The notes under the pieces are model-generated. The model had not been told where the DNA came from. It saw nothing but the letters and a program-made list of their open reading frames with translations, and did no database searches. Shown here piece by piece: positions 1 through 64,000 of a stretch of 64,000 nt of DNA (positions within the stretch are counted from its first letter, which is position 1; every line of letters starts with the position of its first letter). Source of the DNA: Methanoregula sp. PtaU1.Bin051 (GTDB lineage Archaea > Halobacteriota > Methanomicrobia > Methanomicrobiales > Methanospirillaceae); assembly GCA_002067895.1 (NCBI GenBank), contig MVRE01000013.1, positions 62,001 to 126,000 on the forward strand, given 5' to 3'. A program made the position numbers and the translations under genes.

Positions 1-1
1 T

Positions 2-247
2 GAGACAAAGCCGAACAACAATATCCTTGAACGGTTGAACGGGACATTCAGGGAGAGAACAAAGGTCATGCGCTCCCTTGACAGCTCAGTAGGAGCTCAG
101 GAGTTTGTAGCAGGGTTGCAAACTTATTACAACTATATCAGACCTCATCAGGGGATCGGCGGTCTAACCCCGGCGCAGGTGGCAAACATCCCAATCAACC
201 TGATGGGGAACAGATGGGAAACGATGATCGGGTTGGCAGTAAAATAG
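2..247 (+). mobile_element. DDE transposase, C-terminal fragment cut by the window edge
   Basis: The reading frame is open from base 2, so the gene begins before the window. The visible 81 residues hold an NN..ER.NGT..ER segment, which in rve/IS-type DDE transposases carries the catalytic Glu. A YYN..RPH motif and a TPA motif near the C-terminus follow. This is the last part of the integrase-fold catalytic domain, and the family cannot be fixed from it (IS6/IS240 or IS481 types are possible). The normal stop at 245-247 suggests the 3' end is intact. The AT-rich DNA that follows suggests an insertion boundary. No terminal inverted repeat was recognised downstream. Confidence 0.85.
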
Positions 248-306
248 AATAAAATAAAAACGTATTTTAATAATTTGAACTAAGTAAATCTACTGGAGAG
301 AATTCG

Positions 307-854
307 TTGGATCTCTTTGTTGATACCGGCGTCGTATTCGGATATGGGTATATGAATAAAGATCCTTTTTTTTTTATTCATGTCAGATGCTATTTGATGG
401 CCGTAATTTCAAAGGGAACAATTATTTTACTACGAAAGGGATTGTAAGACGTGAAATAAACAACGTCAAACTAAAAAGATTAGTAAATGCTTCAAGTGGT
501 ATTATTCGGTTATTTTGCTTGAGAGCAGATACAGTTCTAGAGAGAATTACAGACATCTCTTTTCCCAATCATCCAAAATATAGACAGTTAACTGATACCC
601 TTGAAGCATTTCTTCTTTCTATAAGAAAAGATGATGATGAAAAACAACATGATGCAATTTTATTATCAAATTCTCATATTTGGGCTGTGACTAATCCGGC
701 ATTGAATTCGCCATATTTTCTTACAAGTGATAAAAAAGATATTTTCGATCATCATCCCGAAATAACCCAACGAGTAACTTCATGTTTGGCATCGTCATGT
801 CCACTAAAAATTGATTATCTTCCTTACTTCATTCAGAGAGGGATAGCAAGTTGA
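307..854 (+). pseudogene. PIN-domain nuclease-like gene with a frameshift in a T10 tract
   Basis: A TTG at 307 has a GGAG ribosome site 8 bases upstream (295-298). It opens with LDLFVDTGVVFGY, the usual first strand of a PIN domain with its first Asp. This frame shifts out at a run of ten T (366-375). One more T would join it to the frame running to 854, which supplies the other PIN acidic residues: RREI, QHDAILL and TSDKKD. Joined, the protein would be about 182 residues, a normal PIN size. An internal ATG at 387 gives a 155-residue product without the first Asp. The gene is AT-rich like its neighbour and ends 26 bases inside the convergent gene. It could be a decayed gene, slippage-dependent expression or a read error. 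Confidence 0.6.
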
Positions 855-1821
855 AAATTTCCAATTTTTTCTCCTGATTCATTTTATTTAATTCGAGTTC
901 AATTTCTTTGTCAAAATCTTCGATTTTTGGTTTAAGTCCATATTTAGTCATCATTCCTTCAATCTCTGATAATCGCATCTTAGACCAATTTATTTTATTC
1001 TCAATGGTGGTATTGTAACTCTGTTTCTCATATTCAATATCTCCACCAGATAATGTCTCAATATAGGGGTATAGCAGAAAAGAAATGTTTCTTTTATATA
1101 AATCAATGAGATCTCCAAGAATATTTTTACCAATTGTAGCATTGAAATCATGGCATTTGAATGCCAATAACAGATTCTCTAAAAGTTCAGTGAATTTAAA
1201 ATAATATTCAATCTTCTCTTTCTGCACAAAATTTAGACAATTATCAAGATTTGAAATTTTCTCACCGATAGTTTTAGATGATGATACTAACTCATCTTTT
1301 CTCATTTTTGATAATTTGTTTAAGGCTCTTTCAAATTTCTCCCCAGAAGCATACAACTCGACATATTCTTGTGGCACATCAAGTGTATGTGCTTCCTTCA
1401 TGAATCTATTAAATTGACTGAGAAATTTTGAATTCAACTGAATAACAATAGGCGTAACAAAATCAATGAATTCATAATTTAATGTTTGATCTCTTTTAAG
1501 ACCAAACAATGATTGATAGGTGAATTGAGTATTCATTAAATCAAACACGCGAAATGAGAAATGACCATACTTATAGAAACCATGCCCAAGCCGAGTATAT
1601 CCACGTTCCTCAGCCACTTTTAAAACTAGTTTCACAGATTTTGTATGTTTGATATGTTTCCTTTCTGATGAGTATGCCTTATGAGTGGCGGCAAAAACAG
1701 ATTTTACAAATACATCAGGAGGAATTTCATTTATGTTTTTGAATTCCATTTTCAACCCAAATATATTGAAAGCAATTCTCTTTATTGTGTAGATAACCTT
1801 TTTGATATAATTTTGCATCAT
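829..1821 (-). CDS. Unrecognised 330-residue protein in the AT-rich island
   Basis: I do not recognise this family. The protein is Lys-, Glu- and Phe-rich with no signal peptide. Residues 1-22 form a basic, mildly hydrophobic segment, and Met25 is an alternative start. Residues about 60-100 (HTKSVKLVLKVAEE, then GHGFYKYGHFSFRVFDL) look loosely like the compact helical fold of DUF4065/SocA-type antitoxins, but this is only an impression. The last third is helical and charged. It runs convergently to the PIN-like gene and overlaps its 3' end by 26 bases. Codon use is much more AT-rich than the rest of the window, which supports recent transfer. Confidence 0.6.
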   Translation of the reverse strand: MMQNYIKKVIYTIKRIAFNIFGLKMEFKNINEIPPDVFVKSVFAATHKAYSSERKHIKHTKSVKLVLKVAEERGYTRLGHGFYKYGHFSFRVFDLMNTQFTYQSLFGLKRDQTLNYEFIDFVTPIVIQLNSKFLSQFNRFMKEAHTLDVPQEYVELYASGEKFERALNKLSKMRKDELVSSSKTIGEKISNLDNCLNFVQKEKIEYYFKFTELLENLLLAFKCHDFNATIGKNILGDLIDLYKRNISFLLYPYIETLSGGDIEYEKQSYNTTIENKINWSKMRLSEIEGMMTKYGLKPKIEDFDKEIELELNKMNQEKKLEIFNLLSLSE

Positions 1822-1921
1822 GCAATATCCCTATCAAAGTCCCGCCATGCAACACTTGTTTCATTTTTCATTTAAGTCCCTCCAAAGCAACAGAACCCTC
1901 AGAATTGATCCACAGTGCAGA

Positions 1922-3454
1922 TTACGCTACCCTGATCGCGGCCCCTGAATTCTTCGCGGCCGTAACAAGTGTCGTGCCGCCGCACCAGCCGTCCATGAAC
2001 GACCTTGCCGCGGACTCAACGCCTGAAACACCGGTATCGCAGAACGCAAAGAGCGTTGGCCCGAACGAGCTCATGCCGGCCCCTGCCGCGCCGGCCGACC
2101 GCATGGCATCGAGGAGCCCGCCCATCTCCTTCGGCTGGAGGCTGTGCTCGACTTTCTTGAACCCGAGGCTCTGGATCGCGTTCACTGAGGAGCCGAAGAG
2201 GTCGAGGTCGTGCTCCACGATACCGGGCAGCATCCGCACGAGCACCTCGTGGCAGAGCGCCCGGACCTCGTCAAGCGGCACCGGGCAGTACTTAAGGAAT
2301 ATGTCCGCTTCGCGCCCGCCGCTTGCACCCTTGGTGATGTCGGGAATTGCGAGCACAACCTTCCAGTCTGGAGGGAAGTCGTGCCGGACGGTGACATGCG
2401 CCGGCCGGACTCCTTTCGACGCGGACGAGGGGGCGAACTGCTTCTTCTCCCCGTCCGGCCCGAACCGGTGGCCGCCGTCGATGATGAACCCGCCGGTCTC
2501 GAATGCGGCGGTGCCGATGCCGGACGTCCCGCCCCGGCCGGTGAGCCGCGCGAGTTCCCGTACAGTAAGGGATCTCCCGTAGAGCTCGCAGATCGCCTTT
2601 GCGGTCGCAATGGCGAGCTGGGAGCCGGACCCAAGACCGGCGTGTGACTGGTAGCTGGACCTGAGGGTGACCGAAACTCCTGCCCCGGCCCGGATGCCGG
2701 CCAGCGTTCGTGCCGCGATCTCTTTTACGAGCCGGGTGGTCGCCTCATCGCACCCTGTGACGTCCACGCCTGCACTCTGCCGGGCCTCCAGCAGGACCCG
2801 GGGGTCGGAAAGCGCAATCCCGATCCCGCCATCAACCCTTCCCGATCCTCCGTGCAGATCGATGAGCCCGAGATGGATCCTGCTCCCTGTCTCGACGACC
2901 ACGCGCCGCTCGTCCAGGAACCTGTTATAGGGGAACTGCTCCGTGATGTAGATCAGCGGATCGCCCTTATGGATGATCCGGTAATCGCGGGAGAGGAGGG
3001 GCTCGTCCCTCCCGATGGAGAAGAGGGGGGCAGTCGCATCGCCTGCCGGTGTGACTTTGGCGCTTAAGATCTCGCGCCGTGCTTCGATCCTGTGCCGGCT
3101 GATGATCTTCCCGATCGGGATATCGGCCCGCATCAGGTCGTCCTTAAACTCCGGCGAGAGCCGGGAGAGGGGCGTATCCGAGACCGCATACATCAGGATT
3201 TCGCCGGTGTCCGCGTTCTTCAGTTCCACGACCCGGTGGTTGACGCTCTCCCCGGCGCGGATGCCAAGCCGTTCTGCGGCCGCTGCGTCCGCGGGGACGA
3301 CTTTCTGGAGAAGCGTTGCGACCGCGACCGGGTGCCCGGTGATCGCCTCGAGGAGGTGGGTGACCGAACCGTCCGTCCCGAGCAGGAATTTCTGGACCGG
3401 CGAGAGGTGGCCGACAGCCCTCTCGATCTCGGTGAAGCTCTCTTTAATATCCAT
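1922..3454 (-). CDS. mptG: Fused chorismate lyase-like / beta-RFA-P synthase (methanopterin biosynthesis)
   Basis: The protein has 510 residues. Residues about 10-170 resemble the DUF98/chorismate pyruvate-lyase family (PIGKIISRHRIEARREI region), which makes 4-hydroxybenzoate. Residues about 185-510 are beta-ribofuranosyl-benzene 5'-phosphate synthase, a GHMP-kinase-fold enzyme with a SHAGLGSGSQ loop, which joins PRPP to 4-hydroxybenzoate with loss of CO2. These are successive early steps of the arm of tetrahydromethanopterin, so the fusion makes metabolic sense. The frame stays open far upstream, but the real N-terminus is MDIKES at 3454. A TATA-like site at 3477-3487 lies about 27 bases before it, which suggests a leaderless mRNA. 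It is divergent from the gene at 3509 and shares that site. Confidence 0.85.
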   Translation of the reverse strand: MDIKESFTEIERAVGHLSPVQKFLLGTDGSVTHLLEAITGHPVAVATLLQKVVPADAAAAERLGIRAGESVNHRVVELKNADTGEILMYAVSDTPLSRLSPEFKDDLMRADIPIGKIISRHRIEARREILSAKVTPAGDATAPLFSIGRDEPLLSRDYRIIHKGDPLIYITEQFPYNRFLDERRVVVETGSRIHLGLIDLHGGSGRVDGGIGIALSDPRVLLEARQSAGVDVTGCDEATTRLVKEIAARTLAGIRAGAGVSVTLRSSYQSHAGLGSGSQLAIATAKAICELYGRSLTVRELARLTGRGGTSGIGTAAFETGGFIIDGGHRFGPDGEKKQFAPSSASKGVRPAHVTVRHDFPPDWKVVLAIPDITKGASGGREADIFLKYCPVPLDEVRALCHEVLVRMLPGIVEHDLDLFGSSVNAIQSLGFKKVEHSLQPKEMGGLLDAMRSAGAAGAGMSSFGPTLFAFCDTGVSGVESAARSFMDGWCGGTTLVTAAKNSGAAIRVA

Positions 3455-3476
3455 TCCGATGATTCTCTTCTCCGAT

Positions 3477-3488
3477 GGTATAATAAGG
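3477..3488. promoter_or_regulatory. Shared TATA box between divergent genes
   Basis: The sequence ggtataataagg is TATA-like on both strands. It lies about 27 bases from the ATG at 3454 (minus strand) and about 27 bases from the ATG at 3509 (plus strand). That is the archaeal distance from TATA centre to transcription start, so both transcripts could be leaderless. Confidence 0.5.
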
Positions 3489-3508
3489 ATACTGGTTTTT
3501 ACCGGTGC

Positions 3509-5125
3509 ATGGTCGCAACGAATAAATCGCTCCCCGTCCACGTTTTTTTCATGAAGACCGTTATCAAAATTCTTATCACACTCGTCGTTCTCATCATCAT
3601 AGTCATTGCAGGAATGGCTGCAACCGGGTTCTGCCCGCCGGCCGGCCCGTGGCCGCAGCCGCCGTGGTGCTCCGCGCCGGGCCAGCCACCAAGTATTGGC
3701 GGGCTCCCGTTCCCCTCCCCGTCTGCGTATGGCGAGGCACCTGCAGTCGCGGCGGGGACGGTAATGACCGTGCCGGTCGAGGCCGTCGTCCCGGCAACGA
3801 CCGATCCTCTCACGCTCACCCTGAACGGGCAGCAGTATCCCATGGAGAAAGTCACGGACTACTATTACCGGCACGCCGGCGTTACAGTAAAATCCGGCGA
3901 CGCGAACCGCTACTCGTTTGCGGCCGGCGCAAAGAAGACGGCCGAGGCGCAGCAGACGCTTACAGCAAACGTCCCGCTCCGCGACGGGCTCCCGTGGACG
4001 GACTCGCAGGTCCTTGTAAAACCCGGCTTCCAGAAGGGGCACGTGATCATGGACGCAGGCGGGATGATCATCACCCCGCTCCGGCAGAACCGGCTCGGTG
4101 CCACGTATGACGCGATGGCGGAGGACGGCGGCGAATGGTTCAGTTACGACTACTACTGGACGTACGGGGACTATACGAAGCCCGAGATCCTCGATGAAGG
4201 CCCGATCATCCCCGACCACACGACTGCGGACGACATCGCGAAGATGGCACAACAGGTGCATTCGAAGGGGATGAAGTTCTTCCTGTTGACCGAGCTGGAA
4301 TGGAACCTGCTGCCCGGAGAGCGTGAAAACCTCGGGTGGGACGAGTTCTTCAAAAAACTGAACGAGAAGTGGGATGCTGGCGGTAAGTTTGACACCGAGA
4401 TGGGCAACCGGCTCACCGATCACCCCGATGATCCTGAGGTGCAGGCGTACTGGGATCGCTGGTTTGCTGCGTTCGAACCGTTCATGCTCACCTCCGCCCG
4501 CATCTGCGAGGAGAACAACATCGAGATGCTCTCGCTCGGAAAGCAGATCAACGGGGCGATGAACAGGAACAACGAGCAGCGGTGGAGGGACCTGATCAGG
4601 AAAGTGCGGGCCGTGTACCACGGCAAGCTGACGCAGACGGTGTACAGCGAGGAATATACGACCTTTACCGGCGCAAAGGAGATGCCATGGGCTGACGAGC
4701 TCGATTACATAACGATCTATTATTACAACACGTTCTCGGATAATGAGCACCCGACCGTCGACGAGCTCGTGGCATCGATGGACTCGTTCAACCGGAAGGA
4801 GTTCGACCCGCTCTACGCGAAGTACAAAAAGCCGCTCATCTTCATCGTGCCGTTCCAGAGCCGGGACCATGCGGCACGGCAGGACTGGTTCGAGCCGCTC
4901 GCATCCTCGCCCTCTGTCGGGCAGGACTTAACCGGGCAGGCCGATCTCTATGAGGCGTTCTTCCGCTCCACCATTGACGAGCCGTGGCTTTCCGGGGTAT
5001 ACACGTGGGGTTACTGGATCGAACCGGGCTTCAACCCGAAGTACTCGTTCGGGAAGTCCTCGTCCGTCAGGAACAAGCCGGCATCGCTTGTTGTCAGGAA
5101 ATGGTTTGCGCAGGTGCAGGATTAA
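3509..5125 (+). CDS. Exported TIM-barrel glycosidase-like protein (GH113-like), possibly inactive
   Basis: The start at 3509 fits a leaderless message from the TATA at 3477-3488; a second in-frame ATG at 3551 begins the hydrophobic segment itself. That segment (KILITLVVLIIIVIAGMAA) is a signal anchor. A Pro/Gly-rich linker and a beta domain follow. The barrel, about 340 residues, ends in a GVYTWGYW motif. The overall pattern (conserved W of the barrel, MLSLG strand, YITIYYYNTF strand, KPLIFIVPF strand) resembles glycoside hydrolase family 113. In that family the acid/base Glu follows the LxxGxE strand and the nucleophile lies on a tEiG strand. Here I read LGKQI and FIVPF, so both Glu may be missing. 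It may be a carbohydrate-binding or pseudo-enzyme surface protein. Confidence 0.6.
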   Translation: MVATNKSLPVHVFFMKTVIKILITLVVLIIIVIAGMAATGFCPPAGPWPQPPWCSAPGQPPSIGGLPFPSPSAYGEAPAVAAGTVMTVPVEAVVPATTDPLTLTLNGQQYPMEKVTDYYYRHAGVTVKSGDANRYSFAAGAKKTAEAQQTLTANVPLRDGLPWTDSQVLVKPGFQKGHVIMDAGGMIITPLRQNRLGATYDAMAEDGGEWFSYDYYWTYGDYTKPEILDEGPIIPDHTTADDIAKMAQQVHSKGMKFFLLTELEWNLLPGERENLGWDEFFKKLNEKWDAGGKFDTEMGNRLTDHPDDPEVQAYWDRWFAAFEPFMLTSARICEENNIEMLSLGKQINGAMNRNNEQRWRDLIRKVRAVYHGKLTQTVYSEEYTTFTGAKEMPWADELDYITIYYYNTFSDNEHPTVDELVASMDSFNRKEFDPLYAKYKKPLIFIVPFQSRDHAARQDWFEPLASSPSVGQDLTGQADLYEAFFRSTIDEPWLSGVYTWGYWIEPGFNPKYSFGKSSSVRNKPASLVVRKWFAQVQD

Positions 5126-5130
5126 AACAA

Positions 5131-5146
5131 ACAATACGTTTTTTTT
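5131..5146 (+). terminator. Poly-T terminator
   Basis: The sequence acaatacg followed by eight T lies just after the stop at 5125. The same acaatacg plus T-run follows the cupin gene at 27411. No strong hairpin precedes it, as is usual for archaeal U-tract termination. Confidence 0.5.
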
Positions 5147-5265
5147 CCTGATGTTATCTCAGACAATTCCCCGGATGACCCGTCAATTCTCTTGTCCGGT
5201 ATATGCAACACACCTCCTGCACAAGAACTAATATTGATACCGGTTCCGGTACATTGAGGAAAGAC

Positions 5266-5781
5266 ATGGCAAAGACTCCGGAAGCAGCACGGGAAGCAAC
5301 CCTGCTGATGGGTGCAACGTTTGCGGTGTCGATGATCGGGATCTTTATAACGATATTTTTGTTATTCGTAAATACGGGGCTGGCGTTCCGGGTTGCGGCC
5401 GCAACCCTTGTCGGGATCGTGGGCGTTCTCAGTTTTCTCAGGCATTCCGTGTATTACAGATCCGACCAGGCACGGATGGGATGGACGCAGGAGCACCCGG
5501 AGTTCCAGCTCGAGGCGGGGTACGCGAACCTCGCGATGGGGATTGCGGCATTTGCCGCGGCGGCCCTTAACTGGGGATCTCTCGCCTGCGGACTTACGAT
5601 CTTCACCTATGGCACGTACCTGTTCTGCACGTTCCTGCTCCACCTGCAGCAGGCTGCAACCCCGGACGACCTTCACCACCCCGGCCAGCGGCAGCGGGCG
5701 ATCAGGAGCACGATAAGTTCCGGGCTCTTTGTTGCGGTGCTGTATGTTTTTTCGTTCCTTGCGATGGTGCAGACCAGCTGA
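5266..5781 (+). CDS. DUF6790-type four-helix membrane protein
   Basis: The protein has 171 residues. The ATG at 5266 is chosen because a GAGGA ribosome site sits 5 bases upstream; the frame is open earlier but without support. Four hydrophobic helices are visible at about residues 15-40, 45-60, 90-115 and 145-168. The loop after helix two carries a HSVYYRS..R.GW....PEFQ.E.GYAN signature that I associate with DUF6790 membrane proteins of unknown function. A distant paralogue with the same GW..PFQ.E layout, broken by a frameshift, lies at 32625-33120. A T-rich tract at 5811-5819 could end the transcript. Confidence 0.65.
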   Translation: MAKTPEAAREATLLMGATFAVSMIGIFITIFLLFVNTGLAFRVAAATLVGIVGVLSFLRHSVYYRSDQARMGWTQEHPEFQLEAGYANLAMGIAAFAAAALNWGSLACGLTIFTYGTYLFCTFLLHLQQAATPDDLHHPGQRQRAIRSTISSGLFVAVLYVFSFLAMVQTS

Positions 5782-5989
5782 AGAAAACCGGCGCCGCGAG
5801 GGTGGGACGGTGTTTTTTTAGCCCGATGCATTCCCGTTTTTTTAAGCTTTGTTATCCCGAACACCGTTTTTCTGGAACAGTTCGTATAGCAACCCTTTAC
5901 GAACCTGATACGAATAGCACACAATAAAAAGGCCGAAGGTGGCGAATGCCGTAGCGAAAGAGTTTGCGGAGCGGGCGGGATTAACGAAC

Positions 5990-6004
5990 ATAAATATTTA
6001 TAAT
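5990..6004 (+). promoter_or_regulatory. TATA box for the Cache kinase operon
   Basis: The AT-only stretch ataaatatttataat is centred about 30 bases before the ATG at 6030, which fits an archaeal TATA box and a very short or absent leader. Confidence 0.55.
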
Positions 6005-6029
6005 TTACGATTAGATATGCCAAGCACGG

Positions 6030-7946
6030 ATGAATCTCCAGTCAAAGGTACTGGTGCTCTACCTCTTAATCGCGGCCCTGGTACTGGTTCTAATTGGCGG
6101 GGTTCTCCCTGCAACATTGCAGAAACAGAACCTTGAATCCATCACCGGTAATTCCATCAGTCAGCTCAGGCATATCGATTTCGCACTCTCCAATTTCATC
6201 GGTGAGGCCCGGGACGATGTTCTCGAATTATCGATAAACCGGGACGTCCGTACCCGGAATGATGCCGGTTTTACGAATTTCCTGAATGCTTCCGAAGACA
6301 CGTTCCGATATTCCATCAGCGACCAGGAACAGAAGATCATCGATATCCTGAAAGGACACCAGACAACGCACCCGTACGTCAGTTCCGTGTACATGGGCCG
6401 GGAGAACGGGGCGTTTGTCAGGGCGTATCCCCGGGCGCGGCCGACAGCCTACGATCCCCGTGAACGGCCGTGGTACATCCTCGCAAAGGAACACCCGGGG
6501 CAGGTCGTTGTCACCGAGCCCTACCGGGCAGTCACGACTCCGGACGTGAATATCGGGATCGTCACAACACTCCAGGAACCGGACGGGACGATCTATGGCG
6601 TTGTCGGGGCCGACATCACGCTCGTCAACCTGACGGACTACATCAGCACGGTCGGCAGCGTGGATGGCGGGGATATGATCCTCGTCGACCGGAAGGGGAC
6701 GATCCTGGCAACCCGTGATCCTTTGCAGCTGTTCGGCAATATCAGCGATCTGCTCGGGGAAGAGACCACGGTATTCCTTAACTCCGATCAGGGCGTTCTC
6801 ACCCTTAACGGGACCTACCTGGTGTATTACACATCCCCGGAGCTCGGCTGGAAGATCGGGACGTTTATACCGTTCTCAACCGTCGACCAGCAGATCAATG
6901 AAGCCGTCCAGCGGATCCTGCTGTTCGTGATCCTTGCCCTGATCCTGCTCAGCGCAATAACGCTTGTCCTCCTCAACCTCACCGTCATCCGGCCGTTATC
7001 AAACCTGACCGAAGTGAGCCGGAGGATTACCGAGACAGGTGATCTGGACCAGGAGATTACGACGGACAGCAGCGGGGAGATCGGCAGTCTTGCGAAGTCA
7101 TTCAAGGCGATGGTAACAAAGATCCACGCGGAAGAACAGGGACGCAAAAGGGCGCTTGCCGAGCTTGAAGCGTACCGGGACCACCTTGAAGAACTGGTCG
7201 CTGAACGCACCCGCGAGCTGGCAACGGCGAAAGAGGCTGCCGAGTCCGCCGACCGGCTCAAGTCCGCATTCCTTGCCACCATGTCGCACGAACTGAGGAC
7301 GCCACTCAATTCGATCATTGGTTTTTCGGGAATCCTCCTTCAGGAGCTCGCCGGCCCATTAAACGAGGAGCAGAAGAAACAGCTGGGCATGGTTTCCGAC
7401 AGCGCGGAACACCTGCTGGCCCTGATCAACGACGTCCTCGACCTCTCGAAGATCGAGGCCGGGCAGCTCAAAATCGGAAGCGAGCCGGTGGATGTTGAGG
7501 GAGTGATCCGAAAGGTCGCAAACACCATGAAGCCGCTTGCCGAAAAGAAGAACCTCGTGCTCGATGCGGATACCGATCCTGGCACCGGTATGATCCGCGG
7601 GGACTCCCGCCGGCTTGAGCAGATCCTGTTGAACCTTTTAAGCAACGCGATCAAGTTTACCGGGAAGGGGCATGTAAGAATTTCCGGTTCACGGCAGGGT
7701 GACGATGTCATCATCCGCGTGGAAGATACCGGTATCGGGATTAAAAAAACGGATCTCGACAAACTGTTCCGTCCGTTCAGCCAGCTGGAGACCGGCCTGA
7801 CACGGCAGTACGAAGGCACCGGCCTCGGGCTGTCGATCTGCAGGAAGCTCGCGGAACTGATGGGTGGAACTATAGGGGTAGAGAGCGAACCGGGCAAAGG
7901 AAGCACGTTTACCGTCATCTTTCCCCGTGACCGGGGTGCCCCATGA
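6030..7946 (+). CDS. Membrane sensor histidine kinase, dCache-HAMP-HisKA-HATPase
   Basis: The protein has 638 residues. A first membrane helix (about residues 5-27) is followed by a roughly 260-residue extracytoplasmic double-Cache sensor containing YDPRERPWY and GVVGADI motifs. A second helix (about 290-315) and a HAMP linker (RPLSNLTEVSRRI) follow. A classical HisKA box SHELRTPLNSIIGF carries the phospho-acceptor His, and the ATPase has N (LLSNAIKFT), G1 (VEDTGIGI) and G2 (GTGLGLSI) boxes. It should sense a small extracellular ligand and pass phosphate to response regulators. Its stop overlaps the start of the CheY gene at 7943, and a third gene follows, so the three form one operon. Confidence 0.9.
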   Translation: MNLQSKVLVLYLLIAALVLVLIGGVLPATLQKQNLESITGNSISQLRHIDFALSNFIGEARDDVLELSINRDVRTRNDAGFTNFLNASEDTFRYSISDQEQKIIDILKGHQTTHPYVSSVYMGRENGAFVRAYPRARPTAYDPRERPWYILAKEHPGQVVVTEPYRAVTTPDVNIGIVTTLQEPDGTIYGVVGADITLVNLTDYISTVGSVDGGDMILVDRKGTILATRDPLQLFGNISDLLGEETTVFLNSDQGVLTLNGTYLVYYTSPELGWKIGTFIPFSTVDQQINEAVQRILLFVILALILLSAITLVLLNLTVIRPLSNLTEVSRRITETGDLDQEITTDSSGEIGSLAKSFKAMVTKIHAEEQGRKRALAELEAYRDHLEELVAERTRELATAKEAAESADRLKSAFLATMSHELRTPLNSIIGFSGILLQELAGPLNEEQKKQLGMVSDSAEHLLALINDVLDLSKIEAGQLKIGSEPVDVEGVIRKVANTMKPLAEKKNLVLDADTDPGTGMIRGDSRRLEQILLNLLSNAIKFTGKGHVRISGSRQGDDVIIRVEDTGIGIKKTDLDKLFRPFSQLETGLTRQYEGTGLGLSICRKLAELMGGTIGVESEPGKGSTFTVIFPRDRGAP

Positions 7947-8332
7947 AGGACAGGATTCTCTACATCGAGGACAATGACCAGAACTTCTACCTGGTCAGTT
8001 TCATCCTGAGTGCAAAAGGCTACGAAGTGACCCGGGCACGGGACGGGAGGGAAGGGGTCGATCGCGCTGCAGCGATCGCCCCCCGCCTCATCCTGCTCGA
8101 CATCCAGCTCCCCGTAATGGACGGGTACGAGACCGCCCGGGAATTACGGAAAAACCCCGCCCTTGCCGAAATCCCCATCGTCGCCCTCACCTCCTATGCG
8201 ATGGCCGGCGATCGGGAAAAGGCGCTTGCGGCCGGGTGCACCGGGTATATCGAGAAGCCCATCAACCCGAAGACATTCACCGATCAGATCGGGGCGTACC
8301 TGTCGCCCGAACAACCCGGGAGGAGTGGCTGA
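7943..8332 (+). CDS. Stand-alone CheY-like receiver protein
   Basis: The protein has 129 residues and is only a REC domain. Visible residues are the acidic pair E9/D10, phospho-acceptor D53 in LLDIQLP, a Thr in VALTSYA and Lys in EKPINP. It overlaps the kinase stop by 4 bases and its own stop shares one base with the next ATG. With no output domain, it probably shuttles phosphate from the Cache kinase to another protein, perhaps the REC-PAS protein next to it, or modulates a partner by binding. Confidence 0.9.
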   Translation: MKDRILYIEDNDQNFYLVSFILSAKGYEVTRARDGREGVDRAAAIAPRLILLDIQLPVMDGYETARELRKNPALAEIPIVALTSYAMAGDREKALAAGCTGYIEKPINPKTFTDQIGAYLSPEQPGRSG

Positions 8333-9876
8333 TGACGAGGATACTTATCGCTGACGACAATGCGCAGAACCTGTACCTGCTGGAATCGATCCTGAAAGGA
8401 TACGGTTATAAGGCGGTATCCGCACGGAACGGCGCCGAGGCCCTTGAGGCTGCGCTGAAACAGCCGCCGGACCTGATTATTACGGATATTTTGATGCCGG
8501 TCATGGACGGGTTCGAGCTCTGCCGGCGGTGGAAAGCGGACGACCGGCTCAAAGAGATCCCCTTCGTTTTCTACACGGCTACGTACACGGATCCCAAGGA
8601 CGAGGAGTTTGCAAAAAACCTCGGGGCCGACCGGTTCATCATCAAGCCGCAGAAGCCGGAGGTTCTCGGCAGCATGGTGAAGGAGATTGTGGAAAAATGC
8701 CGGAAGAAAGCCCCCCTTGTTCCCGCACGGCCCCTTGGCGATGAGATGGAGGTCCTGCGGGAGTATAACGATACACTGTTCCGCAAGCTGGAAAAGAAGG
8801 TCCTGCAGCTGGAAGCGGAGATCAGCGAGCGCAGGAAGGTCGAGGCGGAACTGCGGGAAAGCGAGATGAAATTCCGGACGGTTGTAGAGAACGTCCCCGA
8901 TTTCATTATGGTCCACCGGGGCGGCACCATCATCTACGTCAACAACTCTGTCCTTCGCACAACCGGTTACGAATCCGGCGAGATCCTCGGCCAGCCCATC
9001 AGGAAGTTCATCGCCCCTGAATTCCGGGATACAGTTGAGTCTGCCATAAAGAAGCGGATGAAAGGCGAACCGATGGACCCGTATGAAGCTGACATCCTGA
9101 CAAAGTCGGGTTCCCGCATGACGGTGATGATCCGCGGCAGTTGTATCGAGTTTGCCGGTGCCCCCGCACTGCTGAATGTGCTCACCGACATTACCGAACG
9201 CAAGCAGGCTGAAGAAAAGATCCGTATCACGAACCGCAAACTGGCCCTCATGAATGAAGTGGCGTACCAGGATATCCAGAACAAGGTTACTGCGCTCCGG
9301 GGTTTTGTCGAGCTCAGGAAAGGAAGTGTAAGCGAAGAGGAGAGGACATCGTTCATCGAAAAAGAGAAAACGATCCTGAAATCCATCCACGACCTGATCA
9401 ACAAGACGAAGGATTACCAGCAGATGGGCGTGGACCAGTCCCGCTGGATGCCTCTTGAAACGGCTGTCCGGATGCAGTTCTCGCTCTTAAGCCTGAAGCA
9501 TAACGTGTCGCTTGAATGCGATCTGCCCGGGCTCGAGATCTATGCCGACCCCCTCATTGACCGGGTCTTCTACAGCCTCATGCACAATGCAATCCAGCAC
9601 GGGGGGACGGTGAATCATATCTTTTTTACGTCACGTGAAACCCCCGCCGGGCTGGTGCTGGTCTGCGAGGATGACGGTATCGGTATTCCTCAGGAAGAAA
9701 AGTCCAGTATTTTCAATCGCATCGTAGGAGGCAGGGGAAGGTTCGGCCTGTTCTTTGTACGGGAATTTTTAACCCTGTTTGGCATGAAGATAACGGAAAC
9801 GGGCGAGCCCGGCACGGGTGCCCGGTTCGAGATTTCAGTGCCGAAGGGAATGTACCGGTTTACCGGAAAAACGTAA
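8332..9876 (+). CDS. REC-PAS-histidine kinase-like protein with Gln at the phospho-acceptor site
   Basis: The protein has 514 residues. The ATG at 8332 follows an AGGAG site and overlaps the previous stop. Residues 1-125 are REC (D8/D9, D52, K in IIKPQKP). A coiled coil spans about 140-180 and a PAS domain about 185-310, ending in DITERKQAEE. A dimerisation segment and HATPase follow. In this archaeal kinase type the phospho-acceptor sits in a RHD motif, as in two other kinases of this window. Here the segment reads VAYQDIQNK, with CAG at 9268-9270. The N-box (SLMHNAIQHG), G1 (EDDGIGIP) and a poor G2 (GRFGLFF) remain. It may bind ATP but not autophosphorylate on His, acting as a REC-controlled scaffold or phosphatase. 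Confidence 0.8.
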   Translation: MTRILIADDNAQNLYLLESILKGYGYKAVSARNGAEALEAALKQPPDLIITDILMPVMDGFELCRRWKADDRLKEIPFVFYTATYTDPKDEEFAKNLGADRFIIKPQKPEVLGSMVKEIVEKCRKKAPLVPARPLGDEMEVLREYNDTLFRKLEKKVLQLEAEISERRKVEAELRESEMKFRTVVENVPDFIMVHRGGTIIYVNNSVLRTTGYESGEILGQPIRKFIAPEFRDTVESAIKKRMKGEPMDPYEADILTKSGSRMTVMIRGSCIEFAGAPALLNVLTDITERKQAEEKIRITNRKLALMNEVAYQDIQNKVTALRGFVELRKGSVSEEERTSFIEKEKTILKSIHDLINKTKDYQQMGVDQSRWMPLETAVRMQFSLLSLKHNVSLECDLPGLEIYADPLIDRVFYSLMHNAIQHGGTVNHIFFTSRETPAGLVLVCEDDGIGIPQEEKSSIFNRIVGGRGRFGLFFVREFLTLFGMKITETGEPGTGARFEISVPKGMYRFTGKT

Positions 9877-9950
9877 GGCCCGACCGCTCTATCACAAAGC
9901 GTATAATTCCACACGACTTTCTTTTCTGAAACGGGGATGAAAGGCAAAGC

Positions 9951-10008
9951 ATTTCAGGAACGTTTGATGAAAAAGCCGGGACTTTTTCATGCCAAATAGT
10001 TCCTGAAA
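9951..10008. other. Nested inverted repeat (two-tier hairpin)
   Basis: An outer 10-bp repeat, tttcaggaac (9952-9961) with gttcctgaaa (9999-10008), encloses a perfect 9-bp repeat, atgaaaaag (9967-9975) with ctttttcat (9982-9990), around a 6-base loop. It lies between the kinase stop at 9876 and the gene at 10034. It could be a structured leader RNA, a terminator-like element or a large operator. Confidence 0.6.
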
Positions 10009-10033
10009 CATTCGTTACGGGGATCTGATCCAG

Positions 10034-10519
10034 ATGACACGCGGGAGAAAACCGGAGAGCGCGATTGCCGATGCGAAAAAATTTGCGGAGCGGATGGGTT
10101 ACCACTGGATGGAGAATGCCGAACCGGACCTTCCGTTCGACCTCCTGATCTTCAAGGAAAATACCGTGCGCATCGTCAAGGTGAGGACGACGTTGAACCG
10201 TCTCGGCCCGGAAGATTTCTATGAGAAAAAATTTCCGGACGATGTCGCGGCCCTCTGCTCGCTCCCGTTTCCCCAGGGAATAATCCGCGAGCTCTGGCTG
10301 AAGTCGAGGGGCGAACGCGCCTGGTGCCGGCTCCATGTCACGACAGCAGGTGTCTGGGTGATCGAGTGGTGGGGGCCGGACAGGTACACGAACCCCCATG
10401 CCCGGCGGGAGATCAAAGAGAAGCCCGGGCCGACCGGGAAATTCATCGTGAAAAAGTCCGCCGGTCCCCGCATCATTATCCCCCCGGCTGAGCTCCCCGG
10501 GAGCGAGGCAGAAAAATAA
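10034..10519 (+). CDS. Conserved hypothetical protein, possible nuclease-like fold
   Basis: The protein has 161 residues, is basic at both ends and has no membrane segment. The first half has helix-strand-strand order with PFDLLIFKENTVRIVKVRT. This recalls the D..xK core of restriction-endonuclease-like folds, though the middle acidic residue is Val here, so catalysis is doubtful. The second half is Trp-rich (VWVIEWWGPDR) and the tail is low-complexity. It is preceded by a large nested hairpin and no clear ribosome site. It stands alone between the kinase operon and VapBC. I cannot name the family. Confidence 0.6.
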   Translation: MTRGRKPESAIADAKKFAERMGYHWMENAEPDLPFDLLIFKENTVRIVKVRTTLNRLGPEDFYEKKFPDDVAALCSLPFPQGIIRELWLKSRGERAWCRLHVTTAGVWVIEWWGPDRYTNPHARREIKEKPGPTGKFIVKKSAGPRIIIPPAELPGSEAEK

Positions 10520-10743
10520 GCCCAATACGGGCTCCGTTTGCCAATCCGGGGAAGGCAAAAAAATCTCCACCGGAAGCCGTGTTGATTCCACTGAGTAAAT
10601 CGTGCTATAAACGGGCAAAACGCATTTTTAAGCGTTTAAAACCGGAAAAAACCTGCAGATTTAGCGGGCCTGCAATCGGCACCTATCCGGCCGCGATCTG
10701 CAGTATGCCGGAAACGGAAGGAAGGGCTTTATTGGGGGGATTA

Positions 10744-11142
10744 TTATAAAATATCGATTGTTTCCCTGCACCCCTTGAAATGGAGATCGCCGGTCAGAAC
10801 TTTCAGGTTGTGGACCTGTGCCGTCGCAAGGATCAGGCAGTCAACCGCTCCCATTTTCTTCTTCTTTTTCTTTTGTTCGGATTTTATTGAGCCGCCAAGG
10901 AATGCAATCCGGTTATCAACGGGAATTACTTCTGCATGGGAAAGAATCGTTGCAATATGTGACAATGCCACATCGCGACCGTGTTTTTCTTCAAGCACGT
11001 AATAGAGTTCATACACGCTCAGTACTGAAACAAAAACAGGGGCATTCCCCTCAACGAGCGTAAGGGCCCGTTGTCCCCATCCGGTATTTTTCAGAATTTC
11101 GATCCAGGCGTAGGTATCAACGAGGATGCCGGGCCGGTTCAC
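10744..11142 (-). CDS. vapC: VapC-type PIN ribonuclease toxin
   Basis: The protein has 132 residues. The PIN acidic residues are visible: D in ILVDTYAW, E in SVYELYYVL, D in AVDCLILA and D in LTGDLHF. VapC toxins cleave tRNA or rRNA until neutralised by their antitoxin. The start overlaps the stop of the antitoxin gene by 4 bases, the normal VapBC order. An unusual run of about seven lysines (EQKKKKKKMG) lies just before the third acidic residue, encoded by A-rich DNA on the minus strand. All active-site residues are present, so I expect an active toxin. Confidence 0.9.
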   Translation of the reverse strand: MNRPGILVDTYAWIEILKNTGWGQRALTLVEGNAPVFVSVLSVYELYYVLEEKHGRDVALSHIATILSHAEVIPVDNRIAFLGGSIKSEQKKKKKKMGAVDCLILATAQVHNLKVLTGDLHFKGCRETIDIL

Positions 11143-11459
11143 TCTGCATCCTCCTCTTTTACTTCCTCCTCATGCTCTTTGTAGATCTTCTCCGTATCGA
11201 GATCGGGCAGTGCCCCGAGAAGTGAGCGCAACGATCTCACCGGAATAAGTTCAATCATGCTGTCAGTTGTCCTGACCTCAAACCGGTCGGTATCGAAGCT
11301 GTTCCGGATTTTTTTTGGAAGGACCAGCCTCCCGCTCCGATCGATTGTTATAACCTCTCTCTCCGGGATGGAGTATGATGCCGATCCTTCATGCACGGAA
11401 AGGACCGGAATATTCCTGCCGCTCCGGGATCTTCTGCGCTTCACGTAACCCATCTCCAA
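11139..11459 (-). CDS. vapB: VapB-type AbrB/SpoVT antitoxin
   Basis: The protein has 106 residues. After a basic N-terminal extension (KRRRSRSGRN), residues about 35-75 form a swapped-hairpin AbrB fold (VITIDRSGRLVLPKKIR), the usual DNA-binding part. The acidic tail (about 85-106, rich in Glu and Asp) probably wraps the PIN toxin and blocks its active site. It lies directly upstream of vapC with a 4-base overlap and should autoregulate the pair. The first residues MEMG allow a start two codons later. Confidence 0.85.
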   Translation of the reverse strand: MEMGYVKRRRSRSGRNIPVLSVHEGSASYSIPEREVITIDRSGRLVLPKKIRNSFDTDRFEVRTTDSMIELIPVRSLRSLLGALPDLDTEKIYKEHEEEVKEEDAE

Positions 11460-11619
11460 CAGTATTGGAATAATATGATTTATGGCATTAATTAATTTAT
11501 GGTAATAATTACAATATGGAAAACCAAGCGTATTCTCTTCTCATCTGATTTTTCATCTGATTCTTATTGCCCGGCTGGAGATCGCTGCCGGAAATTATCC
11601 GGCCCCTCACGGTCCCGAT

Positions 11620-11732
11620 GATCAGTGTGCAGCCTCTTCAACCACCGCAATCTCCTCTGCCGTCAGCCCGTACAGCTCGTACACCAGCGCATCGATCTTC
11701 ACGTCAACAGCCTCGATCTCCTGCCGCACAAG
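11620..11732 (-). pseudogene. Duplicated 3' end of the Eco57I-like methylase gene
   Basis: These 113 bases match 12271-12383, the end of the methylase gene, at all but about six or seven positions. Translated on the minus strand, the last 30-odd residues (ending VVEEAAH and a stop) are the same in both copies except a conservative difference near the edge, so the base changes are almost all synonymous. The copy has no start and lies directly downstream of hicA. Confidence 0.8.
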
Positions 11733-11744
11733 TATGAGAATTTT

Positions 11745-11969
11745 TTACAGGAGATCCCGCAATTCGTCCCGTTCGATCCCGGCCTGTTTCAGGATCTCGA
11801 TGAGTGTCCCGACCGGAAGATCTTTCCGGTGTACGGGAACGATGGCACGCCGTTTTGTTTCCGGCTGAAAAAAGATATGATGGCTTCCCTTTGTCCGGTC
11901 AAGGACAAAGCCCCGGCTCTTGAGAATTTTTATAACTTTCTGGGGCGTCAGGTTCGGGAGTTTAGGCAT
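11745..11969 (-). CDS. hicA: HicA mRNA interferase toxin
   Basis: The protein has 74 residues and a dsRBD-like fold. It has the HicA signature: LKSRGF near the start, then KGSHHIFF with the catalytic His, and PVHRKDLPVGTL. HicA cleaves mRNA when free of HicB. It follows hicB with an 8-base overlap, so the pair is co-transcribed with the antitoxin first. Length and motifs are normal, so it should be active. Confidence 0.9.
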   Translation of the reverse strand: MPKLPNLTPQKVIKILKSRGFVLDRTKGSHHIFFQPETKRRAIVPVHRKDLPVGTLIEILKQAGIERDELRDLL

Positions 11970-12195
11970 TTGCCTTTACCATGACCGTGTATTCGAGAAC
12001 GCCCTCTTCCGTTGGGATCTCATCTCCATGAGCCCTGAGACTCTCAAGGTAGAGCTCGATCGCCTCTTTTGCCATGGTAATGGCGTCTTCAATAGTATCG
12101 CCGAACGTGACACAGCCGGGAAGCGTGGGAACAATTGCGGTGTAACCCCCTTCCGGCTCTTTCCTGAGCAGAACCCGGTAGCTCATCTGGTCCAT
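11962..12195 (-). CDS. hicB: HicB antitoxin
   Basis: The protein has 77 residues. The partial RNase H-like HicB fold is clear: YRVLLRKEPEGGYTAIVP, then LPGCVTFGDT and a helix with EDAITMAKEAIELYL. It neutralises HicA. No separate helix-turn-helix or ribbon-helix-helix tail is visible, so it is the short HicB form. The fourth residue (Met) is an alternative start. It overlaps hicA by 8 bases and begins 77 bases downstream of the methylase stop. Confidence 0.88.
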   Translation of the reverse strand: MDQMSYRVLLRKEPEGGYTAIVPTLPGCVTFGDTIEDAITMAKEAIELYLESLRAHGDEIPTEEGVLEYTVMVKANA

Positions 12196-12270
12196 AATGC
12201 GAATCCTGTCTATTCTGTTTTGTTCTCGCTTGTTTATCTCTTCTGTGGAGAGTTATAAGCCTGCCGGTGG

Positions 12271-12383
12271 GATCAGTGTGCAGCCTCTTCAACCACCGCA
12301 ATCTCCTCCGCAGTCAGCCCGTACAGCTCGTACACCAGCGCGTCGATCTTCACGTCCACAGCCTCGATCTCCTGCTGCACGAG
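12271..12383. repeat. Direct repeat, copy 2 (in the intact methylase 3' end)
   Basis: This is the second copy of the 113-bp direct repeat; the first is at 11620-11732. The two flank hicAB exactly, with the hicA stop next to one copy and 77 bases between the hicB start and the other. Confidence 0.85.
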
Positions 12384-14639
12384 CCGGCGCTCCTGATCCG
12401 TTTTTGCTTTCCGGAGATATTCGTGCAATGAAAAAAAATGCGTAACGAGCGCGACAATTTTATCGTGCCGGGATTTGTCCGGGAGTTTGTCGAAGTCCGG
12501 TGTTATGACCGGGAATTTTTTAAGAAGGGCCGGGCTGATATGATAACCGCGGTCGGTCAGCGGGCAGAGGCCGGTGATCAGGAACCGGCCGAGCGACGAG
12601 TTCAGGACTGCAGCAAGGTACGGGTCGTTCCGGACTATTGCAAGGAGCGAAGCTGCAATCGTGTACGAACCGGTCCGGTCGAAGGTGAATGCCGGTCCGT
12701 GCTGGTACTCGGAGAAGACGATCTTCGGTTCCGCTGGGAACGATTCGGGTTCCTGCCGGATCTCTCCTGCGGTGAAATCACCGTCTTTTTGCGATCCCTG
12801 TAGGACCTGTTGTCCGGCAGCCGATTCAAGATATTCCTGCAATGACCGGCAACTCCTCACCACCCGGAGATCCTTCACTGATATAACAAACCGCTCCGGC
12901 TCTTCCGGCACGTATCTGCGGATATCGGACGGGCGGAGCAGCGGGATGAAGAAGCGCCGGCACCGCCCGTCATTTCCGGCGAGCCGGTCTTTGGTCTCCG
13001 CATCAACGACAAACGGGTTGGAACGGATCCGGTGCGTACCGGACCCGATCCCCTCCATCACGTAGGTCTCGAGTGGTGTTCCTTTCTGCCGGATTTTTTC
13101 CAGAAGATCCTTTGCTCTCCGGTCCTTAAGTGTCCAGCCCCCGTCACCGAGTGAGTGCTGGTCGATTGCGAACCGGTAAGAGGCCATGACTTTACCTGCA
13201 CTACGGCCCGTTCCCGGCTCCAGCCTTGATACAGCAAATGGTTGGACGGGCTGCCCTTTCACCAGCTTCAGGATAAGTATCGGAGCCGGACCGTCTGCCA
13301 GCATGCGGGAGATGCCGGTCTCGGTAATCCCGAGAATCTGGTGTGAGAGGAGGAGACGGCGAAAGGGCCGGGCGTGCTGCTGCCGGAGGAAGGTATCGGG
13401 AACGAGGAAGGAAAGGCGGCCGCCCGGCCGCAGAAGCGAGATCCCTTTCTCGGTGAAATACCCGTACAGTCCGGCCCGCTCCGCATAGGTCCCGAAATGC
13501 GTCTGGTAGTACTCCTCGCGGGTCTGTATCGCAAACGGCCTGTATGGAGGAGGAGCGCCGATGACGGCATCGAATCCTCCGGTGGACATGATCTCTGAAA
13601 ATTCCGCGCTCCAGTCGAACGGGTTCACCTTCCGCCGCTCTTCCACGTTGAACGGGTGTACCTGCCGGCCGGAGAAATAGTCTGTCCCGATCAGTGCATT
13701 GCCGCACCGGATCGTGTGCTGCAGGCACTCCACGATCTCACGGATCCTCCCGGCCGTCACAAGCCCTGACCCCATCGCGCCGTGCTCCTCCAGAAAAGCG
13801 ATCAGGAGGATGAACCGTGCCGCGGCGACGGATTCCGGATCGATGTCGGTGCCGAAAACGGATTTACAGAGGTTTTTTTGCAGGAGATCCGCGTCCTTTC
13901 CCGGAGGGCCTGTCCGTGCAGCGGAGTGGCGTACGAGATACCGGTACGCGGCGAGGAGGAACATCCCGGTACCGCATGCGGGGTCGAGGACACGCGCGTC
14001 CCTGCGAATCTCCGTGCCAGAGCCGCCAAGCGTTTCACGCACGATGAAGTCAACAACCGGCCAGGGTGTGACATGGACGCTGCCGGTATACACGACTACC
14101 GATTTCCCTTCCGGTTTCACCCGGCAGCCTTCGGTTACTCTCATTGTCGTGCCGAGAAGGTGCTCGAAAACGGAGGCGAGTTCGTGGAGAGGGATTGTGG
14201 TAACCGGAAACTCCGGTGTCTGCACAGTCCTGATTAAGTCCCTGAGCAGGTCATCGGGGACAACCAGGGCCGGGCCTGAATTGGGAATCTGTTTTTCAAA
14301 GAGCAAGTCCGCATCGAGGCCCGCGTCCGATCCTGCACGGTACAGTCGCCGGCCGACCCCGTCGCTTGTTGCGAGAAGGTCGAGTGTCCCGGGCCCGGCA
14401 AATCCGCGGTCCTCACCAATCCTGAGATAGAGCACGCCAAGGATCGTGCGCAGGATGGATGTGTTGAGGGCCACCTCCGTAACCGCGTGGTGATCGGCGA
14501 CCAGCCGCCTTGCGAGGAGCTCTCGCTCTGCAACGAGAGCGGCAAGGATCGATTTGGCAGCCTGAGAAAGATCTGCCTGACCGGAGCGGGATGCCGGTTG
14601 CACAGAAGCAGGCATCGGTGTAATATTCGCAGGAGGCAA
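12273..14639 (-). CDS. Eco57I/TaqI-type adenine methyltransferase-like protein with altered catalytic motif
   Basis: The protein has 788 residues. Residues about 25-200 are helical. Motif I, DPACGTGMFLLAAYRYL, binds S-adenosylmethionine at about 240-255, and FGTDIDPESV (motif II/III) follows. Motif IV, normally (N/D/S)PP(Y/F) and holding the catalytic residue, reads VIGAPPPYRPF here (13542-13559), so the Asn is Ala or Pro. A TaqI-like C-terminal specificity domain occupies roughly residues 500-720. No nuclease motif is visible at the N-terminus, and the protein is shorter than Eco57I enzymes of about 1000 residues. It may be a non-catalytic DNA-binding remnant of a restriction-modification system. 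Its 3' end is duplicated beyond hicAB. Confidence 0.82.
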   Translation of the reverse strand: MPPANITPMPASVQPASRSGQADLSQAAKSILAALVAERELLARRLVADHHAVTEVALNTSILRTILGVLYLRIGEDRGFAGPGTLDLLATSDGVGRRLYRAGSDAGLDADLLFEKQIPNSGPALVVPDDLLRDLIRTVQTPEFPVTTIPLHELASVFEHLLGTTMRVTEGCRVKPEGKSVVVYTGSVHVTPWPVVDFIVRETLGGSGTEIRRDARVLDPACGTGMFLLAAYRYLVRHSAARTGPPGKDADLLQKNLCKSVFGTDIDPESVAAARFILLIAFLEEHGAMGSGLVTAGRIREIVECLQHTIRCGNALIGTDYFSGRQVHPFNVEERRKVNPFDWSAEFSEIMSTGGFDAVIGAPPPYRPFAIQTREEYYQTHFGTYAERAGLYGYFTEKGISLLRPGGRLSFLVPDTFLRQQHARPFRRLLLSHQILGITETGISRMLADGPAPILILKLVKGQPVQPFAVSRLEPGTGRSAGKVMASYRFAIDQHSLGDGGWTLKDRRAKDLLEKIRQKGTPLETYVMEGIGSGTHRIRSNPFVVDAETKDRLAGNDGRCRRFFIPLLRPSDIRRYVPEEPERFVISVKDLRVVRSCRSLQEYLESAAGQQVLQGSQKDGDFTAGEIRQEPESFPAEPKIVFSEYQHGPAFTFDRTGSYTIAASLLAIVRNDPYLAAVLNSSLGRFLITGLCPLTDRGYHISPALLKKFPVITPDFDKLPDKSRHDKIVALVTHFFSLHEYLRKAKTDQERRLVQQEIEAVDVKIDALVYELYGLTAEEIAVVEEAAH

Positions 14640-14739
14640 GGATAATCCTGCTTATAGACCGGAACAATGACATTCCCTCCCGTCCAACCGGAAAAGAGCA
14701 GGGATACATCACCGGATCAACCGGCCGGAGGCGGGTATC

Positions 14740-15594
14740 GTGATAAAAGAACTGTTCGGGTCGCGGAGGCGGCACGGGAAAAAGTCATCGACAGGAGTAA
14801 AGGAGCAGATAATCCCGCCGCTCCTCGAATTCGAGAACGTGACTGTTGTCAAAGGCGCAACAAAACTTCTCGACTCGATCTCCCTCACCATTGCCGAAGG
14901 GGAGAACGTGGCAATCCTCGGCCCCAACGGCGCCGGCAAATCCTCCCTCATCAAAACAATCAACCGCGAGTACTATCCCGTCTCGTCGCACAACAGCGTC
15001 ATCTTCCGGGTCCGGGGAAAGGAGAACTGGGACGTCTTCGACCTCAGATCAGCGATCGGGATCGTCTCCAACGACCTCCAGTCTGCGTTCACCCGCGACC
15101 TTCCGGTCCGGGAAGTCGTAATCTCCGGTTTTTTCTCAAGCGTCGGGCTCTTCATGCACAAGGTGACGCCGCAGATGGAGGAGCGGGCGGACGGGCTGAT
15201 GGAATTTCTCGGCGTTTCACACCTTGCCGGCCGGTCGATGACATCGCTCTCGTCAGGCGAGGCAAAACGGGTGCTGATCGCCCGCGCCCTCGTGCATGAG
15301 CCAAAGACCCTCATCCTCGACGAACCCACAACCAGCCTCGACCTCTCCGCGCAGCATATATTCCGGTCGACGCTCCGGAAGATTGCGGGGCAAGGAACGG
15401 GCATCATCATGGCCACGCACAACCTGCACGACATCATCCCCGAGATTTCCCGGGTCATCCTGATGAAGGATGGCAGGTTTGCCGCGGACGGGCCCAAGCA
15501 TGAGATCCTCACCGACCGGAAGGTCGGGGGCCTGTTTGGCGTGCCGGTCCACGTGAAGGAAGAGGACGGCTGGTATTACGCGACGGGATACTGA
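14740..15594 (+). CDS. ABC transporter ATPase-like protein without a membrane partner
   Basis: The protein has 284 residues. The GTG start at 14740 is chosen because GGAGG (14727-14731) sits 8 bases upstream. Walker A is GPNGAGKS (about residues 66-73), the signature is LSSGEAKRVLIARAL, Walker B is TLILDEPTTSLD and the switch His is in MATHNLHD. A basic N-terminal extension of about 25 residues precedes the domain. No permease or binding-protein gene lies nearby. The sequence resembles lone ATPases of the ModF/YlmA type, whose role is unclear. The neighbours (methylase upstream on the other strand, cupin downstream) do not suggest a transport operon. Confidence 0.8.
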   Translation: MIKELFGSRRRHGKKSSTGVKEQIIPPLLEFENVTVVKGATKLLDSISLTIAEGENVAILGPNGAGKSSLIKTINREYYPVSSHNSVIFRVRGKENWDVFDLRSAIGIVSNDLQSAFTRDLPVREVVISGFFSSVGLFMHKVTPQMEERADGLMEFLGVSHLAGRSMTSLSSGEAKRVLIARALVHEPKTLILDEPTTSLDLSAQHIFRSTLRKIAGQGTGIIMATHNLHDIIPEISRVILMKDGRFAADGPKHEILTDRKVGGLFGVPVHVKEEDGWYYATGY

Positions 15595-15738
15595 GACGAC
15601 AAGATTCTCCGGAAAGAAATCCGTACAGAATTTTTATCATCCAATGTGTACCGGACACAGGAAGTTACGCCATGCAATCGGGCCGCTGCGTGGACAGGAT
15701 TTTATGGAAGACATAATAAACCCTCATCGGGTACTGGC

Positions 15739-16089
15739 ATGAAGATCACGCGGCTCTACTCCGGGAAGGGCGGGCACTCGTATTTCGAGGATATCGAGCT
15801 GGAATTCACGATGAAGGAAGACCTGGGACTCTTTACCGAGCCGGTCGGTGCGAAAGCCGTTTTCTTCCGGGAGATCCCCCCGGAGTATGCGTACACGTGG
15901 CACACCGTCGTCTGCCGGGAGTACGTGGTGACGCTCTCAGGGAGTGCCGAGATCGAGGCAAGCTCCGGTGAGAAACGTGAATTTGCAAAGGGGGATGTCC
16001 TGCTTGCCGAGGACCTGACGGGAAAGGGTCATAGGACACGGTGCACGAGCAGGATGCCATGGCGGCAGATCTTTGTCACGCTGCCGTAA
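15739..16089 (+). CDS. Small cupin-like protein
   Basis: The protein has 116 residues. The frame is open from 15646, but ATG 15739 begins the conserved part (MKITRLYSGKGGHSYFEDIE), and the AT-rich sequence cataataaa about 25 bases upstream could be a TATA box for a leaderless message. The beta-rich pattern is a single cupin barrel: YTWHTVVCREYVVTLSGSAEIE, then KGDVLLAEDLTGKGHRTR. One His of the metal set (TWH) and the late His (KGH) are present. The family appears in bacteria and archaea as a conserved protein of unknown function. Substrate unknown. Confidence 0.7.
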   Translation: MKITRLYSGKGGHSYFEDIELEFTMKEDLGLFTEPVGAKAVFFREIPPEYAYTWHTVVCREYVVTLSGSAEIEASSGEKREFAKGDVLLAEDLTGKGHRTRCTSRMPWRQIFVTLP

Positions 16090-16199
16090 GAGATCGAAAG
16101 CAACTCATGACCGGGCCCCGTGTCTCTTTTATATTCCCGGTCTTTCCGCCATTATCGTAACGGCCGGAAAAAATGTCGGCAGTTCTGATCGCAGACGGA

Positions 16200-17540
16200 T
16201 TACGGGCTTAAAACAAGTGGGCCGGGCTCGAGATACCGGCCGGCGCCGAGCAGGTATGTCCCGTCCACATCAGCGATGTAACTGATCTTCAGCTGGGTCG
16301 TGTTGGTGAACGGGTTGACCGAGTAGTAATCGACCATTCCCCCGCCATTCCTGGCAGCTTCGATCATTGCCCGGATGTGGTGCGTGCCCATCGGGTCGGT
16401 GACATTGAATCGGTTTTTACCGATCTCCCCCGGCTGGTACGGCCAAGCGAGGACGGTGCCGTTGTAATCGTAGGCGAAGATATAGAGATCGCCGCTGATG
16501 AACTGGCCGTTCACGTTATTGAATTCGGCAACGGCCTTCTCTCTGCCGTATGCCCATGCATATGCCTTTGCATCGGCAACAAACTGGCGGAGCGGCTGGT
16601 CGATGAGCCGGTCCTCGCTCGTGTAGATGCCGGCCCCGATCCAGTACGTGTCGTCAACCGGGCGCACGTAACTGATTTTGAGCCTGCTCACAAGGTTTGC
16701 CGCCGGGTCGGGGTAGCGGTACAGGAGATACCCGCCACCGGATTTTACGAGCTTGATCTCGATATCGGTGTAAGGCTTGCCGTCCGGATCCTTCTTTCCC
16801 GAAAAGTTCGTGCCGACCAGTTCCGGCTGGAACGGCAGTGCCAGCGCGTTTCCCCCATAATCGAGTGCGTAGATATAGACATCGCCGGTCACGAACGGCC
16901 CGGTCCTGTTGTTGAACGCGGCAATCGCCGCTGTCTTTCCGTTTTTTAACGCATAGCCTGCGGCGTTGTCAACGTAATCCTTGATCTGCTGCGATGTTAC
17001 CGGGGCGTTCCCTGCAGGCGTTGCGGATGGCCCGGGCCGGCCGAAGTAGATACCGGAACCGAGCCACCAGTCATCGCCGGCCTTCTCCACGTACCCGAGT
17101 TTCTTCTCGACCGCGTTGTTGTGCACCGGGTTGATGTAGTAGTATTCCACAAACCCGGAGCCGTTCAGGGCCGCATCCCGGAGCTCCCGGATGAAGTAGT
17201 TTCCCAGTGCGTCTTTCTCGTCCAGCCGGTTCACCGCGATCTTCTCCGGGTTGACCGGGTGGGCGATCGTCGTCCCGTTGAAATCATACGCGTAGATATA
17301 GAGATCTCCCCGGAAGAACGAGCCGTTCCTGTTGGAGAATTCTGCAAGAGCTGCCACTTTACCGTGGGTGTGGGCGTAGGCAACAGCTTCCTTTACGAAT
17401 GCGACCATCGCTTCCTTCGTCGTCGCCGGCCCTGTCGTAGGCGGGACCGCGGATGGTGCGGATGGCGCCTGCTGCGTGCAGCCGGATGCACAGAGCAGCA
17501 GGGCGAGGATGATGGCGATTGGGATGATTGCCGGTCTCAT
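16200..17540 (-). CDS. Lipoprotein with three single-Cache domains
   Basis: The protein has 446 residues. It starts with a lipoprotein signal peptide (hydrophobic helix then CASGC, lipid on Cys21) and a Pro/Thr linker. Three repeats of about 115-130 residues follow. Each contains a G..A...F.N..G.F..GDLYIYAYD core, a G.N motif and a closing YWIGAGIY-type strand, the pattern of single Cache (sCache_2) sensors. The repeats end near residues 165, 310 and 445. There is no transmembrane or kinase part. It is probably a membrane-tethered ligand-binding protein that presents small acids or similar to a partner. No partner gene is adjacent. Confidence 0.8.
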   Translation of the reverse strand: MRPAIIPIAIILALLLCASGCTQQAPSAPSAVPPTTGPATTKEAMVAFVKEAVAYAHTHGKVAALAEFSNRNGSFFRGDLYIYAYDFNGTTIAHPVNPEKIAVNRLDEKDALGNYFIRELRDAALNGSGFVEYYYINPVHNNAVEKKLGYVEKAGDDWWLGSGIYFGRPGPSATPAGNAPVTSQQIKDYVDNAAGYALKNGKTAAIAAFNNRTGPFVTGDVYIYALDYGGNALALPFQPELVGTNFSGKKDPDGKPYTDIEIKLVKSGGGYLLYRYPDPAANLVSRLKISYVRPVDDTYWIGAGIYTSEDRLIDQPLRQFVADAKAYAWAYGREKAVAEFNNVNGQFISGDLYIFAYDYNGTVLAWPYQPGEIGKNRFNVTDPMGTHHIRAMIEAARNGGGMVDYYSVNPFTNTTQLKISYIADVDGTYLLGAGRYLEPGPLVLSP

Positions 17541-17637
17541 GTGCGATCATATCTGCATGATTCCTATTAACGGATCCGGCTCTGCCGGTCTGCTGCAGGA
17601 ATCGCGGTTTACGGTTTTGACGAACAGCCGGAAAGGA

Positions 17638-17997
17638 TCAGTGTCCCCTGTATGCACGGAACACGAACCAGAGCCCGAGCAGGATCAGGAAGGCCGGGAC
17701 TGCATAGACCCAGATGTCAAACGGACTGAAGACAAGGCCGGCCCCAATCAGGATCATGAAGATCCCGACAAAGAGCATCATCCAGTTCATCCCGGCAACT
17801 ACCGATTCTGTGCCAGCTCCTTCGCCGCGAGGGTGCATGAACGCCGAGACCAGAAACCCCAGCCCGAGCCCGATCAGCACGCCGGATCCCGCGTAACCGG
17901 TGATCAGCCCGATCCCGAGCCCGATGAGGGCCCCGGCCGGTATGAAAGCGTGGTGAGCGTGTCTCTCTTTCCGTTCCGTGGAGTTTTCACCTGTCAT
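17638..17997 (-). CDS. Small Gly-rich membrane protein
   Basis: The protein has 119 residues. After a charged, His-containing N-terminus, two Gly-rich helices (about residues 18-33 and 38-52, GLGIGLITG and GLGLGFLVS) are followed by a loop and two more helices (about 65-85 and 92-113). No family was recognised. It lies between the triple-Cache lipoprotein gene (same strand, 97 bases away) and a divergent lipoprotein gene. Confidence 0.6.
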   Translation of the reverse strand: MTGENSTERKERHAHHAFIPAGALIGLGIGLITGYAGSGVLIGLGLGFLVSAFMHPRGEGAGTESVVAGMNWMMLFVGIFMILIGAGLVFSPFDIWVYAVPAFLILLGLWFVFRAYRGH

Positions 17998-18092
17998 ACT
18001 ACCAGTTAGTACTTCCTCAATCCTGATAAAACCGGCTGTAACCCTGCACTGCCGGCGCCGGGTTTAACATTCTCCACGCTGACATTGTCGTA

Positions 18093-18863
18093 ATGAAAGC
18101 ACAAGCGATCGTCCTCATTTTTTTCTGTATTACCATGATGGCATTCGCCGGCTGCACGGGAACTCCGCCCGCTGCGGCACCAGCGACAACCCCTGCCCCG
18201 GCTGCGAACGGCACACCGGCAACAACCGGCGGACCTGCGGCCTGCACGGTCGCCGCGGACTGCGTGCCGGCCCAGTGCTGCCATCCCACGAGTTACACTA
18301 CAAAGGCGAATGCCCCGAAGTGCGACAACACCGCCTGCACGGAGAGCTGTGAAGGCCCGCTTGACTGCGGGGCCGGCAGCTGCGGATGTGCCAACGGGAC
18401 GTGTACCGTGATCCCGGCAGCTTCCGGCACGATGCCGGCAGCACAGAAGGTGACGGTGAAGCTCGAAGCGTCCCCGCAGCGCTACTCCCCGATCATGTCC
18501 TCGACGCCCGGGGTCCGGCTCGCCCCCACAATCACCGGCTTTGTGCCGGCCGAGTCGAAGACTGCAGGGAATGCGACGGACATTGCATGGAGTCCCGTAA
18601 CCTGTGAATGGAACGCCACGTTCGGCACGTTCCTTAAATGGGAAGCGCCGGATTACACGGTCCACCAGATCGGCAACCCGGTAGCAGACGACTGCGGCAC
18701 CGTCTACTGGACGTTCATAGACAAGCCGGCATCGACAAAGGAGCCTGTCACGGTCACCGTCACGGCCCGGGACGCAACCCGGCAGGGCGCCGTACTGGAA
18801 GTCTCAACGGTCACGCTGGACTGGGACGGGGACTATGCAGTGTACGTGGGAAAGATCGCGTAA
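18093..18863 (+). CDS. Cys-rich secreted lipoprotein
   Basis: The protein has 256 residues. The lipoprotein signal ends at FAGC (Cys20). An Ala/Pro/Thr-rich spacer leads to a compact Cys-rich module (about residues 50-110, some ten Cys in a C..C...CC....C pattern with DCVPAQCCHP and CGAGSCGCANGTC), which probably forms disulphides. The C-terminal half is a beta-sandwich-like domain with W and conserved Cys pairs. It is surface-anchored and of unknown function. Similar Cys modules occur in archaeal eight-Cys-cluster lipoproteins. Confidence 0.65.
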   Translation: MKAQAIVLIFFCITMMAFAGCTGTPPAAAPATTPAPAANGTPATTGGPAACTVAADCVPAQCCHPTSYTTKANAPKCDNTACTESCEGPLDCGAGSCGCANGTCTVIPAASGTMPAAQKVTVKLEASPQRYSPIMSSTPGVRLAPTITGFVPAESKTAGNATDIAWSPVTCEWNATFGTFLKWEAPDYTVHQIGNPVADDCGTVYWTFIDKPASTKEPVTVTVTARDATRQGAVLEVSTVTLDWDGDYAVYVGKIA

Positions 18864-18954
18864 TTTTTCCTGATCCGGATATAACAAGTGCAGGACAGTA
18901 ATAATCCCCGAATGGTAATATCTTTAAGAAAACACGTTTACAGAAGGTAATCCC

Positions 18955-19326
18955 ATGAAATGGTATCCACTGACAGCAGTCCAGTTCGTCATCCTGCTCA
19001 TCCTCGTCGCGATTGCAGATATATTCACGATCATCCAGCACTATTTCGTCCCGGATGTCGCCCGGCCACTTGCGTACCTTGTTTTCGTTGTGCTCGTCCT
19101 GCTCGCATTCTTCTTCATTGTTAAGCCGGCCGAGCCGATGGTCCTTGCACAGACCCTTGCTGTCATCCTCGGGATTATCGCGCTCGTACTGATCATCATC
19201 CAGGACGTCCTCATCGTCTACATCATCTCGTGGCGTACGGGGATCGTACTCCTCGGGGCGGTTGCGGGGCCGGTCGTTGCAGGGTACGTTTATGCGAAGA
19301 TTCGCCAAACTGCCCCGGTGAAATAA
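18955..19326 (+). CDS. Small four-helix membrane protein
   Basis: The protein has 123 residues and is almost entirely hydrophobic: helices at about 5-25, 35-55, 60-80 and 88-115 with short loops. There are no catalytic motifs. It starts 91 bases after the lipoprotein gene, with a GAAGGTAATCCC stretch before the ATG that could be a ribosome site. Function unknown. Confidence 0.65.
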   Translation: MKWYPLTAVQFVILLILVAIADIFTIIQHYFVPDVARPLAYLVFVVLVLLAFFFIVKPAEPMVLAQTLAVILGIIALVLIIIQDVLIVYIISWRTGIVLLGAVAGPVVAGYVYAKIRQTAPVK

Positions 19327-19381
19327 TAAACCAATACCTTTCCAGCACGGTAGTGCCGGAAAAAAGAGAATCGAATTATTG

Positions 19382-19954
19382 TCAGTAGTTCTCGCAGAGC
19401 AGCTCGAAATACGCCTGCGCGTGGTCGCAGACCGGGCATTTTGCCGGTGCCGACTTCCCGTCGTGGACGTACCCGCAGTTCCGGCAGTGCCATTTTACCG
19501 GGACGTCCTTCTTGAAGACCTCACCCTTCTCCACATTGGAGAGCAGGGATGTGTACCGCTTCTCGTGGTGGGCCTCCACCTTTGCCACCTGCTTGAAAAG
19601 GTGCGCAATATCCCTGAACCCCTCATCGTCCGCGGTCTTCGCAAATGTCGGGTAGAGCGTGCCCCATTCCATCTTCTCGCCGTCAGCGGCGGCTTTTAGG
19701 TTCTGCTTCGTGTTCCCGATGATGCCGGCAGGGTACGCGGCGGTGATCTCCGCATCGCCGCCTTTCAGTTGTTTGAAGAAGAGCTTTGCGTGCTCCCGCT
19801 CGTTTGCCGCCGTGTCTTCGAAGACTCCCGCGATCTGCTCGTAGCCTTCCTTCCGTGCAACGCTCGCAAAGAAACTGTACCGGTTCCGTGCCTGCGATTC
19901 GCCGGCAAAAGCGGCGAGCAGGTTCTTCTCGGTCTTGCTGCCTTTAAGTTCCAT
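19382..19954 (-). CDS. Rubrerythrin
   Basis: The protein has 190 residues. A four-helix ferritin-like diiron domain has its metal ligands in AFAGESQARNRY, ANEREHAKLF and KVEAHHEKRY. A C-terminal rubredoxin-like iron site with C.NCG and CPVCDHAQAYFE follows. It reduces hydrogen peroxide using electrons from rubredoxin or ferredoxin partners, an oxidative-stress defence usual in anaerobes. It is monocistronic, with its promoter region facing the DUF3795 gene. Confidence 0.95.
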   Translation of the reverse strand: MELKGSKTEKNLLAAFAGESQARNRYSFFASVARKEGYEQIAGVFEDTAANEREHAKLFFKQLKGGDAEITAAYPAGIIGNTKQNLKAAADGEKMEWGTLYPTFAKTADDEGFRDIAHLFKQVAKVEAHHEKRYTSLLSNVEKGEVFKKDVPVKWHCRNCGYVHDGKSAPAKCPVCDHAQAYFELLCENY

Positions 19955-20084
19955 GAGTGGAATTCACCGGCTAAACCTTTCTGCCTGACCTACATATATC
20001 CTGCGTTTGCCGTATCGCCGTCGTTCTGTACAGGTTCGTGGATGTCTCAGCGGTCGTGCAGCGGACAGTTACCCGTTGTGTGCG

Positions 20085-20097
20085 AAAAATATAAATT
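20085..20097 (+). promoter_or_regulatory. TATA box for the DUF3795 gene
   Basis: The sequence aaaaatataaatt is centred 28 bases before the ATG at 20120, consistent with a leaderless transcript. Confidence 0.5.
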
Positions 20098-20119
20098 GCG
20101 TTTTACTGACTTCTCCGCC

Positions 20120-20566
20120 ATGGAAGAAAAAAACCAGGATGTAGTCGCGTACTGTGGCCTCTGCTGTCTCGATTGCCACGGGTATATCGGGAAAATTCCG
20201 GACCTTGCCCGCGACCTGAAAAAGGAACTGAAAAAGGCGCACTATGAAAAATTTGCCGGTGCCATATCGAAGCTTCCATTCGGGAAGCCGTTTGAGCATT
20301 ATAATGCATGCATGGATCTTCTCGGCACGATGGCGAAGTTCCGGTGCACAAAGACATGCAGGGGAGGGGGCGGCCCGCCGTTCTGCGAAATCCGGAAATG
20401 CTGCCGGTCGAAAAAGATAACCGGTTGCTGGGAATGCAGCGAACCCGATACCTGCGATAAACTGAAGTTCCTTGAAGGTGTCCATATCGATGCCCATAAG
20501 AAAAATATCCGGGCGATCAGGAAAAAGGGCACAGGGGGATTTTTGAGCGGAAAGCGGTACTGGTAA
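20120..20566 (+). CDS. DUF3795-like Cys-rich protein
   Basis: The protein has 148 residues. The start follows a TATA box by about 28 bases. It begins VAYCGLCCLDCHGY, a C..CC..C cluster typical of DUF3795, and has about twelve cysteines in all, including CRGGGGPPFCEIRKCC and GCWECSEPDTCDKL. These probably bind zinc or an iron-sulphur cluster. Cytoplasmic (no signal). Function unknown. Confidence 0.75.
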   Translation: MEEKNQDVVAYCGLCCLDCHGYIGKIPDLARDLKKELKKAHYEKFAGAISKLPFGKPFEHYNACMDLLGTMAKFRCTKTCRGGGGPPFCEIRKCCRSKKITGCWECSEPDTCDKLKFLEGVHIDAHKKNIRAIRKKGTGGFLSGKRYW

Positions 20567-20673
20567 ACGGGAATAAAATGGTCCCGCTCTGATTATTTAA
20601 AAACGCAGCTGATGCACTACCGGCTGCTGATATTTCCATGAATTTATATGCGCAGCGGGCAGATACCGGAGGG

Positions 20674-20859
20674 ATGCCATACAAAACGATGAAACTGGTC
20701 GACGAATCGACGGGCCTTATGGAATGCCTCGTCTGCGGCGCAAAGCACAATGCGGTGATGAAGCCGGGCCCTGACGGGAAATTTTACCCTGAGAACTGGG
20801 AGTGCGTCAACAGGTGCAGACTGATCCGGGAAGATACGAAAACGTCAAAAAAGAAGTAA
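20674..20859 (+). CDS. Small zinc-ribbon-like protein
   Basis: The protein has 61 residues. ATG 20674 is preferred over 20638 because the TATA-like atttatatg (20641-20649) lies about 27 bases before it, suggesting a leaderless message. It has a CLVC pair and a C..RC pair separated by about 30 residues (MECLVCGAK, then WECVNRCRL), likely one zinc site, and a Lys-rich tail. Unknown function. Confidence 0.6.
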   Translation: MPYKTMKLVDESTGLMECLVCGAKHNAVMKPGPDGKFYPENWECVNRCRLIREDTKTSKKK

Positions 20860-20875
20860 TAGTCCTTCTCTCTTT

Positions 20876-22253
20876 TTATTTTCCCATTCCCAGTTTTTCA
20901 TCCAGCCAGTCGAACTTTGCGGCATATGACTGGGCAAACGCACCGATCTGGCAGTGGGACTCGGCGCCGAATTCATCCGTAAAGATCAGCAGCTTCCTGT
21001 TGCAGGTGAGATGGTCGTACAGCATCTTTGCCCGGACTATGCCCGGGTCGAAGTTGTCAGCCGAACCGGCAGTCACCAGCGCGGGGCACCGGATCTGCCC
21101 CGCTTTTCCTTCGAGAGAGAAGTCCATGTACTGTACCCTGAACTGCGCAGGCGACTTTGCATTGAGGACGAACATCCCGTTCTCGTTCAGCCAGCGGCCG
21201 TTCGTGCTCTTCTCCATCGCAGCCCGGATACCCCTGTTGAACTCCGCCGGATCGGTCGGCAGGTACGCCTTGAGATCGTCCCGGGTCAGGTTGGCAGACG
21301 ATTCGCCACTCTGCCGTATGCCGCTTAAGAGGCTGGCACTAAAAACGTACATACCGGCGTCCGCGATCAGGGCTGCAAACCGGTGCTCGTATGCCGCGCC
21401 CCTCGGGGCAAGGTAGCCCCCCAGCGAGATCCCCCAGAGCGCGATCCGGTCTTTATCGACATCCGGCCGGCTCACTGCGTAGTCAACGACCGGTGTGATC
21501 ACGTTCTCCCAGTCGGCACGGAACGGGATATGCTGCACCCGGATCACCTCGCCCTGCCCCGGGCCCTCGAAGGTGAGCACGTTGTATCCGCGCCTGATCC
21601 CTTCCACCGCGAACGGATGCAGTTCCTCATGGCAGCCGTCGCCCGGTCTGGACGATGAGAAGCGGCCGTATTTTTCCGGAACTGTCAACCTTGTAGAAGT
21701 AGCCCGGCATCGTGATGTTCCCGTACGGGATCCTGACGATCTCGTACGGCACGGCGTCCAGTGCGAGCGCGTCCCGGAACGAATCCCGGCTATTCTGCCA
21801 TGTCTCCACGATCCGGGGATCGGACGGGTTGCCATGCAGGAAAAACTCTGCGGTGCGGTAGTATGTCGCGGCCCGGTAATATGCCTCGCGTGCCGTCACC
21901 CTGTGTCCCGCTGCAAGGCTCTTGTCACCTGCGGCCCGGAAATAATCGGCGGTCTTCTTCCATTCGGAATACCAGCTCTTGAAGTCCCCTTCTTTGATCC
22001 GGGACGCGGTGGCTATACACTCGCCGATATCGGCCTCGCCCGAGTACGTGGCGGCAAGCGTCCGCGTAAGCTCGAACGCGAACTCGGGGTCGGAAAAGAC
22101 CAGCGCCGGGCAGGGGCACGAATCCTTTGGCGACGGGGAAATGGCCGGCGATGCCGGAGGGGAAGAGGGCGTTGTCGTACATCAGGCAACGGTGATTAAA
22201 ATCAGACAGGAGATCAACAGGGGGATGGTTGCAAAACGGTTTGCAGGGGCCAT
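20876..22253 (-). pseudogene. Alpha/beta hydrolase lipoprotein with a stop and a frameshift
   Basis: Read on the minus strand from ATG 22253, residues 1-23 form a signal peptide that runs to TVA. A TGA (22182-22184) then comes just before the Cys that would complete a lipobox, and the frame continues open. A helical region leads to a hydrolase core that breaks near 21640: one frame reads LLIVQTG, and after a shift the next frame continues DGCHEELHPF. The remainder is intact, with nucleophile motif GISLGGY and a His in AESHCQIGAF, like FrsA-type esterases. Adding one base or removing two would restore the frame. Two independent lesions make a true pseudogene likely. Confidence 0.65.
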
Positions 22254-22310
22254 AACCGATCAGCGGTATCTCATACATGAACGGTGATAAGCGTTTTGAA
22301 TTTCAGGCCT

Positions 22311-25300
22311 TTACCGGAAACGGAACGCTTCCTTCGGCACGTGCAGCTCGAACCGGGCCCCTTTCCCGAAGACCCCGGTCTCGTGGATGGATATGCCGGT
22401 GATTGCGAGGATCTCCCGGGCCAAGAAGAGGCCGAAGCCGGTATTCTTCCCGTATCCTTTCCCGAAGATCTTATCCTTCCGGTCAAGCGGTATGCCGACC
22501 CCGTTATCCTCGACGGTGATGACAAGGCCTTCCTCACCCTGTGCGCAGGAAACGGAAATTGCAGTCACCCTCTCCCCATGCCGGACCGCGTTGTCGATCA
22601 GGTTGAAGAAGACCTTTTCCAGCATCGGGTCGGCAAAGATCTCGGCGTCGCAGGTGCAGGAAACGGTAACACCTGCCGGCCTCTGCCGGGCAATCAGCCC
22701 GCTCACCCGGTACCAGTCAGGGGCATGCATGCCGAGCTCCTGGTACGTCTTTGTGAACTCGATCTGGTGAGAGATCGCAGATCCCGCCGCCCGGATCTTG
22801 GCAAGGAGGTCGGCAATCGCCGGCTCAGGTTTTTTCATGAGAGCGATCTCTGTATAGCCCTGCAGGATGGAGACCTGGTTTGCCACATCATGCCGGGTGA
22901 TGCTTGTTAAGAGATTGATCTTTTTATTTGCCTCGCGGATGGCATCCTCTGCACGGATAAGGTCTGTAACATCCCTGAAAGAACCCTCAACCCCGCCTGC
23001 CGAGCCGTCAGGATTATACCAGAGATGGCTGTTCACCGAGACCCATACCGGTGTCCCGTCTTTCTTTTTTAACTGCACCTTGTAGTTTGTCACTTTTCCG
23101 GTACGTATTAGATCTTCAAGGAAAGTTTTGCGGTCTGCCGGATTGACGTAGAACTCATCAGCGATATTCCTCCCGATAATCTCGGAGGCATCGCCATAGC
23201 CGAGCAGAACGCTCATCGACCGGCTGATCCTGACAAGCCGGCCCTCATTGTCGCTCCTGTAATATACGTCCTGGATGTTGTCCAGCAGGTCCTGGTATTC
23301 CTGGGAGGCAGCGATCAGCTTTTCTTCGGCATGTTTGCGCTCGGTGATGTCCTCGATAAGAGCGATCGTATAGAGGACAGTACCGGTATCATCCTTCACC
23401 GGTGATGCTGTCAGGGATGCCCAAAGGATGGAACCGTCCTTTTTTACATATCTCTTTTCCGTCTTGTACACCTCCCGCTCTCCCGTGTAAATCTTCCGTG
23501 ACTCCACAAGATCTGTCGTGAGGTGATCCGGGTGCGTGATATCTGTAAAGGATCTGGCCAGCAGCTCGTCCTCGCTGTACTTCAGCATCCCGCAGAACTG
23601 CCGGTTCACCATCTGGAACCTGAAATCCGGCGAAACGATCGCGATGCCCAAAGGACTGTCTTCGAATATTCTCCGGAACCGCTCCCTGCTCTCCCGCAGA
23701 TCTTTTTCCGCCCGCTTTCGTTCTGTAATATCGGAAATTACCGCAAGGGTGCCGGTATATCTCCCGGATTGGTCGAAGATTGACGAGTTGCTTACTGACG
23801 TGTATATGGGTGTCCCGTCCTTTCTTATGAATTCAAATTCCACTCGCTCCTGCAGGCCTTTCTCATATTTCGGGAAATTTCTTCTGGCAATCTCCCGGCC
23901 CGCACCATCCATGAACCGGAACATGTGGCTCCCGATCATCTCTTCGGTCGTATAGCCGAGCATCCCGGCCATATTCTGGTTCACAAAGGTTGTCACACCC
24001 TCCGTATCAACGACCCAGATTCCCTCCTGCGCAAGGTTTATCAGATCACGGTATTTTTGTTCACTTGCTTTGAGCGCCTCTTCGGCAGCTTTCATCCGCG
24101 TGATATCCCGGACAATACCGATGACCCTGGTGGCATCAAGCCGGACAAGCCGGGCCTCAAACCTGCGAATCCCCCGGGGCACTTTCAGCTCATACTCGAC
24201 CTGTTGGAGGGTACCGGTATCAATCGCTGCAGCAATTGCCTGGAGAATGGTTTTTACCGTCTCGGCATCAAAGCCTGCGGAAAGGATATTTTTCCCGATG
24301 ATCTGATCCGGCGGTACTGCCAGCAGGTTCTTGTCCTGTACCTGGAAATCGAGATACGTGCCATCGCGGGAAAGAATAAAAATGAGGTCGGGCATGGCGG
24401 CGAGTATGGCCGCATTCCTCTGCTCGCTCTCGCTCAGCGCTTTTTCTGCGGCTTTCCTCTCTGTCACATCCCTCCCGACCGACTGGTATTCGATAACCGA
24501 GCCCGCGGCATCGAAGATAGCCCGGTCGCTCCACCGCTGCCAGCGGATCGTACCGTCTGGCATGCGGATGCAGTGTTCGATGATATCGACAGGGTGGTCC
24601 GGAGTCAGCGATTCGAAGAACTTTTTCACCCGCTCCCTGTCTTCAGCGGGGATCTCCGGCCTGAACCGGTGATTCAGGATCTTGTCCCGCTCCATGCCAA
24701 AGTACCGGCAGTAGGCCTCGTTGACGAAGACGTGCGTCCCGTCCGGCAGGAACCGTGAGATGAACTCGGTCTGGTCCTCGACCACGTTCCGGTACTGCTG
24801 CTCGCTTTCAGCAAGGGACTGTTCGGATCGGATCCGTTCGATGGCAGCACCGATCTGGGTAGCGATCGTTTCAAGAGGGATCCGAGCGCTTGCCGGGACA
24901 TCATCAAATACATGGGAGGCGACGTTCATACAGGCTATCACCCTGCCCCCATACGTGATCGGGATGATGGCGATAGCTTTTATGCCTTCGCGTTCCTGTA
25001 CCGGGGTGTGACTAATACCAATTTTGTGGAACTCGATGTAGATCGGCTTTCCTGCCATCACCATCTCTGCATTGGGAGACCCGGCAGGGTAATGAGATAC
25101 GCTCTGTACAAATTCGTCGCTCAGGTTGCGTGCGACTGCGAGATCGACAGAACCGGTCTGTTCGTCAACAAGGTAGATCCCGCCGGCATCCATGCCTGAG
25201 GTCTCGATCGCTGCAGAGAGGCAGGCAGCCAGCGCCTCATTAAGATCCCGGATTTCCTGCAGGGCAAGACCGAGCTCAAGCTGGGTTTTCAAGACCCTTT

Positions 25301-26864
25301 CCTGACGTTTTCGTTCCGTGATATCGAGGAGGGAAGCAATGCTTTTGGTCGTTCCGGGGATGAGGTCGATACTCAATAAGATATACCGGATCCCGCCGGA
25401 CCGCCCCCTGAAACGGAACTCATATTGCTTGAGGGCATGCTCCGGATCGGCTCTTCTGAGCCGGTGCTGCGCGAGCATCCTGTCGAGATCTTCGGGAACG
25501 ACAAACTCCATCCACTTCCTTTTTCCCTCGACCTCTTCTTTTGAATAGCCGCTCTGGCGTGCAAATTCCGAATTTGCAAGGCTGATCGTCCCGTCATTCT
25601 CGATCAGGATCATCGCAGTGCCGGTCGTTTCAAAGACCGTGCGGTACTTCTGCTCGCTTTCCCGGATCTCTCTCTCCGCTCTCCTGTTCTCGGTGATATC
25701 GATGATGATGCCGCGGAGCCCGGCAATCCGGCCGTTAACGACAACCGGAGACATATAGATGGACACGGGAAACGTGCTGCCGTCTTTTCGCAGGGCCGTA
25801 TATTCTCTCGTCAGTTCGGCCTGGCAGGTCCCCTTAAGCACATCGCTTACGGCCTTTTTCGCCCGCTCCCTGTCCTCCGGAGCGACCATATCAAGGATGG
25901 CAAGGCCCTTTGCGAAGTCTTCCCGGCTGTACCCGAACATGGTAAATGCGATCCGGTTCGCGTATGTCAGCACTCCTCCTGCATCCGCTTCGAAGATACC
26001 CTGCGGCAGCAGGTCCGTAAGCTCGCGGAACTTTCTCTCACTCTCAAAGAGTGCCCCCTCAGCCTTTTTCCTCTCCGTGATATCCCGGATCGATTCAATG
26101 GCACCGACAACATTCCCCCTGGTATCGAAAAGCGGCGAGGCTGTGAACCAGAGTACAGCCCCTCTGCCGTTATTGAAATGGGGAATTGTGATCTCGGAGA
26201 AGAGCCTTTCCCCCTCTCTATTGATAAACGGGTATTTCGCAATAATACCGGGATCATCGCGGAGTACAAAATCGATTAAAACAGGACGCCGCTTATGATA
26301 AAACGGGATCGCGTATTCATAATCTCCTTTTCCGAGTATCTGGTCTGATGCAACCCCCGTCATCTTCTCCATGGCCTTATTCCACGCGATCACGACTCCC
26401 TTCGTATCGATTGCAAACGTCGCGTCAGGCAGGAAGTTGATGATATCCGTCTCGCGGCGTTCATAGTCGCGGATACGTGCCTCGGCTCTTCTCTGGAGGA
26501 CGGCTTTCTGGACCTTGTGGGCGAGCTCGGTGAACTGGGCTTTTGGCTCCCCCCCCTTCTGGAGGTAGAAATCGGCCCCTTCGTTTAAGGCCTGGATGAC
26601 GATCTCCTCGCGGCCGCGGCCGGTGAAGATGATGAACGGGATGTTATTACCGGAAGCCCTTACGCTTTTCAAAAAGTCGATGCCGTCCATATCCGGCATC
26701 ATATAGTCGGAGATGATGGCGTCATACTGCCCCGATTCAATGGCTTTGAGCGCCTCAGGGGCCGAGGTCACAGTTTCAACGCGGAACCCGCCGTACTTCT
26801 CGAGGAACAGCTTGCCTACCTGAAGCAGTCCCGGCTCATCGTCAACATAAAGGACAGAGATCAT
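22311..26864 (-). CDS. Large cytoplasmic histidine kinase: REC-3 PAS-GAF-5 PAS-kinase
   Basis: The protein has 1517 residues and no membrane helix. REC comes first (D8/D9, D53). Three PAS domains follow (about 140-510), then one GAF (about 530-690), then five PAS (about 700-1290), most closing with a DITERK-type linker. The kinase dimerisation box SITRHDVANQV carries the phospho-acceptor His. The ATPase has FFNLIDNAVRHG, VEDNGVGIP and GFGLFLAREI. It integrates several intracellular signals, such as redox or small ligands, and its REC may take phosphate from another kinase. No response regulator is adjacent, so partners are elsewhere. Confidence 0.9.
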   Translation of the reverse strand: MISVLYVDDEPGLLQVGKLFLEKYGGFRVETVTSAPEALKAIESGQYDAIISDYMMPDMDGIDFLKSVRASGNNIPFIIFTGRGREEIVIQALNEGADFYLQKGGEPKAQFTELAHKVQKAVLQRRAEARIRDYERRETDIINFLPDATFAIDTKGVVIAWNKAMEKMTGVASDQILGKGDYEYAIPFYHKRRPVLIDFVLRDDPGIIAKYPFINREGERLFSEITIPHFNNGRGAVLWFTASPLFDTRGNVVGAIESIRDITERKKAEGALFESERKFRELTDLLPQGIFEADAGGVLTYANRIAFTMFGYSREDFAKGLAILDMVAPEDRERAKKAVSDVLKGTCQAELTREYTALRKDGSTFPVSIYMSPVVVNGRIAGLRGIIIDITENRRAEREIRESEQKYRTVFETTGTAMILIENDGTISLANSEFARQSGYSKEEVEGKRKWMEFVVPEDLDRMLAQHRLRRADPEHALKQYEFRFRGRSGGIRYILLSIDLIPGTTKSIASLLDITERKRQERVLKTQLELGLALQEIRDLNEALAACLSAAIETSGMDAGGIYLVDEQTGSVDLAVARNLSDEFVQSVSHYPAGSPNAEMVMAGKPIYIEFHKIGISHTPVQEREGIKAIAIIPITYGGRVIACMNVASHVFDDVPASARIPLETIATQIGAAIERIRSEQSLAESEQQYRNVVEDQTEFISRFLPDGTHVFVNEAYCRYFGMERDKILNHRFRPEIPAEDRERVKKFFESLTPDHPVDIIEHCIRMPDGTIRWQRWSDRAIFDAAGSVIEYQSVGRDVTERKAAEKALSESEQRNAAILAAMPDLIFILSRDGTYLDFQVQDKNLLAVPPDQIIGKNILSAGFDAETVKTILQAIAAAIDTGTLQQVEYELKVPRGIRRFEARLVRLDATRVIGIVRDITRMKAAEEALKASEQKYRDLINLAQEGIWVVDTEGVTTFVNQNMAGMLGYTTEEMIGSHMFRFMDGAGREIARRNFPKYEKGLQERVEFEFIRKDGTPIYTSVSNSSIFDQSGRYTGTLAVISDITERKRAEKDLRESRERFRRIFEDSPLGIAIVSPDFRFQMVNRQFCGMLKYSEDELLARSFTDITHPDHLTTDLVESRKIYTGEREVYKTEKRYVKKDGSILWASLTASPVKDDTGTVLYTIALIEDITERKHAEEKLIAASQEYQDLLDNIQDVYYRSDNEGRLVRISRSMSVLLGYGDASEIIGRNIADEFYVNPADRKTFLEDLIRTGKVTNYKVQLKKKDGTPVWVSVNSHLWYNPDGSAGGVEGSFRDVTDLIRAEDAIREANKKINLLTSITRHDVANQVSILQGYTEIALMKKPEPAIADLLAKIRAAGSAISHQIEFTKTYQELGMHAPDWYRVSGLIARQRPAGVTVSCTCDAEIFADPMLEKVFFNLIDNAVRHGERVTAISVSCAQGEEGLVITVEDNGVGIPLDRKDKIFGKGYGKNTGFGLFLAREILAITGISIHETGVFGKGARFELHVPKEAFRFR

Positions 26865-27059
26865 AGCGTGAGGTAATCCTGAAGATCCCGATCCAATCAG
26901 TACCCAAATCCTTGCTGAGACTCATATTCTGGTATAATCCCTTAATTATCTTTGCTGATGCAAGACATACCGACAGATGCCCCTTCTGTCATTCCTGCAC
27001 AGGATTCACTGCAGCGACAGCATGGCTGAAAACGGAATCGTTAAGGAAATCAGCCACTC

Positions 27060-27407
27060 ATGGTACAAACCGGAATGATACGTGTGTTTGATCATCACTC
27101 GGCCACAGGTTACCGGGAGTCGCTGCCCGGGATATCCCAGAAGACACTGGTTCACGGGAAGAACACGCTGATGGCGGAATTCCGGTTACAGAAAGAATCC
27201 GTGCTCCCCCGGCACTCCCACCCCCACGAGCAGACCGGGTATCTCGTATCCGGGCACATGACGCTTCATATCGGGGACGAGGAAGCGAAGATCCGGCCCG
27301 GAGACAGCTGGAACATCCCCTCCGGCATGGAACACGGGGCAGAAGTCCACGAGGACTCTGTAGCAATTGAAGTCTTTTACCCGGTCCGTGATGACTACCT
27401 GTGTTGA
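27060..27407 (+). CDS. Cupin_2 protein
   Basis: The protein has 115 residues. A single double-stranded beta-helix has the cupin motif 1 (PRHSHPHEQTGYLVSGHMTL), with metal ligands His, His, Glu and His, and motif 2 (PGDSWNIPSGMEHGAEV). A mononuclear metal site is therefore complete. The substrate is unknown; related small cupins bind sugars, auxin-like acids or act as isomerases. A poly-T terminator follows. Confidence 0.8.
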   Translation: MVQTGMIRVFDHHSATGYRESLPGISQKTLVHGKNTLMAEFRLQKESVLPRHSHPHEQTGYLVSGHMTLHIGDEEAKIRPGDSWNIPSGMEHGAEVHEDSVAIEVFYPVRDDYLC

Positions 27408-27410
27408 GAA

Positions 27411-27425
27411 ACAATACGTTTTTTT
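27411..27425 (+). terminator. Poly-T terminator
   Basis: The sequence acaatacg followed by seven T comes directly after the cupin stop, identical in its core to the terminator at 5131. Confidence 0.5.
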
Positions 27426-27445
27426 AACCTTCGCTATGCGGATGG

Positions 27446-27459
27446 CATTATATTAATAA
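27446..27459 (+). promoter_or_regulatory. TATA box for the membrane PAS gene
   Basis: The sequence cattatattaataa is centred about 28 bases before ATG 27481, suggesting a leaderless transcript. Confidence 0.5.
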
Positions 27460-27480
27460 ATACGACGGGCATTCATTATC

Positions 27481-28443
27481 ATGGAAACGGAATCTGTCGG
27501 GAATTTTTTCACCAATCCCTTAAAGTATACAGTCCTTATCCTTCTCTCGCTGGTTGCGATCTTTCTTACCCTCTACTGCCTGACACAGGATATCCAGGTT
27601 GTTTTTACGCATTTCTTCTATGTTCCGGTTATCATTGCTGCCTACTGGTTCAAAAAGAAAGGGATCCTGTATGCGGTCCTCATCAGCGGTTTTTACCTTG
27701 CCTGCGTGTACCTCCTGGCACCGTCCGACACGCCAGCTCTCCTTGCAGCTGCAAGCAGGGCAATCGTATTCATCGGCATCGCCATTGTCATTGCCCTCTT
27801 CTCGGAGATGTTGGCCCGGCACCAGCAGGAACTTGCCGTTTCTGAGGAAAAGTTCCGGGGGATCTGGGAGCACATCCAGGCAGGCATCGTCCTCGTCGAC
27901 TGGGATACGCACAGGATCCTTGCCGCAAATCCCGAGGCCGAGCGGCTGACTGGTTATACGGAAAAGGAAATGGTCGGCCACGTCTGCCACCGGTTCATCT
28001 GTCCTGCTCTCGAAGGGAAGTGCCCGATCAGCGATCTTGGGATGCACATGGACCATGCAGAAAGGGCACTTCTGAACAAAAACGGCGCATCGGTCCCTAT
28101 CTTAAAAACCGTCACCGTCATGACGGTCGAGAGGAAGAAATACCTTGTCGAGAACTTTGTCGACATCTCTGCCTTAAAAGATGCCGAGAATGCACTGATC
28201 GCCTATATCCGCGAGGCAACGCTTCGGATCCGGAACCCGGTGGAACTCGTGCGGGACAATCTTGACGATATCCGGGAGCAGGTCGTGGCAGGGCAGGTTG
28301 CAAAGGAGCATATCGCAACAGCGATTGCCGTCCAGGCAAAGAACATGGACGGGATCGTAAGCAACCTTGGCGAACTCGAGAAAGCCATTGCCGAGAAACG
28401 TCGGGAGATCCCCGATGCGCTCCGCGACTACCTGAAACGGTGA
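27481..28443 (+). CDS. Membrane PAS sensor without a kinase domain
   Basis: The protein has 320 residues. The N-terminal 110 residues form four or five helices and resemble those of the kinase at 30987 (FTHFFYVPVIIAAYW here, TPHLFYIPIIIAAFF there). A PAS domain (about 115-235) contains an unusual Cys set, CHRFICPALEGKCPISD, which may bind metal or sense redox. The last 85 residues are helical and lack ATPase boxes. It probably signals through the downstream protein at 28453, which starts 9 bases later. Confidence 0.75.
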   Translation: METESVGNFFTNPLKYTVLILLSLVAIFLTLYCLTQDIQVVFTHFFYVPVIIAAYWFKKKGILYAVLISGFYLACVYLLAPSDTPALLAAASRAIVFIGIAIVIALFSEMLARHQQELAVSEEKFRGIWEHIQAGIVLVDWDTHRILAANPEAERLTGYTEKEMVGHVCHRFICPALEGKCPISDLGMHMDHAERALLNKNGASVPILKTVTVMTVERKKYLVENFVDISALKDAENALIAYIREATLRIRNPVELVRDNLDDIREQVVAGQVAKEHIATAIAVQAKNMDGIVSNLGELEKAIAEKRREIPDALRDYLKR

Positions 28444-28452
28444 AGGTGACGA

Positions 28453-29013
28453 ATGGTCGGGTTCGAAGTGAAGGAAGATGAAAAACGGATCTTTCTCGCC
28501 CTTTCGCCATCGAAACGGTACCGCGACAACGTGCTTACCATCGTAAAAGAGATCCAGAAGAAGGGACTGCGGATCATTTTCATCAGCATCAACCAGCCCT
28601 CGGCATTCATCACCGGACTTTTCGAAAAGAACGGGATTGACATGTCAACGATATTTTTCATCGACGGGATTACCCGTTATGCGGGGGGACCGATAACGGC
28701 AGATCCCGGCACCTGCCGGTTCGTCAGCAAGCCCGGGGACTTAACCGCGATGAGCATGGCTGTTACAGACATCTTAAAGATGGAGAACGTGGGACGCACC
28801 GTCATATTCCTCGACTCAGTCAATGCAATGCTCATCTATACCAGTTCGGTGGACCTTTCCAAGTTCATCCATTTTGTTATCAGCAAACTGCGGATCCTCA
28901 ATATATCCGGTATATTCCTTGCCGTCGAAAAAGGACTGGATCCCGTCCTCATGTCCCAGCTCATGACATTTGCTGACGAGTTGATCGAATTTCCCGATGA
29001 TCAGAATCCCTGA
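28453..29013 (+). CDS. KaiC/RAD55-like protein lacking the P-loop
   Basis: The protein has 186 residues. Its strand order and motifs (LRIIFISINQPS, then RTVIFLDSVNAMLIY as a Walker B-like strand, then SGIFLAVEKG) recall the archaeal RAD55/KaiC-related DUF835/DUF7504 group. No GxxxxGK(S/T) Walker A is present, so ATP hydrolysis is unlikely. It is in an operon with the PAS membrane sensor 9 bases upstream, so it may be the output partner of that sensor. Confidence 0.65.
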   Translation: MVGFEVKEDEKRIFLALSPSKRYRDNVLTIVKEIQKKGLRIIFISINQPSAFITGLFEKNGIDMSTIFFIDGITRYAGGPITADPGTCRFVSKPGDLTAMSMAVTDILKMENVGRTVIFLDSVNAMLIYTSSVDLSKFIHFVISKLRILNISGIFLAVEKGLDPVLMSQLMTFADELIEFPDDQNP

Positions 29014-29070
29014 TCCGGAAAACCGGGTCGGAAAAATGATTTTATGAAAACCCGGGCAGTCTTTGCCGTT

Positions 29071-30243
29071 TTATCCGATAAGGAAATACAGGACCAGGAT
29101 CGCTGCCGTTGAGAGAGCCCCGGTGCCGGCAATTGCGCGGGACCGGATGCCGGTCTCAGAGATCCACGAGCTTAAGCAGAAAAAGATGTAGGGGATAAGC
29201 GTTGTTATCACCGAGACGCTTGCCAGCAGTTCAAAGTGGTTGGATACGAAGAGGAGCATGATGCAGGCACCACAACTTGCGACAAGAGCGACTGTCGGCG
29301 TGCCCCGTGTCCCAAGACCGGACAGGTACGGCAGTGAGTGGCGGGCCGAGATGTCCTGAAGCACGCGTGACGTCGCGATGATATACGCATTTAATGCCGA
29401 GAGCATGGCGATGATGCCGATGATGGCGACAATCGGACCGGAGGAGGAAAATATCAGACCGGCTGCCGTAGCGAGCGGTGCCGGGGAGGCAGCGAGAGGC
29501 CCGATACCGATACTGCCGATGAGCGCGATGTTGAGGAGGAGGTAAACCGAGGTCACGATGATCATGACGAGGAGCAGCGACCGGCGGATGAGGGAGATAT
29601 TCTTTGTCTCTTCGACAGGTATCGCGCTGATCTCAAAGCCGGTGAACGGCCAGTACACGATAATCACTGTAGCGATGATGGATCCTGCTCCGACAGGTGC
29701 TGCCGGCATGAAGTTCTCAGGCCGTATGTAGGGAAGGAGTAAGATGGTGATAATGACGAGGGGAACAGTCTTTAAAACGGTCAGCACAATCTCGGTCTTT
29801 CCGGAAAGGGAGATCCCGATGATATTGATTACGCAGAAGAGGACGAGTATTGCGATCTCAAGGGGGAAGGTCTCACGGATCCCGAGGTGCATGAGATACT
29901 GGCCAATCCCCGATGCGATCGTTGCAATACCGAAGGTCGATGAGACAAGATATAGGATGATGACGGGCAGCGCGATCCGGTTCCCGAACACCGATGAAAA
30001 GAGACCGAAGAAGCTGCCGGTCTCCTTGAACCGCGACGAAATACCGGCAAGGGAGAGGAGCACACAGGAGGCGGAGACGGCAACGATAACCCATGCAACA
30101 AGCGATACCGGCCCGGATATCCGTGCGGCTATGCCCGGGACAACAAAGATGCCCGAGCCGATCGTCCCGCCGACCCCAAGGCTTACGAGTTCGATGAGGC
30201 CGAGGGACTTGCGGAAGGATCGGGACTGCTGGAGATCGGGCAT
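29071..30243 (-). CDS. APC-family amino acid permease
   Basis: The protein has 390 residues with 11-12 hydrophobic helices. The start matches APC transporters, with GVGGTIGSGIFVVPG in helix 1, which binds the substrate amino and carboxyl groups. A PFTGFEISAIPVEETKN segment forms helix 6 and its following loop. It is slightly shorter than the usual 430-470 residues but looks complete. It imports or exchanges an amino acid across the membrane. It stands alone and is divergent from the nitroreductase gene. Confidence 0.85.
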   Translation of the reverse strand: MPDLQQSRSFRKSLGLIELVSLGVGGTIGSGIFVVPGIAARISGPVSLVAWVIVAVSASCVLLSLAGISSRFKETGSFFGLFSSVFGNRIALPVIILYLVSSTFGIATIASGIGQYLMHLGIRETFPLEIAILVLFCVINIIGISLSGKTEIVLTVLKTVPLVIITILLLPYIRPENFMPAAPVGAGSIIATVIIVYWPFTGFEISAIPVEETKNISLIRRSLLLVMIIVTSVYLLLNIALIGSIGIGPLAASPAPLATAAGLIFSSSGPIVAIIGIIAMLSALNAYIIATSRVLQDISARHSLPYLSGLGTRGTPTVALVASCGACIMLLFVSNHFELLASVSVITTLIPYIFFCLSSWISETGIRSRAIAGTGALSTAAILVLYFLIG

Positions 30244-30390
30244 GGACTGATCTTCCTGATCGTAAGCCGGTGTATGTCATGGACGGGGTTAAATGTTCAG
30301 GTATTTGCGTCCAGCGGGAAACCGCATATGCAAAAGAACCTTTATGAACCGGGCAGTTAATTCCCCATCATCAGCACAGGTAGTGAAACG

Positions 30391-30990
30391 ATGCAGTTTG
30401 CGGAATGCGTTATGCGGAGATATGCAGCAAAGAAGTTTGACGGCCGGACACTGCCCGAGGGAAAAGTGCACGAATTGTTAAAGCTCGTGCGGTTTGCCCC
30501 GTCTGCCCTCAATCTCCAGCCCTGGAAGATCAAAGTGATCACGGATAAAAAACTGAAGGAGGAACTACGTGCGGCATCATTTGATCAGGAGCAGGTAACA
30601 ACGTGCTCGCACCTGCTGGTCTTCTGCGCCGACTCTGACTATGACAGCCTGATTGTTCGGCTTGGAAAGCTGATGAGGGACAATAAAGTACCCGAAGAGA
30701 CCGTAAGCATGGTGACCAGCATGGCGACCGGCTTTGTTGCGGGAATGTCGAAGGAGCAGCGGGCCGCGTGGTCGCAGGCGCAGACTTACCTTGCGCTCGG
30801 GAATGCGCTGAACGGAGCAAAGGCTCTCGGGTTCGACTCCTGCCCTATGGGCGGGTTCGACCCGGCCGCATATTCGAAGATCCTAAAGCTCCCGTCCAAC
30901 ATCGCGCCGGTGATGCTCTGCCCGATCGGGTTTGCAGCGGACAAGCCGGGGCCTAAGATCCGGCATCCCCTCAGCGAGATCGTGTTTTAG
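30391..30990 (+). CDS. Nitroreductase-family flavoprotein
   Basis: The protein has 199 residues. It begins with a RRYAAKKFDGR motif, then RFAPSALNLQPWKI (FMN-binding strand), and has MGGFDP and a closing PVMLCPIGFAADKP, as in NfsB/Frm2-like reductases. It is an FMN-dependent NAD(P)H oxidoreductase; the natural substrate is unknown. Its last four bases overlap the convergent kinase gene. Confidence 0.88.
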   Translation: MQFAECVMRRYAAKKFDGRTLPEGKVHELLKLVRFAPSALNLQPWKIKVITDKKLKEELRAASFDQEQVTTCSHLLVFCADSDYDSLIVRLGKLMRDNKVPEETVSMVTSMATGFVAGMSKEQRAAWSQAQTYLALGNALNGAKALGFDSCPMGGFDPAAYSKILKLPSNIAPVMLCPIGFAADKPGPKIRHPLSEIVF

Positions 30991-32360
30991 GAAAAACGGT
31001 ACCCGCCTTTCGGGACGGTGATCTCGAACCGCACCCCGGATCCGGGCTCGCCGTTCTCGGCAATGGTGATTCCGGTAATCGCGAGGATCTCCTGCGAGAG
31101 GAAGAGGCCGAGGCCGGTGTGCTTGCCGAACCCTCTCTGGAATAATTTTTTCTTGTCCTCGTACGAGATCTCGACACCGTTGTCCCGGTAGGTGATGACA
31201 AGCCCCGCCTCTGTTTCAAGGGAAGAAAACTCCAACCTCGTAACCCGTTCGCCGTGGCGCAGCGAGTTCTCCATGAGGTTGAAAAACACCTTAACAATCA
31301 GGGGGTCGGCATAGATCCAGATACCTTCAACCGTCACCGTAAGATCAACAGCAGCGAGATTGAGTTGTCCCGCCGCCTCGCGGATCACCGCTCCCATGTC
31401 ATGCCATTTCGGTTCGTTTACCCCGATGTCCTGGTAAAATTTCGTGAACTCGATCTGCCGCTGGATGGTTGCTGCGGCCTTGTCTTCTTTCTCGATGTAA
31501 TCCTCAAATTTCGTCCCCTTCAAATCATCTTTTGAGAGTTCAAGGTAAGTCCGCAGCCCCATAATCTGGTTTAAAATGTCGTGGCGGGTGATGGAAGATA
31601 GCATATTCAGTTTTTTCAGGGCGCTTCGGAGCGCCTCTTCGGCCCGCCGCTGGTCCGTGATATCGTGGATAACCCCCTCAAAACCCAGGACTTCTCCACT
31701 GGCATTCCGGTAGAGATGACTGCTCGTTGTCACGTGCCGGATCGAGCCGTCACGGGTCCTCAGCCTGATCGGATACGCGTTTACTGATCCTTTTTCCCGG
31801 ATAACAGCGAGCAGTTTTTCATATTCCGCATTATCGGCATACAACTGCGCGATGTCCTGCCCGATAATCAGATTAACCGAATCATAGCCGGCAAGTTGTG
31901 CAGCGGACGGGCTGAGCATCGTGATCTTCCCATCAAGGTCCGTCCGGTAGAAAATATCCTGCATCTTCTCGATGATCGCCCGGTATTTCTCCTCGCTCTC
32001 GCGCAGCGCGATCTCACGTTCCGAAACCTGCTGCGAAAGGTAGGAGACAACGGCTGCAATGATGACAAACACGATACACCGCGCGCCAGCCGATACAATA
32101 TCGGGGCTGTTATCCGGCCGTACGGCAATGACCATCAGTAAATAAGCTACCGAAAGAACGATGGCAAAGAGAACCCCCCGGCGGGGATAGAAAAAGGCGG
32201 CGATGATGATCGGGATGTAGAAGAGGTGAGGGGTGACGATCGAAACATCCCTTAACAGGCCGTAAAGATTGGCTGTAAAAACGATGATAAGGCTGATGCT
32301 GATGAGGGCCAGGGGGGCATTCGGGTGCTCGCGGATCCGTGTGATGAACGAGTGCGCCAT
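30987..32360 (-). CDS. Membrane PAS histidine kinase
   Basis: The protein has 457 residues. A four- or five-helix N-terminal domain (about 15-115) resembles that of the sensor at 27481. One PAS follows (about 125-245), ending DITDQRRAEE. The dimerisation box SSITRHDILNQIM holds the phospho-acceptor His, and the ATPase has FFNLMENSLRHG, YRDNGVEISYEDK and GLGLFLSQEI. The G1 box ends VEIS rather than VGIP. The membrane part has almost no outside loops, so it may sense the membrane or a small hydrophobic signal. Confidence 0.88.
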   Translation of the reverse strand: MAHSFITRIREHPNAPLALISISLIIVFTANLYGLLRDVSIVTPHLFYIPIIIAAFFYPRRGVLFAIVLSVAYLLMVIAVRPDNSPDIVSAGARCIVFVIIAAVVSYLSQQVSEREIALRESEEKYRAIIEKMQDIFYRTDLDGKITMLSPSAAQLAGYDSVNLIIGQDIAQLYADNAEYEKLLAVIREKGSVNAYPIRLRTRDGSIRHVTTSSHLYRNASGEVLGFEGVIHDITDQRRAEEALRSALKKLNMLSSITRHDILNQIMGLRTYLELSKDDLKGTKFEDYIEKEDKAAATIQRQIEFTKFYQDIGVNEPKWHDMGAVIREAAGQLNLAAVDLTVTVEGIWIYADPLIVKVFFNLMENSLRHGERVTRLEFSSLETEAGLVITYRDNGVEISYEDKKKLFQRGFGKHTGLGLFLSQEILAITGITIAENGEPGSGVRFEITVPKGGYRFS

Positions 32361-32479
32361 AGCAGGACAAATCTTCCCCTGAATTAATCCCTTAACTCCG
32401 GATAGGAGTGCAGAAGTTAAATAATATCAGGATGGGTTTTTACGGCACCGGTTGCATTCACGCGCCCGGGCCGCCCTCC

Positions 32480-32548
32480 TTATTCTGGCACAGCGATCCT
32501 GAATTGCACACCGGATGCAGTGGAGTACTGTTTACGAAACCGGGAATG
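32480..32548 (-). pseudogene. Short relic of a histidine kinase C-terminus
   Basis: Ending at a TAA (32480-32482), the minus strand reads STASGVQFRIAVPE, matching the end of the ATPase fold in the nearby kinases (GSGVRFEITVPKG). No more of the kinase is visible upstream. The remainder of 32361-32624 shows nothing else. Confidence 0.35.
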
Positions 32549-32624
32549 AAAATAAAAAAGTGTCACAGGATCCCGGAATTCTGACCTTCAGATGCCGGTT
32601 TTTTTAAAAAATATGAACGAAAAA

Positions 32625-33120
32625 TCAGTAACCCGCCTTCCAGATGACCAGCAGCACGATCATTGCAACGGGGAGAAGGAGATCGAACCAGACAACAGAG
32701 CCGGCATTGTACGGCGATACGTTCCTGTTTTTCCGGATATCAAGCACATGGCCGATGCCCATGAAAAAGAGCATGATCGATGCACCGATGATCGTAGCGA
32801 TGAGAAAATTGTCCCGGATGAAGAACGAGAGGACGCCCAGCACGCCGAACGCGGCATCGGCGGCGGCAACCTCTTTCTGGAACGGGCTTTTCGGCTGCCA
32901 GCCGATCTTTTTTGCAGTTTTTTCAGCGGCCGGCCCGTACCAGTGCATAAACCCGGCAAGGATGCCCTGGAACCCGATATCGAACAGCAGGACATATGCA
33001 AGGACAGCTTCGGGAATCCGGGGTCCCGAACAGGACGATATCGGCACCTGCACAAAGCAGGGCGACAATAAGGAAGAACACTGCAAAATGATCCCGTATC
33101 TTTTCGCCGATGTCGGTCAT
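32625..33120 (-). pseudogene. DUF6790-type membrane protein gene with a one-base frameshift
   Basis: From ATG 33120 the frame reads MTDIGEKIRDHFAVFF and a first membrane helix up to ADIVLFG. It then shifts at a run of four G (33020-33023, CCCC on the coding strand). One C fewer would join RIPEAVLAYVLLFDIG, GWQPKSPFQKEVAAADAAFG and two further helices. Joined, the protein is about 164 residues with four helices, a paralogue of the one at 5266. The downstream part has no good start of its own. The single lesion in a homopolymer could also be a read error. Confidence 0.65.
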
Positions 33121-33310
33121 ATCCGCACTCCAACAGAGTATCGGCTTTCTGGTGTTATGTATTTCCGTGCCGGAAATATTTGCCCGGAATGCACTTCCGG
33201 AAAAAGACGGAAATGGTGCTGGAAAATTAACAAAATTAAAAAACTCGAACAAACCTGACGGTTTCTTCTCATTCTCAAATCGCGCTTTACGGGATTTTCG
33301 GAAAAGAAAA

Positions 33311-33384
33311 CGGGCCTGAAGGGATTTGAACCCTTGACCTGCGGATTAAGAGTCCGCCGCTATGCCGAACTAAGCTACAGACCC
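33311..33384 (-). tRNA. tRNA-Lys (anticodon CTT)
   Basis: The minus strand folds as a complete cloverleaf. The acceptor stem GGGTCTG pairs with CAGGCCC (one G-U). The D-arm contains TAGCTTAGTTCGGCATAG. The anticodon stem GCGGA/TCCGC encloses CTCTTAA with anticodon CTT. The T-loop is GTTCAAATC. The discriminator is G, no CCA is encoded and there is no intron. Confidence 0.95.
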
Positions 33385-33482
33385 AGTTGACCTAAATAGT
33401 TGGTCAATGCCGGGGAATAAAGGTTTCGAGAAAACGGCCCGCGGCAATCCCTTAATATGCTGGACGACGACATCTCTGTACC

Positions 33483-34952
33483 ATGCCTGATGCAGCGGCG
33501 TTTGTGCCCCCGCAGGAGAGCGGGTACGTCATCTTCGGCTGCGGGACGACCGGCTACAACATCATCCTCGAACTTACTAAAGAGAACGAGCACGTTGTCG
33601 TAATAGACAAGGACGAGCAGCGTGTCCGGAGTCTCCGCGACCAGAAGTACGACGCGTATGTCCGGGACGTGGCGGCACCCGACATGCTCGTCGGCCTGCC
33701 CGAGCCACGGATTGCGTTTGTCATGACCGGCGATGCCGATGCCAACCTCGCGGCAGTAATCGCGATCCGGAAGCGCTACCCGTCCGCTCACGTGATCGCA
33801 CGGGCAGTCGACCCCGTAAGCGGGGGGAAGCTGACCGCTGCCGGTGCCGAGCTCGCCCTGTACCCGCAGGAGCTTGTCGCGAAGGTTGCGATCCACCAGG
33901 TGAAGAAGCAGACCGCGAGCCGGCTCTCCCAGAAGATCTTCTCCCTGCTTGCCGGATGGGAGGGGACGCTCGGCATCATCACCCACAAGAACCCGGACCC
34001 GGATGCGATCGCGAGCGCCATGGCGCTTTCCGCTATAGCAAAACATGCAAGCCCCAGAAACCTTACAACAAGGATCTTCTACGAGGGAAACATCGGGCAC
34101 CAGGAGAACCGGACTTTTGTCAACCTGCTCGATATCAAGATGGAGCACTTAACCCCTGACGCAATTGCCAAGTGCAACTACCTTGCGCTCGTGGATACGC
34201 CGGCACCCGGCGCCAACAACGATGTCCCGCAGGGGACGAAGATCGCAATCATCATCGACCACCATAAGGACACCAAGCACCCTATACCCGCCGGGACGTT
34301 TACCGATATCCGACCGGGTCTCGGGGCGACGGCAAGCATCCTCACCCAGTACCTGCAGGAGCTCGACATCCCTGTCGATAAAAGAGTGGCAACCGCGCTC
34401 CTCTACGGTATCAGGGCGGACACGAAGGATTTCCGGCGCAACACGACACCGCAGGACCTCAACTACGCGGGATTCTTACTCCCGCTCACCGATTCCGACC
34501 TCCTTGACAAGATCATGTCACCATCGCTCTCGCAGGAGACGATCGATGTGCTCGGGAAGGCAATCCAGAACCGGGAAATCGTCAGCGGCTACCTGTTCTC
34601 CAACGTCGGGTACGTGATGAACCGCGATGCGCTCCCGCAGGCGGCGGACCTCTTAATCACGCTCGAAGGGGTGAACACGGCGCTCGTGTACGGGATTACC
34701 GACACCGCGATTGTCGTATCGGCACGGAACCGGGACATCCGGCTCCATATCGGAAACGCGCTCGCCGAAGCCTTCGGGGACATCGGGGACGCCGGCGGTC
34801 ATCCCAACATGGCGGCGGCGACCCTCCCGCTTCACTATTTCGCACGGGTCGAGCAGAAAGCCGAGCTCCTCAATATCACGATCGCCCCAATCCTCCAGAA
34901 ATTCAGGAACCTCGTCGGGATCGAGAACGAGGGAAAGAAGAACGGCCCGTGA
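33483..34952 (+). CDS. TrkA-N / DHH-DHHA1 phosphoesterase fusion
   Basis: The protein has 489 residues. Residues about 13-130 form a Rossmann TrkA-N/RCK-type nucleotide-binding domain (VIFGCGTTGYNI). Residues about 155-480 are a DHH phosphoesterase with HKNPDPDAIASA, LVDTP and IIDHHKD (Asp/His metal ligands), and a DHHA1 part with GDIGDAGGHPNMAA. Such archaeal proteins are thought to hydrolyse small (oligo)nucleotides such as pApA or cyclic dinucleotide products, perhaps controlled by NAD or other ligands on the TrkA-N domain. A TATA-like cttaatatg lies about 27 bases before the ATG. Confidence 0.85.
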   Translation: MPDAAAFVPPQESGYVIFGCGTTGYNIILELTKENEHVVVIDKDEQRVRSLRDQKYDAYVRDVAAPDMLVGLPEPRIAFVMTGDADANLAAVIAIRKRYPSAHVIARAVDPVSGGKLTAAGAELALYPQELVAKVAIHQVKKQTASRLSQKIFSLLAGWEGTLGIITHKNPDPDAIASAMALSAIAKHASPRNLTTRIFYEGNIGHQENRTFVNLLDIKMEHLTPDAIAKCNYLALVDTPAPGANNDVPQGTKIAIIIDHHKDTKHPIPAGTFTDIRPGLGATASILTQYLQELDIPVDKRVATALLYGIRADTKDFRRNTTPQDLNYAGFLLPLTDSDLLDKIMSPSLSQETIDVLGKAIQNREIVSGYLFSNVGYVMNRDALPQAADLLITLEGVNTALVYGITDTAIVVSARNRDIRLHIGNALAEAFGDIGDAGGHPNMAAATLPLHYFARVEQKAELLNITIAPILQKFRNLVGIENEGKKNGP

Positions 34953-34982
34953 CTGCCTGCATTGGGATCCGGCCAGGGCATT

Positions 34983-34989
34983 AGGAGGT
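34983..34989 (+). promoter_or_regulatory. Strong ribosome-binding site of the first mini-ORF
   Basis: AGGAGGT lies 5 bases before ATG 34995. This is a near-perfect match to the archaeal 16S tail, so the first repeat unit is very likely translated. Confidence 0.6.
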
Positions 34990-34994
34990 AACCG

Positions 34995-35045
34995 ATGAAA
35001 TACTCTGGTTCGAAACGTCTTCAGGTGTTGAGGATCGAGAAGTGA
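34995..35045 (+). CDS. 16-residue leader mini-ORF (repeat unit 1)
   Basis: The sequence reads MKYSGSKRLQVLRIEK and a TGA stop. It has the strong AGGAGGT site. The next three 62-bp units encode the same peptide type: MNFAGSKRCEALRIEK, then variants with Thr or Ala at residue 14 and Arg at residue 9. It may be a leader peptide or a by-product of repeat expansion. Confidence 0.4.
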   Translation: MKYSGSKRLQVLRIEK

Positions 35046-35242
35046 AGAGTGAAACGATGAACTTTGCTGGTTCGAAACGCTGTGAAGCGTTGAGGATCGA
35101 GAAGTGAAGAGTGAAACGATGAACTTTGCTGGTTCGAAACGCTGTGAAGCGTTGAGGACCGAGAAGTGAAGAGTGAAACGATGAACTTTGCTGGTTCGAA
35201 ACGCCGTGAAGCGTTGAGGGCCGAGAAGTGAAGAGTGAAACG
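34995..35242 (+). repeat. Four tandem 62-bp repeats ending at the mptE start codon
   Basis: Units start at 34995, 35057, 35119 and 35181, each with ATG as its first bases. The mptE ATG at 35243 is where a fifth unit would start, and its first dozen bases (ATGAACTTCGCTG) match the unit. Unit 1 is the most diverged. Each unit encodes a 16-residue ORF with TGA, then an 11-base spacer. Inside each is AACGCT-GTGA-AGCGTT, a hairpin with a GNRA-type loop; unit 1 has AACGTC-TTCA-GGTGTT, which still pairs with compensating changes. Confidence 0.85.
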
Positions 35243-35863
35243 ATGAACTTCGCTGACTGGGAACCATATTATAACGAGATTCTCGCCTATTTCGGATTCG
35301 ACCGGAAAGCCGATGAGGAAGCAGCCCGGCTCCTCGCCGACCTCCTTCCGTATGATAACCTCCTCTCTCTCGTTTCTGTTACTGAAGGCAACGAGGTCAC
35401 GGTCTGCGGGAATGCGCCATGCCTGAAAGACGATCTTGAAAAGATCCACGGGATTGTCTTTGCGGCCGATGCCGCTGCCGAGGTGCTGGACGATCGCGGG
35501 ATCCGTCCGGATGCGATCTTCACGGACCTTGACGGGGCGACTGACCGGTTCGTTGAGATGAACCGCGAAGGGACGATCATCGTCATCCATGCCCATGGCG
35601 ACAATATCCCGCTCCTCAAACACTGGGTTCCGCGGTTCACCGGCAAGGTGGTCGGCACGACGCAGGCTGCCCCACTTCCCCATATCCACAACTTCGGCGG
35701 GTTCACGGACGGCGACCGTGCGGTCTTTGCCGCACATGAGCTGGGAGCGGAAAAGATCCATCTTGCCGGGTTCGATCTCGATGATCCTGATGTTGACCCG
35801 GTAAAGAGGGGCAAGCTCTTCTGGGCGAGAAAGCTCCTCGCTCTCATCGGTCACGACATATGA
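35243..35863 (+). CDS. mptE: 6-hydroxymethyl-7,8-dihydropterin pyrophosphokinase, archaeal type
   Basis: The protein has 206 residues. It belongs to the MptE/DUF115 family that makes 6-hydroxymethyldihydropterin diphosphate for methanopterin (or folate). Motifs seen: IVFAADAAAEVL, FTDLDGATDRF, VIHAHGDN and HLAGFDLDD. ATG 35243 is chosen over the GTG at 35228 because it starts the conserved N-terminus (MNFADWEPYYNEI) and matches the repeat-unit start. It follows the mini-ORF array, which may couple or control its translation. Its stop overlaps the next gene by 4 bases. The other methanopterin gene of the window is at 1922-3454. Confidence 0.9.
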   Translation: MNFADWEPYYNEILAYFGFDRKADEEAARLLADLLPYDNLLSLVSVTEGNEVTVCGNAPCLKDDLEKIHGIVFAADAAAEVLDDRGIRPDAIFTDLDGATDRFVEMNREGTIIVIHAHGDNIPLLKHWVPRFTGKVVGTTQAAPLPHIHNFGGFTDGDRAVFAAHELGAEKIHLAGFDLDDPDVDPVKRGKLFWARKLLALIGHDI

Positions 35864-37506
35864 CGGATGTTGCGGTCATCCTCGACGGGTACGTGGACGA
35901 ACCGGCCTGCCTCGGCGTCCCGCCGTATCTCTCCCCGTATATCCGGAATGTTGCCGGGGCGTTACTCGCCCACGGGTACGCCCCCCGGTACGTGACCATC
36001 GACCAGCTCCGCCTGGAACCTGCGCTCGTCAACACACTGGATGCCGCGGAGGTTCTTGTGATGATCGCCGGAATCACCGTGCCGGGAAAGTATCTCGGGG
36101 GGACGCCGGCATCGCTTACCGAGATACAGCAGGTCGGCTTAGCTGCCCGGGCGAAGAAGAAACTGATTGGGGGCCCGATCCGGTTCGGCTACGCGCCGGA
36201 AGGAGGGCAGAGGGCGGTACAGCAGGCGGTCAGCGGTTTTAATGCGTTGCTCCCCGGCGAACCGGCGATTGCGCTCGACGAGTACTTAAGCGGGAGCGAG
36301 CCTATCGGTAACCTCGATTATTCACGCACCGACCCGTGGAGTGAATCGGGAAGCGCCATCATCGAGCAACACCCCGATTACCCGTTCGTGATGTGCGAGC
36401 TGGAGACGGCACGCGGGTGCCCCCGCAGTGTCTCCGGCGGCTGCTCGTTCTGCACCGAGCCGCTCTACGGAACTCCCGTTTACCGGGACACGGAAAAGGT
36501 CGCGGCTGAGGTGACGGCCCTCTACTCCCACGGCGCCCGCCACTTCCGGGTAGGGCGCCAGCCGGACATCCTCGTCTACAGCGCAGGAAACGGCGAGTAC
36601 CCGGCCCCGCGCCCGGAACTTGTGGAGAAACTGTTCCGATCGATCCGTGACGCGGCACCGGACTTAAAAACGCTCCACATCGACAATACGAACCCGGCAA
36701 CGATTGCCCGGCACGAGGACGCCGCACGCGAAGCGCTCCGCGCAATCGTCCGGTACCACACACCCGGCGACGTTGCGGCGTTCGGGATGGAGACCGCCGA
36801 CCCCGTTGTCGTTGCCGCAAACAACTTAAAAGCGCTCCCTGATGAGGTTTTCCGCGCTATAGAGATTGTGAACGAGGTCGGGGGCGCCCGGCGCAACGGG
36901 ATCCCCGAGCTGCTCCCCGGCCTGAACTTCGTCTGCGGGCTTGCCGGTGAGACGGAGAAGACCTACGACCTGAACGAGCAGTTCTTAACCCGCGTGCTGC
37001 AGGGCGGGCTTATGGTCCGCAGGGTGAACATCCGGCAGGTGATGCCGTTTCCGGGCACAAAGGCATACACGGACAATACGCTCGGGAAGCACGACCAGCG
37101 GTTCCGGGCGTTCAAGAATTTCGTCCGGCGGAATATCGACCTCCCGATGCTCCAGCGGCTCTTCCCGCAGGGAACCGTGCTCCGCGACGTGCGGATCGAG
37201 GCAGCGGGCGACCTCTCGTTCGGGCGGCAGATGGGCTCCTACCCGCTCCTCATCGGTATTCCCCTGCCGCTCGCCGTGCGGACGGTGCTCGACGTTGTTA
37301 TTGTCGACTGGGGCATGAGATCGGTCACGGCGCTTCCCGTACCGATCCGGATCAACGAGCTGCCGGCTTCGGCGCTGAAGTGGCTGCCGGGGATTTCGAA
37401 GAAGGCGGTCGCGAAGGTTATTGCGAAAAGGCCGTTTAAGACATTTGAGGAGTACCGGACGGTGGCGGGGAGTTCTCCTGTTGATCCCCTGATTGGAATC
37501 CCGTAA
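35860..37506 (+). CDS. Radical SAM protein with C-terminal helix-hairpin-helix (COG1031 type)
   Basis: The protein has 548 residues. Residues 1-150 resemble the cobalamin-binding-like N-domain of this group. The iron-sulphur Cys set is C187, C195 and C198 (CPRSVSGGCSFC), spaced Cx7Cx2C instead of the usual Cx3Cx2C. A barrel follows with FGMETADP and MPFPGT motifs. The last 60 residues are a helix-hairpin-helix pair (INELPASALKWLPGISKKAVAKV), a nucleic-acid-binding fold. It overlaps mptE by 4 bases, so the two are co-translated. It may modify RNA or DNA; the substrate is unknown. Confidence 0.85.
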   Translation: MTDVAVILDGYVDEPACLGVPPYLSPYIRNVAGALLAHGYAPRYVTIDQLRLEPALVNTLDAAEVLVMIAGITVPGKYLGGTPASLTEIQQVGLAARAKKKLIGGPIRFGYAPEGGQRAVQQAVSGFNALLPGEPAIALDEYLSGSEPIGNLDYSRTDPWSESGSAIIEQHPDYPFVMCELETARGCPRSVSGGCSFCTEPLYGTPVYRDTEKVAAEVTALYSHGARHFRVGRQPDILVYSAGNGEYPAPRPELVEKLFRSIRDAAPDLKTLHIDNTNPATIARHEDAAREALRAIVRYHTPGDVAAFGMETADPVVVAANNLKALPDEVFRAIEIVNEVGGARRNGIPELLPGLNFVCGLAGETEKTYDLNEQFLTRVLQGGLMVRRVNIRQVMPFPGTKAYTDNTLGKHDQRFRAFKNFVRRNIDLPMLQRLFPQGTVLRDVRIEAAGDLSFGRQMGSYPLLIGIPLPLAVRTVLDVVIVDWGMRSVTALPVPIRINELPASALKWLPGISKKAVAKVIAKRPFKTFEEYRTVAGSSPVDPLIGIP

Positions 37507-37539
37507 GCATAAAAAAATTGAGGTGGATCAGGGAGCCAC

Positions 37540-38070
37540 TTAACTTGCTGTCAATACATAAAATTGAGAGCGGTTCGCAGTAAAATTATAACCTTGCAGC
37601 GAGGGGTCATCCGAATAAACCTCTACCAGAACAAGATGAGGGGCCTTCATCGCTGATGTGTCAAAATGAGAGGAAAATACATTACTGCAATTGATGCCTC
37701 TCATGATTGTAACATCTCCATTGATTCCTTTAAATATCCACTTTGAATGCGGGGACGAATGGGGAAAAATGAAAACCTTCAGAATATATCCGACAGGAAT
37801 ATTCGTCGTACCTTCAATGGACACCGGATTACCTAATGTGACGTTACCGATGGGATCGATCATGATCCAATAAGTTCCGTTGGCAGGTACCGGGCACTCA
37901 GTTGGCACTTCCGTGATGGGCATTGTCGTTGTCGACGCTAACGCATTAGTAATTGCAGTGGAGGTCGTGTTCAAAGGATGTTCTGCCGAAGGCTGCGAGA
38001 TGCACCCCGCCGCCAGCAATACGCACACGATAAGGAACAGGAGGGCAAACACAGAACGGACCGGCGCCAT
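37540..38070 (-). CDS. Secreted lipoprotein of unknown function
   Basis: The protein has 176 residues. The lipoprotein signal peptide ends LLAAGC (Cys23). A Ser/Thr-rich spacer leads to a beta-sandwich-like domain of about 110 residues with WIMIDPIGNVTLGNPVSIEGTTN. This resembles the DUF3821-type modules of methanogen surface proteins. It is monocistronic and more AT-rich than its neighbours. Confidence 0.6.
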   Translation of the reverse strand: MAPVRSVFALLFLIVCVLLAAGCISQPSAEHPLNTTSTAITNALASTTTMPITEVPTECPVPANGTYWIMIDPIGNVTLGNPVSIEGTTNIPVGYILKVFIFPHSSPHSKWIFKGINGDVTIMRGINCSNVFSSHFDTSAMKAPHLVLVEVYSDDPSLQGYNFTANRSQFYVLTAS

Positions 38071-38162
38071 AAAATCAACCGCATCTTATAGTAGTCCGAA
38101 CGTTCCACAACCTGAAAAGGAATTCGATCCGGTTCCCGTCGGAAACAACAGAAAATGTTATC

Positions 38163-39296
38163 TCAGATCTCCCTCAGCTCAACGACCTTCAGGATATCCG
38201 TCCGGGTCACGATCCCCACAAGCACCCCGTTATCGACGACCGGCACCCGCCCGATGTTCTTTACAGTCATGATCCGGAGCACATCGGTGACCGGTGTCTC
38301 CGGTGCTACCGCGATCACGTCCCGGCTCATCACGTCCCGGACCTGCATCGCGTCCCGGTCGATGGACGAGGCTTTCTGGACGTCGGCAACCGTGACCATG
38401 CCGATAAGGACGTTGCGGTCGACGACGGGAAAGCCGAGGTGCTTGGTCGCGTACATCATCTCGATGACCTTTACGACCGGAAGCGACGGTTCGACGGTCA
38501 TGACCGGCCGGGACATGATGCTCCCCACCCGGATGTCCTGCAGGAGCACGTTATACTTCACCGCAACCGACTCCTGCCCGGCGCCGATGTAGATGAAGAA
38601 CGCGATCAAGAGAAGGAGCGGGTTGTACCCGAAGATGCCGATGATGGCAAAGATGACAGCAAATCCCTTGCCGATATCTGCCGCTATCTTGGTTGCCCGG
38701 GGGAGAGGCATCCGCTGGGCGAGCCATGCCCGGAGCACCCTGCCGCCGTCCATCGGAAACGCGGGGAGGAGGTTGAAGGCGAACAGGATGATGTTTAAAA
38801 GCCCGAGATATCCAAAGATGAAGACCAGTAAACCGTGGACCGGGGGACCGGGGGCGATTGCGGGGGAGAGGTAAACAAGCCCGCTGCAGGCGATGCCCAG
38901 AAGGAGGCTTGCAACCGGGCCGACGAGCGCCATCGGGAGCTCGGCCTTCGGGTCCGGGGTCCCCTCGTCCATTGATGCAACGCCACCGAAGATTAAGAGG
39001 GTTATGCTGTTGATCTTGATCCCGTTCCTGCGTGCGACGAGCGAGTGCGCGAGCTCGTGGATAAGTACCCCGGCAAAGAGTCCGAGCGCGACGATCGTCC
39101 CGAGCACCCATGGCATGAGCCCGTCATTGATCAGCGTAGGGTCGACTGGAACGACATAGACTTCACGGAGGAGATCGGTCGTAGGCACGATCTGGCTTGC
39201 GATGATCCATGCAAAGAGCGGGATGATCAGGATGAAGGTGAAATGGATCAGGATGGGAATGCCGAAAAGACGCCCGATCCTGAATGATCCGTCCAT
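38163..39296 (-). CDS. M50 site-2 protease with two CBS domains
   Basis: The protein has 377 residues. Six hydrophobic segments surround zinc motif HELAH (H80, E81, H84) and the second motif NLLPAFPMDGGRVLR (Asp as third ligand). Two CBS domains follow (about 250-375), which bind adenosyl nucleotides and probably gate the protease. It cleaves within the membrane; targets are unknown. It is divergent from the PRC-barrel gene with 52 bases between, so they share a control region. Confidence 0.92.
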   Translation of the reverse strand: MDGSFRIGRLFGIPILIHFTFILIIPLFAWIIASQIVPTTDLLREVYVVPVDPTLINDGLMPWVLGTIVALGLFAGVLIHELAHSLVARRNGIKINSITLLIFGGVASMDEGTPDPKAELPMALVGPVASLLLGIACSGLVYLSPAIAPGPPVHGLLVFIFGYLGLLNIILFAFNLLPAFPMDGGRVLRAWLAQRMPLPRATKIAADIGKGFAVIFAIIGIFGYNPLLLLIAFFIYIGAGQESVAVKYNVLLQDIRVGSIMSRPVMTVEPSLPVVKVIEMMYATKHLGFPVVDRNVLIGMVTVADVQKASSIDRDAMQVRDVMSRDVIAVAPETPVTDVLRIMTVKNIGRVPVVDNGVLVGIVTRTDILKVVELREI

Positions 39297-39324
39297 GAAT
39301 AGGGATTATCTTTTTAACCAATAT

Positions 39325-39334
39325 AGTATATACT
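39325..39334 (+). promoter_or_regulatory. TATA-like site between the S2P and PRC-barrel genes
   Basis: The sequence tagtatatac lies about 20 bases before ATG 39349 and about 30 bases before the divergent ATG at 39296, and it reads as a TATA box on both strands. Confidence 0.4.
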
Positions 39335-39348
39335 TTGAACTGATAACG

Positions 39349-39612
39349 ATGCAGACCCAGATAACCGAACTGTTCGGGCTCCTTATCTATACGGAAAAGG
39401 GGATGTTTGTCGGCGAGGTCGAGGATGTCGTAATCGATGTCGACAACAAGAAGATGGATGCGATCGTCGTCGGCAAGGTCAACGACCAGCTGGTGGACTT
39501 GAAGAATTTTAAAGGGCTCAAGATCCCGTACCGCATCATCTCCGCCATCGATGACATCGTGCTGATCCGCCACCTGCCCGGTGCGTTTTCCCAGTCAGCC
39601 CCGATGGAATAA
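39349..39612 (+). CDS. PRC-barrel domain protein
   Basis: The protein has 87 residues. ATG 39349 begins MQTQITELFGLLIYTEKG; the frame is open earlier without support. The small beta-barrel pattern (GMFVGEVEDVVIDVDNKKMDAIVVG, then IPYRIISAIDDIVLI) is the PRC-barrel fold seen in photosynthetic reaction centre H and RimM. In archaea, short PRC proteins associate with division (CdpB-type) or RNA processing. The acidic Pro-rich tail is short. A T-rich tract at 39651-39658 follows. Confidence 0.8.
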   Translation: MQTQITELFGLLIYTEKGMFVGEVEDVVIDVDNKKMDAIVVGKVNDQLVDLKNFKGLKIPYRIISAIDDIVLIRHLPGAFSQSAPME

Positions 39613-39674
39613 ACGGCATCTGCTCCTGCCCTGACGGGCGGAGCGCCACTTTTTTTCTTTACCCCGGTTGCCCC

Positions 39675-40403
39675 ATGGAAAACCGCGAACTCTTCGCAGC
39701 GATCACGACCGTGCCGCCGGTCATCGTACGGCTGGACGGGCGGGCATTCCACCGGTTCGCAAAAGTCCTGAATCTCAAAAAACCCTTCGACAACCGTTTC
39801 TCGGACGCGATGGCGGATGTGTGCAGGGATCTTGTCGCAAAGAGCGGGCTCTCCCCGGCATTTGCCTACACGTTCTCGGACGAGATCAGCCTGTATCTCG
39901 AGAAGCTCCCGTTCTCAGGGCGGGTGGAGAAGATCGATTCAGTTGCCGCATCGTTTGCCGCAAGTGCGCTAACGCTGGCACTTAAATCTGAAGAGCCCGT
40001 CGCGTTCGATGCCCGGGTGATTCCAGTAACGCCGGATTATGCTGTTGAGTACCTGGTCAGCCGGCAGGACGAGGCATGGCGGAACCACATCAACGCCTAC
40101 TGCCAGCAGGCGCTCGTTGCCGACGGCATGAAGATGCGGCAGGCCGCGGCAAAGCTGAAGGGGATGCCATCAAAAGCCCTGCACGACCTGATGCACAAGA
40201 GAGGCGTTAACCTCGCAAAGACGCCTGCCTGGCAGCGGCGCGGGATCCTCGTGTACAGGAAAGAGAAGATTGTTACCGGTTACAACCCGGTAAAAAACGA
40301 GAAGGTTACGGCAAGAAGGAGTGCAGTTGTCATCGACCGCGACCTGCCCCTGTTCACGTCGCATAAGGGACGGGAGTTCCTGAAAAAAATGGTTGGAACC
40401 TGA
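39675..40403 (+). CDS. thg1: tRNA-His guanylyltransferase-like protein
   Basis: The protein has 242 residues. The palm-like catalytic motifs are VIVRLDGRAFHRF (first Asp), YTFSDEISLYL (Asp/Glu pair) and NHINAYC. Thg1-family enzymes add nucleotides to the 5' end of tRNA in the reverse (3'-5') direction, either G-1 of tRNA-His or 5'-end repair. Archaeal forms are often template-dependent. Length is normal and it stands alone. Confidence 0.93.
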   Translation: MENRELFAAITTVPPVIVRLDGRAFHRFAKVLNLKKPFDNRFSDAMADVCRDLVAKSGLSPAFAYTFSDEISLYLEKLPFSGRVEKIDSVAASFAASALTLALKSEEPVAFDARVIPVTPDYAVEYLVSRQDEAWRNHINAYCQQALVADGMKMRQAAAKLKGMPSKALHDLMHKRGVNLAKTPAWQRRGILVYRKEKIVTGYNPVKNEKVTARRSAVVIDRDLPLFTSHKGREFLKKMVGT

Positions 40404-40415
40404 TCAGACCCATGA

Positions 40416-41582
40416 TCATGACGGTGGCAGTACATGCACATGGCACTGGCCATTGGTGCCTATGCCGTCCGCCTCGATCAGGACATGGTAGTCACCCGGC
40501 GGGAGATCCGGATCGGTCTTTACGGTAATAACCGAAGGATAATACCCGAAGCTCCGGGCAGTATAATTGTTCGGCGAGATCGTAACCTCCATACCCTGCG
40601 GAAAAGGCCTCTTCTCATCTTCTCGCATCGGCATCATATCGATCCTGCCCGACACCATGGAGAGATTATACTGCACGAATCCGGTTCCGCCGATACCGGG
40701 CTGGTTCAGGAACGTTGCATTACCGGTCTCACCGGCTTTTATGGTCAGCTCCCTGTCAGAGTCGAGCAGGTGGGCACGCCCCCGGTAGAAACCGCTCACG
40801 CCCGGCACAAAAGCTCCCCCGGCATAGACAAGGACCCAGTCGTCGGCGATGATCCGGTCGCCGCTTATGGGTCTGGCCTGGACATAATACGGGAGCAGTT
40901 TTAATGTCTCGTCATACCGTCCTGAGGTCAGGTTGACGCGGACCTGTGCAGTGTAGGATCGATCCGCCGCTACAACAAAATAGTCCGGGGTGATGGATAC
41001 ATTGAGATCCTCATAAGGGGCGTGGCCTGCGGATGACCGGGCCATTTCGACGGGGAATATCCGCAGTTCCACTGTTGTTGGCGTCATGTTCCGCGTTACC
41101 AGGGTATAATTGGCAAAGCCTTCCGGGTAGTAGGACGAGACAAAGACCCGTCCGTCTTCGAATCCTCCGACAGGCAGCGTGAGGAGAGCTGCGGTATCGT
41201 TCAGTTGCCTGCCTAGGAGATCTGCATCCGGGGGATCCCACGGGGCCGGGCCAGATGGCACCGGACCGGACTCTCCGGGCACTCGCGGGATCACTCCGCC
41301 GGCATGGACGATTGCATCCGTTGCTATTGTTATGGCAAGGATACCGATGACGGCACATGCCGCTGCAGTTATGATGATGACGGCAAGGCGACCGTACTGT
41401 CTCTTCCGGAGCCGGTACCATAGGATTACGATGATAACTGTAACAATCCCTGCGAAGAGGAACATCAGTCCGATGAAAAACCGGCCATACAGGACGACGC
41501 TTATCCCGGCCAAGACGAGAAGGCAGAAGACAAGGATGCCGATGGCGTAGTCATGCAGGCTGCTGTTTTCCTGCCGGGTCAT
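40416..41582 (-). CDS. Membrane-anchored protein with two Ig-like outside domains (surface cluster)
   Basis: The protein has 388 residues. Three or four helices occupy residues 10-90. The rest lies outside: a Pro-rich linker, then two beta-sandwich modules of about 110 residues resembling NEW3/COG1470 domains (NVSITPDYFVVAADRSYTAQV, and EVTISPNNYTARSFGYYPSVITV). The start overlaps the stop of the next upstream gene by 4 bases. It is the last gene of a seven-gene minus-strand cluster. Function unknown. Confidence 0.65.
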   Translation of the reverse strand: MTRQENSSLHDYAIGILVFCLLVLAGISVVLYGRFFIGLMFLFAGIVTVIIVILWYRLRKRQYGRLAVIIITAAACAVIGILAITIATDAIVHAGGVIPRVPGESGPVPSGPAPWDPPDADLLGRQLNDTAALLTLPVGGFEDGRVFVSSYYPEGFANYTLVTRNMTPTTVELRIFPVEMARSSAGHAPYEDLNVSITPDYFVVAADRSYTAQVRVNLTSGRYDETLKLLPYYVQARPISGDRIIADDWVLVYAGGAFVPGVSGFYRGRAHLLDSDRELTIKAGETGNATFLNQPGIGGTGFVQYNLSMVSGRIDMMPMREDEKRPFPQGMEVTISPNNYTARSFGYYPSVITVKTDPDLPPGDYHVLIEADGIGTNGQCHVHVLPPS

Positions 41583-42133
41583 GTATTGTCAGGCACCCCC
41601 GGCATGTTCCGAATCAACCCGGGCGGTTCTATCTGTGCATACAGGTCCGAAAGGTTATCGTACTGCCTGATAAAACCCGATACCGGAAGTTCCAGCTTAT
41701 TTCCATTTACCGCAGTTATAAAATGGTCGAACATCGTAACAGGCATATGTATCATGGCTATACGTTCTCCTGTTGTAAGTCCTTTCTCATAATGCCACGT
41801 CGGCGCTGTTATGGTATTTGTAAAATTTCCATCAAAGTCCAGATAAGAGACAGGGATTGTTAAAATTCCCGGGGCGTCATCCGCGCTGAACCGGTCAAAG
41901 GACTTTTGGGAGATAATTATCGTAATCATCTCTGATTCGGGCAGTGGTGTTGCCGGTTTTGTATCCTTAAAATAGTCCGGCGGAATGCAATGACCCGGGC
42001 TGCCCTCTCCTTCACAAGGATTGCCTGAGGCCCGGATGTTGCCGGTCTGATCCGGCGCCTCTCCTATCACGAACATTGCAAGAGCTGCCATTACCGTTAT
42101 GAACAGGATGATGCAGGCACCCGCCTTTTTCAT
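41579..42133 (-). CDS. Exported protein of the surface cluster
   Basis: The protein has 184 residues. Start ATG 42133 is set by an AGGAGG site about 6 bases upstream and begins MKKAGACIILF, a signal peptide or anchor. The outside part has a short Cys pair (NPCEGEGSPGHC) and a beta-rich body (EMITIIISQKSFDRF, ILTIPVSYLDFDG). Both ends overlap neighbours by 4 bases, so translation is coupled. No known family. Confidence 0.65.
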   Translation of the reverse strand: MKKAGACIILFITVMAALAMFVIGEAPDQTGNIRASGNPCEGEGSPGHCIPPDYFKDTKPATPLPESEMITIIISQKSFDRFSADDAPGILTIPVSYLDFDGNFTNTITAPTWHYEKGLTTGERIAMIHMPVTMFDHFITAVNGNKLELPVSGFIRQYDNLSDLYAQIEPPGLIRNMPGVPDNT

Positions 42134-42801
42134 GAGAACCTCCTGAAGATTCCCGCTATACCACCGGCACAGAGGCAAAATGCTGTTACCGGGATTACTA
42201 CGGGGATAGGAGCCGGCCGGGCCATCGTCATGGTACTTGCCCGCGAATCCGGAGAAATATTTCCCATATCAGGGGAACCGGATGACATCCTTTTGGCATA
42301 GGCCTCGTTCAGGATTGATGAGCACTCTGCAATGGCATCATTCTCCTCCTGTGTCAGCCTGACATTCCCCAGCGAAGGGGCGAACTTCACTGTAATAAAC
42401 GACCCGCCATAGGTCGGGTAACCTGGCCCTCCCGGACTGGTTTCCGAAACGACCGGGTACTTGTCCCGGATCGCGTTCATGTTGCCCTTTACGCGGGCCT
42501 TCAGTTCTTCCCGGCCGGCCCCGTCAGGATTCAGGGAATCGATGCTCGCGTCAATGTCCCGCAACCAGATCTGTTTTGCCTCATCACTCATAATCAGGAA
42601 ATTGTAGTAGGGCGTGGCATCCCTGATTGCGGGATTGATGGTGATGACATCGACCGGGAGGTAACCGGCGGTATCGTTCTCGGGAAAGACCCGCTTTGCC
42701 TCTTCAGTTCCTGCGCCTGCTGCCGGTACTATCGCTATCGCGATAATGAACAGCCCGGGCAGGATATCCCTTGTTTTTAAAATCTTCTCGTTCTTTTCCA
42801 T
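42130..42801 (-). CDS. Exported protein with C-terminal membrane anchor (surface cluster)
   Basis: The protein has 223 residues. An N-terminal signal (ILPGLFIIAIAIVPAAGAG) leads to a helical outside domain containing INPAIRDATPYYNFLIM and ITVKFAPSLGNVRLTQEEND. A spacer and a final helix with basic end (PVVIPVTAFCLCAGG, then FRRFS) follow. The tail recalls sorted surface proteins but does not show a PGF motif. It overlaps the next gene by 4 bases. Confidence 0.62.
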   Translation of the reverse strand: MEKNEKILKTRDILPGLFIIAIAIVPAAGAGTEEAKRVFPENDTAGYLPVDVITINPAIRDATPYYNFLIMSDEAKQIWLRDIDASIDSLNPDGAGREELKARVKGNMNAIRDKYPVVSETSPGGPGYPTYGGSFITVKFAPSLGNVRLTQEENDAIAECSSILNEAYAKRMSSGSPDMGNISPDSRASTMTMARPAPIPVVIPVTAFCLCAGGIAGIFRRFS

Positions 42802-42813
42802 AACCCACAGACC

Positions 42814-43269
42814 TCAGTTGAACCCGCTCATCCAGACGATAAGCCATACGCCGGTGAGAACAATCGATGCTGCAAGGTAATTTCTCGTCCTCTGTGCCGC
42901 ACAGTATCCTGCAAGTCCGCTTATCACCGTAAGAGCAGCGATAAAGGGAAGCGTGTTTGATGAAATGAAAAATACCATATTCCCCGGACGGAGCAGGATA
43001 AACCCGGCAAGGTAGACGAGGGGGAGTGCAAGGATCCCTGCAAGTACGGCACCAATCTTATTCCCGGTATACCAGCCATAGATGATAGCAACTGCCGGGA
43101 AAATGGAGAACAGGACACAGAAAATTACGAGCAGGAGAACCCATTCTGCGATATCCCATAGTGTTCCCCGCGGGGGCGTCTTGGTGAAGGTGTAATAACC
43201 GACTGCAATGATAACCGCAACAACCGTAATCGGCAGGATTTGATCCCTTATTCTTGCCAGTCGTGCCAA
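42814..43269 (-). CDS. Four-helix membrane protein (surface cluster)
   Basis: The protein has 151 residues: hydrophobic helices at about 10-28, 37-67, 75-95 and 103-150 with very short loops. No family recognised. It starts 12 bases upstream of the gene ending at 42801 and is probably part of the same transcript. Confidence 0.62.
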   Translation of the reverse strand: MARLARIRDQILPITVVAVIIAVGYYTFTKTPPRGTLWDIAEWVLLLVIFCVLFSIFPAVAIIYGWYTGNKIGAVLAGILALPLVYLAGFILLRPGNMVFFISSNTLPFIAALTVISGLAGYCAAQRTRNYLAASIVLTGVWLIVWMSGFN

Positions 43270-43334
43270 ATCAATTCAGCTCCTCGTATCAATATTTCCC
43301 GGATTCCGGATAGTCGTGTCGGCGGGATTGTCCG

Positions 43335-43727
43335 CTATCCCCTCCCCCCTCTCTCCAGCGAGTTCAGCCGCTCTTCGATTCGGGCGATATCTGCTTTCAT
43401 GGCGGCAAGGGATCCGCAGATCCGGGTGATTTCCGATATGCTGGCCCGGTTACCGGCCGAGATCTTTTCCACGAGCGAGTCTGCCCATTCCTTGAAGAAC
43501 AGGGCAACGACAATAACGGCGATAATGATGAACGCCAGCATATACTGGTACGTGATGATTCCCAGTATTGCCAGCAATACGCCAAGGATGACCAGCTCGA
43601 TAAGGCGTTTTTGTTGCACGATTAACCTCATTTCTGTTTCAATCCTTTTGGAAGGCGTTGTCCGATCCGATCGAAATATACCTGTTTTCAATTGTCCGGG
43701 ATGCCAGGAGCATGCCCATTCCGGCAA
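43335..43727 (-). CDS. Two-helix membrane protein with coiled coil (surface cluster)
   Basis: The protein has 130 residues. Two adjacent helices (about 44-60 and 63-82: LVILGVLLAILGII, then AFIIIAVIVVALFF) come before a cytoplasmic segment with heptads (ISEITRICGSLAAMKADIARIEERLNSLERG). An earlier start allows a basic N-terminus; Met33 would shorten it to the helices. It may be an assembly or scaffold subunit. Confidence 0.6.
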   Translation of the reverse strand: MPEWACSWHPGQLKTGIFRSDRTTPSKRIETEMRLIVQQKRLIELVILGVLLAILGIITYQYMLAFIIIAVIVVALFFKEWADSLVEKISAGNRASISEITRICGSLAAMKADIARIEERLNSLERGGRG

Positions 43728-43817
43728 CCGTCCATGGAAGAAAAATGACCTGGCACCGCCCTCCGTTTTTCATCGACCGGATGCCCCTCTCCCCTGTTCA
43801 TTTACTCCCGGATCACA

Positions 43818-45182
43818 TCATTTGGCCGGCCAGAGGGAGAGTGACTGGAACAGTGACGGGCCGGAGGATCCCGTCTCTCCGAATGAAATCCTGTATTCAA
43901 AAGCCTGCGTGTTCCGGGGAGTCACCATCAGGGAATACTTGCCGGGCTTTCCCTCTGCCGTATATGTAAAGACGTACTGGGTGCTGGTCTCCATGTATTG
44001 CCCGGCACCTGAAGAGGACGATAGTGCGGGTTCGCCTCCAAGACTTACCGACCCTTTGATCTCTTTTTCTGTGAGGACCATGCCCACATCCCCGTCCGGT
44101 CCGAAGAGCGATACATCAAACGAGGGGTCTCTCCGGGGTATATCCCATGCCGGATCTGCAGGAACCGGGGGATACATTACCGGCATCGCGGATGTAAGGA
44201 CGACTGATATCGTATCTCTCTGAGAGAGGGTGAAGTTCTTCGTAAAGACCCCTGACGGCTGTTTCCAGACGAGGAAGTTGAGCTGGATACGCCCTTCATC
44301 GGGCCTGATTCCGGGATCATCGATGCCCAGATCAACGTAGCCGTTGTAATAGCCACTCCCACCGGCAGGCACGTTTACGATAATGGTCAATAAACCTGCC
44401 GTACCGGGCTGGATGATCCGCGGTGCATCGATGATGAATGATTTCTCATCCAGCGGAGGGGTCTGGACGCCATATGGGCCGTATGATACATAGCTGTCAC
44501 TGCTGATACGTGGGTCCAGCTGTACCGGTTTTTTACCGGTGTTCTTCAGCTCGACCTCATATGTATACAACCGGCCGGACTCCAGCTGGTCGTTGATATA
44601 GGGCGTTGATATCCGGACTACCGGTGACGAAATCACGTTGATGGAAACACTCATCGTATGGATGTAATTCTGAAATGGCTGGGGATAGGCCGACGGGTAC
44701 GTCTCATCGCTAAAGGCGACCTGTGTTGAGTAGGATCCCCGGGGCGTATCTTCAGGTACTGAGGCCTTGATCGTACATCTGGCACTCTCCCCTGCAGGGA
44801 TATCCGCCTGTGCCGGGGTGATTGTAATCCATGAACTCTCTGCAGTGTAAGGTCCGGCATAAGGCATCGATATGACTGATGGCCGGATATGGGCGGTCTT
44901 TGTATCCCGGTTCCTGATGGTCACCGTCATCTCTTTGCTCTGACCGGGTTCGAGGTTGAGGTTTGTATATGAGGGGACGATCTCGAGTTTCGTGTAACCT
45001 TTTGCCGGATCGGACCCGGATCCCGGGGTGGGTACAGGTACCGGTATCACCTCGCCTCCCACGGCCACTGCAACAACCTGTTGCGACTGGCCTGTCGCGA
45101 TATTTTCGGCAGCGGCACCGGCCATGATCAGAGAACATAAAAGGATCATGGCGATTGCATATTTCCACGCAATGGATCGCAT
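43818..45182 (-). CDS. Secreted multi-Ig (NEW3/COG1470-like) protein (surface cluster)
   Basis: The protein has 454 residues. A signal peptide ends AGAAA. Beta-sandwich modules follow: about 55-180 (LEIVPSYTNLNLEPGQSKEMTV), about 185-300 (TYEVELKNTGKKPVQL) and a third to about 440 ending in YSLMVTPRN. The typical COG1470 pattern of G.S..V.I.N.G is visible. There is no C-terminal anchor, so it is held through partners. It is the second gene of the cluster. Confidence 0.68.
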   Translation of the reverse strand: MRSIAWKYAIAMILLCSLIMAGAAAENIATGQSQQVVAVAVGGEVIPVPVPTPGSGSDPAKGYTKLEIVPSYTNLNLEPGQSKEMTVTIRNRDTKTAHIRPSVISMPYAGPYTAESSWITITPAQADIPAGESARCTIKASVPEDTPRGSYSTQVAFSDETYPSAYPQPFQNYIHTMSVSINVISSPVVRISTPYINDQLESGRLYTYEVELKNTGKKPVQLDPRISSDSYVSYGPYGVQTPPLDEKSFIIDAPRIIQPGTAGLLTIIVNVPAGGSGYYNGYVDLGIDDPGIRPDEGRIQLNFLVWKQPSGVFTKNFTLSQRDTISVVLTSAMPVMYPPVPADPAWDIPRRDPSFDVSLFGPDGDVGMVLTEKEIKGSVSLGGEPALSSSSGAGQYMETSTQYVFTYTAEGKPGKYSLMVTPRNTQAFEYRISFGETGSSGPSLFQSLSLWPAK

Positions 45183-45309
45183 ATTCTCTTCCTGTTTTTG
45201 ATATTGTATTCTAGCTTGAATTGTATGCTATAAACGATCTCTATTCCATTCGTCTACATGTTTTGTTGATTGAATTTCGGACGGGCCCCGCACCTTTGCA
45301 AAGAGAGTA

Positions 45310-46131
45310 CTATGACCGGGCACTCTGGTCCAGCACATTCTGCCAGACCGGTCGGGAGAGGTTCGGGTACTGTCCCACGCCTGTCCCGAAAAGGCCTTTG
45401 GCGATCTGCCAGCCATGGGCTTCCCCGGTATTGAACCACGTGTAACTGTCGGCATAGAAGTTCTCCATGTTCTCTCCGCGGTATTTCCAGTTGTTCATGA
45501 CAATCACCTGGGAATATACGTTCACCCATGTCGATGGATCTGCAGAGTAATCGGCATAGATCATCATCTTCTGGTTAACCTCCACGGGCCGGTATTCGGT
45601 CAGATCCGGATCTTTCGACGGTATTGGGACGGGAGTTGCCGGTGTGAAGTTTACCTTCTGCAGGAAAACGGACTCATTGCCGATAGGGAACGCCGTCTCG
45701 GGAAATGCGAGCGGGGTATCCAGCGAGGTCCGGTTTTCGAAGAAAAACGTGTACCCGGTACCGTTCGTCTCGTTCGGGTAAAAACTGTCGGCAGTGATCT
45801 TCAGGAACAACGGCTCAGCATTCTGTAACGGGCTCGTCCAGTTGCGATCCATCCCCGGCGGGAACCGGACAAAATCAACGGATACATCCCCCCTTTCATA
45901 GTATTTTTTTGTGAGGACTACTGTTCCGGCCGAGGGCGTACCATATCTTACCGGTAACGGAAGATAGAACGTGACGTTGGTTAAGGGGCCGGTACTGATG
46001 ATGTGGAGCTTGTAGTCAAGGCCGGTTGAGAACATGCCGGGAGCCGGATCAGATACGCACCCGGTTCCGGCTACAAGGGTGGCGGAGAGCACCAGCAGGA
46101 AGATCAGCGGGTGCCGGCTGCTCGTGTTCAT
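45310..46131 (-). CDS. Lipoprotein, first gene of the surface cluster
   Basis: The protein has 273 residues. The lipoprotein signal ends VAGTGC (Cys25). The body is beta-rich (DYKLHIISTGPLTNVTFYLPLPV, then GYTFFFENRTSLDTPLAFPET) and ends with WKYRGENMENFYADSYTW. No family recognised. The 127 bases before the next gene hold no ORF. Its start faces the regulator gene across 209 bases. Confidence 0.65.
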   Translation of the reverse strand: MNTSSRHPLIFLLVLSATLVAGTGCVSDPAPGMFSTGLDYKLHIISTGPLTNVTFYLPLPVRYGTPSAGTVVLTKKYYERGDVSVDFVRFPPGMDRNWTSPLQNAEPLFLKITADSFYPNETNGTGYTFFFENRTSLDTPLAFPETAFPIGNESVFLQKVNFTPATPVPIPSKDPDLTEYRPVEVNQKMMIYADYSADPSTWVNVYSQVIVMNNWKYRGENMENFYADSYTWFNTGEAHGWQIAKGLFGTGVGQYPNLSRPVWQNVLDQSARS

Positions 46132-46340
46132 CCCCGGATTGTCGAATGCAAAAGGTTATAAAAATGGCGAAATGTGGCCTGCAAAGGGACTGCCGGCAAT
46201 TTTAACGACGGAACCACCGTCTCCTGTACAACCATAAGACCTGTCCTGATACCTTTAACTTCGGAGGGATGCTTTCGGTTCCGGTTATCCTAAAACCAAA
46301 TCATAATACTCAAGAATGAAGAATTTCCAGATTCTTATCA

Positions 46341-47102
46341 ATGAATAAGGATCATCTCGGGATTGTCATTACGGCTCTTTGCCTCCTTGCCTTCGCTGCG
46401 GCCTCCCCGATGTCAGGGCTGTTTGGCAACGGCTACGTGGTAACACCGGCAACCGATGCGGATATCGAAGGCGCAACCCCGTCTGATACTGTCAGGGTCT
46501 CATTCTGGGATCTTCCGCCCCGTGTAATGTTATTGAGCGTCATTGTCTCAGTCTCCCCTCTCCTGCTCTTCCCGATCGAACTTTTATTCTTCATAAAGAT
46601 CATGGCAATCCTCGGGTACCGGAAGATCAGGGCCAATAATGTGCTCAAAAGCCAGGCAAGGTTGCTGATTTACGAGACGATCAGGGCAAACCCGGGAGTA
46701 TATTTCAATGAATTATCCCGGCAGACCCGGTTGAACCGGGGAACGCTCCGGTATCATCTTGCACTCATGCGGATGACCGGCAAAGTATCGACACTCACTA
46801 TCGGATCCGACACACGTTATTTCGAAAATTCCGGAAAATTCACTGAGACCGAACAGAAGGTTTTGAATTTTTTACGGAATGACAGCGAACGTACAATATT
46901 TGAACAGCTGATCAGCAACCCCGCAACGACACGGAGCGACCTGGAAAGAATGCTGGGGATCTCCGGTGCTGCCGTCACCTGGCATATGAACCGGTTGCGC
47001 GATGCGGGGATCCTGACGGCCACCAGAGCCGGTAAGAATGTACGGTATACAATCGACCCTGAAGCATACCGGTATCTCAGGAAATATCTCCCGGTCTCAT
47101 GA
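46341..47102 (+). CDS. Membrane-anchored regulator with tandem winged-helix domains
   Basis: The protein has 253 residues. Two helices (about 7-25 and 60-90) enclose a 35-residue outside loop. The cytoplasmic part has two winged helices: about 105-165 (VYFNELSRQTRLNRGTLRYHLALM) and about 170-250 (TTRSDLERMLGISGAAVTWHMNRLRDAGIL). Membrane wHTH proteins of this kind occur beside surface-protein genes in methanogens. It is divergent from the surface cluster and is probably its regulator, with the loop as sensor. Confidence 0.8.
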   Translation: MNKDHLGIVITALCLLAFAAASPMSGLFGNGYVVTPATDADIEGATPSDTVRVSFWDLPPRVMLLSVIVSVSPLLLFPIELLFFIKIMAILGYRKIRANNVLKSQARLLIYETIRANPGVYFNELSRQTRLNRGTLRYHLALMRMTGKVSTLTIGSDTRYFENSGKFTETEQKVLNFLRNDSERTIFEQLISNPATTRSDLERMLGISGAAVTWHMNRLRDAGILTATRAGKNVRYTIDPEAYRYLRKYLPVS

Positions 47103-47126
47103 GCTGATCCAAACAGGAACCGGTCT

Positions 47127-50100
47127 TCACTGGCCGGCGCGGGAGATCCCAATCGTCATCTGCACGCCTTCGACATCCCAGTCCTTACTAATCTGCCAGT
47201 TAACGCCGGCCGTGGCCGGTTCGCTGCTTTTCCGGATCGTAAGCGATTCTGCCCGGACCTCGCCGGCGATCCCGTCATGCCACGTGACCCGGATCAGGTC
47301 GCAGACCCGGGCATCTCCGACCATGACGTCTGCGGTAATAAAGTCCTCGACGGCAAGGTCGAGCTGCCTGCGCATCTCCTGAATCCGCCGTATCACCTCG
47401 CGGGCATACCCTTCCGCCTCGATGTCCGGGAAGAGAGCAACATCGACGTACACGGTCGCATCCTTCATCGGTGCCGAGAAGACATTTTCAGGGAGCTGCT
47501 CTTTGAAAGTGACATGTGCAGGGGTTATCTCGAAGGTGTCGGGCCCTGATGTCAGTGTCGCGGTCCCGAGAGTATCGAGCGTGGCCTTCAGGGTCGTGCC
47601 ATCGCTGTTCTCTATCGCTGCCTTCACTTTTGGCGAGTTCTTCGAAAATGCCGGGCCAAGCGCCTTCATGACAGGCTCGGCCTTCCAGCCGATCCGGTCC
47701 CATCGTCCTTCAACGACCGTGACTTTCCGGCTGTTCGCACGGTCGCGGCAGATCCGGTTCAGCCGGGTTACGGCGTCCGTGACATCCCCGGAATTCGTGA
47801 CGACTACACACTCCGATACCGGCCAACGGAGCTTCCGTTTGCCGGCCTGGCGGGCATTGGCCGCAGCCTCATCGAATGACTGGGCAGTCGCCATGTCATG
47901 CTCGAGAGCAGCATCGGTGAGAGTCGCATCGCCGGCAAACCAGTCGAGCATATGCACGCTCTCAGGGTCTTTACTGCACCGCAGGTTCCCATAGATGGTC
48001 TCGGCGATGTGCGGGCAGAAGGGTGCGAGGATTCCGATGAGCCGGCGCATCACGAAGTAGATCGTCTCGTACGCGTGCCGCTTGCTTACGGACTCGCCCT
48101 CGAGCCACACCCGCTCGCGGACCAGCTGGACATACCACCGGGAGAGGTCGTCGAGGATGAAGGTCACGAGCGCCCGGGTCGCCTTATGGAGGTTGCACTC
48201 CTTCATGGCAGAATCGACCTGTACTGCAAGGGAGCAGACACGTGAGACGATCCACCGGTCCTCGTCCGCCATCAGGTGGAGGTTCGACCTGACATATGCC
48301 CCGCTCCAGACCCCGCTCTCTGTCAGCGGTTCGAATTTGTCGAGGATCATGTACGGGAGCGGGAAGCGGTACACGTTCCAGAGGATATTTGCCGTCCGGT
48401 TGATGGTTGCGACCCCTTCCCAGTTGAACTTGAGGTCGTCCCAGGGGGCCGAGGAGTAGAGGACGTAGAGCCGGAGCACGTCCACGCCGACTTTTTCAAT
48501 GACTTCCTCGGGCGTGACCACGTTTCCGAGACTCTTGCTCATCTTCTTGCCTTCGGCATCGAGCGCGAAACCGTGCATGCAGACGCTCCTGTAAGGCGCT
48601 TTCCCGAATGCGATCGTGCTCGCCCCCAGCTGGGAGTAGAACCAGCCCCGGGTCTGGTCCTGCCCTTCGGTGATGAAGTCGGCCGGCCAGAGCTTATCGA
48701 ACTCCTCATTCTTACGGGGGAAACCAAGTGTTGCCCAGGACGCGACCGCGGAGTCGAACCAGACATCAAAGATGTCCTCGACACGGCGCATCGTCCCCCC
48801 GCAGCTGCAGGGAACAGTAATCTCATCCACGTACGGGCGGTGGGGGTCAGGCAGGCTCTTCCCGCTCGCTTTTTCAAGTTCCGCAATTGTCCCGATCACC
48901 CGGTACTTGTTGCACGAGCCGCAGACCCAGACGGGAATCGGGATCCCCCAGTACCGCTGCCGGGAGATGCACCAGTCCCGGGCTTCCTTGATCCAGTCGT
49001 AAAAACGGGCGCTACCCGCCCATTCGGGAAACCACGTGACCTTGGTCACTTCGGAGAGCATCAGGTCACGCATCTCGCCGGCTTTTAAAAACCACTGGGA
49101 GGTCGCCCGGAAGATGATCGGCGTCTTGCAGCGCCAGCAGTGCCCGTACCGGTGGACAACGCTTGCCTTTGCTAGGAGAGACTCTCCGAGTGCCGCGAGC
49201 ACGTCTGCATCGGCGTCCTTTACAAATTTCCCGGCAAATGCCCCTCCGTCTTCCGTGAACCTCCCCGCGCCATCTACCGGGCAGACCACGGCAAGTCCTT
49301 CCTTGGTCCCGAGCACGTAGTCGTCCCAGCCATGGCCCGGTGCGATATGGACAAGGCCCGTATTCTCCATGGCCACGAAGTCGGCGGCAACGACCCGGTG
49401 CCGGATCTTCTTCTGGTTTGGCACGCTTCCGGCGAGGGGGGAGTCGTATTCCCAGCCAAGGAGAGCACTGCCGAGCTGCTTGTCGAGCACGGTGAAATCC
49501 TTGTACCGCCCCTTGCGGAGTACGCTGTCGACGAGGTCGTCGGCCATCCAGAGGATCTCCTCTTTCCCGTCCTTTACCGCCTTCACCTTCGCGTAGATGA
49601 AGTCCTTTGCAACCGCGACCGCGACATTGGCGGGAAGCGTCCACGGGGTCGTCGTCCAGATGACGAGATACTCGTCCTGTTTCGCGGTGAGGGGGAACTT
49701 GACAAAGATGGAGGGGTCGGTCTCGTCCCAGTACTCCACCTCTGCGTCAGCGATAGCCGTCTCGCACCTGGGGCACCAGTTCACGACCCGGTGCCCGCGC
49801 TCAAGCATGCCCTTTTCCTCGGCCCTTGCAAGCGTCCACCACGCCGCCTCGATATAGTCGGGCGTGACAGTCCGGTAGGCGCCCGGGAAGTCGAGCCAGA
49901 CGCCGAGGCTCCCGAACTGTTCGTCCATCAAGAGCTTGTTCTTCTCCGCAAACTCGCGACATTTTGTGATAAACGGCCCGATGCCGAACGCCTCGATATC
50001 CTTCTTGGATTTAAAACTCAGTTCCTGCTCGACCTTCACCTCAATAGGAAGACCGTGCATATCGTACCCTGCCCGGTCGATCACGTTCCTGCCGTTCATC

Positions 50101-50315
50101 CGGTGGTAGCGGAGGATCGAGTCTTTCAGGATCTTGTTCCAGGCTGTACCGAGATGGATACTGCCGGTAGTATACGGCGGGCCGTCTACGAAAAAGAATG
50201 GTTTTCCGTCTCTCCTGTGCTCTTTTACCTTCCCGTACGTATCCTGCTTCTGCCAGAACGCCCGGACGTCGCGTTCGATCGTCTTTGCATCAAAGTTTGC
50301 AGTGACTTCCTTCAC
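47127..50315 (-). CDS. ileS: Isoleucyl-tRNA synthetase
   Basis: The protein has 1062 residues, the usual length. Class I motifs are GSIHLGT (HIGH region) and KKMSKSLGN (KMSKS). The editing domain contains WTTTPWTLPANVAVAV, and the anticodon-binding domain with Cys-rich tail follows. It charges tRNA-Ile and edits Val. A long C-terminal region with KLRWPVSE and ITADVMVGD is typical of archaeal/eukaryal-type IleRS. It is apparently monocistronic. Confidence 0.97.
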   Translation of the reverse strand: MKEVTANFDAKTIERDVRAFWQKQDTYGKVKEHRRDGKPFFFVDGPPYTTGSIHLGTAWNKILKDSILRYHRMNGRNVIDRAGYDMHGLPIEVKVEQELSFKSKKDIEAFGIGPFITKCREFAEKNKLLMDEQFGSLGVWLDFPGAYRTVTPDYIEAAWWTLARAEEKGMLERGHRVVNWCPRCETAIADAEVEYWDETDPSIFVKFPLTAKQDEYLVIWTTTPWTLPANVAVAVAKDFIYAKVKAVKDGKEEILWMADDLVDSVLRKGRYKDFTVLDKQLGSALLGWEYDSPLAGSVPNQKKIRHRVVAADFVAMENTGLVHIAPGHGWDDYVLGTKEGLAVVCPVDGAGRFTEDGGAFAGKFVKDADADVLAALGESLLAKASVVHRYGHCWRCKTPIIFRATSQWFLKAGEMRDLMLSEVTKVTWFPEWAGSARFYDWIKEARDWCISRQRYWGIPIPVWVCGSCNKYRVIGTIAELEKASGKSLPDPHRPYVDEITVPCSCGGTMRRVEDIFDVWFDSAVASWATLGFPRKNEEFDKLWPADFITEGQDQTRGWFYSQLGASTIAFGKAPYRSVCMHGFALDAEGKKMSKSLGNVVTPEEVIEKVGVDVLRLYVLYSSAPWDDLKFNWEGVATINRTANILWNVYRFPLPYMILDKFEPLTESGVWSGAYVRSNLHLMADEDRWIVSRVCSLAVQVDSAMKECNLHKATRALVTFILDDLSRWYVQLVRERVWLEGESVSKRHAYETIYFVMRRLIGILAPFCPHIAETIYGNLRCSKDPESVHMLDWFAGDATLTDAALEHDMATAQSFDEAAANARQAGKRKLRWPVSECVVVTNSGDVTDAVTRLNRICRDRANSRKVTVVEGRWDRIGWKAEPVMKALGPAFSKNSPKVKAAIENSDGTTLKATLDTLGTATLTSGPDTFEITPAHVTFKEQLPENVFSAPMKDATVYVDVALFPDIEAEGYAREVIRRIQEMRRQLDLAVEDFITADVMVGDARVCDLIRVTWHDGIAGEVRAESLTIRKSSEPATAGVNWQISKDWDVEGVQMTIGISRAGQ

Positions 50316-50473
50316 AAGATCCCTCTTTTCCCGGCATGCGGGTATGGACGCCTGACGCGTATTGTAGAATGTTGGCGTTCACAGGACATAGTATTTTTTC
50401 ACGTAATACTCCCTGCTGCACAAAAAACAGGTACCGTGAATTCACTAAATAAGCAGGGAAAAAGGGTATTGGA

Positions 50474-51808
50474 TCAGATTGCGCGCCTGAATAAGGCGAT
50501 AATGGCCGCAATACCGGTAAGCGCTGCAACCCAGCCAAAGCCGGGGGCCCTGTTTGTCTGCATACCTGTTACAACCATCGGCGCGGCAAATTCCGTTGTC
50601 TCTCCTGCCTTTACAGTGATTGCGGCAGCATAATCGTCATACCCCGGATAGGTGAAAAGAACCTGGTGAGTTCCTGCCGAGACGGAACGGATACCAAGCG
50701 GTGTCATCCCCATGAACACGCCGTCGAGATAGGCCTTTGCGCTGGCCGGACGCGATGAAAGATAAACTGATCCCAGGCCTTCCTGCGGAGCCTGTGTACC
50801 AGTGCCGATCGTCGCAATGCTTGACAGGGCCTGTGTCACGGCCACCGTGGACGTACCCTGAACAAGGGTCACGTATACCGGGAGCGACTGCCCGGCAGTG
50901 ATAGAGACGGTCGATACGAAATCACTGTAGCCCGGCATGCTTACCTTGATGGAATGGGATGCTGCAGCGAGATCAGCCGAGACCGGAGCAGGCCCGTAAT
51001 ACACTCCGTCAATATACACGTTCGCGCCGACCGGGGTGGAGATGACAGAGACCGATCCCGTACCTGTTGCGGGCTTCCCGGATGGAACCAGCGTAGCGGT
51101 AACAGTCGTCGTCTTGCCACCTTCAACTGTTACGGTGGTCGTGTAATCCTCGTAATTGATCTTCGATACTTTCACGGTATGTTCGCCTGCGATTGTCGTA
51201 CCGGAGTACGGGGTAAGGCCGACCATAATCCCGTCAACAAGTACGCGGGCCTCCGCCGGGTTCGACATGACGGCAAGGGTGCCGGTCGCGGCGATCGGGA
51301 CTAATTCTGCGTGGATATGGGTGTCCTCATGGATGACAACAGAGGTCTCGTACGGCTGATACCCGTCCTTGACTATCTTTACGGTATAGCTGCTGCCAAG
51401 GGGAACTGGTGCAACTTCCATATTGGTATTCCCCTCCCATACGCCGTTGATGTAGACCTTGGCACCGACAGGGTTCGATGAAAAGGAGAAGAACGCCAGC
51501 GGCGACATCTGCACATTGAAGTTTTTGGACTCGAGCGGGTGGAGGATAAAGGTCGTTTCATAGTCGGCATAGTTCTGATAGGTCAGTTTAAGGCTATGGG
51601 ATCCGGGGGGGAATATCCCTTTCCAGGGGGTTGTTGCCTGGTAGGCGCCGTCAACGTAGATCCTGGCGCCCGCAGGGGTGGACGAGACCGCGATGAAACC
51701 GTTGTCTACAGCTGTAGCGGCAGGGACGAGAGCCAGGAGAACCAGCATGCAGGTAATCAGGATTAATTCCAGGCGAGGATGAGACGGGTCATGAAGATGC
51801 GGATTCAT
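50474..51808 (-). CDS. Surface protein of five PEGA repeats with PGF-CTERM anchor
   Basis: The protein has 444 residues. Start 51808 (MNPHLHDP) is preferred to one seven codons upstream because it places the signal helix (LILITCMLVLLALVPAATA) near the N-terminus. Five PEGA repeats of about 68 residues follow, each with SxPxGAxVYxDG and GxH.VK...GY..Y. The C-terminus has PGFGWVAALTGIAAIIALFRRA, the PGF-CTERM signal cut by archaeosortase and joined to lipid. A cell-surface structural or sugar-interacting role is likely. Confidence 0.85.
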   Translation of the reverse strand: MNPHLHDPSHPRLELILITCMLVLLALVPAATAVDNGFIAVSSTPAGARIYVDGAYQATTPWKGIFPPGSHSLKLTYQNYADYETTFILHPLESKNFNVQMSPLAFFSFSSNPVGAKVYINGVWEGNTNMEVAPVPLGSSYTVKIVKDGYQPYETSVVIHEDTHIHAELVPIAATGTLAVMSNPAEARVLVDGIMVGLTPYSGTTIAGEHTVKVSKINYEDYTTTVTVEGGKTTTVTATLVPSGKPATGTGSVSVISTPVGANVYIDGVYYGPAPVSADLAAASHSIKVSMPGYSDFVSTVSITAGQSLPVYVTLVQGTSTVAVTQALSSIATIGTGTQAPQEGLGSVYLSSRPASAKAYLDGVFMGMTPLGIRSVSAGTHQVLFTYPGYDDYAAAITVKAGETTEFAAPMVVTGMQTNRAPGFGWVAALTGIAAIIALFRRAI

Positions 51809-51972
51809 ACAATCATACTCTTCAAACAAGAGTAGGCATATATTTTCTCATCGCTTGGCAGACTCCGGGCTTCGCGTCGACCCCCTAAAAGACTGATGCA
51901 GTCCTTTTTATGCCCCGATGAGCCAACTATACTTCACAGACGGTTTTATGACACCGGCGGGAGCCAACGAAT

Positions 51973-53406
51973 ATGGACAGATACCCCCTCATTATTGGCG
52001 GACAGAGCGTTGAGACCGAGGAAACCATAACGGTACGCTTCCCCTATACCGGGGAGATCTACGCACAGGTCTGCGCCGCAGGACCTGCGGAGCTGGACAA
52101 TGCAGTATCGGCAGCCTGCCAAGGATTCGAATCGACGCGGCGCCTCTCTTCCGGAAAGCGTGCGGCAATCCTCCAGCGGCTTGCGGACAGGATCAATGAA
52201 CGGGCGGGGGAACTCGCCGATGTCCTTGTTATGGAGGGGGGCAAGACAAGGAAGTTTGCCACAGCCGAGGTCGCTCGTGCCGAGGTAACGGTCAGGACGA
52301 GCGCGGAGGAGGCAAAGCGGATCTACGGTGAAGTAATCCCGCTGGACTGGAGCGATGACACCGGTGGGCGGACCGGGTACCTCCAGCGGTTCCCGCTTGG
52401 ACCGGTATTGGGCATCGTGCCGTTCAACTTCCCGCTCAACCTCGCCTGCCACAAGCTCGCTCCCGCAATCGCTGCTGGCAATTCGATCATTCTCAAGCCC
52501 GCATCAGCAACCCCGGTCTCCGCCATCATTCTCGGCGAGATGGCGCTTGAAGCCGGTGTACCCGCGGAAGCGGTCAGTATTGTTCCATGCGGGGGGGAGA
52601 TGGCAGAGCAGCTTGCCCGTGATCCCCGGGTGGCGTATCTCTCCTTCACCGGCAGCTGCACGGTCGGCTGGCACCTCCGGTCGATTGCGGGCAGGAAGAA
52701 GGTAGGTCTCGAACTCGGGGGAAATGCGGCTGTAGTCGTCCATGAAGACGCGAACCTCGGTTACGCAGCAACGCGGATCGCCGCCGGGGGATTCATCAAT
52801 GCCGGGCAGGTCTGCATATCCGTCCAGCGGGTGCTCGTCCACCGCCCTGTCTATGAAGAAGCGCTGCAGATGATCCTTTCGGCAATCAAGGCGCTCCGTG
52901 TCGGCGATCCCCGCGACCCGGCAACCGATGTCGGCCCGATGATCGACAGCAAGAAAGCTGAAGAGGCATACCAGAAAGTGCAGGAAGCCGTGCGGCAGGG
53001 TGCACGGGTACTGACCGGGGGAACGCGGAAGGACGGAATGTTTGCCCCGACCGTGCTTACGGATACGACACCGGCAATGCGGGTGAACTGCGAAGAGGTC
53101 TTTGCACCGGTGATCTCTGTTGTGCCATATGATGACTTCGACGAAGCAATCCGGAACGTAAATACCGGTGAATTCGGCCTGCAGGCAGGAATCTTTACCC
53201 AGAACATCTGTAGGGTTCTCAGGGCATTTGAGGAAATGGGCGTCGGCGGGGTCATCGTCAACGACATCCCCACCTTCCGCGTCGACCAGATGCCCTATGG
53301 GGGGGAGAAAGGCTCCGGGACCGGGCGCGAAGGCCCGCGGTACGCAATCGAGGAGATGTCCGCGCTCCGGCTGATGGTGATAAACCGTGCGGGCGGGAAG
53401 GAGTGA
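51973..53406 (+). CDS. Aldehyde dehydrogenase (NAD(P)-dependent)
   Basis: The protein has 477 residues. It has the ALDH set: PFNFPLNLACHKLAPAIAAGN, FTGS, LELGG with general-base Glu, catalytic Cys in GQVCISVQRV, and EEVFAPVISV. Archaeal relatives include lactaldehyde dehydrogenase (CofA), which supplies lactate for coenzyme F420, and other aldehyde oxidisers; I cannot tell which applies. It is followed 5 bases later by a LOG-like gene. Confidence 0.9.
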   Translation: MDRYPLIIGGQSVETEETITVRFPYTGEIYAQVCAAGPAELDNAVSAACQGFESTRRLSSGKRAAILQRLADRINERAGELADVLVMEGGKTRKFATAEVARAEVTVRTSAEEAKRIYGEVIPLDWSDDTGGRTGYLQRFPLGPVLGIVPFNFPLNLACHKLAPAIAAGNSIILKPASATPVSAIILGEMALEAGVPAEAVSIVPCGGEMAEQLARDPRVAYLSFTGSCTVGWHLRSIAGRKKVGLELGGNAAVVVHEDANLGYAATRIAAGGFINAGQVCISVQRVLVHRPVYEEALQMILSAIKALRVGDPRDPATDVGPMIDSKKAEEAYQKVQEAVRQGARVLTGGTRKDGMFAPTVLTDTTPAMRVNCEEVFAPVISVVPYDDFDEAIRNVNTGEFGLQAGIFTQNICRVLRAFEEMGVGGVIVNDIPTFRVDQMPYGGEKGSGTGREGPRYAIEEMSALRLMVINRAGGKE

Positions 53407-53410
53407 TCTC

Positions 53411-53881
53411 ATGCAGATCGCTGTCATCGGTGCCGGGGCATGCACTGAGCACGAACAGAGCGCTGCCTATATCATCGGGAGGATCCTCGCGGAGAACCAT
53501 GCAACGCTCATCTGCGGGGGGCTTGGCGGAGTGATGGAGGCCGCGTGCCGGGGTGCACGGGAACACGGCGGGCATACCGTGGGTATTATGCCGGATGAAC
53601 GGGACGGGAACCCGTATCTTGACACAGTCATCCGGACCGATATGGGGCATGCAAGGAACATCATCGTCATACAGTCGGCCGATGCCGTCATCGCGGTCGG
53701 CGGGAAGGCTGGGACACTCTCGGAGATTGCGATTGCGCTGAAGATAAATAAGCCGGTCTTCGGGTACCGTACCTGGGATATCGACGGGATCGTGGACTGC
53801 CCGACCGCAGAAGAGGCAGCATTCCGGGCAGTATCAGCTGCCGGCAGGCAGCCGGAACCGGGCTCCCGCAGGAGATGCTGA
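53411..53881 (+). CDS. LOG-like / TIGR00725-type Rossmann protein
   Basis: The protein has 156 residues. The start follows GAAGGAGTGATCTC, so ribosome loading is strong. It has a GGLGGVMEAACRGARE motif and a VGGKAGTLSEIAIAL (LOG-type GGxxT) motif. Related proteins hydrolyse N6-substituted AMP or bind nucleotides; archaeal roles are unknown. It lies in an operon with the aldehyde dehydrogenase. Confidence 0.8.
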   Translation: MQIAVIGAGACTEHEQSAAYIIGRILAENHATLICGGLGGVMEAACRGAREHGGHTVGIMPDERDGNPYLDTVIRTDMGHARNIIVIQSADAVIAVGGKAGTLSEIAIALKINKPVFGYRTWDIDGIVDCPTAEEAAFRAVSAAGRQPEPGSRRRC

Positions 53882-53919
53882 TATCCCTGTCAGCCCAAAA
53901 GGGCGGCTAAAGACGGGAT

Positions 53920-53936
53920 CTTTAAAAAAAAAAAAG
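53920..53936 (-). terminator. T-tract terminator for the small gene at 53961
   Basis: A run of about twelve A on the plus strand (T on the minus strand) lies some 25 bases after the minus-strand stop at 53961, consistent with U-tract termination. Confidence 0.45.
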
Positions 53937-53960
53937 AGAACGTGATGGCGGGCAGTGGGG

Positions 53961-54137
53961 TTACCTGAAACAGCCCAGCTGGCAGCCACGGATCTTTACT
54001 GAGTGTGAGTTGCAGTATTCCCCGATTGCCTTGAGCGGGAGCTTGTGCTTTTTGGCAATCGCGAAAGCCTGCGGGCACTTGATCTCCTTTTCTATACCTG
54101 CCTCCCTGAAAGCCTCTGCTATCTTCTCGTCAGTCAT
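53961..54137 (-). CDS. Small Cys-containing conserved protein ending in CQLGCF
   Basis: The protein has 58 residues and is read directly from the sequence: MTDEKIAEAFREAGIEKEIK, a CPQAFAIAKKH helix with LPLKAIGEYC, and the end IRGCQLGCFR. It has four Cys (residues about 21, 44, 52 and 56). The CQLG(C/L)F ending is shared with short proteins and tails linked to molybdenum-cofactor proteins, which is only a hint of role. A T-tract follows its stop. Confidence 0.7.
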   Translation of the reverse strand: MTDEKIAEAFREAGIEKEIKCPQAFAIAKKHKLPLKAIGEYCNSHSVKIRGCQLGCFR

Positions 54138-54225
54138 GGTAACATAATTACATGTACTTCATTATGTTGTTTGCGTAACCTGCAATGAAGCACACTTATG
54201 ATCGGAGACCGCCAATATTCCGGTA

Positions 54226-55530
54226 ATGAAAGTCGCCCTTATCAACTCCCGGCAGGACAAGGCGGGGCTTAATATCCGGCATTCGATCGAGACACTTCTC
54301 TTTGGGCGCAGCAGCTGCGGCGACCGCACCTACGAGTTCTTCGATGTGGAGAGCCGGCTCATCCATGCTGACGGCGTTGACCGGGATGTTGACTGTGACC
54401 TTGTAATCTTCCTCTCCCGGCATGCGAGTGTAAACCCGGTGCCCGTCCTTACCGTTCACGTGACCGGCAACCTGCAGGACGCTGAACTCGGGGGAAGTCC
54501 CCGCACGCTTCCCCCCGCAGCCCCGGCCATGATGCAGGCAGTCCTGCGGGAACTTGCACGGCGCTGTCCCCCGGGCTACCGTGCAGCTTACGAGGTCACC
54601 CACCACGGGCCGACCGATATCAGGCACCCTTCCTTCTTTGTCGAGATTGGGAGTACCGAAAAGGAATGGGCGGATGAGTCTGCCGGGCTTGCGGTTGCGG
54701 AGAGCGTGCTTGCCGCCTGCCCGGCCGATGCGGTCCCGCTTGTCGGTTTCGGCGGGAACCATTACGCCGCCCGGCAGACCGGGATCGCCCTTTCAACCCG
54801 CGGGGCATTCGGGCATATCGCCCATTCCAGGGAAGTCGGCTCTCTCGATGCCGCCATCGTGCGGCTGATGATGGAGAAGACCGGTGCGGTTGCGGCCCAT
54901 ATTGACCGTAAAGCGCTCTCAAGGCATGATCTCTCTCACATATATCGCCTGCTGGATACCGAAGGAATCATGCGGCTGTCGGAAACTGACCTTGCCGGTA
55001 TGGGATCGCTGCCTTTTACGACTTATTGTGCGGCACGGGATATTGCGGTAACCGTTGCGAAGGGTGCACGGTGTCACGTCCATGCACTGGCGGGAGATTT
55101 CAACCCACAGGTTATAAGGATCGATCCCTTGCTTTTTGGCGAAGCGATCAGGGCTGACGAGGGGATGTTCCTTGAAGGTCTCGAAAAAATGCCCGTTATT
55201 CACATAACCGGGCAAGATAACCGTCCGCTTCCGGTTTTCATCACCTCTGCGGAGCATAGAGCCGGAATAATAAACGATTTAAATACATTGTGCGTAAAAA
55301 TCATACGTATTAAAGAGATCACTGCAACGGAGGGGGATCACCTGATCATACAGCGGGTCCGGTTCGACCCGGTAAAAGCGCGCGAACTGGGAGTCCCGAA
55401 AGGCCCGCTATATAAAGAACTGGCAGAGGGCCGGCCCATAACAGTCAACGGCAGGGTGATCACGCCAGCGATGGTGTCAACGGGCAGTGAACTCAAAGTC
55501 CACATCCCGGGATTGGAGAACATTTCATGA
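54226..55530 (+). CDS. dtdA: D-aminoacyl-tRNA deacylase, archaeal type (DTD2)
   Basis: The protein has 434 residues. It opens [16 protein letters not shown] and has [21 protein letters not shown] and [10 protein letters not shown] motifs of archaeal/plant DTD2, which removes D-amino acids (and aldehyde adducts) from tRNA. The C-terminal roughly 150 residues form an extra domain ([20 protein letters not shown], as in longer archaeal members). It overlaps ftsZ by 4 bases. Confidence 0.92.
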
Positions 55531-56618
55531 GGTCAATTGTTGAAGAGGCACTCACCAGAGCGCGGGACGAAAAACCGTCCGTTGCGCAGAATAACGAAGA
55601 CCTTGACCAGATTCTTGCCGAGCTCAAGACCGAGATTACGGTGATCGGCTGCGGCGGCTCCGGCTCGAACACGATCACCCGCATGATGGAGGAGGGTATC
55701 CACGGTGCCCGCCTCGTCGCGGTCAATACAGATGCCCAGCATCTTATCCGTACCCATGCCGATCAGCGGATCCTGATCGGCAGGCAGCGTACCCGCGGGC
55801 TCGGTGCCGGATCCATCCCCCAGATCGGTGAGGAGGCGGCGCTGGAGAACGAGCAGGAGATCAAGTCCGTTGTATCCGGGAGCGACATGGTCTTCATCAC
55901 GGTCGGGCTTGGCGGAGGTACAGGTACAGGAAGCGCCCCGGTTATCGCGAAGGCGGCCCGCGAAGAGGGGGCACTCACTATCGCGATCGTCACACTGCCA
56001 TTTGCCGCCGAAGGGACCATCCGGATGGAGAACGCCGAAGCGGGGCTCGAACGCCTGCGGGATGTATCGGACACGGTCATCGTAGTGCCCAATGACCGGC
56101 TGCTCGAGGTTGTCCCCAAGCTGCCGCTGTATGCCGCTTTCAAGGTCGCTGACGAGGTGCTGATGCGTGCTGTGAAGGGGATTACAGAGCTCATCACGAT
56201 GAACGGGCTCGTCAACCTCGACTTTGCTGATGTACGTACCGTCATGGAGCGCGGCGGTGTGGCCATGATCGGGATGGGAGAGAGCGATTCCGAAGATAAG
56301 GCCGCCGATTCGGTCAAGAAGGCCATCCGGTCGCCGCTGCTAGACGTAGATATCTCCGGCGCGACCGCCGCGCTTGTCAATGTGGTCGGAGGGCCCGATA
56401 TGACCATGGAGGAGGCAGAAGGGGTCGTGCAGGAGGTCTACGGACGCGTCGATCCCAATGCACGGATCATCTGGGGTGCGCAGATCGACCCTTCAATGCA
56501 GAATAAGATGCGTACTTTGCTGGTTGTCACGGGCGTACGGTCGCCACAGATATATGGGAGGAACGAGAAACTTACCCCAAAAGTTCAGAAACAGTTTGAG
56601 ATCGATTTTCTCAAGTGA
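55527..56618 (+). CDS. ftsZ: Cell division protein FtsZ
   Basis: The protein has 363 residues. Tubulin/FtsZ GTPase motifs are [23 protein letters not shown] and [14 protein letters not shown]. It forms the division ring. It lacks a long C-terminal tail and ends [10 protein letters not shown]. It overlaps dtdA by 4 bases and is followed 6 bases later by secE and then spt5, a conserved euryarchaeal order. Confidence 0.97.
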
Positions 56619-56624
56619 GGAAAT

Positions 56625-56822
56625 ATGGAAATATCAAAGCCGGAAATCAAAGTTAACGTACAGGAAGAGTTTTTCAGGAAATACTTGCGGGTTCTGAAGC
56701 TCGCGCGCACCCCAACACGCGAAGAGTACACCAAGATCGCCATCGTTGCCGCTGCCGGCGTCCTTGTAGTCGGGCTTATTGGTTTCTTCATCTACGAGAT
56801 GTTTATCGCAGTGCCGCTCTGA
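56625..56822 (+). CDS. secE: Protein translocase subunit SecE
   Basis: The protein has 65 residues with one C-terminal membrane helix ([23 protein letters not shown]) and an amphipathic helix ([22 protein letters not shown]) before it, the Sec61-gamma/SecE pattern. It clamps SecY. It lies 6 bases after ftsZ and 5 before spt5. Confidence 0.95.
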
Positions 56823-56827
56823 TCACC

Positions 56828-57490
56828 ATGAATCCGACTGAACAGACGCCATCTGCTCCCGAGCAGGAACAGCCGCCCCGGAAAGATCCTGCCGCTGCGC
56901 CACCCGCCCCTGAAACACCAGCCCCCGCTGCACCCGATCTTCCTAAACCGCAGCAGCCGGTTAAACCAGTGGCTGCACCGGCTCCGGCTGCACCCGCAAT
57001 TGAGAACCGCATCTTTGCGATCAAGACGACATCCAAGCAGGAGCGCACCGTTGCCGACAGCATTTTAAAGGCTATATCGACAAACGCGACCGATATCAAG
57101 GTGACGGCTGTCATCGTTCCCAATGAGCTGCAGGGCTACGTGCTTGTCGAAACCCCGGAGAAGATGAACCGGATCGAGCAGCTCGTGGAGAAGATCCCGC
57201 ATGCACGCGCGGTCGTCAGGAAGGGCAAGGACGAGGGGGAGAAGAGCTCGATGTCGCTCTCCGAGGTCGCCCACTTCCTCGTGCCAAAGCCGGTCGTCTC
57301 CGGGATCGAGGAGGGCACAATCGTCGAGCTGATTTCCGGCCCGTTCAAGGGTGAGAAGGCGGTTGTCAAGCGCGTGGACTCGGCAAAGGAAGAGATCACG
57401 GTCGAACTGTACGAGAGCGTTGTCCCCATCCCGATCACGGTCCGGGGCGACCATGTCCGCGTCGTAGAGAAATTCTCCGACCAGAAATAA
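56828..57490 (+). CDS. spt5: Transcription elongation factor Spt5 with a Pro/Ala-rich extension
   Basis: The protein has 220 residues. Residues 1-60 are Pro-, Ala- and Gln-rich, low-complexity and likely disordered. From about residue 60 come the NGN domain ([18 protein letters not shown]) and a KOW domain ([19 protein letters not shown]). Usual archaeal Spt5 is about 150 residues, so the extension is unusual. It binds RNA polymerase with Spt4. A T-rich tract (57504-57510) follows. Confidence 0.93.
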
Positions 57491-57503
57491 TCTCCTTCCC
57501 GTC

Positions 57504-57510
57504 TTTTTTT
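57504..57510 (+). terminator. T-tract terminator after spt5
   Basis: Seven T follow the spt5 stop by about 14 bases. The rest of 57511-57815, some 300 bases, shows no gene or convincing RNA fold. Confidence 0.4.
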
Positions 57511-57815
57511 AATTACCAGGTGCTGCATAGCGGCAGTCATCATAACCGGCTATTAAGTTACGCAGTTCTGCCCGCAGACCTCCGGGTCAGATGCAGAAAT
57601 ATCCCAGGATACCCCGTTATCCTGTAAAAAAAATTTTACGAAGGCGCCGCCCCCTTCTTCCGGGAGTCTCTGGACAGCCTTCCGGACACGTAATACCTAA
57701 GCTCACAGGTGAATATCAATCAGAACGCGAATACGGGGCATCCTTCAGATGGTCCTGGTATACATAGCTAAAATAGTGCCGCAGTAATAGTATTTTCAAT
57801 GGATGGACCTGGAAA

Positions 57816-58412
57816 ATGACACGCCCTGACCTAGCAACCGAGATCGACATGGTCGGAAGGATGATGATCGCCATTGAGAAGATTGAGGGATGCAGTGAGT
57901 TTGCAGGACTGGTTCCAGAGATCAGGACGAACATGGTGTTCGCACAACCAAATGCCCGTGCTTCCGATGAGGTCATGGCCGTCGATGGCCGGATTACCAT
58001 TATCGATGGCATGCCACGGGCAGCCGGGAGAGTCCGTTTCGGTGCATCAGGCCACATGGCACGGTTCATCATAGAGCTCATGAAGACCAATCCATCCATC
58101 CGGGCCGGGATAAATTTTGCAAATCTTCCCGGCTTTTCAGACTGGCTGTCAGACCGCTGCGTAAAGGAGGGACGGACGGTTGTACTTGTTGACCGTAGAA
58201 GCGAACCTGCACACCTCCGGATCACGGAGGGCTCTTCCATGCAGTGGAAGGCTGCAGAGGCTATTCGGGCCGCAGGCGGAAAGGTGCCGGACATCATATG
58301 CGATGCAGGCGGAATGGGCAAGGAGCCGGTGTGTATCCTCGTAGGGACCGAACCCGTCAGTGTCGCACAGGATGCATGTGCAATCGCGAGGGCATATGCG
58401 CGATCGCTGTAA
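57816..58412 (+). CDS. thiN: Stand-alone ThiN-type thiamine-phosphate synthase
   Basis: The protein has 198 residues. It matches the ThiN domain usually fused to ThiD (IRTNMVFAQPNARASDEVMAVDGRI, and INFANLPGFSDW, and PDIICDAGGMGKEP). ThiN joins the pyrimidine and thiazole phosphates to make thiamine phosphate. It is followed by thi4 about 70 bases later, so the two genes form a thiazole-to-thiamine unit. The enzyme is free-standing here. Confidence 0.85.
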   Translation: MTRPDLATEIDMVGRMMIAIEKIEGCSEFAGLVPEIRTNMVFAQPNARASDEVMAVDGRITIIDGMPRAAGRVRFGASGHMARFIIELMKTNPSIRAGINFANLPGFSDWLSDRCVKEGRTVVLVDRRSEPAHLRITEGSSMQWKAAEAIRAAGGKVPDIICDAGGMGKEPVCILVGTEPVSVAQDACAIARAYARSL

Positions 58413-58483
58413 TGCCCCGTTTTAACATTAAGGATTGCCAACATTGTTAACGCGGTTCAGAAGATAATCAGGAGGCGATTACA

Positions 58484-59248
58484 ATGGAACTCGATGAAAT
58501 TACGATCAGCAGGGCGATTCTTACGGCACAGATGAAAACCCTGATCGATCATATGGAGCTTGATGCGGCTGTTGTCGGGGCAGGTCCCTCCGGGCTTACC
58601 TGCGCGGCACTTCTTGCTGAAAAAGGCATTAAAGTCGGCATCATTGAGAAGAAGCTCTCTATCGGTGGAGGTATGTGGGGCGGCGGGATGATGTTCCCGA
58701 AAATAGTCGTGCAGGAAGAGGCGCGCCGCCTGCTCGACCGGTTCCATATCCGTTCCACGCCATACCGGGAAGGGTATTACGTTGCAGCGTCGGTCGAGGC
58801 CGTCTCCAAACTTGCCGCCGCCGCATGCGATGCAGGCGCGGAATTCTTCAATCTCACATCGGTAGAGGATGTCATGATCAAGGCAGACGGGAGGGTCAGC
58901 GGGCTTGTCATCAACTGGACTGCTGTCGAAATGGGAAAACTCCATGTCGACCCGCTGGTAATTGGATGCAGGTTCACGGTTGACGCAACCGGCCACGATG
59001 CAGTCGTTGCAAGGCTTGTTGCGAGGAAGGGGGGCGACCTCCAGGTCAAAGGCGAGGGTTTCATGTGGGCAGATCGTGCCGAGTCACGCATCCTGGAGCA
59101 TACGAGGGAGGTGTTCCCCGGCCTTATCGTTACCGGCATGGCGGCAAATGCCGTTGCAGGTGAGAGCCGGATGGGCCCGGTTTTTGGCGGGATGCTCCTT
59201 TCCGGCGAACATGCCGCTGAACTTGTCATCAGCAGGATGAAGGAATAA
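58484..59248 (+). CDS. thi4: Thiazole synthase Thi4, His-type (sulfide-using)
   Basis: The protein has 254 residues. FAD/NAD-binding motif VVGAGPSGLTCAALL and GGGMWGGGM are typical. The position of the yeast suicide Cys is His here (H154 in GKLHVDPL), so it should use free sulfide and iron and act as a true catalyst, as in Methanocaldococcus. It makes the thiazole from NAD and glycine. Its upstream region has GGAGG before the ATG. Confidence 0.93.
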   Translation: MELDEITISRAILTAQMKTLIDHMELDAAVVGAGPSGLTCAALLAEKGIKVGIIEKKLSIGGGMWGGGMMFPKIVVQEEARRLLDRFHIRSTPYREGYYVAASVEAVSKLAAAACDAGAEFFNLTSVEDVMIKADGRVSGLVINWTAVEMGKLHVDPLVIGCRFTVDATGHDAVVARLVARKGGDLQVKGEGFMWADRAESRILEHTREVFPGLIVTGMAANAVAGESRMGPVFGGMLLSGEHAAELVISRMKE

Positions 59249-59300
59249 ACAGGGGACGGTACGGGTTTTTATAAGACTTAACCGGCCGTAAGGGGGAGGT

Positions 59301-59801
59301 TCAACCCTTCCTCTTCCGTTCCTCGTTGATCGCGTCCCTCTTCTTTGCAGCGGCGGCAAAGACCGCGAGAAGATCCTGCCGGTCCTTGTCGAACTCCGCC
59401 ATGTCCGTCACATTTCCCCCGATCATGGGCGGGCAGTAGGGGATGTCGCCGATCGCGGAGAAGTCGTCATCGGCAACCTGAAGTGCAAACGATCTGCCGA
59501 TCTCCGGCTCGATGACCTTGTCAAGCGGGTTTTCGCCCCGGACCTTGACATCAATATCCAGCGCGGCCTTCATTCCTGCAAGCGTCGTCGTCGCAAAACC
59601 GAGAACAATGATCTCGCGGGGATCGAAGATGTTGATGAAGGTCAGCAGGCGGCCGCTGCTCCCGTCCTCCTCCATTCCCTCGATCCCGAAGCCGGTCGTA
59701 TGGAACTACGCCTTCCGGAAATCCTCGTACGTCTTTCCCTCCTTCAGTTTCCTTGTCAGGATCGACACAGTCCGGACCAATTTTGGTTTTTCTGCCGCCA
59801 T
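59301..59801 (-). pseudogene. Conserved protein interrupted by an in-frame TAG
   Basis: From ATG 59801 the frame reads PKLVRTVSILTRKLKEGKTY, then EDFRKA, then TAG (59706-59708), then FHTTGFG and on to 59301, ending KKRDAINEERKRKG. Without the TAG the protein is 166 residues. The Ala-stop-Phe position most simply was Trp (TGG to TAG). A shorter product could start at Met 59675. The family is a conserved one that I cannot name, with INIFDPREIIVLGFA and DIPYCPP motifs. Confidence 0.6.
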
Positions 59802-59994
59802 AATCTCACTGCGGGTAATTATGTGAAAGATATTTAAGAAGTGATCGGAGATGAGACGGAGGGCTTTTTTAAGCTTAACCGGGTATGGCTGTCGAAGTAT
59901 AACGCTCTAAAGTTGAAAGTCTGCCATTCAATGGCGCCGGCTGGCCGGCTCGGACGATATTACAGGGCACCCATCCCGGTAGAAAACGTCAGCA

Positions 59995-60297
59995 CTATTC
60001 TTCTTTTGGCGATCGTTCAATGGATTTCACGTTATAGTCCTTGTCCACATTTACCTTCACAATATCCGCTGTATAAGTGTGTGCGCGCAGCATGGTGGCC
60101 AGGAGCGATTCCGGGCTCCCGTCAGGACGATGCTTAACAGTTACCTGTACCTTGTGATAGGGTTCCATGCTCGTCAGCAGGAGTTTGTCCTTGATCACAT
60201 TCTGGATCTTCCTGCGGTCCGCGGCTGAATAGGTCTTTCTGGTCGCTCCGGGAAGAACCACAACTTCGACATCCTCATTGGCATGTTTCTCAGTCAT
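59995..60297 (-). CDS. Stand-alone partner domain of the CHAT-like protease
   Basis: The protein has 100 residues. It matches residues 1-95 of the next upstream gene: EPYHKVQVTVKHRPDG and LRAHTYTADIVKV, against EPYHKVNVVVKHRRDG and LRAYTYTADIARI. A GAGGAG site precedes its ATG. It follows the protease gene by about 95 bases on the same strand and is probably co-transcribed. It could cap, compete with or regulate the protease. Confidence 0.75.
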   Translation of the reverse strand: MTEKHANEDVEVVVLPGATRKTYSAADRRKIQNVIKDKLLLTSMEPYHKVQVTVKHRPDGSPESLLATMLRAHTYTADIVKVNVDKDYNVKSIERSPKEE

Positions 60298-60392
60298 ATG
60301 CGATTCTCCTCAGGAAAGGTTTGTGGGGAGAGGTCTCCCCGGCGGATCCATGGCCCGCTCTGATGGCGTCCGATGAAGACAGTTTCCATTCC

Positions 60393-61295
60393 TCAGCATT
60401 TCGGGATGGGCAGGAATTTACCAACATCACCGCTGATGCCGTGGGCGTTCGCCACCGGGTACTTTGCCCTCTCACAGGTCCTGAGAGCCACTCCCATCTT
60501 TTCCTTACCTTTCAGCACTTTGGTCCAGAAGCATTTGAATACTTCTTCGGAGGGTCCGATCAGCAGGTTCACCTTGCCGCCAACAAACGTCCTTGCACCT
60601 GCTTTCATGATCGCCGGCTGCAGCGGTGAATTGAAAACCTGGCATGAGTTGAAATAGATAACCTCAGGACAGAGGGCCTTCTTTCCCAAACTGGAGAACC
60701 ACTTGTATGTGAGGTTTCCATCGGCCAGGACAATGCCTTCTGTCCAGCCGTGGCCGATGTTTCCGAAACCCTTCAGGTGTCCGCTCAGGAAATGTTTGTA
60801 ATTAGTCAGGTTCGCGTCTTTCCCGAGGAGCTTCACGCACTTGTAACCGGCGCTCGTTGCAATCTTATACGCGGTTTCAACTCCCTGTTTAGCTGTGACG
60901 ATCTCCGGAACCGGCGTGCTAAACACCATATCTACAACTTTTGGTTTGACGATATGACCGGCTGCACGCGGGGCGGCCGCGTATTCAACCTCCTCCTCCT
61001 CTACGTATGACAGCTCGACCCCCCTGACGGCGTACTTCTCGTCGATATCGATTCTGGCGATGTCTGCAGTATACGTATAGGCCCTGAGCATGTAGGCTAT
61101 AAGGGCTTCCGGTTTGCCATCGCGGCGATGCTTCACGACTACGTTGACCTTGTGATAGGGCTCTGTGCTCGGTAGCAGCAGCTCATCCATCACTGCTTTT
61201 TGGATCTGTTTGCTCTCACCGGCGCTGTAGACTGCCTTGACGGCAGTCCCCAGGACGACGACTGGCACGTTTTCATTCACGTTCATCTCAACCAT
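60393..61295 (-). CDS. CHAT/caspase-like (clan CD) protease with a unique N-terminal domain
   Basis: The protein has 300 residues. Residues 1-95 are the same domain as in the 100-residue neighbour. After an acidic linker (about 98-108), residues 120-285 resemble a caspase-haemoglobinase fold: NIGHGWTEG with catalytic His182, strand PEVIYFNSCQ with Cys218, then KAGARTFVGGKVNLLIGPSEEVFKCFW, as in CHAT/gingipain-like proteases. An AAGGAGGT site sits 7 bases before the ATG, and a TATA-like atttatattttg is at about 61334-61346. No signal peptide, so it is intracellular. Confidence 0.75.
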   Translation of the reverse strand: MVEMNVNENVPVVVLGTAVKAVYSAGESKQIQKAVMDELLLPSTEPYHKVNVVVKHRRDGKPEALIAYMLRAYTYTADIARIDIDEKYAVRGVELSYVEEEEVEYAAAPRAAGHIVKPKVVDMVFSTPVPEIVTAKQGVETAYKIATSAGYKCVKLLGKDANLTNYKHFLSGHLKGFGNIGHGWTEGIVLADGNLTYKWFSSLGKKALCPEVIYFNSCQVFNSPLQPAIMKAGARTFVGGKVNLLIGPSEEVFKCFWTKVLKGKEKMGVALRTCERAKYPVANAHGISGDVGKFLPIPKC

Positions 61296-61333
61296 ATCAT
61301 AACCTCCTTTTTATAAACTAGAAGTTATCCTCA

Positions 61334-61346
61334 AAATATAAATAAT
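61334..61346 (-). promoter_or_regulatory. TATA box of the CHAT-like operon
   Basis: On the minus strand the AT-rich site (plus strand caaaatataaat) lies about 45 bases before ATG 61295, giving a short leader that contains the strong AAGGAGGT ribosome site (about 61303-61310). Confidence 0.45.
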
Positions 61347-61557
61347 TATTCATTCTGAATTATTTTTTAGTGTAAATGACTGATTGCCGCAGCTGGAATT
61401 AAACGGCATCATGGATGATTACCGGTGTGGATAACCTGGCAAGCCCCGGTATCGCAAACCGTCCAATAATGGAATCCTGCCAATGCTGAATAAAAGATAT
61501 CACAGGTATCCGGGGCTAACGATCATTTCAAAAAGTTTTTCTGTGGTTTTGACACCG

Positions 61558-62370
61558 CTACCCGAACAGGCCGAAGAGCCCGCGGCTCTGTTGTTCGGCA
61601 GACGCAACCTGGCCGAGCCGGGCATTCTCTTCCTGCATAATCCGGAGCTGCTCTTCGAGCATGGCCCGGGTTTCGGTGTCAAGGCCCGCGGTATTCATGA
61701 GCTGCTCGATCTGCCGTATGCGGTTCTGGTTCTCTGTCGTCAGGTGGGTGAGTTCAGCCGCTGAGACGCGATCGCCGCCGAAGAAGAACCTGCTGAAGGC
61801 ATCCCGGCTCCGGATCTGCTCTTCAAGCTGCCATGTCTGCAGGGCGGAGTTGTTGAAGTCGCGGGCGATTTCGGATACCTGCGGCCCTATCCCGCCGGTG
61901 ATATCTTCCATGGCAAGGAGCGTGTGGACGGCCAGGCGGACCTCATTATCGTTTGCGACCCACCCGGCGCGGACCGGTGTCGCGTTGCGGAGCGTTGCGT
62001 TCAGCACGTTGCGTTCCTGGAGGATCCTTTCGCGTATTACGGACGTGTTCCGAACAGCGTCCGTCTCATTCGCTCGGAGCGCTGTCTGTATCTCTTGACG
62101 TTCCCGTGTCTGGTTCTGGACCGGGGGCTCCACCTCCTTACCGGTCTGGTTCCTGTTTCTGAGCTGTTCCTGAATAGTCTCGCGTACCTGCGTGACATTC
62201 TCTTCAATCCTGTCAACGACTTTTCTTACCGCATCGCCCTGGCCCTGATTATCGTTGGAGGGAAGGGCAATACCGGCAGGTCTTCCGATCTCGTTTCCGG
62301 CTGCGGTTACGGGCATCGCAAGAATGGATAAACAGATGGCAATGATCAGGATTACAGTTATGCGTTTCAT
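61558..62370 (-). CDS. Secreted coiled-coil protein
   Basis: The protein has 270 residues. Start 62370 (MKRITV) gives a standard signal peptide ending PVTAAG; a longer start nine residues upstream is less likely. Residues about 45-130 are Gln/Glu/Asn-rich helices with several NxT sites. The remainder is helical with heptads (ELTHLTTENQNRIRQIEQLM, and MLEEQLRIMQEENARLG). No known domain. Probably an exported fibrous protein. Confidence 0.7.
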   Translation of the reverse strand: MKRITVILIIAICLSILAMPVTAAGNEIGRPAGIALPSNDNQGQGDAVRKVVDRIEENVTQVRETIQEQLRNRNQTGKEVEPPVQNQTRERQEIQTALRANETDAVRNTSVIRERILQERNVLNATLRNATPVRAGWVANDNEVRLAVHTLLAMEDITGGIGPQVSEIARDFNNSALQTWQLEEQIRSRDAFSRFFFGGDRVSAAELTHLTTENQNRIRQIEQLMNTAGLDTETRAMLEEQLRIMQEENARLGQVASAEQQSRGLFGLFG

Positions 62371-62640
62371 GAGCAATCCCACGTATTTTATTTGCACCTT
62401 TCTTTCAGGCTGTTAAAAAATATTTTGAAATTATATTGCTCACTCAAGAAAACCGTACGTCCTGCACTTCAAGGGCAGCAGGGATTGGCGGAATACCGGT
62501 ATAATGGTTTTGAAGCAGCTGTCATATCCCGGCCAAAAGATAAGGAAAGAAGAGAATTATCCCCGTTCGTATTCCGGAAAATTTCCGGAAAATTTTCATT
62601 GCATTCAACGGATGGTATTTGATATGTTAAAATTGCACGA

Positions 62641-62808
62641 TTAATCCGCGGGCTCGCATTTCAGCCCGATCTGGTTGCTGTTGCACTGCCGGTAATCAAG
62701 CCCGCAGATCGTACATGCGGGATACGCCGCCTTCGCCCGGTATTCCTTGTCTTTCCACAGGGTCCGGATCCTTTCCTCATCTTCTGAAAATCTCCATAGA
62801 CTATCCAT
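62641..62808 (-). CDS. Small four-Cys zinc-binding protein
   Basis: The protein has 55 residues, read directly: MDSLWRFSEDEERIRTLWKD, then a segment with PACTICGLDYRQC and GLKCEP. Two CxxC-like pairs with 6-10 spacing suggest one zinc site. Unknown function. No clear ribosome site. Confidence is moderate because the gene is short. Confidence 0.5.
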   Translation of the reverse strand: MDSLWRFSEDEERIRTLWKDKEYRAKAAYPACTICGLDYRQCNSNQIGLKCEPAD

Positions 62809-63441
62809 CTATTTACATCTCTCTTTCTGTTGGTGCAACCATATCTCATATAATAAAACCGGGTGGCAGGGCATACCTGCATGGCATAAGAATCCGGCGA
62901 CAGGAAATCTGCCGGCCGTAGATTTTCAGGGTGGTGCAGGGGGTCGGGCCATGTATTAGCGTTCATGGCCGGCTGGGTACAGGGACAGAGTACAGCAACA
63001 TGATATTACCGGATTCTCTCTCGTGAAAATGCATTAGGCAACGGTAGGCGGCAACCATGCTATGGACCTGTGCGGACTGTCCGGATATCTGAAATATGTC
63101 ATCCGACCCCCCACATGCCCCTGTAATTTTGAACCGGTTTTTAGTGCAATTTTACGACAGAGAATGCTGGTATGATCCGGCCGGATCTTTTATAGGGGGT
63201 CGGATGGATATTTTCACTGCGCACAGAGTCCTCCCGCAGGCAGGACAAGTGAACCTGTGGAAACGGGACCGGTCAGGCTCCCTGCTAAAGAGCAGCGATC
63301 ACGGCCATAATAATGACGGCAGGGATGATGAAATCAATTCTATCGGGTTCTTCATGCCAGGCTCCTGAACAGAAGAGTTCAGCCGGGTGCGAAAAACGCA
63401 ATCCGATATGTTTATTTTTCAGACAGCACTGATTATTTCCT
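62809..63441. other. 633-base region without a supported gene
   Basis: No ORF here has a plausible start and protein-like composition. A 12-bp perfect inverted repeat, catccgaccccc (63100-63111) with gggggtcggatg (63195-63206), encloses about 83 bases. The second arm follows tttata, so a promoter or operator is possible. Confidence 0.4.
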
Positions 63442-63873
63442 ATGAAGAACCGGTTTATTGTCCTGCTTACCGTTGTTCTCATCATAGCCTGCATCATCAT
63501 CCTGTTCCTTGTCCTCGGCATCGGGAATAAACCGCTCCCTGACAACGAATGCGCAATGGCGATAACGGTCCGGGTGTCCGACACTGAGTTCGGGCGATCG
63601 GTGTCCGGCTTTAGCTCGAAATCCGGCATTTTCCCGGCAGTCACGATTGCAAAAGGCAGCGCCGAATGCGGCAAACCGATAGTTGTCACGCTATATGACG
63701 CAAACAGACAGATCGTTCTTTCACACGCCTACAATTCCCCGCCGCAGGGCATGGGCGGGACGACCGGTTACGGGGACTATAACCCGGGAAGGAACCTCAG
63801 TCCGGGCTCGTACTATTTGGAATGCTCATATGGCGATGCGCTTGTGAACCAGATCCAAATAACCATCGTCTGA
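63442..63873 (+). CDS. Small membrane-anchored hypothetical protein
   Basis: The protein has 143 residues. One N-terminal helix (FIVLLTVVLIIACIIILFLVLGI) anchors a beta-rich outside domain (CAMAITVRVSDTEFGRSVSGF, and two Cys: NECAM and AECGKP, with a third in ECSYGD). It has GYGDY and LSPGSYYLECSYG motifs. Unknown function. The 127 bases after its stop show nothing. Confidence 0.6.
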   Translation: MKNRFIVLLTVVLIIACIIILFLVLGIGNKPLPDNECAMAITVRVSDTEFGRSVSGFSSKSGIFPAVTIAKGSAECGKPIVVTLYDANRQIVLSHAYNSPPQGMGGTTGYGDYNPGRNLSPGSYYLECSYGDALVNQIQITIV

Positions 63874-64000
63874 TACCTGATATCTTTTTCCGCTTTTCCT
63901 GTCGTTGCGCCATTTGCCTTTATCCGGAAAAGTACCCGGAACGGGCCTGTCGGCTGGATCAGAAAAAGAGGAATCGGTACTCAGATTGGGGCCGGATTCA

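Follow-up and report, generated by a model that had tools for sequence, protein, structure and literature searches.

Directly upstream of mptE, the window analysed here (the whole stretch of 64 kb) carries a series of short repeated units, each with a start codon and a hairpin of its own, and the question is what such a series does between two co-directed genes. Four 62-bp units lie head to tail on the forward strand at 34995-35242, between the DHH gene and mptE, whose ATG follows at 35243. TRF reports the array with a period of 62, 4.0 copies, 95% matches and a score of 430, against scores of 56 and 60 for the two other tandem arrays in the window. Every unit runs from an ATG through 16 codons to a TGA, with the next ATG 11 nt after the stop, and the ATG past unit 4 is that of mptE. 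Sequence and TRF thus confirm the arrangement given in a preliminary description, four ORF-bearing units with the mptE start as the fifth, and the ribosome site that it assigned to the first unit is present as AGGAGGT five bases before the unit 1 ATG. The features of the locus are as follows.

33483..34952, + strand, gene for a TrkA_N - DHH - DHHA1 protein of 489 aa, ending in ..CCGTGA; Pfam PF02254, PF01368 and PF02272 above cut-off
34949..34984, + strand, candidate link ORF (VTACIGIRPGH, then stop); GTG start with a 4-nt overlap (GTGA) with the DHH stop; ends 10 nt before the unit 1 ATG
34983..34989, + strand, AGGAGGT, Shine-Dalgarno-like by sequence, 5 nt before the unit 1 ATG
34995..35056, + strand, unit 1 (diverged); ORF 34995-35045, MKYSGSKRLQVLRIEK, then stop
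34999..35043, + strand, hairpin region of unit 1, 15/17 consensus pairs
35057..35118, + strand, unit 2; ORF 35057-35107, MNFAGSKRCEALRIEK, then stop, or 21 codons from GTG 35042
35061..35105, + strand, hairpin of unit 2, 17/17 consensus pairs
35119..35180, + strand, unit 3; ORF 35119-35169, MNFAGSKRCEALRTEK, then stop, or from GTG 35104
35123..35167, + strand, hairpin of unit 3, 17/17 consensus pairs
35181..35242, + strand, unit 4; ORF 35181-35231, MNFAGSKRREALRAEK, then stop, or from GTG 35166
35185..35229, + strand, hairpin of unit 4, 16/17 consensus pairs
35228, + strand, alternative in-frame GTG start of mptE, with a 4-nt overlap with the unit 4 stop
35243..35863, + strand, mptE, 206 aa; Pfam PF01973 MptE-like, 96.2 bits against a cut-off of 34.6; start conserved in relatives

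We take the AGGAGGT to be a Shine-Dalgarno-like element complementary to archaeal 16S. The link ORF is not significant by itself. Units 2-4 differ from one another at 1-3 of 62 positions and unit 1 differs from them at 10-11 of 62, while the unit head recurs at the mptE start (ATGAACTTCGCTG versus ATGAACTTTGCTG). The copy number comes from a draft assembly of 23 contigs, in which the units are nonetheless told apart by distinguishing bases. In its own genome the unit is found at this locus only: a DNA search returned the array and one match at E 0.87, and a scan for GTGAAGAGTGAAACG that allowed at most two mismatches gave the four units and two 2-mismatch sites, the reversed-pattern control giving 3. 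The array does not have the form of a CRISPR array, consisting of whole 62-bp units head to tail with no variable spacers and scoring 15.7 bits with CRISPR-DR33 against a cut-off of 39.

The setting of the array becomes clear from the same junction in relatives. Of 108 family genomes, 95 yielded an mptE gene, and in 93 of these the spacing between DHH stop and mptE start was measured; G082 and G009 (partial mptE) were left out, and G085 was measured separately. The distance is -11 nt in 60 genomes, -4 in 3, -14 in 1, -1 in 1, +1 in 4, 29-91 in 20 and above 100 in 4, the last group comprising the window genome (G000, 290 nt), G085 (225), G074 (193) and G075 (139). In the family, then, DHH and mptE usually overlap directly, and the two longest spacers belong to the arrays. 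Spacers of at least 25 nt occur in genera g1 and g5 only, with widely varying lengths and sequences.

The second array was found with a covariance model, R1, built from the four window units and the spacer of G006, with G085 not used, and run against 108 genomes. In G085, which belongs to another genus, R1 matched three consecutive 62-bp units directly before mptE, with E values per genome of 5.7e-6, 1.3e-5 and 2.9e-5. Their 21-codon ORFs (MIFTGVKHHPKLRIGKRGVQR, MNFEYVKLPLELSIEKRGAKR and MNFEYMKLPLELNMEKGGAER) each end in a stop that overlaps the next ATG by 4 nt (ATGA), the last unit overlaps the mptE start by 4 nt, and a link ORF with its start in the DHH end joins the first unit, again by a 4-nt overlap. 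G083 has a single 62-bp unit of 21 codons with an ATGA overlap into mptE, and G006, of the same genus as the window, has one 67-bp unit whose ORF overlaps mptE by 14 nt. The eight 62-nt units of three genomes show no indel at a between-genome identity of 29-42/62 (47-68%), lower than that within genomes (52/62 for units 1 and 2, 44/62 for G085a and G085b). The unit was thus found in 4 of the 93 family genomes with a junction read, and an array in two of them.

Plain DNA similarity proved inadequate for detecting arrays, as it found only the window genome among both 108 and 232 genomes; the G085 array surfaced with the covariance model only. A second model, R2, was retrained on all nine units and run against 232 genomes of the order. 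Its strong matches, which are so by construction because of that training set, lie only in the window genome, G085, G083 and G006 (best of each E 5.6e-9 or better), three further genomes give matches at E 0.006-0.08, and full units occur across the 232 genomes solely before mptE. Aligned singly, unit 1 matches the G083 and G006 spacers with p 0.0005 and 0.0015, which is moderately significant when about 22 spacers are allowed for. Recurrence of the heptamer-like tail GTGAAGAGTGAAACG in a repeat-rich locus of G107 was taken as chance. That locus (L114, G107:C1, about 28.9 kb) has a cluster of several tandem arrays at 490-2446, among them heptamer-like (GTGAAAC)n and repeats of the AGTGATCAGTCATC type; the ORF that they surround is, as a guess, one for a phage terminase small subunit.

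The unit length itself bears on translation, 62 being 3 x 21 - 1, the length needed for a 4-nt overlap of each stop with the next start. Overlapping stop and start codons, a feature of termination-reinitiation coupling, are present as ATGA in G085 and G083 and as GTGA in the window. In the window, an earlier TGA at codon 17 ends each ATG ORF, and a G precedes this TGA in all units, so that the resulting GTGA, which the preliminary description had overlooked, places a GTG at the -4 spacing, in frame with the next ATG. These GTGs lie 15 nt before each next ATG, open ORFs of 21 codons and are preceded at 7-8 nt by AGGA or GAGG within the 3' arm of the hairpin. The window overlap nevertheless requires merely a G ahead of TGA, and the ATG starts lie 11 nt past the stops. 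One window link, from the link ORF to unit 1, stands at +10 rather than overlapping, and the strong SD in front of unit 1 may let ribosomes initiate afresh there, outside the coupled chain. Against shuffled sequences the window chain is no better than chance (p 0.109 for ATG, 0.244 for ATG+GTG) and the G085 chain is marginal (0.059). Across the clade, 14 of 20 spacers carry an unbroken relay with no gap above 13 nt versus 10.3 expected (2/200 shuffles as many), a modest excess in a count that left out three near-duplicates, kept the last 14 nt and was made when the G085 array was not yet known. A larger excess of bridge ORFs, 17 of 22 spacers versus 8.3 expected (0/300 shuffles; one near-duplicate left out), was not retained, having shrunk to this 14/20 versus 10.3.

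The reading preferred here, with a probability of roughly 0.5, is that the array is a translationally coupled mini-ORF leader that would relay ribosomes from the DHH gene to mptE and was amplified separately in two lineages. Ribosomes leaving the DHH gene would pass from unit to unit by termination-reinitiation and so arrive at mptE. Each ORF encloses its hairpin, which begins four bases downstream of the A of the ATG and has to be opened by any ribosome that translates the unit. Where the mini-ORFs stay untranslated, the hairpins would remain closed and impede fresh initiation, and mptE would thereby be tied to upstream translation even though the ancestral direct overlap is gone. In H. volcanii (PMC10666635), re-initiation is tight at overlaps, reaches 40-60% at +13/14 nt and falls to near zero at 22-23 nt. 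By these distances the G085 chain would be tight, and the window chain either tight through its GTGs or leaky through its ATGs; four window steps at 40-60% each would, by our own arithmetic, leave about 3-13% of the ribosomes.

A different use of the same ORFs, in which the repeats encode a functional small peptide and the copies raise its dose, is very improbable. A residue pattern is recognisable by eye, M-x-F/Y-x-x-x-K in 9/9 aligned units and L-x-x-x-K at positions 12-16 in 8/9, and this speaks for a peptide. Set against it, pN is about equal to pS between species: Nei-Gojobori pN/pS values are 0.35/0.29 for unit 1 and G085a, 0.34/0.40 for unit 2 and G085b and 0.36/0.56 for unit 1 and G083, with window-G085 pairs overall at pN 0.34-0.36 versus pS 0.29-0.40. 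Within arrays there is likewise no synonymous excess, 5 of 6 differences between G085b and G085c and 3 of 3 between units 2 and 4 being non-synonymous, and the window ORF is shortened to 16 codons if the ATG is used. These substitution patterns give no clear sign of purifying selection on the peptide, and retention of the ORF in units 2-4 is not evidence of selection, as these are near-identical recent copies.

The consensus of the hairpin comprises 17 pairs in three stacked arms; besides the 15, 17, 17 and 16 pairs of units 1-4, the G085 units keep 14 each, G006 keeps 15 and G083 keeps 10. Units 2-4 fold better than most of 500 shuffles (fractions as low 0.008, 0.002 and 0.03). Unit 1 does not, at 0.308, and its minimum-energy fold differs from the 17-pair structure. 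Over nine units the covariation score is 0.359 versus 0.232 in shuffles (0/500 as high), with 12 cells of two-sided change versus 6.0 expected (2/500 shuffles) and 7 pairs with such change versus 4.6 expected (47/500), and the score falls to at most 0.147 when the partner register is slid by 1-3 columns. RNAalifold, predicting on its own, gives 15 pairs, 7 with two-sided changes. The signal depends on G085: without it, covariation is ordinary (138/500 and 80/500 shuffles as high). Against random placement of substitutions, the 14 of 17 pairs kept from units 1 and 2 to G085b/c exceed the 7.9-9.0 expected (p 0.0004-0.0024), all G085 comparisons give p 0.0004-0.019, and unit 2 to G006 keeps 15 pairs versus 10.3 expected (p 0.0044); G083, at 10/17 pairs and p 0.20-0.23, shows no excess. 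The hairpin thus appears to have undergone two-sided compensatory changes between species, for which the support is good and not final, since the shuffles ignore relatedness and the structure was derived from unit 2. Mutagenic template switching in imperfect palindromes is also able to make paired changes.

An RNA element could have come first, the hairpin serving the intercistronic RNA as a site for binding, processing or stability while the mini-ORFs are incidental, a reading that we consider quite unlikely. The covariation over nine units agrees with it. The window array also folds strongly, at z -5.18, and the G006 spacer reaches z -2.77 (p 0.007), where 22 spacers (the window's excluded, G006 included) average -0.36; general structuring of spacers in the clade, weak by that mean, was rejected as an account. 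Hairpins of like internal signature in gene-end DNA of G093 and G085 also fit, and count for less because over 232 genomes they fail to reach significance (E 0.006 per genome) and have no Rfam match. Rfam 15 gives no family match over 34700-35500 of the window either, the best lying far below gathering scores. An RNA element first does not account for the fact that G085 and G083 also keep the ATG, an open frame and the 4-nt overlap into mptE.

The gene-end hairpins were observed in gene-end or intergenic DNA at about 876-918 and 1008-1050 of locus L204 (G093:C6), about 1013-1052 of L203 (G085:C107) and about 688-713 of L205. They read TCGA-N5-GAAA-N12-TTGAG-N3-4-GAGAAG or nearly so, the loop signature of the mptE leader units, and several are followed by a second long hairpin. 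By eye, L204 holds at about 850-1160 two hairpins beside repeated copies of an apparent gene 3' end, which looks like another hairpin-linked duplication at a gene boundary. Rfam found only a tRNA in loci L202-L205.

The history of the unit bears on the main rival. In a tree of DHH and mptE together, the window genome groups with G007 and G006 with G004, and G083 and G085 fall in g5; as the sister genomes G007 and G004 are without the unit, loss or transfer must be assumed. The later units resemble the mptE head of their own genome, with 9/10 matches over nt 4-13 for units 2-4 in the window and for G085b/c in G085, against 7 and 5 matches for the respective first units. We infer from these patterns that there was a single ancestral unit, that it was lost repeatedly (or transferred), and that two lineages amplified it separately. 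The ancestral 62-bp unit, probably like that of G083, would have multiplied by slippage with the mptE start, separately in the window and G085 lineages, its frame-keeping length allowing the chain to stay intact as copies accumulated. A transfer of mptE out of the sister genus was considered and not adopted: mptE of G000 and G007 groups with g5 and their DHH with g1, and one clade is still accepted by the AU test (p 0.32). Recombination at the DHH-mptE junction (33483-35863 of the window) is possible and not significant. Derivation of the unit tail from the 3' end of DHH was also rejected, the shared 10-mer GGATCGAGAA giving p 0.049 but profiles against 17 tight junctions p 0.06-0.46. For the unit head, derivation from the start of mptE gives p 0.012 for G006 and 0.14 for unit 1.

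Neutral slippage is the main, serious rival to the coupled leader, and we rate it as possible, if less probable. It holds that a short sequence near the mptE start was duplicated by replication slippage and tolerated since mptE keeps its start codon and some ribosome site, the ORFs and hairpins being inert. The near-identity of units 2-4 (1-3 differences) is as expected from it, later units with the mptE head of their own genome, as seen in both genomes, are what slippage involving unit 1 and the mptE start would produce, and both the presence of the element in few genomes and a peptide without constraint agree. What it explains poorly is that two genera hold arrays of 62-nt units at the same place, with length fixed at such between-genome divergence, that the stop/start overlaps are retained through two different codon arrangements, and that the hairpin carries two-sided changes.

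The coupled leader also differs in emphasis from what the preliminary description proposed. Of the RNA role suggested there, the hairpin is borne out by two-sided base-pair changes with the G085 and G006 units, and re-initiation is plausible from the stop/start overlaps. Control of methanopterin synthesis and the counting of units are both unsupported here: nothing ties unit number to expression, and most relatives are without the unit, an absence that the description itself had named as one element of evidence against its reading. A GCN4-like regulatory attenuator that senses a signal (methanopterin or amino acid supply) and adjusts mptE by counting re-initiations is likewise hardly probable. 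Four ORFs in series before one gene suit it, and each +11 step would shed ribosomes according to the H. volcanii values of PMC10666635; no sensor element, regulatory codon run or Rfam match was seen at the array, and an array occurs in just two of the 93 junctions read. A narrower version of the coupled leader, put forward tentatively and judged rather unlikely as a whole, is that frame-keeping, self-coupled mini-cistrons both arose and multiplied in parallel in two archaeal genera, at a single gene for an essential cofactor, and that unit number tunes the coupling of mptE to upstream translation, at one re-initiation step per unit. The natural series of 0, 1, 3 and 4 units before the same gene would make the cost of serial re-initiation measurable in archaea, and it also allows a test of the idea that repeats spread safely while keeping stop/start overlaps.

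A search of the open-access literature found no report of this array, and its nearest counterparts are partial ones. The yeast GCN4 leader has four short uORFs in series that are read by re-initiation. The present array resembles it in the series of ORFs; GCN4 uses eukaryotic scanning, its uORFs are not tandem copies, and nothing at the present array points to regulation. Closer in mechanism is archaeal termination-reinitiation, which in Huber et al. 2019 and 2023 involves the same 4-nt ATGA/GTGA overlaps of co-directed ORFs and a strong distance dependence; the partners described there are ordinary genes, whereas here a chain of repeated mini-ORFs stands between them. Salmonella mgtQ (Choi et al. 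2021, PMC8092293) is likewise a very short intergenic operon ORF; when translated, it opens a stem-loop and promotes the gene downstream. It differs in being a single, bacterial, unrepeated ORF that relies on ribosome-destabilising codons.

The best reading thus shifts from methanopterin regulation to a coupled, MIRU-like mini-ORF leader with a conserved hairpin. MIRUs are mycobacterial interspersed repetitive units, reportedly described by Supply et al. in 1997. According to a 2025 review (PMC12548453), they are mycobacterial repeats, apparently mobile, that insert themselves at the start codons of genes, with the repeat ORF coupled at -4 nt, and are thought to disturb expression of the adjacent gene little. 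The likeness is a short repeat at a gene start whose ORF has a 4-nt overlap with the adjacent start or stop, and the present array too sits between co-directed genes (DHH and mptE) at a start codon. It differs in being archaeal, in its 62-bp length, in the strong hairpin inside the ORF and in its single locus at mptE; not being interspersed, it is likened to MIRUs by layout, not by sequence homology, and is not filed among them. If the relay is true, the element, with its covarying hairpin and its two independent arrays, would be the counterpart of MIRUs in archaea.

Follow-up and report, generated by a model that had tools for sequence, protein, structure and literature searches.

The streptococcal protease SpeB is papain-like and belongs to clan CA, as do the target enzymes of the I29 inhibitors. 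Free relatives of a protease's N-terminal domain have been described in three settings: Spi is a propeptide analogue whose gene is juxtaposed to that of SpeB and co-transcribed with it (PMC2873492), the I29 proteins are stand-alone, propeptide-like inhibitors of their cognate protease class (PMC4089206), and the CARD-only proteins, which duplicate nothing but that domain and are encoded beside caspase-1, bind the caspase-1 prodomain and inhibit the enzyme (PMC3775265). The N-terminal prodomain of gingipain R (RgpB), described as the largest in clan CD, inhibits by putting an Arg in the S1 pocket (PMC4357240).

Here we describe a two-gene pair in Methanoregula sp. PtaU1.Bin051, found in a stretch of 64,000 nt (the window), in which a 300-residue candidate clan CD cysteine protease is followed by a free copy of its own N-terminal domain. 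As in SpeB/Spi of Streptococcus pyogenes, a free homologue of the protease N-terminal domain adjoins the protease gene on the same strand (95 bp apart here); unlike SpeB/Spi, the pair is archaeal, lacks a signal peptide, has domains unrelated in sequence and carries a clan CD catalytic domain rather than the papain-like fold that defines SpeB/Spi proper (family C10). As in caspase-1 with CARD16/17/18, a domain-only duplicate adjoins the gene of a clan CD protease, although the CARD is a helical death-fold, the domain here is a helix with a beta-sheet, and the vertebrate signaling platform is absent. The I29 cathepsin inhibitors (CTLA-2, crammer, BCPI) are likewise stand-alone prodomain homologues, but they are animal proteins of unrelated sequence. 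A preliminary description of this locus had held that no system with such a layout was known; given the SpeB/Spi, CARD-only and I29 precedents, that claim was wrong. For a prokaryotic clan CD protease, no such layout of protease plus free domain was found in the open literature.

A protease gene and a free copy of its N-terminal domain

Both open reading frames lie on the minus strand where the preliminary description had put them: the protease at 60393..61295 and, downstream of it, the 100-residue free copy at 59995..60297. The protease consists of an N-terminal domain (residues 1-100, 60996..61295, delimited by alignment to the free copy and by AlphaFold2 models), a disordered linker with an acidic first half (residues 97-118, 60942..61007; pLDDT 47 for block 101-110 and 64 for block 111-120), and a catalytic domain (residues 119-300 plus the stop, 60393..60941). 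By eye, each gene is preceded by a strong Shine-Dalgarno sequence: AAGGAGG at 61303-61309 for the protease, within an upstream region (61303..61344) that also holds a TATA-like ATTTATATTTT at 61334-61344 (unscored), and TGAGGAG at 60306-60312 for the free copy, within the 95-bp intergenic gap (60298..60392). No TATA-like box was seen by eye in that gap, such an element standing only ahead of the protease, so that the two genes are likely cotranscribed.

The free copy aligns to protease residues 1-100 over 100/100 residues without a gap (BLASTP, 54% identity, 72% positives, E=6e-37), a similarity far above chance, and it terminates at SPKEE, the very point where the protease linker starts; it has neither linker nor catalytic domain. 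We considered that it might be a pseudogene, a full-length duplicate minus its catalytic part, and dropped this idea: there is no catalytic remnant in 57400-60392. The two N-domain coding sequences differ at 32, 28 and 67 sites at codon positions 1, 2 and 3, respectively (dN 0.38, with synonymous change saturated and no dS value obtainable), and since these differences fall mostly at third positions, both copies appear to have been kept as protein. Most of the positions conserved in N-domains across the family alignment are retained in the free copy.

The free copy groups with the N-domain of the adjoining protease (ultrafast bootstrap 93, SH-aLRT 100), and a profile of 12 N-domains finds two in the source genome and one in each of the 11 other close-family genomes; a local duplication in the source lineage is therefore its most likely origin. 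None of those 11 genomes carries a free N-domain, the profile finds elsewhere among the 108 genomes of the archaeon's family only a fused copy (in G218), and the source genome (2.3 Mb, 23 contigs, 96% complete) holds no further copy of either part.

Predicted folds of the two domains

The AlphaFold2 model of the 300-residue protein, built with 11 related loci as the alignment, reached pLDDT 86.6 and pTM 0.86. By structure comparison (VIA-align), residues 119-298 of this model adopt the alpha-beta-alpha, caspase/hemoglobinase fold of clan CD cysteine proteases: the top match is RgpB (family C25; Z 18.3, 176 residues, 2.7 A, 14% identity), and separase (Z 17.5), SAVED-CHAT (17.3), legumain (about 14), TPR-CHAT/Csx29 (13.0) and caspases (about 13) match as well. 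His182 (codon 60750-60752, in NIGHG) and the following G183 come after strand 174-180, and Cys218 (codon 60642-60644, in FNSCQV) comes after strand 210-216; these are the positions of the clan CD dyad. Both residues are kept in 11/11 covering rows of the family alignment and in every close relative read, as well as in two secreted-looking tandem relatives from another archaeon (G276). The earlier assignment to a CHAT, gingipain or caspase-like protease, with its numbering of the two residues, is thus borne out by the predicted fold and the intact, conserved dyad, and we regard the protein as a candidate clan CD cysteine protease that is presumably proteolytic.

Sequence searches of both proteins against Pfam, NCBIfam, PADLOC and PHROGs returned only noise, the Pfam profiles for gingipain C25 and CHAT matched none of the 13 aligned rows, and the PDB gave no match by sequence or by profile. 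We do not call the protein a legumain or a caspase because the fold is shared but the sequence match is absent. RgpB resembles it in catalytic fold and in having an N-terminal prodomain, but no free copy of that prodomain is described in PMC4357240; the CHAT proteases and separase share the fold, but their SAVED, TPR and CRISPR parts and their Pfam match are absent here. A distant Bdellovibrionota member (L052:1477-2397, minus strand) retains the Cys but reads NFYDG in place of the His motif NIGHG and is a probable pseudo-protease, so pseudo-enzymes exist among the relatives.

The N-terminal domain, modeled as the free copy (pLDDT 88.4), is ordered beta-alpha-beta-beta-beta-beta, the element order of cystatins. 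No solved structure stood out from background: the highest Z was 6.9, a value that unrelated models often reach, and the cystatin-like matches, to a designed fold (Z 5.8) and to adhiron (Z 4.8), were tied with HPF, NTF2 and PepSY-like chains. Identification as an HPF/YfiA-like ribosome binder was rejected, since its Z values, 6.9 or less, lie within background. The domain thus has no demonstrated relative, and an inhibitory role for it would not have homology as a support. The earlier view of a “private” domain with a free copy in the adjoining gene is likewise borne out. Of the two findings that would have spoken against the earlier reading, a fold lacking a Cys-His dyad and N-terminal domains that do not align, neither was obtained.

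A thinly spread family and its surroundings

A profile made from the 300-residue protein and one relative recovered 11 loci from genome contigs, spanning about eight bacterial and archaeal phyla: Zixibacteria, Anaerolineae, another Methanomicrobiales archaeon (the locus in G218), two Pseudoduganella, two Oligoflexia, Bacteriovoracaceae, Verrucomicrobia, Krumholzibacteriota and a deltaproteobacterium. The contig scan rested on two short peptide patterns, and the single-sequence version found none of the relatives that the two-sequence alignment found; its reach was therefore limited, and the family is surely larger than 11 loci, perhaps with further free copies as yet unseen. Its distribution is very patchy: there is one other convincing genome among 232 in the order of the source archaeon, and only the seed itself in the phylum Zixibacteria (1/132), the class Anaerolineae (1/278), the order of Pseudoduganella (1/300) and the phylum Verrucomicrobia (1/264). 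In the protein tree, a supported group (99/99) joins the other archaeal protein to four bacterial ones and leaves the source protein outside, a departure from organism relationships that points to horizontal transfer. No relatives were found in the plasmids and viral contigs searched; a match in G112 (E 0.0017, inside an archaeal pilin-like ORF) and a pair of phage SP-15 records (E 0.04 over 24% of the query) were taken as chance.

All close relatives read share one plan, N-domain, linker and catalytic core, while their C-terminal parts vary: fascin/DUF7910 repeats, DUF6623, beta/gamma crystallin, cysteine-rich repeats, a weak dockerin, or nothing. Judged by hydropathy only, six relatives (L008-L011, L013, L015) begin with a signal-peptide-like stretch, and the source protein, L005, L006, L007 and L014 lack one; for L012, the start coincides with a contig end. 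Two frames are needed to read L012 and L014, probably owing to assembly frameshifts in those MAGs. Where a signal-peptide-like stretch is present, in about half of the relatives, the N-domain comes directly after it, an arrangement that by analogy resembles secreted zymogens. No cleavage site is conserved in the linker across relatives; L005, L006 and L014, which are without signal peptides, have markedly acidic linkers (31-48% Asp/Glu).

Several relatives have neighbors or extensions of their own. In the three close Bdellovibrionota relatives, genes for leucine-rich-repeat proteins lie directly downstream of the protease (L010:8775-9941, L011:8941-10107, L013:8079-9038; LRR_4 at E 4e-35 and 6e-53 in the two that were scanned), making this protein a candidate conserved partner in all three. 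At their C-termini, the Pseudoduganella proteins (L008:7890-9638, L009:5334-7067) weakly resemble a dockerin (E 0.004 in L008); the gene after the L008 protease (9658-10323) has a PEP-CTERM-like motif at its end. The tandem distant relatives on contig C57 of G276 (L017, L022), from an archaeon of the same phylum, have long C-terminal regions and may start with an N-domain that has diverged; the N-domain profile gave no match there.

In the source genome, the genes around the pair read, from their translations, as housekeeping or of no recognizable function. A complete genome of the same genus shares only window positions 57812-59229 within the 15 kb that were compared, and it lacks the pair, both in that region and genome-wide. 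Just upstream of the pair (61558-62397, minus strand), a 279-residue protein has a signal-peptide-like start, a long charged body and no significant family match. Far from it, positions 1-2000 of the window are low in GC (35% vs about 56%) and open with the end of a transposase-like frame; this segment, which also contains a 330-residue ORF without known identity (829-1821, minus strand), is likely a recent insertion.

What the free copy may do

The N-domain is most simply read as a prodomain, because it is always fused ahead of the core, sits directly behind the signal-peptide-like stretch where relatives look secreted, and is linked to the core through a tether predicted to be disordered; because it remains fused in 11 loci while the C-termini vary, it would behave as a core-bound prodomain and not as a swappable sensor. 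A free prodomain copy beside its own protease is, in turn, best read as an inhibitor or decoy acting in trans. We give roughly even chances to the resulting model, a zymogen of the prodomain type whose inhibitor or decoy arose by local duplication and acts in trans: a cytoplasmic clan CD protease would be made zymogen-like, its N-terminal domain, of cystatin-like topology, restraining the catalytic domain and its His182-Cys218 dyad or helping it to fold from the end of a flexible linker, and the free protein would act on the same site as the protease's own N-domain. It could do so as a stand-alone prodomain-type inhibitor, protecting cellular proteins from stray protease that has become active, or it could be a decoy in competition with the fused N-domain; a trigger would then presumably release the enzyme.

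The CARD-only precedent, with its equal layout and its binding of the caspase-1 prodomain, also suggests a free copy that pairs with the N-domain and determines how the protease oligomerizes, serving as assembly decoy or co-activator. We think this unlikely, though worth keeping in mind: evidence for self-association of the N-domain is lacking, its helix-and-sheet fold is unlike death domains, and the relatives manage without a free copy. Rather improbable, to our minds, is a non-inhibitory exosite for a substrate or ligand, with the free copy delivering or masking the target. The N-domain does occur in every close relative and weakly resembles ribosome-binding HPF/YfiA, NTF2-like and PepSY/cystatin-like domains, but that resemblance stays below the level that separates true relatives, and targeting would seem a likelier task for the variable C-terminal domains of these proteins.

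That the free copy is found in one genome only, beside a protease itself patchily distributed, would fit a roleless by-product of partial duplication; this too seems improbable, given an ORF still intact at 54% identity, with third-position-biased differences, its own Shine-Dalgarno, retained conserved positions and a confident fold. The preliminary description had suggested a control switch, for instance a sensor domain acting on the protease in stress, defense or cell death. Control in some form is still the best reading; the link to a sensor, defense or cell death was not found. CHAT-type proteases do act in defense, SAVED-CHAT and TPR-CHAT are among the structural matches, and the extremely patchy distribution would suit a toxin/antidote-like or defense pair whose protease is released by an external signal, but PADLOC gave no significant match for the protease, no defense gene or sensor adjoins the pair, so that neither profile nor neighborhood marks it as known anti-phage defense, plasmid or virus relatives were not found, and roughly half of the relatives in bacteria appear to be secreted. 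Such a role is very improbable.

To our knowledge, how prokaryotic caspase-like and CHAT proteases are held in the off state is known for only a few. Elsewhere in biology, a protease gene next to a gene for its front domain alone usually means a protease with its own inhibitor. It is possible, if somewhat short of an even bet, that this is a new prokaryotic clan CD protease family with an undescribed small inhibitory prodomain, which the archaeon has detached to serve solely as an inhibitor in trans; the pair would then be an independently evolved prokaryotic counterpart of caspase-1 and the CARD-only proteins. The loci define an unnamed family with a constant N-domain and catalytic core and variable C-termini, thinly spread over about eight phyla, and the pair in a non-pathogenic methanogen, a compact and well-predicted enzyme with a 100-residue partner, makes the question of its control one that can be tested with two recombinant proteins.
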